Assembly: GCA_020426085.1 (NCBI GenBank)
Contig: JAGQQP010000050.1
Coordinates: forward strand, 1 to 13,791
Source: Planctomycetaceae bacterium
GTDB taxonomy: Bacteria > Planctomycetota > Planctomycetia > Planctomycetales > Planctomycetaceae
Reading direction: 5' to 3'
Length of the DNA stretch: 13,791 nucleotides
Positions 1 to 13,791 of this stretch are shown here, one piece after another. The translations under genes were made by a program, and so were the position numbers. Each line of letters begins with the position of its first letter. Within the stretch, counting starts at the first letter, position 1. Under the pieces are notes generated by a model. The model worked only from the letters and a program-made list of their open reading frames with translations, searched no databases and was not told the origin of the DNA.

Positions 1-2816
1 TGCTCACCAGCAGCACTCCTCTGCTGAGAACTGCTTTAGGTGTCGCGTTTTTCTGGATGCTGGCTTCGCTGGCACAGATGAACGTCGACACGTACGGCAT
101 CAATGAACTGAATCTGACACAAAAAGATATCGGTCCACTGCTGGGAATCCTCGTCTTTGGCGTGGCACTGGGCAGCATCCTGGCGGGTGTCTGGTCTTCT
201 GGACGGATCGAACTGGGAATTGTCCCACTGGGAGCCGCAGGGATTGTCGTGACATCGCTGTTACTTTACTTTACTGGAAACAGCGTCATCCCCGGATCTG
301 AGTCAAACTCGCAACTGCTCTACGGCCTCTCTCTGCTGTGGCTGTTTCTGCTGGGTGTCAGTTCCGGACTGTTTGATATTCCGCTGGAAACATTTCTGCA
401 GCACCGCAGCGACGTTGAAACACGGGGCAGTATCCTGGCGGCTGCCAACTTCCTGGCATTCCTGTTTATCCTGATCGCATCCTTTGGCTTCTGGGTCATG
501 CAGGCCAAACTCGAAATGACGGCCAGCCAGATCTTCATGGTGCTGGGACTGCTCACTATTCCTGTCGGCATCTATATTTTCAAGCTGCTCCCCAACGCGA
601 CCATCCGCTTCATGGTCTGGCTGGTCAGTTGTACGATTTATAAACTGCGCGTGAAGGGCCTCAAAAACCTGCCTCCCAAAGGGGGTGCCCTGCTGGTTGC
701 CAATCATGTCTCCTGGCTGGACGGCGTCTTCCTGATACTGACCTCTACACGCCCGGTCCGCATGATTGCTTATTCCACTTACGTCCAGGGTCCGTGGGTC
801 GCCTGGCTCACCAAAATGTATAACACCATCCCCATCAATGTGGAAGATGGTCCGAAAGCATTAATGCACTCCATCAAAACCGCTCGAACTGCCATTGAAA
901 ATGGAGAATTAGTCTGTATCTTTGCGGAAGGAAAATTGACCCGTTCGGGATACCTGCAGCCATTTCAATCGGGTCTGATGAAAATCATTAAAGGCACCGG
1001 CGCTCCGGTGATACCCGTTTATATTGATGAACTCTGGGGGAGCATCTTTAGTTTTCACGGTGGAAAATTTTTCTGGAAAAAACCCCGCAGGTGGCCCTAC
1101 CCCGTTTCGATTCGGTTCGGGAAACCCATTCTTCATCCGGAGAATGAAAAGCACGTTCGTAAAGTCGTGCAAAATCTGGGAGTCGAATCTGCCAATTTTC
1201 GAAAGACATATCAAATGATAGCGCCAAGATTGTTTCTGAGAAAATGTAAGAGTCAACGATTCCAGCAAAAAGTGGCTGACTCGACCGGGGTTGAACTGAC
1301 CGGCGGAAAATTACTGACCGGCGCGCTGATGATGAGGCGGCTGCTCAACAAATACGTTCTCAAGCAGGATGAAAAAATGGTCGGCGTCCTGCTGCCTCCC
1401 TCCGTTGGCGGGTCTGTTGTGAATGCCAGTCTTGCGATCTCAGGACGCGTCCCCATCAATCTGAACTACACGCTGTCTGATAGTGATATCAATTATTGTA
1501 TCAGGGAAGCAGGCATCAAAACCGTTTTGACCAGCAGTAAGTTCATGGAGAAAAAGCCCATCGATATGGAAGCAAATGTGGTCCTGGTCGATGAACTCAA
1601 ACTCAAAGCTACACTGGTTGACAAACTCATCAGCCTGTTCATGGCTTTCATTGTCCCCGCCTGGTTTATTGAACGCATCATTGGTCTGACCCGGGTCAGC
1701 TCTGACGATCTGAGTACAGTCATCTTCACATCAGGTTCAACAGGTCGCCCCAAGGGAGTCATGCTGACCCATCATAATATCATTTCCAACATTAACTCAG
1801 CGGATGACCTGCTGCAGCTTGCCCCCCGCGACTGTATCCTGGGAATCCTGCCTTTCTTTCATTCTTTCGGTTACACGATTGCACTCTGGATGCCCTTCGC
1901 CAGAAACATGCGATCCTGTTTTCACTTTAATCCCACCGATGCCCGCACCGTGGGGAAAATGATTGAGAAATATAAAGTCACGCTCTTCACCTCGACACCC
2001 ACATTCCTCAGGCATTATCTGAAACGCTGCACACGGGAACAATTTCAGTCACTGGACATCGTCATTACCGGTGCAGAAAAACTGCCTCAGAGTCTCGCAA
2101 AAGAATTTGAAGAGAAATTCGGGCTCTTTCCGACCGAAGGTTACGGCACGACAGAACTGTCGCCCGTCGCTGCGGTCAACGTCCCTCCGACACGACAGCT
2201 GGACCCGACGGAAGTCAGTGCCAAACCGGGAACGGTAGGCCGTCCCATTCCCTGTGTCATGGCAAAAACCGTCGACCCCGATACTAAAGAGGATCTGCCT
2301 GACGGCGAGGAAGGCCTGCTGTTTATCAAAGGGCCCAATGTCATGAAAGGCTACCTGAATAATCCTGAAAAAACAGCAGAGGTTATTTTCGATGGCTGGT
2401 ACAATACCGGCGACTTTGCCACCATTGATGAAGAAGGATTTATCACCATCACCGGCAGGCAGACCCGCTTCTCCAAAATCGGTGGAGAAATGGTGCCGCA
2501 TCTCCGGATCGAAGAACTCATCACCGACATTGTCAGCAACCCGGAAGAAGATGAACCCGAAGTCCAGGTCGCTGTGACATCAGTTCCTGATCCCAAAAAA
2601 GGCGAACGCTTGATCGTCCTGCATAAACCGCTGCAGATTTCTGTCGACGAAATTCTCAAGAGACTCGCCAGCGAAAACCTGCCCAATCTCTGGATGCCTT
2701 CCAGCGACAGTTTTCTGGAAGTCGAAACGATTCCTCTACTGGGTACAGGTAAACTCGATCTGGCAAAAATCAAGCAGGTCGCCTGCGATGCCTTTGCAGC
2801 CGAAGTCACCAGCTGA
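1..2816 (+). CDS. aas: LplT-PlsC-Aas trifunctional fusion: lysophospholipid transporter / acyltransferase / acyl-ACP (acyl-CoA) ligase, 5' partial
   Basis: The frame is open from the window edge (first full codon at 3), so the N-terminus is missing; residues here count from the Met codon at 57. Residues 1-180 are about five hydrophobic helices of a major-facilitator (LplT-like) transporter. Residues ~200-390 are a PlsC-type glycerolipid acyltransferase with NHVSWLD (His217, Asp222; HX4D catalytic motif) and FAEGK (289-293). Residues ~400-919 are an AMP-forming ligase with the phosphate loop FTSGSTGRPKG (557-567), YGTTE (696-700), YNTGD (782-786) and the C-terminal catalytic lysine in GTGKLDL (Lys899). 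E. coli has LplT and Aas as separate proteins that flip lysophosphatidylethanolamine inward and re-acylate it; here all three activities sit on one inner-membrane chain. All motifs seen look intact. The specific acyl donor and lysolipid are inferred from the family. Confidence 0.9.
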   Translation, partial: LTSSTPLLRTALGVAFFWMLASLAQMNVDTYGINELNLTQKDIGPLLGILVFGVALGSILAGVWSSGRIELGIVPLGAAGIVVTSLLLYFTGNSVIPGSESNSQLLYGLSLLWLFLLGVSSGLFDIPLETFLQHRSDVETRGSILAAANFLAFLFILIASFGFWVMQAKLEMTASQIFMVLGLLTIPVGIYIFKLLPNATIRFMVWLVSCTIYKLRVKGLKNLPPKGGALLVANHVSWLDGVFLILTSTRPVRMIAYSTYVQGPWVAWLTKMYNTIPINVEDGPKALMHSIKTARTAIENGELVCIFAEGKLTRSGYLQPFQSGLMKIIKGTGAPVIPVYIDELWGSIFSFHGGKFFWKKPRRWPYPVSIRFGKPILHPENEKHVRKVVQNLGVESANFRKTYQMIAPRLFLRKCKSQRFQQKVADSTGVELTGGKLLTGALMMRRLLNKYVLKQDEKMVGVLLPPSVGGSVVNASLAISGRVPINLNYTLSDSDINYCIREAGIKTVLTSSKFMEKKPIDMEANVVLVDELKLKATLVDKLISLFMAFIVPAWFIERIIGLTRVSSDDLSTVIFTSGSTGRPKGVMLTHHNIISNINSADDLLQLAPRDCILGILPFFHSFGYTIALWMPFARNMRSCFHFNPTDARTVGKMIEKYKVTLFTSTPTFLRHYLKRCTREQFQSLDIVITGAEKLPQSLAKEFEEKFGLFPTEGYGTTELSPVAAVNVPPTRQLDPTEVSAKPGTVGRPIPCVMAKTVDPDTKEDLPDGEEGLLFIKGPNVMKGYLNNPEKTAEVIFDGWYNTGDFATIDEEGFITITGRQTRFSKIGGEMVPHLRIEELITDIVSNPEEDEPEVQVAVTSVPDPKKGERLIVLHKPLQISVDEILKRLASENLPNLWMPSSDSFLEVETIPLLGTGKLDLAKIKQVACDAFAAEVTS

Positions 2817-2957
2817 TATTATAAGTTATACTTTACATGCTTTAGCGATTTGCATCACTTTCAACTTTCGCTTTCGCAACAACTTACGCAGATTCTTAGA
2901 AAACTGCGTTAGGTTCCTGGGGCTCAAGAGTCCATTAGTGTAAAGAACGGGCCATTG

Positions 2958-2990
2958 TATAGTGAATTTCACTTTTTACTGAAATCACTA
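2958..2990 (+). promoter_or_regulatory. lexA promoter -10 box and overlapping palindromic operator candidate
   Basis: A TATAGT hexamer at 2958-2963 is a plausible -10 box; the matching -35 (TTAGTG, 2935-2940, 17-bp spacer) is weak. It is overlapped by AGTGAATTTCACT (2961-2973), a perfect 6+1+6 palindrome. A larger inverted repeat lies over it: TAGTGA-a-TTTCA (2960-2971) against TGAAATCACTA (2980-2990). LexA proteins normally repress their own gene, so this is the natural place for its operator, but the binding motif of this lineage is not known to me and the assignment is inference. Confidence 0.4.
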
Positions 2991-3034
2991 TGTTGTATCC
3001 GTTTAGCGATTGAGTAAGTGAGAAGGAAGCAGGC

Positions 3035-3643
3035 ATGATAAATCAAAATGTCAAATTGACGGAGCGGCAACTGGCAATCTATCAATTTCTGAAAGACAAA
3101 ATTGTCAACCGTGGTTATGGCCCTACTGTCAGAGAGATCGGTGATGCTTTTGATATCCGGTCCCCCAATGGTGTCATGGGACACTTGAAAGCCTTGGAAC
3201 GTAAAGGGTTAATCAAACGAAAATCCCATATTTCGCGATCCATTCAACTCTGTGACAATGCTCAAAAACCGGCAAATGTCACGTTTTCCGGTTCACTGCA
3301 GGCGGGAACACCAATCATTCCACCAGCGGCAGATGATACCCAGGTTGATTTCAGCGGCCTGTTTGAAAGTGGCGATAATTTCTGCCTGAAAGTCAAAGGC
3401 AACTCCATGATTGAAGCACAGATTCAAGATGGAGATTATGTCGTGATCAAAAAACAGGACACCTGTCAGCAGGGAGAGATCGTTGTTGCACTGGTTGATA
3501 ATCAGGAAGCCACCTTAAAACGCTTCTACCAGGAAGCAGATCGTGTCAGGCTGGAACCTGCCAACTCAACCATGTCACCCATCTATTCTACCGACGTCCA
3601 GGTGCTTGGCGTGGTGAAAGGTGTCATTCGCAAATTTAGCTGA
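3035..3643 (+). CDS. lexA: LexA SOS-response repressor
   Basis: This 202-residue protein has the usual LexA length. The N-terminal winged helix-turn-helix (~residues 6-72) has the typical sequence GYGPTVREIGDAFDIRSPNGV (split here by position: Gly27 to Val47), followed by HLKALERKGLI. The self-cleavage site is Ala90-Gly91 in SLQAGTP. The peptidase-S24 domain carries the catalytic serine in GNSM (Ser124) and the lysine in ATLKRF (Lys162), so RecA*-stimulated autoproteolysis should be intact. An AGAAGGA ribosome site at 3021-3027 lies 7 nt before the ATG and supports this start. LexA represses DNA-damage genes including its own; a palindrome over the probable -10 box fits autoregulation. The gene stands alone, 218 bp after the lipid-repair gene and convergent with the DinB-like gene. 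Confidence 0.96.
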   Translation: MINQNVKLTERQLAIYQFLKDKIVNRGYGPTVREIGDAFDIRSPNGVMGHLKALERKGLIKRKSHISRSIQLCDNAQKPANVTFSGSLQAGTPIIPPAADDTQVDFSGLFESGDNFCLKVKGNSMIEAQIQDGDYVVIKKQDTCQQGEIVVALVDNQEATLKRFYQEADRVRLEPANSTMSPIYSTDVQVLGVVKGVIRKFS

Positions 3644-3656
3644 ATGATTCATTCAG
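3640..3656. repeat. 17-bp palindrome spanning two convergent stop codons
   Basis: CTGAATGA (3640-3647), a single T, then TCATTCAG (3649-3656) form a perfect 8+1+8 palindrome. It contains the lexA stop (TGA 3641-3643) and, on the other strand, the stop of the DinB-like gene (3653-3655). There is no T tract on either side and the loop is too short for a normal hairpin, so it is not a standard intrinsic terminator. It could be a protein site or a chance result of two mirrored TGA codons. Confidence 0.45.
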
Positions 3657-4225
3657 GTCGACTGATCCAGGTCGGCCTGTGATGCCATCTGAGTTCGCGC
3701 GAGGGTAATCAACATCGTTGCCGGCAGCGTGGCTACGTCAAGTTGTCGCAGCATGTTGACGACTTGCGCTGTGGTATATTGCGCGTGCGTACAAACATGC
3801 AACAGAATATCTTCACGACGCGTCTGATGAATTCGTCCTTTGCCACTACTCGTGCTGATTTTACAGACCAGTTCATCCAGCATTTCTGGAGACAGCTGAT
3901 CCAGATACTCAATCCACCTCTGTTCCTGTGCATTCCATTTCTGTTTCAGGTCTTCCAGAGACCTGATCCCACCTTCTCCCTGCTGATTGCCCGGCAGTGC
4001 CTCTGCCAGATCGCCGGGCAAAACGGGAGACTCGTTCCCCTGTAACGCTTCCAGCCAGACATACTCAGCCGCATACAGATGCACCAGCGACCTCCAGATT
4101 GATCCCTGACCGATGGAAAAACTCTGATGGAGCTGTATGTCCGAAAGAGACTCTGCCGAATCCAGTAAGCCCTGGTTGACCCAGCGACGGTGTTCATGCA
4201 AACGAGCTATCGTACGAACGGCCAT
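3653..4225 (-). CDS. DinB/YfiT-fold putative metal-dependent hydrolase
   Basis: This 190-residue protein fits the DinB-like four-helix-bundle superfamily (named for Bacillus DinB, unrelated to DNA polymerase IV). The expected metal triad is visible: His49 in SLVHLYAAEYVWLEAL (helix 2), then His143 and His147 in LLHVCTHAQYTTAQ, an HxxxH helix typical of the family. Members bind a divalent metal and include thiol-dependent transferases and damage-induced proteins; the substrate here cannot be told. It is cytoplasmic: no signal peptide or membrane helix. AGGGG at 4232-4236 (complement) sits 6 nt before the ATG and supports the start. It converges on lexA with a 9-bp gap, which is suggestive given that some DinB proteins are SOS genes, but it is transcribed from the opposite direction. 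Confidence 0.8.
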   Translation of the reverse strand: MAVRTIARLHEHRRWVNQGLLDSAESLSDIQLHQSFSIGQGSIWRSLVHLYAAEYVWLEALQGNESPVLPGDLAEALPGNQQGEGGIRSLEDLKQKWNAQEQRWIEYLDQLSPEMLDELVCKISTSSGKGRIHQTRREDILLHVCTHAQYTTAQVVNMLRQLDVATLPATMLITLARTQMASQADLDQST

Positions 4226-4443
4226 AAAAAACCCCTGATACTTAAGTGAAACTTCCCGAAAAACCGGCCAGTCTCAGATGATCGGTTCTTGTTCATACTC
4301 TCTGAGCGGAATAGCACGCCCGGGGTTCACTGTTCGGATGTAAAATCGCCTAAACCATCACTGTGTTTCCACTTGGAACAACCCGTTTTTGTTTTTTCCG
4401 CATGATTTTTGATCGTTTTTTTATTTAGATTGTTTCTCAGCTC

Positions 4444-4471
4444 TTGAATTGCCGAAACTATTTTCTATCCT
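4444..4471 (+). promoter_or_regulatory. Candidate promoter of tRNA-Ala
   Basis: TTGAAT (4444-4449) and TATCCT (4466-4471) are separated by 16 bp and end 34 bp before the mature tRNA. The preceding stretch (about 4386-4436) is rich in T/A tracts, as in UP-element-like sequence upstream of strong stable-RNA promoters. Elsewhere between 4226 and 4443 I see no gene. A short inverted repeat, TTCCA-CT-TGGAA (4367-4378), is the only structured feature there. Confidence 0.45.
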
Positions 4472-4505
4472 TAGCCTTAGATTCAGCAGGAATCAACAAG
4501 ATCCT

Positions 4506-4578
4506 GGGGGATTAGCTCAGTTGGGAGAGCGTTTGGCTGGCAGCCAAAAGGTCACCGGTTCGAGCCCGGTATCCTCCA
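4506..4578 (+). tRNA. tRNA-Ala (anticodon GGC)
   Basis: A full cloverleaf folds by eye. The acceptor stem is GGGGGAT (4506-4512) with ATCCTCC (4571-4577). The D stem is GCTC/GAGC (4515-4518 with 4527-4530). The anticodon stem TTTGG/CCAAA (4532-4536 with 4544-4548) encloses loop CTGGCAG, with anticodon GGC at 4539-4541. The T stem ACCGG/CCGGT (4554-4558 with 4566-4570) encloses TTCGAGC. The third acceptor pair is G3:U70, the classic alanine identity element, which independently confirms the anticodon call. The discriminator is A (4578). CCA is not encoded (CTC follows), so it must be added by the CCA-adding enzyme. Confidence 0.97.
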
Positions 4579-4581
4579 CTC

Positions 4582-4617
4582 AAAGCCACTTGCATTATTT
4601 TTGCAGGTGGCTTTTTT
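4582..4617 (+). terminator. Intrinsic terminator of tRNA-Ala
   Basis: AAAGCCACTTGCA (4582-4594) pairs with TGCAGGTGGCTTT (4602-4614) through a single T:G wobble, giving a 13-bp stem with a 7-nt loop, followed by a T run to 4617. It starts 3 nt after the tRNA, so the tRNA is a monocistronic unit. Confidence 0.92.
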
Positions 4618-4656
4618 AGTTTCGATAAACTCTTCAATAGACCTGCTGCTGAATGC

Positions 4657-4700
4657 AAAAAAAGATCGGCCAGATCTCTCATCGGAAAGACTGGCCGACC
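4657..4700 (-). terminator. Intrinsic terminator of the pilin-like gene
   Basis: On the minus strand GGTCGGCCAG (4700-4691) pairs with CTGGCCGATC (4673-4664), a 10-bp stem with one G:U, followed by seven T (A run 4663-4657 on the plus strand). It lies 66 bp after the stop of the pilin-like gene and faces the tRNA terminator. Confidence 0.88.
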
Positions 4701-4766
4701 TTTGGCTACCACATGCCCGGTCTGGTGAGTCCCGCGGGTGAAACAACCCGGCGAACCCACATCAAA

Positions 4767-5306
4767 TTATTTCTGTTGTACATTGGGAGTGGGTGATGGT
4801 TGTGGTTCAGGGATTACTTTCTCTTCTCCTGGCACACAACCCGGACACTCCAGATCGGTACCTTCGATCACGTCTTCCTGAATGGTACCTGGTTTACAGA
4901 TCTCACATGGCTGATCCACCACTTCTGGTTCCAGCACCAGATCGCGGGAATAACTGCCTTGAGTCCCTCCAGTATTGCCACCATAGTAGCCGCCATTGCC
5001 CACAACATTACAGCTGTTATATCCCAGAACAGCTCCGCCGCGCGGATAATTGAAATAACACGATCCAGAATAGAAGGCTTTAAATTTCCCGAAGTAACTG
5101 CGCGAATAATATCCACTGTAAGAATAGCTCTGATTCAATGAAGAAATCGCGGTCCCGATATCGGAAAACTCACTGACGACAGCCGTCTGGACATAACTTA
5201 AACCAACGATCATCGCCAGGACCGCTACGGTCAGGATGATAACCAGTTCAGCCGAGAGAACGAATCCACCTTCATCGTTCCAGAATTGTTTTACAAATTG
5301 ATGCAT
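4767..5306 (-). CDS. Flp-pilin-like secreted/membrane protein with cysteine-rich tail
   Basis: I choose the Met at 5306 (179 residues) because AAGGAG lies 6 nt before it; an upstream ATG at 5360 has no such site. The N-terminus has a short charged leader (MHQFVKQFWNDEGG), then a single hydrophobic helix (residues 15-36), like the class III signals of Flp/Tad pilins and pseudopilins. The expected glutamate is Glu20, but it lies +6 or +7 from the two glycines rather than +5. After a helical stretch (VSEFSDIGTAISSLNQS) comes a Tyr/Gly/Ser-rich region (61-120). The acidic, proline-rich tail has two C-x2-C-x-P-G units (Cys134/137 and Cys154/157); Cys83 and Cys99 could form another pair. It probably sits in the inner membrane or in a pilus-like fibre. 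No Tad assembly genes are adjacent. Pilin identity is inference; a small anchored surface protein is the alternative. Confidence 0.65.
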   Translation of the reverse strand: MHQFVKQFWNDEGGFVLSAELVIILTVAVLAMIVGLSYVQTAVVSEFSDIGTAISSLNQSYSYSGYYSRSYFGKFKAFYSGSCYFNYPRGGAVLGYNSCNVVGNGGYYGGNTGGTQGSYSRDLVLEPEVVDQPCEICKPGTIQEDVIEGTDLECPGCVPGEEKVIPEPQPSPTPNVQQK

Positions 5307-5365
5307 GGGAAGCTCCTTTTTTAGCTTGATGTAACACGTTTTTGATTGAGTAGCCTGCATGGTCA

Positions 5366-5388
5366 GCGCTGGAAAATCACTCCAGCGC
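5366..5388 (-). promoter_or_regulatory. Perfect hairpin in the leader of the pilin-like gene
   Basis: GCGCTGGA (5366-5373) and TCCAGCGC (5381-5388) form a perfect 8-bp GC-rich stem with a 7-nt loop, 60 bp before the chosen start codon. There is no T tract, so it is not an intrinsic terminator. It may be an operator or an mRNA-stabilising 5' stem. Confidence 0.45.
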
Positions 5389-5398
5389 GTTGCGGAAT

Positions 5399-5446
5399 CA
5401 ACAGCACAATCAACTGGCCTGTTGACCGGGTCGATTACTGCTGTTG
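5399..5446. repeat. Nested inverted repeats upstream of the pilin-like gene
   Basis: CAACAGCA (5399-5406) is matched by TGCTGTTG (5439-5446). Between them CAACTGGCCTGTTG (5411-5424) is a near-palindrome with two T:T mismatches. The CAAC/GTTG words therefore recur four times in 48 bp. The position, between the pilin leader and the hairpin cluster, suits a regulator site, but no regulator can be named. Confidence 0.35.
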
Positions 5447-5457
5447 CACGATTAATT

Positions 5458-5745
5458 GTGTTTCTCTCAGGGACATTTCCCTGTCACTGACACTGTTGTT
5501 CGATTGAAAAACGCCGATTGGCTAAAGCGGGAGAGGAAAGTTTCTCAGGCTTTCCTTTTCTGGTTTTCGAGGCGGAACTCAATTACCTCACTCACCATAA
5601 AATCAGGGTTAATACCAGAAGTTCTCTCCGCTTCAGTCAATCAGTCATCGGTGGTCTCTCAGGTCACCGATTTGTGTAACGGTCTCTCAGGTCGTCACAC
5701 ACTCTCTCTATGCGATTGATCGCCCCTGTCGCGTCAGACAGGAGC
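5458..5745 (+). ncRNA. Candidate structured RNA: hairpins sharing a T(C/T)TCTCAGG loop
   Basis: Four places carry the same 9-nt word as the loop of an inverted repeat whose stem differs each time. Hairpin b: 5530-5540 with 5550-5560 (11 pairs), loop TTTCTCAGG. Hairpin c: ATCGGTG (5647-5653) with CACCGAT (5665-5671). Hairpin d: GTGTAACG (5674-5681) with CGTCACAC (5693-5700), one mismatch. c and d each add a closing G:T and have loop TCTCTCAGG. Hairpin a (5458-5476) is weaker and competes with CAGGGA/TCCCTG (5468-5473 with 5478-5483). Between b and c, 5569-5579 pairs with 5620-5634 around a CTCT bulge. A further stem, CCTGTC/GACAGG (5725-5730 with 5737-5742), ends the cluster. Most wobble pairs are G:U only on the plus strand, favouring a plus-strand transcript. 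An 87-codon frame (5456-5719) crosses the area but has no ribosome site or protein-like composition. No convincing promoter or terminator was found. Confidence 0.4.
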
Positions 5746-6363
5746 AGTTATCTGTTGTATTAAACAACCGGCATATCCGGCCTTTTCAGTAACACCGGAA
5801 TAACCGGCATGCTTGTCACATTAGGCAATATGCGTGCCATGCATAAATTCGTTTTCAGAAGCAAAACCAGGACAATCGACATAAACCATACAATAGAAAT
5901 AACTTATAAATTCGGAATAAAACTACTTCCCCCAAACAGAGCATCACGAAATTGAGGAAGAGCCCTGGAATGTTCAGATTGCTTTACAACGACTTTAACG
6001 TTTCTGATAAGAATTCTGATCGTATCGATTATGACGATCAGGTGGGAAATGCAGCAGAAAGGCTCAGTTTGAGGATCACGAGTGGGGAATGGACCTGCTG
6101 GGTCAGGAATGTAAGCTAATTCAACGACTTACAACTCGTATAAATCTTGAAGCATAGAACAAATTCAGTCTGGCCAGAAATACGATTTCCATCCTGGAAC
6201 TGACTGAGAGCCTCACCTCATTCCACCTTAATTCATCAAAACTTTCACAGCACCCATCTTGTTCATCTTTACATGGGCGGTGGTTCATGACCAAAATACG
6301 GATCGGGGCCCATTTCAATTGAATTGGTCTAGCGCTCTAAGAGGCAGTTGAGAAAAGAGAACC
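5746..6363. other. Gene-poor stretch before the small lipoprotein gene
   Basis: No convincing gene of ordinary size lies here. The left part has four CCGG words at 5768, 5777, 5795 and 5804, spaced in multiples of 9 bp, with ACCGGCAT occurring twice. The middle is AT-rich (about 5840-5935). A 49-codon frame at 5970-6119 is listed separately. I found no convincing promoter pair or terminator. Confidence 0.5.
5970..6119 (+). CDS. Possible small protein, 49 residues, unknown function
   Basis: An ATG at 5970 opens 49 codons ending in TAA at 6117-6119. GAGGAAG at 5954-5960 is a reasonable ribosome site, 9 nt from the ATG. The product starts MFRLLYNDFNVSDKNSDRID, has an acidic middle (DRIDYDD) and two tryptophans near the end, and has no signal peptide or membrane helix. 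I recognise no family. An 8-bp perfect inverted repeat, CTGATCGT/ACGATCAG (6016-6023 with 6034-6041), lies inside the frame, so the sequence may be non-coding structure instead. Confidence 0.22.
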   Translation: MFRLLYNDFNVSDKNSDRIDYDDQVGNAAERLSLRITSGEWTCWVRNVS

Positions 6364-6819
6364 ATGAAGAATCAGAAGCCGATTAAATATTCAGCAGCAA
6401 TGCTCCTGTCACTAGTCTGTCTGGCGAGTTCATGTCAAAAGTCTGAACGAGAATTTCTGATTGGTCGCTGGCAGAACTCCAGTGGTCCGAACATGATTTT
6501 TAATAAGGATGGGTCCGTCTACAGCGTGCATATGGGTAAACGTCGAAAAGGCGCTTATTATCTTGATACAGAATCGAAACCGCAGCAAATGGTACTCGAT
6601 ATGCGCAATACCGAGATCAATGCTGTTTTATTCTTTGATTTCAATGCGTTCTCTGACAAACACATTGAGTTGACTCCGACCTATGTGCAGAAAAGGGGAG
6701 GGAAGAAAAAGAAATCGGACCTGACACGAAAATTACTGTTCCAGAGAATCGACCCGAACGACCCCTTAATGGGAACCAATCGTTTTTCTGTAAAAACCAC
6801 CCCGTCAGAAAACAACTAA
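6364..6819 (+). CDS. Small putative lipoprotein, unknown function
   Basis: The 151-residue product has a lysine-containing N-terminus, a hydrophobic core (AAMLLSLVCLASSC) and a lipobox-like ending at Cys24 (ASSC, a non-ideal version), so it is probably exported and lipid-anchored. The mature part begins with FLIGRWQNSSGPNMIFNKDGSVYSV, a pattern (G-x-W, then F-x-x-DG) seen in many small beta-rich lipocalin-like or NlpE-like periplasmic proteins; no closer family is recognised. The C-terminal third is basic (RGGKKKKSDLTRK, ~111-123). A purine-rich GAGAAAAGAGA lies just before the ATG. It stands alone and ends in a terminator shared with the convergent TPR gene. Confidence 0.7.
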   Translation: MKNQKPIKYSAAMLLSLVCLASSCQKSEREFLIGRWQNSSGPNMIFNKDGSVYSVHMGKRRKGAYYLDTESKPQQMVLDMRNTEINAVLFFDFNAFSDKHIELTPTYVQKRGGKKKKSDLTRKLLFQRIDPNDPLMGTNRFSVKTTPSENN

Positions 6820-6949
6820 CACAATCGATTCACCTGTACTTCGCTTTACTGCAGCGTCTCCAGGTCCGTTTGATTCTGGTATCATTAATTGAGAGACACT
6901 AAGGTTTAATGCGATGCACCTGGAATAATTCAAGAACAGCAGCGCATAA

Positions 6950-6985
6950 AAAAACAGCAGACGCCATTTGACGTCTGCTGTTTTT
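6950..6985. terminator. Bidirectional intrinsic terminator
   Basis: CAGCAGACG (6955-6963) and CGTCTGCTG (6972-6980) are perfectly complementary around an 8-nt loop, flanked by at least five A on the left and five T on the right. It therefore works in both directions, ending the small lipoprotein gene (+) and the TPR lipoprotein gene (-), whose stop codon is 21 bp away. Confidence 0.93.
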
Positions 6986-7005
6986 GTATCTGGTGTTCTC
7001 TTATT

Positions 7006-8028
7006 CTATTCGGCACTGCGAACGTTTGTCACAGATTCCGAACTTTGAACCGTTTCGAGAAACGTGTTATCAACTGAAGGAATGTAATCGTCATTGCTGA
7101 TGTGCAATGGAGGCTCGAACCCCTGAATTGGCAGTTCCTGAACAGCAGAAATCTGTGCAACAGGTTGTTCCATTGTTCCGACCACTTCTGCATCTGCTTC
7201 TGTGATGATTCGGAATTCCGTTTCACCTGCTTCAGAAACATTCTGAGACTGAACAGTCTCATCTGTTACAGTAACGACTTCAGACACAAGTGAATCTGTT
7301 TCGACTGGTTCCTTGACAGGAGTCTGTGCGATCTGAACTTCGGGTTGAGACATGGTTTTTTGCTGCTTTTTCTGCAGTTCTGCAACCTGCACCACGGCTT
7401 CTTTAATCGAATCCAGATCTGGATTGATTTCTAATGCGCGGTGATAGTGACGGGCAGCATCATCCAGCATTCCTCTCTGCAGGCAGATATATCCCAGATT
7501 GGCATGAGCTTCTTCGGCACTCATTACAGAACGGGCAACCTGATAAGCCTCGTCCATCCGTCCCTGATGCCCTAATACCAGGCTCAAGTTATTGAAGGAA
7601 CGTTTGGTACTGGGATCACGCTTGATCGATTCTTCCAGAGCAATTTCAGCAGCCGGAAGATCATTCTGCAGATACAAGGCATAACCCAGGTCGGTCAGAT
7701 ATTTGGGGTTCTCAGGCTGAACTTTAACCGCTTCCATCAGATATTTTGTAGCTACATCATGTCGACCCATTTTTGAGTTGACGATTCCCATTCGATGCAG
7801 GGCGACAGAGTTTTGGGGATTCCGTTGCAGCATGACACGATAAGTCTGCTCTGCCTTCACGAACTGGCCGTTTTCTTCAGCCTGTCGTGCCATCACCATT
7901 TGGGGAGACTCATCCATCGGCAATTTCAGACCTGATCCCACTACGTTATGAGAGTGAGAACATCCCGTTGTCAATAGAGCGGCCACTCCTGAAAAGAGGA
8001 CCATTGTCCACATTGTTGAGTTTCGCAT
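7006..8028 (-). CDS. TPR-repeat lipoprotein, TadD-like
   Basis: The 340-residue product has a signal peptide with lipobox LLTTGC (Cys23) and is predicted to be exported and lipid-anchored. About five tetratricopeptide repeats follow (roughly 42-75, 76-109, 110-143, 144-170 and 172-206), with typical words such as AEQTYRVMLQRNPQN and AARHYHRALEINPDL. After a Gln/Lys-rich helix (~212-225) the last 115 residues are acidic, low in structure and rich in Val, Glu and Thr. Lipoprotein-plus-TPR architecture resembles TadD (pilotin of Flp/Tad pilus secretins) and general TPR assembly factors; with a Flp-like pilin 1.7 kb away a role in that system is possible but unproven. GAGG lies 7 nt before the ATG. 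It is a single-gene unit. Confidence 0.82.
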   Translation of the reverse strand: MRNSTMWTMVLFSGVAALLTTGCSHSHNVVGSGLKLPMDESPQMVMARQAEENGQFVKAEQTYRVMLQRNPQNSVALHRMGIVNSKMGRHDVATKYLMEAVKVQPENPKYLTDLGYALYLQNDLPAAEIALEESIKRDPSTKRSFNNLSLVLGHQGRMDEAYQVARSVMSAEEAHANLGYICLQRGMLDDAARHYHRALEINPDLDSIKEAVVQVAELQKKQQKTMSQPEVQIAQTPVKEPVETDSLVSEVVTVTDETVQSQNVSEAGETEFRIITEADAEVVGTMEQPVAQISAVQELPIQGFEPPLHISNDDYIPSVDNTFLETVQSSESVTNVRSAE

Positions 8029-8460
8029 TCCATTACCTCACAAAATTTAATTGTGATTTTTCACTATCCATTGTGAGAAACACTCAGACCATCCTGGGCA
8101 GACACAAGTATTTAAACAGGTATTACTGACCTGAAAGTGACTCGAAATTGAATCCGTTCGATATTCAGTCCCGGTGAGAACAGTTTAATGTAGCTTCTGA
8201 CTACGAAACACCAGGGCTCCTTTTCATTTATCGACCATCATAATAGCTGAGATGAAAGAACTCATAGAATCCCGGAACTCTTCTCGAATTCCCATCTGGA
8301 GCAGACCCTATATGTTCACATTGAATCAACGATCGGCAAAAACTGCCGATTGAAATCGGGCAGAACCATCAAAATCACAAAACATCAATAGAATCTGATC
8401 CGTCACCTGCTTCGTGATCGTAGAAAAAGATCGGCAGAAAATCGAAGCCAGACTGCGCTT
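8029..8460. other. Intergenic region with a GATCGGCA hairpin
   Basis: This stretch separates two minus-strand genes and holds no convincing gene. ATCGGCA (8332-8338) and TGCCGAT (8344-8350) form a perfect 7-bp hairpin with a 5-nt loop. GATCGGCA recurs at 8429-8436 and a variant AATCGGGCAG at 8355-8364. No T tract follows the hairpin on either strand, so termination of the M48 gene is not explained. The promoter of the TPR gene should lie near 8040-8130, but no clear pair of boxes was found. Confidence 0.45.
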
Positions 8461-10779
8461 TTACGATTTCGATTCGTCAGAGTCCGCTTCTTCAAACTCG
8501 GGCAACACTTCAAAACCCAATAGTGTTTCCACCTGCTCTGCCAGCAGGCAGAGACGCCCCAGAATTCGATGATTCAACGCCATCAGATTTTCGAACAAGG
8601 CTTCAGAGGCCCCCAGAAGTTCTCCTGGATGATTCGATTCCGGAATCTTTGCCAGTGCAAATTCAGCAATCGTGATATCGACACGAGAATGTTCAAACGG
8701 ATACAGCAGTCGTTTAAAACGATTGTAGATCGAATTCAGCAGCGTATCCATTTTTTCCATTTCCGAGAGTACGACTTCACAATATTTATCGTCGGTTCGT
8801 AAATCATCAAAAAAACGAAGCAACACCTGCAAGGCCACCGAATTCATGTGCAGTTCCCATAAACGACTGATCTGAGAATTGGTCGCCTGTAACGCCAGCA
8901 GCAGATCAGGCAAGTCACGTTCCCAGAGCGCAGTATCTTCAATCTGAGCCTGCACCTTAGGAACCATAAACAGTTGCAGTCCCCGTTCCAGTCGTTTGAC
9001 GACCAGCGATTCATATTTCTCCAGTTCACCGCGTATATCGCTTTTCTTCCGTTCGAGTCCATGTTTTGCATTAACGATTTTGTCGTAGTTCGTCAATGAC
9101 TTGAAAAAACGATCATCAACATCCAGTTTGAGCCGCGCACGGACTGCCACCTCAGCCATACAGACACTCATGGATTTTGATTCAAATTCACGATACTCTT
9201 CGATAAAAGATTTATACTTTTCCCGATACTTCAACTGCTTCTCTCGATAGTTTTTCAGTTCCTGTGCACACTGCTTGGCATCTTCCGGAACTTGAACTGC
9301 ACACTCGGAAAACAGCCGCGGCCGGTTCGGGTAAATTACTCCCTGATAAAACCGTTGCACCGCTTTATGCGACTCATTTTCTGCTTCCAGACGAACTTGC
9401 AGTTCATCCACCGAATGCAGATCCTCGCGGGGAATCTTCTTGCCGAATACCCCATAATAAAAATCGCGCGTGACAAATTTCGCTTCGCGGTTGAAATCAC
9501 TGAATAAAACCGTCGCCGGTGATTTTAACCGGAAAATCCCCTCTGGATCCTCATCCTCAATATTGGCAATTCGTTCCAATGTCGCAGGATGAGTGTCAAA
9601 CCAGCCGGTCTGCTCCTCTCTGATATGTCGGTTCATAGCCTGCTTTACCTCTTCAGGCAGCTTACTCAGATTGATATTGATCAACGCGGGAAAATTATCC
9701 ACCAGTCGCCCCTCTGAGTAAAACTGTCCCAGATCACTCAACGCCCCCTGGTTTGCTACTCCCAGTAATGCCAGCCGTTTACTGGTCGCTGCAAAACAGC
9801 GACTTCCCGCCAGACGTGCCTCATAACGGTCTGCATCAAACTCCATCTGTCGCATCAGGAATCCACTCACCAGATGCCCCACCATCATCAGCAACCACAG
9901 CACTTTCCGTGTGATCCAGACAAACAGTCTTGCCAGATAGAGGACCCAGCTGATACGCAAATCAATGGACTGTGACAGATACTCCAGACGCTCATCCCAG
10001 GCATCACGTTCGTAAACCACTCGCATAAACCACATATTGATACTGCGAATAATAAACGACAGCCGCATGCCAGCCCCCTGTGAGAAATGGCCAAACTCAT
10101 GTGCCAGCACCCCGGAAAACTGCCTCAACGACAAACTGGCAACCAGAGGCATACCGATCGTCAGCACCAGATCGTTCCCCAGCATACTCAACCAGCCCCG
10201 CCGGAAACCGGCAGACGCATTGACCTGAATATCAAGGTTAATCTGCACAGGTTGAGGTGCCCCGACGGCGTCGCACACCTGATCAACAAACATAAACAGT
10301 AACGGTTCTTTTTCCCGTTTAAGTGCACGAAAAGCGGAAGAATGCGAAGGACGCGAAAAGAGCGGTTTCAGCATGAATATAATCAAAATCACGCCGACTA
10401 CGATCGGTGTCAGATAGACCAGCAACAGGAGAATCATCCCCTTGCCTCGATTGCGTGTGGATGTACTCGAACTGCCAGCCTCAAACAGAGCGAGTGAATG
10501 GACAGCGTGAAAATAGACACCCCAGATCACGCCACCAATCATCGCGACATAAATCAGCGGCAGTAAAACCATCACGAAACTGACCAGCAGGGCACATAAA
10601 CGATACATCAGCGTCGGCGTGACGGGTTCGATCGTTCCCTCAAAAGCCTGCATGATTTTACCGGGCGTCAGTTCCTTCGTATCACGACTGGCCCGTTTCC
10701 GTGATTTTGAAGAAGACCTGTCGGTCTTAGCAGGGGTCTGGACAGACCGTTTCGTTCGACGGGGGGGAGAATCACTCAT
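8461..10779 (-). CDS. M48-family membrane zinc peptidase with long C-terminal extension
   Basis: I start at the ATG at 10779 (772 residues) because AGGA lies 6 nt before it; a GTG 51 bp upstream (10830) is less likely. The protein has a basic Ser/Arg/Lys-rich N-terminus (1-50), hydrophobic segments at ~57-96 and 115-141, then the peptidase-M48 core. HEFGH at 227-231 gives two zinc-binding histidines and the catalytic glutamate. A further hydrophobic stretch at ~278-308 is followed by MEFDADRYEA, whose Glu313 is the third zinc ligand, and by the family word DTHPATLERI (~395-404). HtpX-type proteases stop at about 290 residues; here ~350 more follow, with charged coiled-coil-like helices at ~499-536 and 567-601. 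Quality control of membrane proteins is the usual role of the family. It follows the MtfA-like gene by 145 bp on the same strand. Confidence 0.88.
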   Translation of the reverse strand: MSDSPPRRTKRSVQTPAKTDRSSSKSRKRASRDTKELTPGKIMQAFEGTIEPVTPTLMYRLCALLVSFVMVLLPLIYVAMIGGVIWGVYFHAVHSLALFEAGSSSTSTRNRGKGMILLLLVYLTPIVVGVILIIFMLKPLFSRPSHSSAFRALKREKEPLLFMFVDQVCDAVGAPQPVQINLDIQVNASAGFRRGWLSMLGNDLVLTIGMPLVASLSLRQFSGVLAHEFGHFSQGAGMRLSFIIRSINMWFMRVVYERDAWDERLEYLSQSIDLRISWVLYLARLFVWITRKVLWLLMMVGHLVSGFLMRQMEFDADRYEARLAGSRCFAATSKRLALLGVANQGALSDLGQFYSEGRLVDNFPALININLSKLPEEVKQAMNRHIREEQTGWFDTHPATLERIANIEDEDPEGIFRLKSPATVLFSDFNREAKFVTRDFYYGVFGKKIPREDLHSVDELQVRLEAENESHKAVQRFYQGVIYPNRPRLFSECAVQVPEDAKQCAQELKNYREKQLKYREKYKSFIEEYREFESKSMSVCMAEVAVRARLKLDVDDRFFKSLTNYDKIVNAKHGLERKKSDIRGELEKYESLVVKRLERGLQLFMVPKVQAQIEDTALWERDLPDLLLALQATNSQISRLWELHMNSVALQVLLRFFDDLRTDDKYCEVVLSEMEKMDTLLNSIYNRFKRLLYPFEHSRVDITIAEFALAKIPESNHPGELLGASEALFENLMALNHRILGRLCLLAEQVETLLGFEVLPEFEEADSDESKS

Positions 10780-10924
10780 CACGGTTCCTGTCTCAATCTT
10801 GCCACCGTGAAGACTTCCCAAAGCCCCCACATGATCTAACGAACAGAACTTTTACTCAACATATAGTAAGTAGTCTGATTCGTAAAATCTATCAACAATT
10901 CTGGCACATTAAGACAATTTTAAC

Positions 10925-11695
10925 TCAATACTGTCGCGCAGGATCCTGACGATAAAACATGCGCAATGTTTCGTAGAGATCGAGAGAATATTCCTGCATC
11001 AGTCGTGGCTGTTCAAAAAAATGTTCGGAACAGACGGCAAAAAATTCCGCGGGATTGGTCGATCCATACGGATCGATGAATGTTTTCTGCCCATGCTGTA
11101 CCTGTGAAACCAGCCTCTGAAATTCTCTGGTCATCACTTCATTCCAGCGCCGATATTCTTCGGGACCACTCAAGAGCGGCGTACCATTAAATTGCCGGTC
11201 AATCGCATCGTAATAATGGGCGAATTCATGGATCACGACGTTCCGCCCATCATCGGGAATCTGCCCGCCCTCCCGAATACTCTCCCATGACAATACGATG
11301 GGCCCCTGTCCCCAGGATTCTCCCAGACGGAAGGAGGTCCCTTCCGTCAATACGCCAATCGAGTTGAGCATTTCTTCACGTGCCACATACGTATCCGGAT
11401 AGACCAGCACCGTCTGCAGACGGTCAAAGCAGTCAGTCGCAAACCCCAAAGTCAGCAGACAGGCCTGTCCGGCGATCGTCAATTTGACTTCTTCCGTAAT
11501 TTCAAAACCGTTGCAACCTTCCCAGTATTTTTCTTTGACGAAGATCTGCACACGCTGATACAGCAGTGTTCGTTGCGCCTCGGTCAAACGGGAGAGCTGA
11601 GAGACATTCTGATCCAGAATCGCTGCCCAGTGGTCTGGCATCGGCGCAGCCAGTATCTTCTTGCGTCTGCGGTTCCTCCACCAGGTAAATAACAT
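10925..11695 (-). CDS. mtfA: MtfA-type zinc peptidase (M90 family)
   Basis: This 256-residue cytoplasmic protein matches MtfA. VVIHEFAHYYDAID contains zinc ligands His156 and His160 and catalytic Glu157; NPAEFFAVCSEHFFEQP gives the third ligand Glu217; DPYGS holds a conserved Tyr210; the C-terminus LRMFYRQDP is typical. In enterobacteria MtfA is a peptidase that binds the glucose-response repressor Mlc. Whether an Mlc-like partner exists in this organism is unknown, so only the peptidase role is secure. The N-terminus (MLFTWWRNRRRKK) is short, hydrophobic-basic and might associate with the membrane. GAGGA lies 9 nt before the ATG. A perfect TATAAT on the minus strand (11766-11761) is a probable -10 box. 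The M48 peptidase gene follows on the same strand, so the two may be co-transcribed. Confidence 0.9.
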   Translation of the reverse strand: MLFTWWRNRRRKKILAAPMPDHWAAILDQNVSQLSRLTEAQRTLLYQRVQIFVKEKYWEGCNGFEITEEVKLTIAGQACLLTLGFATDCFDRLQTVLVYPDTYVAREEMLNSIGVLTEGTSFRLGESWGQGPIVLSWESIREGGQIPDDGRNVVIHEFAHYYDAIDRQFNGTPLLSGPEEYRRWNEVMTREFQRLVSQVQHGQKTFIDPYGSTNPAEFFAVCSEHFFEQPRLMQEYSLDLYETLRMFYRQDPARQY

Positions 11696-11743
11696 GGATC
11701 TTAATCCTCGTTCATGAAACTGAAATCGTATGCTTGACGTTCG

Positions 11744-11771
11744 TTGAAGAATTCAGGAGCATTATAGTATC
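11744..11771. promoter_or_regulatory. Divergent promoter region between mtfA-like and sulfatase genes
   Basis: For the sulfatase, TTGAAG (11744-11749) and TAGTAT (11766-11771) are 16 bp apart. For the MtfA-like gene the complement of 11761-11766 reads TATAAT, with no good -35. The two -10 boxes share one base, so the two polymerases would compete if both are real. Confidence 0.35.
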
Positions 11772-11834
11772 AGTGAACTCAAAGCATAGTCCACGAACTT
11801 TTTTCTGATGCATCTAATACGATCGAAAGCAGTC

Positions 11835-13271
11835 ATGAAATATCTCGCCCGATTCACGCTCCTTGCCGTATCACTCTGTTTCCTGAAACCCGATCTGACA
11901 ACAGCCACTGCTGCTGCACCTGAAAAGCCTAACATCGTCTTCATCCTGGCGGACGATCTCGGCTATGGTGATCTGGGCTGTTATGGACAGAAAAAAATCA
12001 AAACACCTCGCATTGATCAGATGGCAGCTGAAGGCATGAAATTCAGTCAGATGTATGCGGGCTGTACTGTCTGCGCTCCTTCTCGCTGTGTGCTGATGAC
12101 GGGGCTGCACATGGGCCATTGCCGCGTCAGAGGTAATACACGTGTGAAAGAAAATCAGTCGCTCAAACCCGAAGATGTGACGGTTGCCGAAATCCTGAAA
12201 CAGGCAGGTTACAAAACCGCATTGACGGGGAAGTGGGGCGTAGGCGAAGAAGGCACTCAGGGACTGCCCAACCTGCAGGGTTTCGATTATTTTTATGGCT
12301 ACCTGAACCAGCATAATGCCCACAACTATTATCCCGGTTTTCTCTGGAAGAACGACAAAAAAGTTTCACTGAATAATATCGTCGATCCTGCTACGATCAA
12401 TTCTGACGGGCTGGGAGGTGTGGCGACAAAAAAAGTCGACTACTCGCATGATCTGGTCATGCAGGAGGCACTCGACTTTATTGACCGGAGTGCCCAGGAT
12501 CCGTTCTTCCTGTATGTCGCACTCACCATCCCGCATGCCAACAATGAAGCGGGACGCAAAGTAGGCGACGGACAGGAAGTTCCCGATTATGGCATCTATG
12601 AAAACACCGACTGGCAGAAACAGAACAAAGGCCAGGCCGCCATGGTGACCCGCATGGATACCGGCGTCGGCCAGATTCTGGATAAACTCAAAGCTTTAAA
12701 TATTGATAAAAAAACGCTGGTCATTTTCAGTTCGGATAATGGACACCACCGCGAAGGAGGTAACGATCCTGAATTCTTTGATGCGAACGGTCCTCTCAGA
12801 GGCATGAAACGCGATCTGTATGAAGGTGGCATCCGCGTCCCCCTGCTGATCGATTGGCCAGGCCGCACACGTCCGGGAACGGTGTGCCACACTCCGGTCA
12901 CTTCGCAGGATTTTGCTCCCACCTTTGCTGAGTCATTTCAATGGCTGCAAGCGGCACTTCCCGCCGATGGTGAAAGCCTGCTGCCGTTGCTGTCAGACCC
13001 AGAGCAAGCACTAGCTCGCGATACGCTTTACTGGCACTTTCCTCATTATTATCCGCGAATGACTCCGGCAAGTGCTCTGCGCTACCGAAATTGGAAACTG
13101 ATCCACTACTACGAAGGCAACCGCCACGAGCTGTACGACTTGCAAGCCGACGTGGGAGAATCCCGGGATCTCGCCCCGGCGAGGACGGACGTGGTGACGG
13201 ATCTCCGCCGACGTTTAGATGCGTGGCGCGAAGCGCTGGGGGCGAACCAACCGATGGCGCGGACTCCCTGA
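11835..13271 (+). CDS. Secreted formylglycine-dependent sulfatase (arylsulfatase family S1)
   Basis: I prefer the ATG at 11835 (478 residues), which begins a proper signal peptide (MKYLARFTLLAVSLC...ATAAA); the ATG at 11808 adds nine residues. Numbers are from 11835. NIVFILADDLGYGDLG supplies the first metal ligands (Asp40, Asp41). CAPSR (Cys80) is the C-x-P-x-R signature in which cysteine becomes formylglycine. GKWG (Lys133), PH in TIPHANN (His234) and SSDNG (Asp301, Asn302) complete the active site. It should hydrolyse sulfate esters, probably of sulfated polysaccharides, outside the cytoplasm; the substrate is not determinable. Length is normal. From about codon 370 onward GC content and codon choice change sharply, although the frame and the family-typical end (WHFPHYYP, LYDL) are kept. 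The two parts may have different origins. Confidence 0.93.
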   Translation: MKYLARFTLLAVSLCFLKPDLTTATAAAPEKPNIVFILADDLGYGDLGCYGQKKIKTPRIDQMAAEGMKFSQMYAGCTVCAPSRCVLMTGLHMGHCRVRGNTRVKENQSLKPEDVTVAEILKQAGYKTALTGKWGVGEEGTQGLPNLQGFDYFYGYLNQHNAHNYYPGFLWKNDKKVSLNNIVDPATINSDGLGGVATKKVDYSHDLVMQEALDFIDRSAQDPFFLYVALTIPHANNEAGRKVGDGQEVPDYGIYENTDWQKQNKGQAAMVTRMDTGVGQILDKLKALNIDKKTLVIFSSDNGHHREGGNDPEFFDANGPLRGMKRDLYEGGIRVPLLIDWPGRTRPGTVCHTPVTSQDFAPTFAESFQWLQAALPADGESLLPLLSDPEQALARDTLYWHFPHYYPRMTPASALRYRNWKLIHYYEGNRHELYDLQADVGESRDLAPARTDVVTDLRRRLDAWREALGANQPMARTP

Positions 13272-13311
13272 CGAATTCTCCCCCAAGATAAACCAGAGAC
13301 TGCAGAGTGCG

Positions 13312-13791
13312 ATGGCACAGTTGGTGAACGGCCGAAAAGGCGTGATCGTGGCGTGGGCTCGGTGGCTTGTCGCCATACTTGTCCTGCTGTTCGTGGTTCG
13401 GTCCTTCTTCGGCGCGCAACGGACGCTGGCCGAACAAGGTGGCTTCACGCTGCGGCAACTGCAGGTACGTTGGCTGGTGGTCGCCGGCTGCATCTATTTT
13501 CTCGCCCTGCTGCCCATGGGCTGCTACTGGATCCTGCTGCTGCGGCGGATGGGGCAGCCCATCGGCTGGTATCGCGGCATGACAGCCTATTATGTGGGGC
13601 ACTTGGGCAAGTACGTTCCGGGCAAGGCGATGGTGGTCGTACTGCGAGCTGGCTTGCTGGGCTCGGCGCGGACCAACTTGACGGTGGCGGCCACGAGTGT
13701 CTTCATCGAGACCTTCACAATGATGGCCGTGGGGGCCGGACTGGCGTCGGCACTGATCGCCTGGCAATTCGGCGAATACCGCGGATTGCTG
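13312..13791 (+). CDS. Flippase-like / LPG_synthase_TM-domain membrane protein, 3' partial
   Basis: The frame starts at ATG 13312, 40 bp after the sulfatase stop, and runs open to the window edge (160 codons). It begins with a short basic head (MAQLVNGRKG), then hydrophobic segments at ~12-33 and ~57-77. The hallmark HLGKYVPGKAMVVVLR (~99-114) follows, then another hydrophobic part rich in Ala and Gly. This word and layout are typical of the UPF0104 / lysylphosphatidylglycerol-synthetase transmembrane family (PF03706), polytopic proteins thought to flip or handle lipids and often next to polysaccharide genes. The remainder, and therefore any catalytic domain, is outside the window. The upstream ribosome site is weak. 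Its GC-rich codon use matches the end of the sulfatase gene and not the rest of the window. Confidence 0.78.
   Translation, partial: MAQLVNGRKGVIVAWARWLVAILVLLFVVRSFFGAQRTLAEQGGFTLRQLQVRWLVVAGCIYFLALLPMGCYWILLLRRMGQPIGWYRGMTAYYVGHLGKYVPGKAMVVVLRAGLLGSARTNLTVAATSVFIETFTMMAVGAGLASALIAWQFGEYRGLL

Follow-up and report, generated by a model that had tools for sequence, protein, structure and literature searches.

The hairpin-bearing region of the DNA analyzed here (a stretch of 13,791 nucleotides, hereafter the window) is most likely, to judge from sequence comparison, an RNA leader that precedes a pilin gene in a Gimesia planctomycete. At the level of sequence, the comparison establishes a hairpin of RNA type and the strand to which it belongs, its position ahead of the pilin gene, a promoter-like element, and a second element that displays the same loop. 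As far as these alignments go, the hairpins are real and conserved structures of RNA type, with the RNA on the minus strand of the window. An earlier note, made from the window alone, was right in counting on a regulatory RNA and in keeping a protein-binding array among its options.

Hairpins in the window

Read on the plus strand, the loop T(C/T)TCTCAGG occurs at 5463-5471, 5541-5549, 5655-5663, and 5683-5691, the four positions at which it had previously been placed. In the two strong hairpins, the corresponding minus-strand loop is GACCUGAGAGACC. Hairpin 1 (5672-5702, minus strand) presents this loop on a stem of GUGUGACG/CGUUACAC, and hairpin 2 (5644-5674, minus strand) on a stem of AUCGGU/ACCGAU. 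Both were taken into the hairpin model as 31-base stretches and therefore belong to its training set, and the model matches them with 41.2 bits (E = 6.8e-10) and 28.5 bits (E = 3.2e-6), respectively. Hairpin 3 (5535-5555, minus strand; GGAAAG-CCUGAGAAA-CUUUCC) has a shortened loop and forms a side arm of a branched domain (5514-5644, minus strand), which is closed by a stem of approximately 20 pairs in the consensus structure and is found in the genus only. The earlier description of three clear hairpins is thus upheld for the two strong ones, within 5644-5674 and 5672-5702, and is modified for the third, which is the 5535-5555 hairpin with a shorter version of the common loop.

The fourth site (5458-5476, minus strand; CCCUGAGAGA) is weak, as had been recognized, and variable within the genus. 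It competes with CAGGGA/TCCCTG, which pairs in its place in the minimum-energy folds, and it is probably not a hairpin of the GACCUGAGAGACC kind. A switch between this hairpin and the CAGGGA/TCCCTG pairing, as once suggested, would have the least conserved hairpin as its basis and finds no support. The folding energy of 5440-5760, singled out early on for comparison with shuffled controls, is better than that of all 100 dinucleotide shuffles on either strand (z = -4.14 for plus and -5.05 for minus).

Strand and covariation of the stems

Selection on RNA shape, with a common loop kept on changing stems, had been proposed from the window and is borne out by compensated stem changes. In 55 distinct hairpins compared over nine stem pairs, 82.8% of the 495 stem cells are paired, and both partners are altered in 178 cells (shuffled mean, 63.4). 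The covariation score of this set is 0.857, compared with 0.278 for shuffled sets and 0.150 to 0.208 for slid versions, and the number of stem pairs with a two-sided change (nine) is no greater than in shuffles, 434 of 500 of which reach nine. Pairing remains high in pilin leaders outside the genus (82.0% of cells in 53 hairpins from 41 script-called loci; shuffled mean, 59.5%) and in 12 pilin loci outside the model set (81.2% in 16 hairpins; shuffled mean, 60.5%; shuffled maximum, 67.4%). The loop itself is nearly invariant in the covariation set, which was collected with the loop as search pattern, so that its sameness between genera is partly built in.

The strand follows from the G:U pairs. 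Over 58 distinct hairpins with nine stem positions each, there are 59 such pairs when the minus (GACCUGAGAGACC) strand is read and 11 when the plus strand is, with 91 and 139 mismatches, respectively; with the genus removed, script-called pilin leaders give 51 G:U pairs on the GACCUGAGAGACC strand against 12 on the opposite one. The imbalance of 59 to 11 fixes the RNA as the GACCUGAGAGACC strand, minus in the window, which is the opposite of the earlier claim that G:U pairs favor the plus strand. Read from the minus strand, the loops are rich in purines and are therefore unable to serve as C/U-rich anti-Shine-Dalgarno loops, so that this suggestion fails together with the strand assignment. 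A plus-strand RNA with such loops is ruled out by the G:U counts and by the orientation of the hairpins to the gene and the promoter.

Conservation within the genus

A 400-base query matches 15 of the 16 other genomes of the genus, the exception being G006; L020, from the same search, was rejected as a chance match within a coding gene. In a minus-strand alignment of 15 distinct sequences, the conserved core measures 207 to 211 nucleotides, and the 14 others share 88.2 to 98.6% identity with the window; L012 differs by one extra base. The RNAalifold consensus for the genus consists of two loop hairpins followed by the branched domain. Of its 69 pairs, two have both partners changed, and one-sided exchanges at others preserve the pair.

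These sequences also bear on the possibility, named in the earlier note as something that would count against an RNA, that 5456-5719 encodes a conserved protein. Across 5507-5713, the part compared, indels of 1 to 2 nucleotides separate the 15 distinct genus sequences, their lengths are not constant modulo 3, and each of the six frames is interrupted in at least one row. Because the frames are broken and the lengths differ modulo 3, the open reading frame at 5456-5719 is not a gene.

The downstream pilin gene and the promoter-like element

The gene that follows the hairpins (4767-5306, minus strand; MHQFVKQFWNDEGGFVLSAELVIILT...) is assigned to the Flp-like type IVb pilins by the names that sources give to its homologues (Flp family type IVb pilin) and by a profile match at 5112-5306. 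The named sources of the close homologues are Gimesia species. Among four named Gimesia records, pilin identity is 60 to 88%, compared with 88.2 to 98.6% for the RNA core within the genus. The window protein itself has no Pfam or NCBIfam match at E <= 1; its first 65 residues give an Flp1_like line below the cut-off (E = 0.059), and among 12 related N-terminal parts, two give Flp1_like lines that are likewise below the cut-off (best E = 0.0029), with weak Flp_Fap lines too.

Of 41 family genomes, 35 match the pilin profile, each of them 3 to 20 times. In the genome of the window (G000; contigs C254, C729, and C796), there are 12 such matches, several of them close together. A hairpin match at E <= 0.001 is found in 19 of the 35 genomes with a pilin (hand count) and in one of the six without, G218, where it belongs to the lpxI-linked element described below. 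At the 30 best pilin loci, a hairpin lies within approximately 450 nucleotides upstream in eight and more than 1 kb away in two more. With 8 of 30 loci so equipped, the leader belongs to a minority of the pilin paralogues; where several lie in a row in G024, G029, G036, and G059, the first is the one preceded by it.

Thirty of 48 leaders have GGAG close to the start, as for an ordinary Shine-Dalgarno sequence. A repeat of the loop end, GAGAGACC, was also seen before the start codon in 3 of the 48 (L054, L055, and L093) and at 0 of 60 control starts; as GGAG occurs at only nine of these 60, many control starts are probably not true ones, and the GAGAGACC comparison is weak.

Upstream of the hairpins, and recognized by its sequence, is a sigma54-type promoter-like element. 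The -24/-12 candidate of the window (TGGCACGCATATTGCC; 5824-5839, minus strand) scores 11 of 12 against the sigma54 consensus, and the usual spacing would place the expected transcription start near 5812 on the minus strand. Among 48 leaders, seven of which come from the genus, a GG-N10-GC element upstream of the first loop and on the same strand scores at least 8 out of 12 in 44 and at least 9 in 33. Shuffles reach these scores in 15.5 and 4.7% of cases, and the opposite strand reaches them in five and one of the 48.

Surrounding the promoter is a degenerate array of 9-bp repeats resembling CGATTGTNC, seen at approximately 5760-5875 (minus strand) in the window and in 39 leaders. Mean identity is 0.363 at a lag of 9 and 0.352 at a lag of 18, with 0.23 to 0.27 at other lags and approximately 0.25 in shuffles. 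The array covers the -24/-12 element and continues into the expected transcript.

Distribution across the family, class, and phylum

We find the hairpin almost confined to one family. An exact 13-mer that includes the loop, searched in 397 genomes of the class, is present in 97, and the reversed pattern gives far fewer matches in the window's own family. The 60 family loci that we examined represent most of the places of the 13-mer there (G230, G340, and G299 are among those left out). Twenty-eight of them lie upstream of a pilin-like open reading frame on the same strand (27 called by script and L096 by eye), and seven follow an lpxI-like open reading frame (L072, L075, L082, L083, L086, L109, and L110). 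In L085 and L095, leader-like hairpins occur but no pilin is recognizable, and L088 holds a separate sRNA-like element described below. The best stem reaches at least 4 pairs in 34 of the 35 pilin and lpxI loci (3 in L059). In 20 of the remaining 22 loci it is at most 3 (7 in L064 and 5 in L066), which indicates that the 13-mer elsewhere mostly lies outside hairpins.

At E <= 0.001, the R1 hairpin model has matches in 64 of the 150 family genomes (a hand count that includes lpxI-linked and training loci); it reports 99 at E <= 1, many of these at chance level. We inspected 20 R1 places outside the training set, taken from among the higher-ranking matches (left out were, for example, G230, G192, G093, and G020). 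A pilin lies downstream on the same strand in 12, L163 is an lpxI element, and L155, L157, L165, and L167 to L170 are without a pilin, the printed match at L165 being spurious. Phylum-wide, R1 matches 11 of 294 genomes at E <= 0.001. These comprise 10 of the 17 listed members of the family and one of the remaining 277, a figure that assumes no family member among the 263 unlisted genomes; this sole match outside the family is G572. Twenty-eight 13-mer loci outside the family were examined, with a stem of 9 in L023, 6 in L050, 5 in L039, and at most 3 in the other 25, and none of the 28 has a pilin (the printed match at L028 is unlike one). The L023 hairpin (L023:1480-1530; genome G207, family f3) thus presents the 13-mer on a stem of 9 pairs with no pilin downstream, which counts against strict confinement to the family.

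Among the loci examined, a leader with a pilin is found in 26 genera of the one family. Leaders carry one to three copies of the hairpin at varying spacing. The loop variants GACCTGAGAAACC and GACCTGAGACACC occur in one leader each, and upstream hairpins show a GAGAGAGAGACC-like variant loop in L054, L055, L069, L070, L092, and L093 and TGCCTGAGAGACC in L081 and L108.

An lpxI-linked element with the same loop

An sRNA-like element lies downstream of lpxI in L072, L075, L082, L083, L086, L109, L110, L114, and L163; among the lpxI-like open reading frames, Pfam LpxI was run on L072 only. Single-sequence folds, judged by eye, give it a closing stem, a CCCGC-loop hairpin, a GACCUGAGAGACC hairpin, and a C-rich tract around TTCACTTCCC, and most copies have a T-rich end or T run. 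The consensus structure of the model built for it (R2) holds the GACCUGAGAGACC hairpin only. R2 is strong in 9 of 150 family genomes from six genera, all nine being training loci, and beyond these it finds nothing in the 150 except a weak line in G355 (E = 0.088). The element is absent, by R2, from all 11 genus genomes searched, and it is present at 2 of 30 separately examined lpxI loci, a set to which the window's genome contributes only an incomplete lpxI. Genera g9, g62, and g72 have both this element and the pilin leader. Because G218 has the element without a pilin match, it cannot exist solely to act on the pilin leader. The loop recurs at L088:1409-1650, in another sRNA-like element that does not adjoin lpxI and that has a C-rich tract together with a terminator-like hairpin rich in GC.

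Relation to known RNAs

Searched against Rfam 15, the window returns only a tRNA at 4506-4578, and a relaxed search of 5300-5800 returns one chance-level line (E = 1.8). Ten further loci give no match up to E = 0.5, eight leader loci give, up to E = 0.1, a tRNA in L003 and nothing else, and Rfam matches none of the seven lpxI-element copies searched. In the literature, no title on this loop or leader appears among the matches listed.

Several known systems resemble the leader in part. CsrA/RsmE hairpins and the CsrB/RsmY decoy sRNAs share with it short hairpins, one loop on variable stems, and an occurrence in both leaders and an sRNA-like element. However, the loop here is without GGA, the sites are far upstream of the start, the partner protein is putative, and the sRNA-like element has a single loop copy and is found in few genera, unlike CsrB/RsmY-type sRNAs. 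The iron-responsive element likewise combines a common loop with a changing stem and occurs in the untranslated regions of various messages, whereas the present hairpin is bacterial, has a different loop, and comes in up to three copies. PyrR binds a CNGNGA hexaloop, which CUGAGA of the present loop fits on paper, but Rfam gives no match to that site even under a relaxed threshold, and the context is a pilin rather than pyrimidine synthesis. The put and EAR antitermination RNAs are also structured leader RNAs with hairpins, from which the present leader differs in having no clear excess of terminators downstream. Rhodopirellula-1 is a candidate structured RNA that one table line, giving no Rfam number, lists for both Proteobacteria and Planctomycetes (PMC2864571). 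It has in common with our element that it is a candidate listed for Planctomycetes, and it differs, by its description in that source rather than by sequence, in that our hairpin is found almost exclusively in a single family. We would class the element as a new family of structured leader RNA, itself a known kind, set apart from Rhodopirellula-1 by description only.

Discussion

We propose, at just under even confidence, that the region acts as a cis-regulatory pilin leader whose hairpins are bound by a putative RNA-binding protein. The pilin mRNA would begin at the sigma54-type promoter near 5830 and carry a minus-strand 5' leader of approximately 500 nucleotides up to the pilin start at 5306. 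The GACCUGAGAGACC loop would be the recognition site of a dedicated RNA-binding protein, which, once bound, may act on the stability or translation of the pilin message. The common loop, the free stems, the repeats per leader, and the reuse elsewhere give the element the look of a protein-binding hairpin, and a protein site would fit the use of the same loop in two unrelated settings. The called starts lie 125 to 455 nucleotides downstream of the loops, so that it is not obvious how the hairpins could simply block the ribosome site. In six genera, the sRNA-like element adjoining lpxI may take up the same protein through its hairpin and act as a decoy; given its absence from 11 genus genomes, a decoy would not be a general part of the system.

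The loop could instead pair with a trans-acting RNA, by kissing or antisense contacts, and alter the stability or translation of the pilin message in this way. We consider such pairing unlikely, although a purine-rich loop exposed in hairpins and much alike across genera would suit it, and the constancy of the loop counts little against it because the loop was the search pattern. In 12 of 16 genus genomes, however, exact copies of the 13-mer on either strand occur only in the leader; the exceptions are G002, G003, and G004, with one extra copy each, and G006, with one copy that is not in a leader. Control of transcription elongation by antitermination or attenuation, like that of put or EAR, appears improbable. 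Strong terminator-like sites do follow the hairpin in L021 and L166, and the window has a TTTTT after the branched domain, kept in 4 of 15 genus sequences, yet such sites between the last loop and the start are found in 5 of 48 leaders against 2.9 expected from shuffles. Attenuation was rejected in the absence of a clear excess over shuffles in these 48, and a terminator scan finds no intrinsic terminator between element and gene in the window leader.

Slightly less probable still is a riboswitch or other self-acting RNA, with the hairpins as part of a ligand site or fold. The highly conserved genus core and its branched consensus fold would agree with this, but between genera only separate hairpins are seen to be kept, in one to three copies at varying spacing, and an informal look noticed no common ligand core. 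CsrA typically recognizes a GGA core in a hairpin loop. Its binding to the leader, on the pattern of established Csr systems, is less likely, since neither GACCUGAGAGACC of hairpins 1 and 2 nor CCUGAGAAA of hairpin 3 contains this core, and the GGAG near the start in leaders is expected of an ordinary Shine-Dalgarno sequence. We therefore regard CsrA as very improbable, even though CsrA genes are reported (PMC12316311) to be enriched for sigma54 promoters in Planctomycetia. Least probable, and strongly disfavored, is a DNA-level element made up of binding sites or single-stranded DNA hairpins: hairpins are possible in either strand, but the G:U imbalance, the co-oriented gene, and the upstream promoter-like element all speak for RNA. 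Mimicry of 16S rRNA by the loop was tried and rejected, the longest word in common with one 16S gene being 8 nucleotides, a length that 31 of 200 shuffles reach.

To our knowledge, little is known of RNA-based control in planctomycetes. The element is frequent, tied mainly to one kind of gene, and accompanied by a clear promoter-like element, and it is therefore directly testable. A wider reading, which we regard as doubtful, is that of a family-specific post-transcriptional system in which a putative RNA-binding protein would read GACCUGAGAGACC in sigma54-driven pilin leaders and in some lpxI-linked sRNAs, joining surface pili to the synthesis of outer-membrane lipid A. If a protein does read the loop, this would constitute a new rule of RNA recognition, and the hairpin would be a ready bait for that protein.
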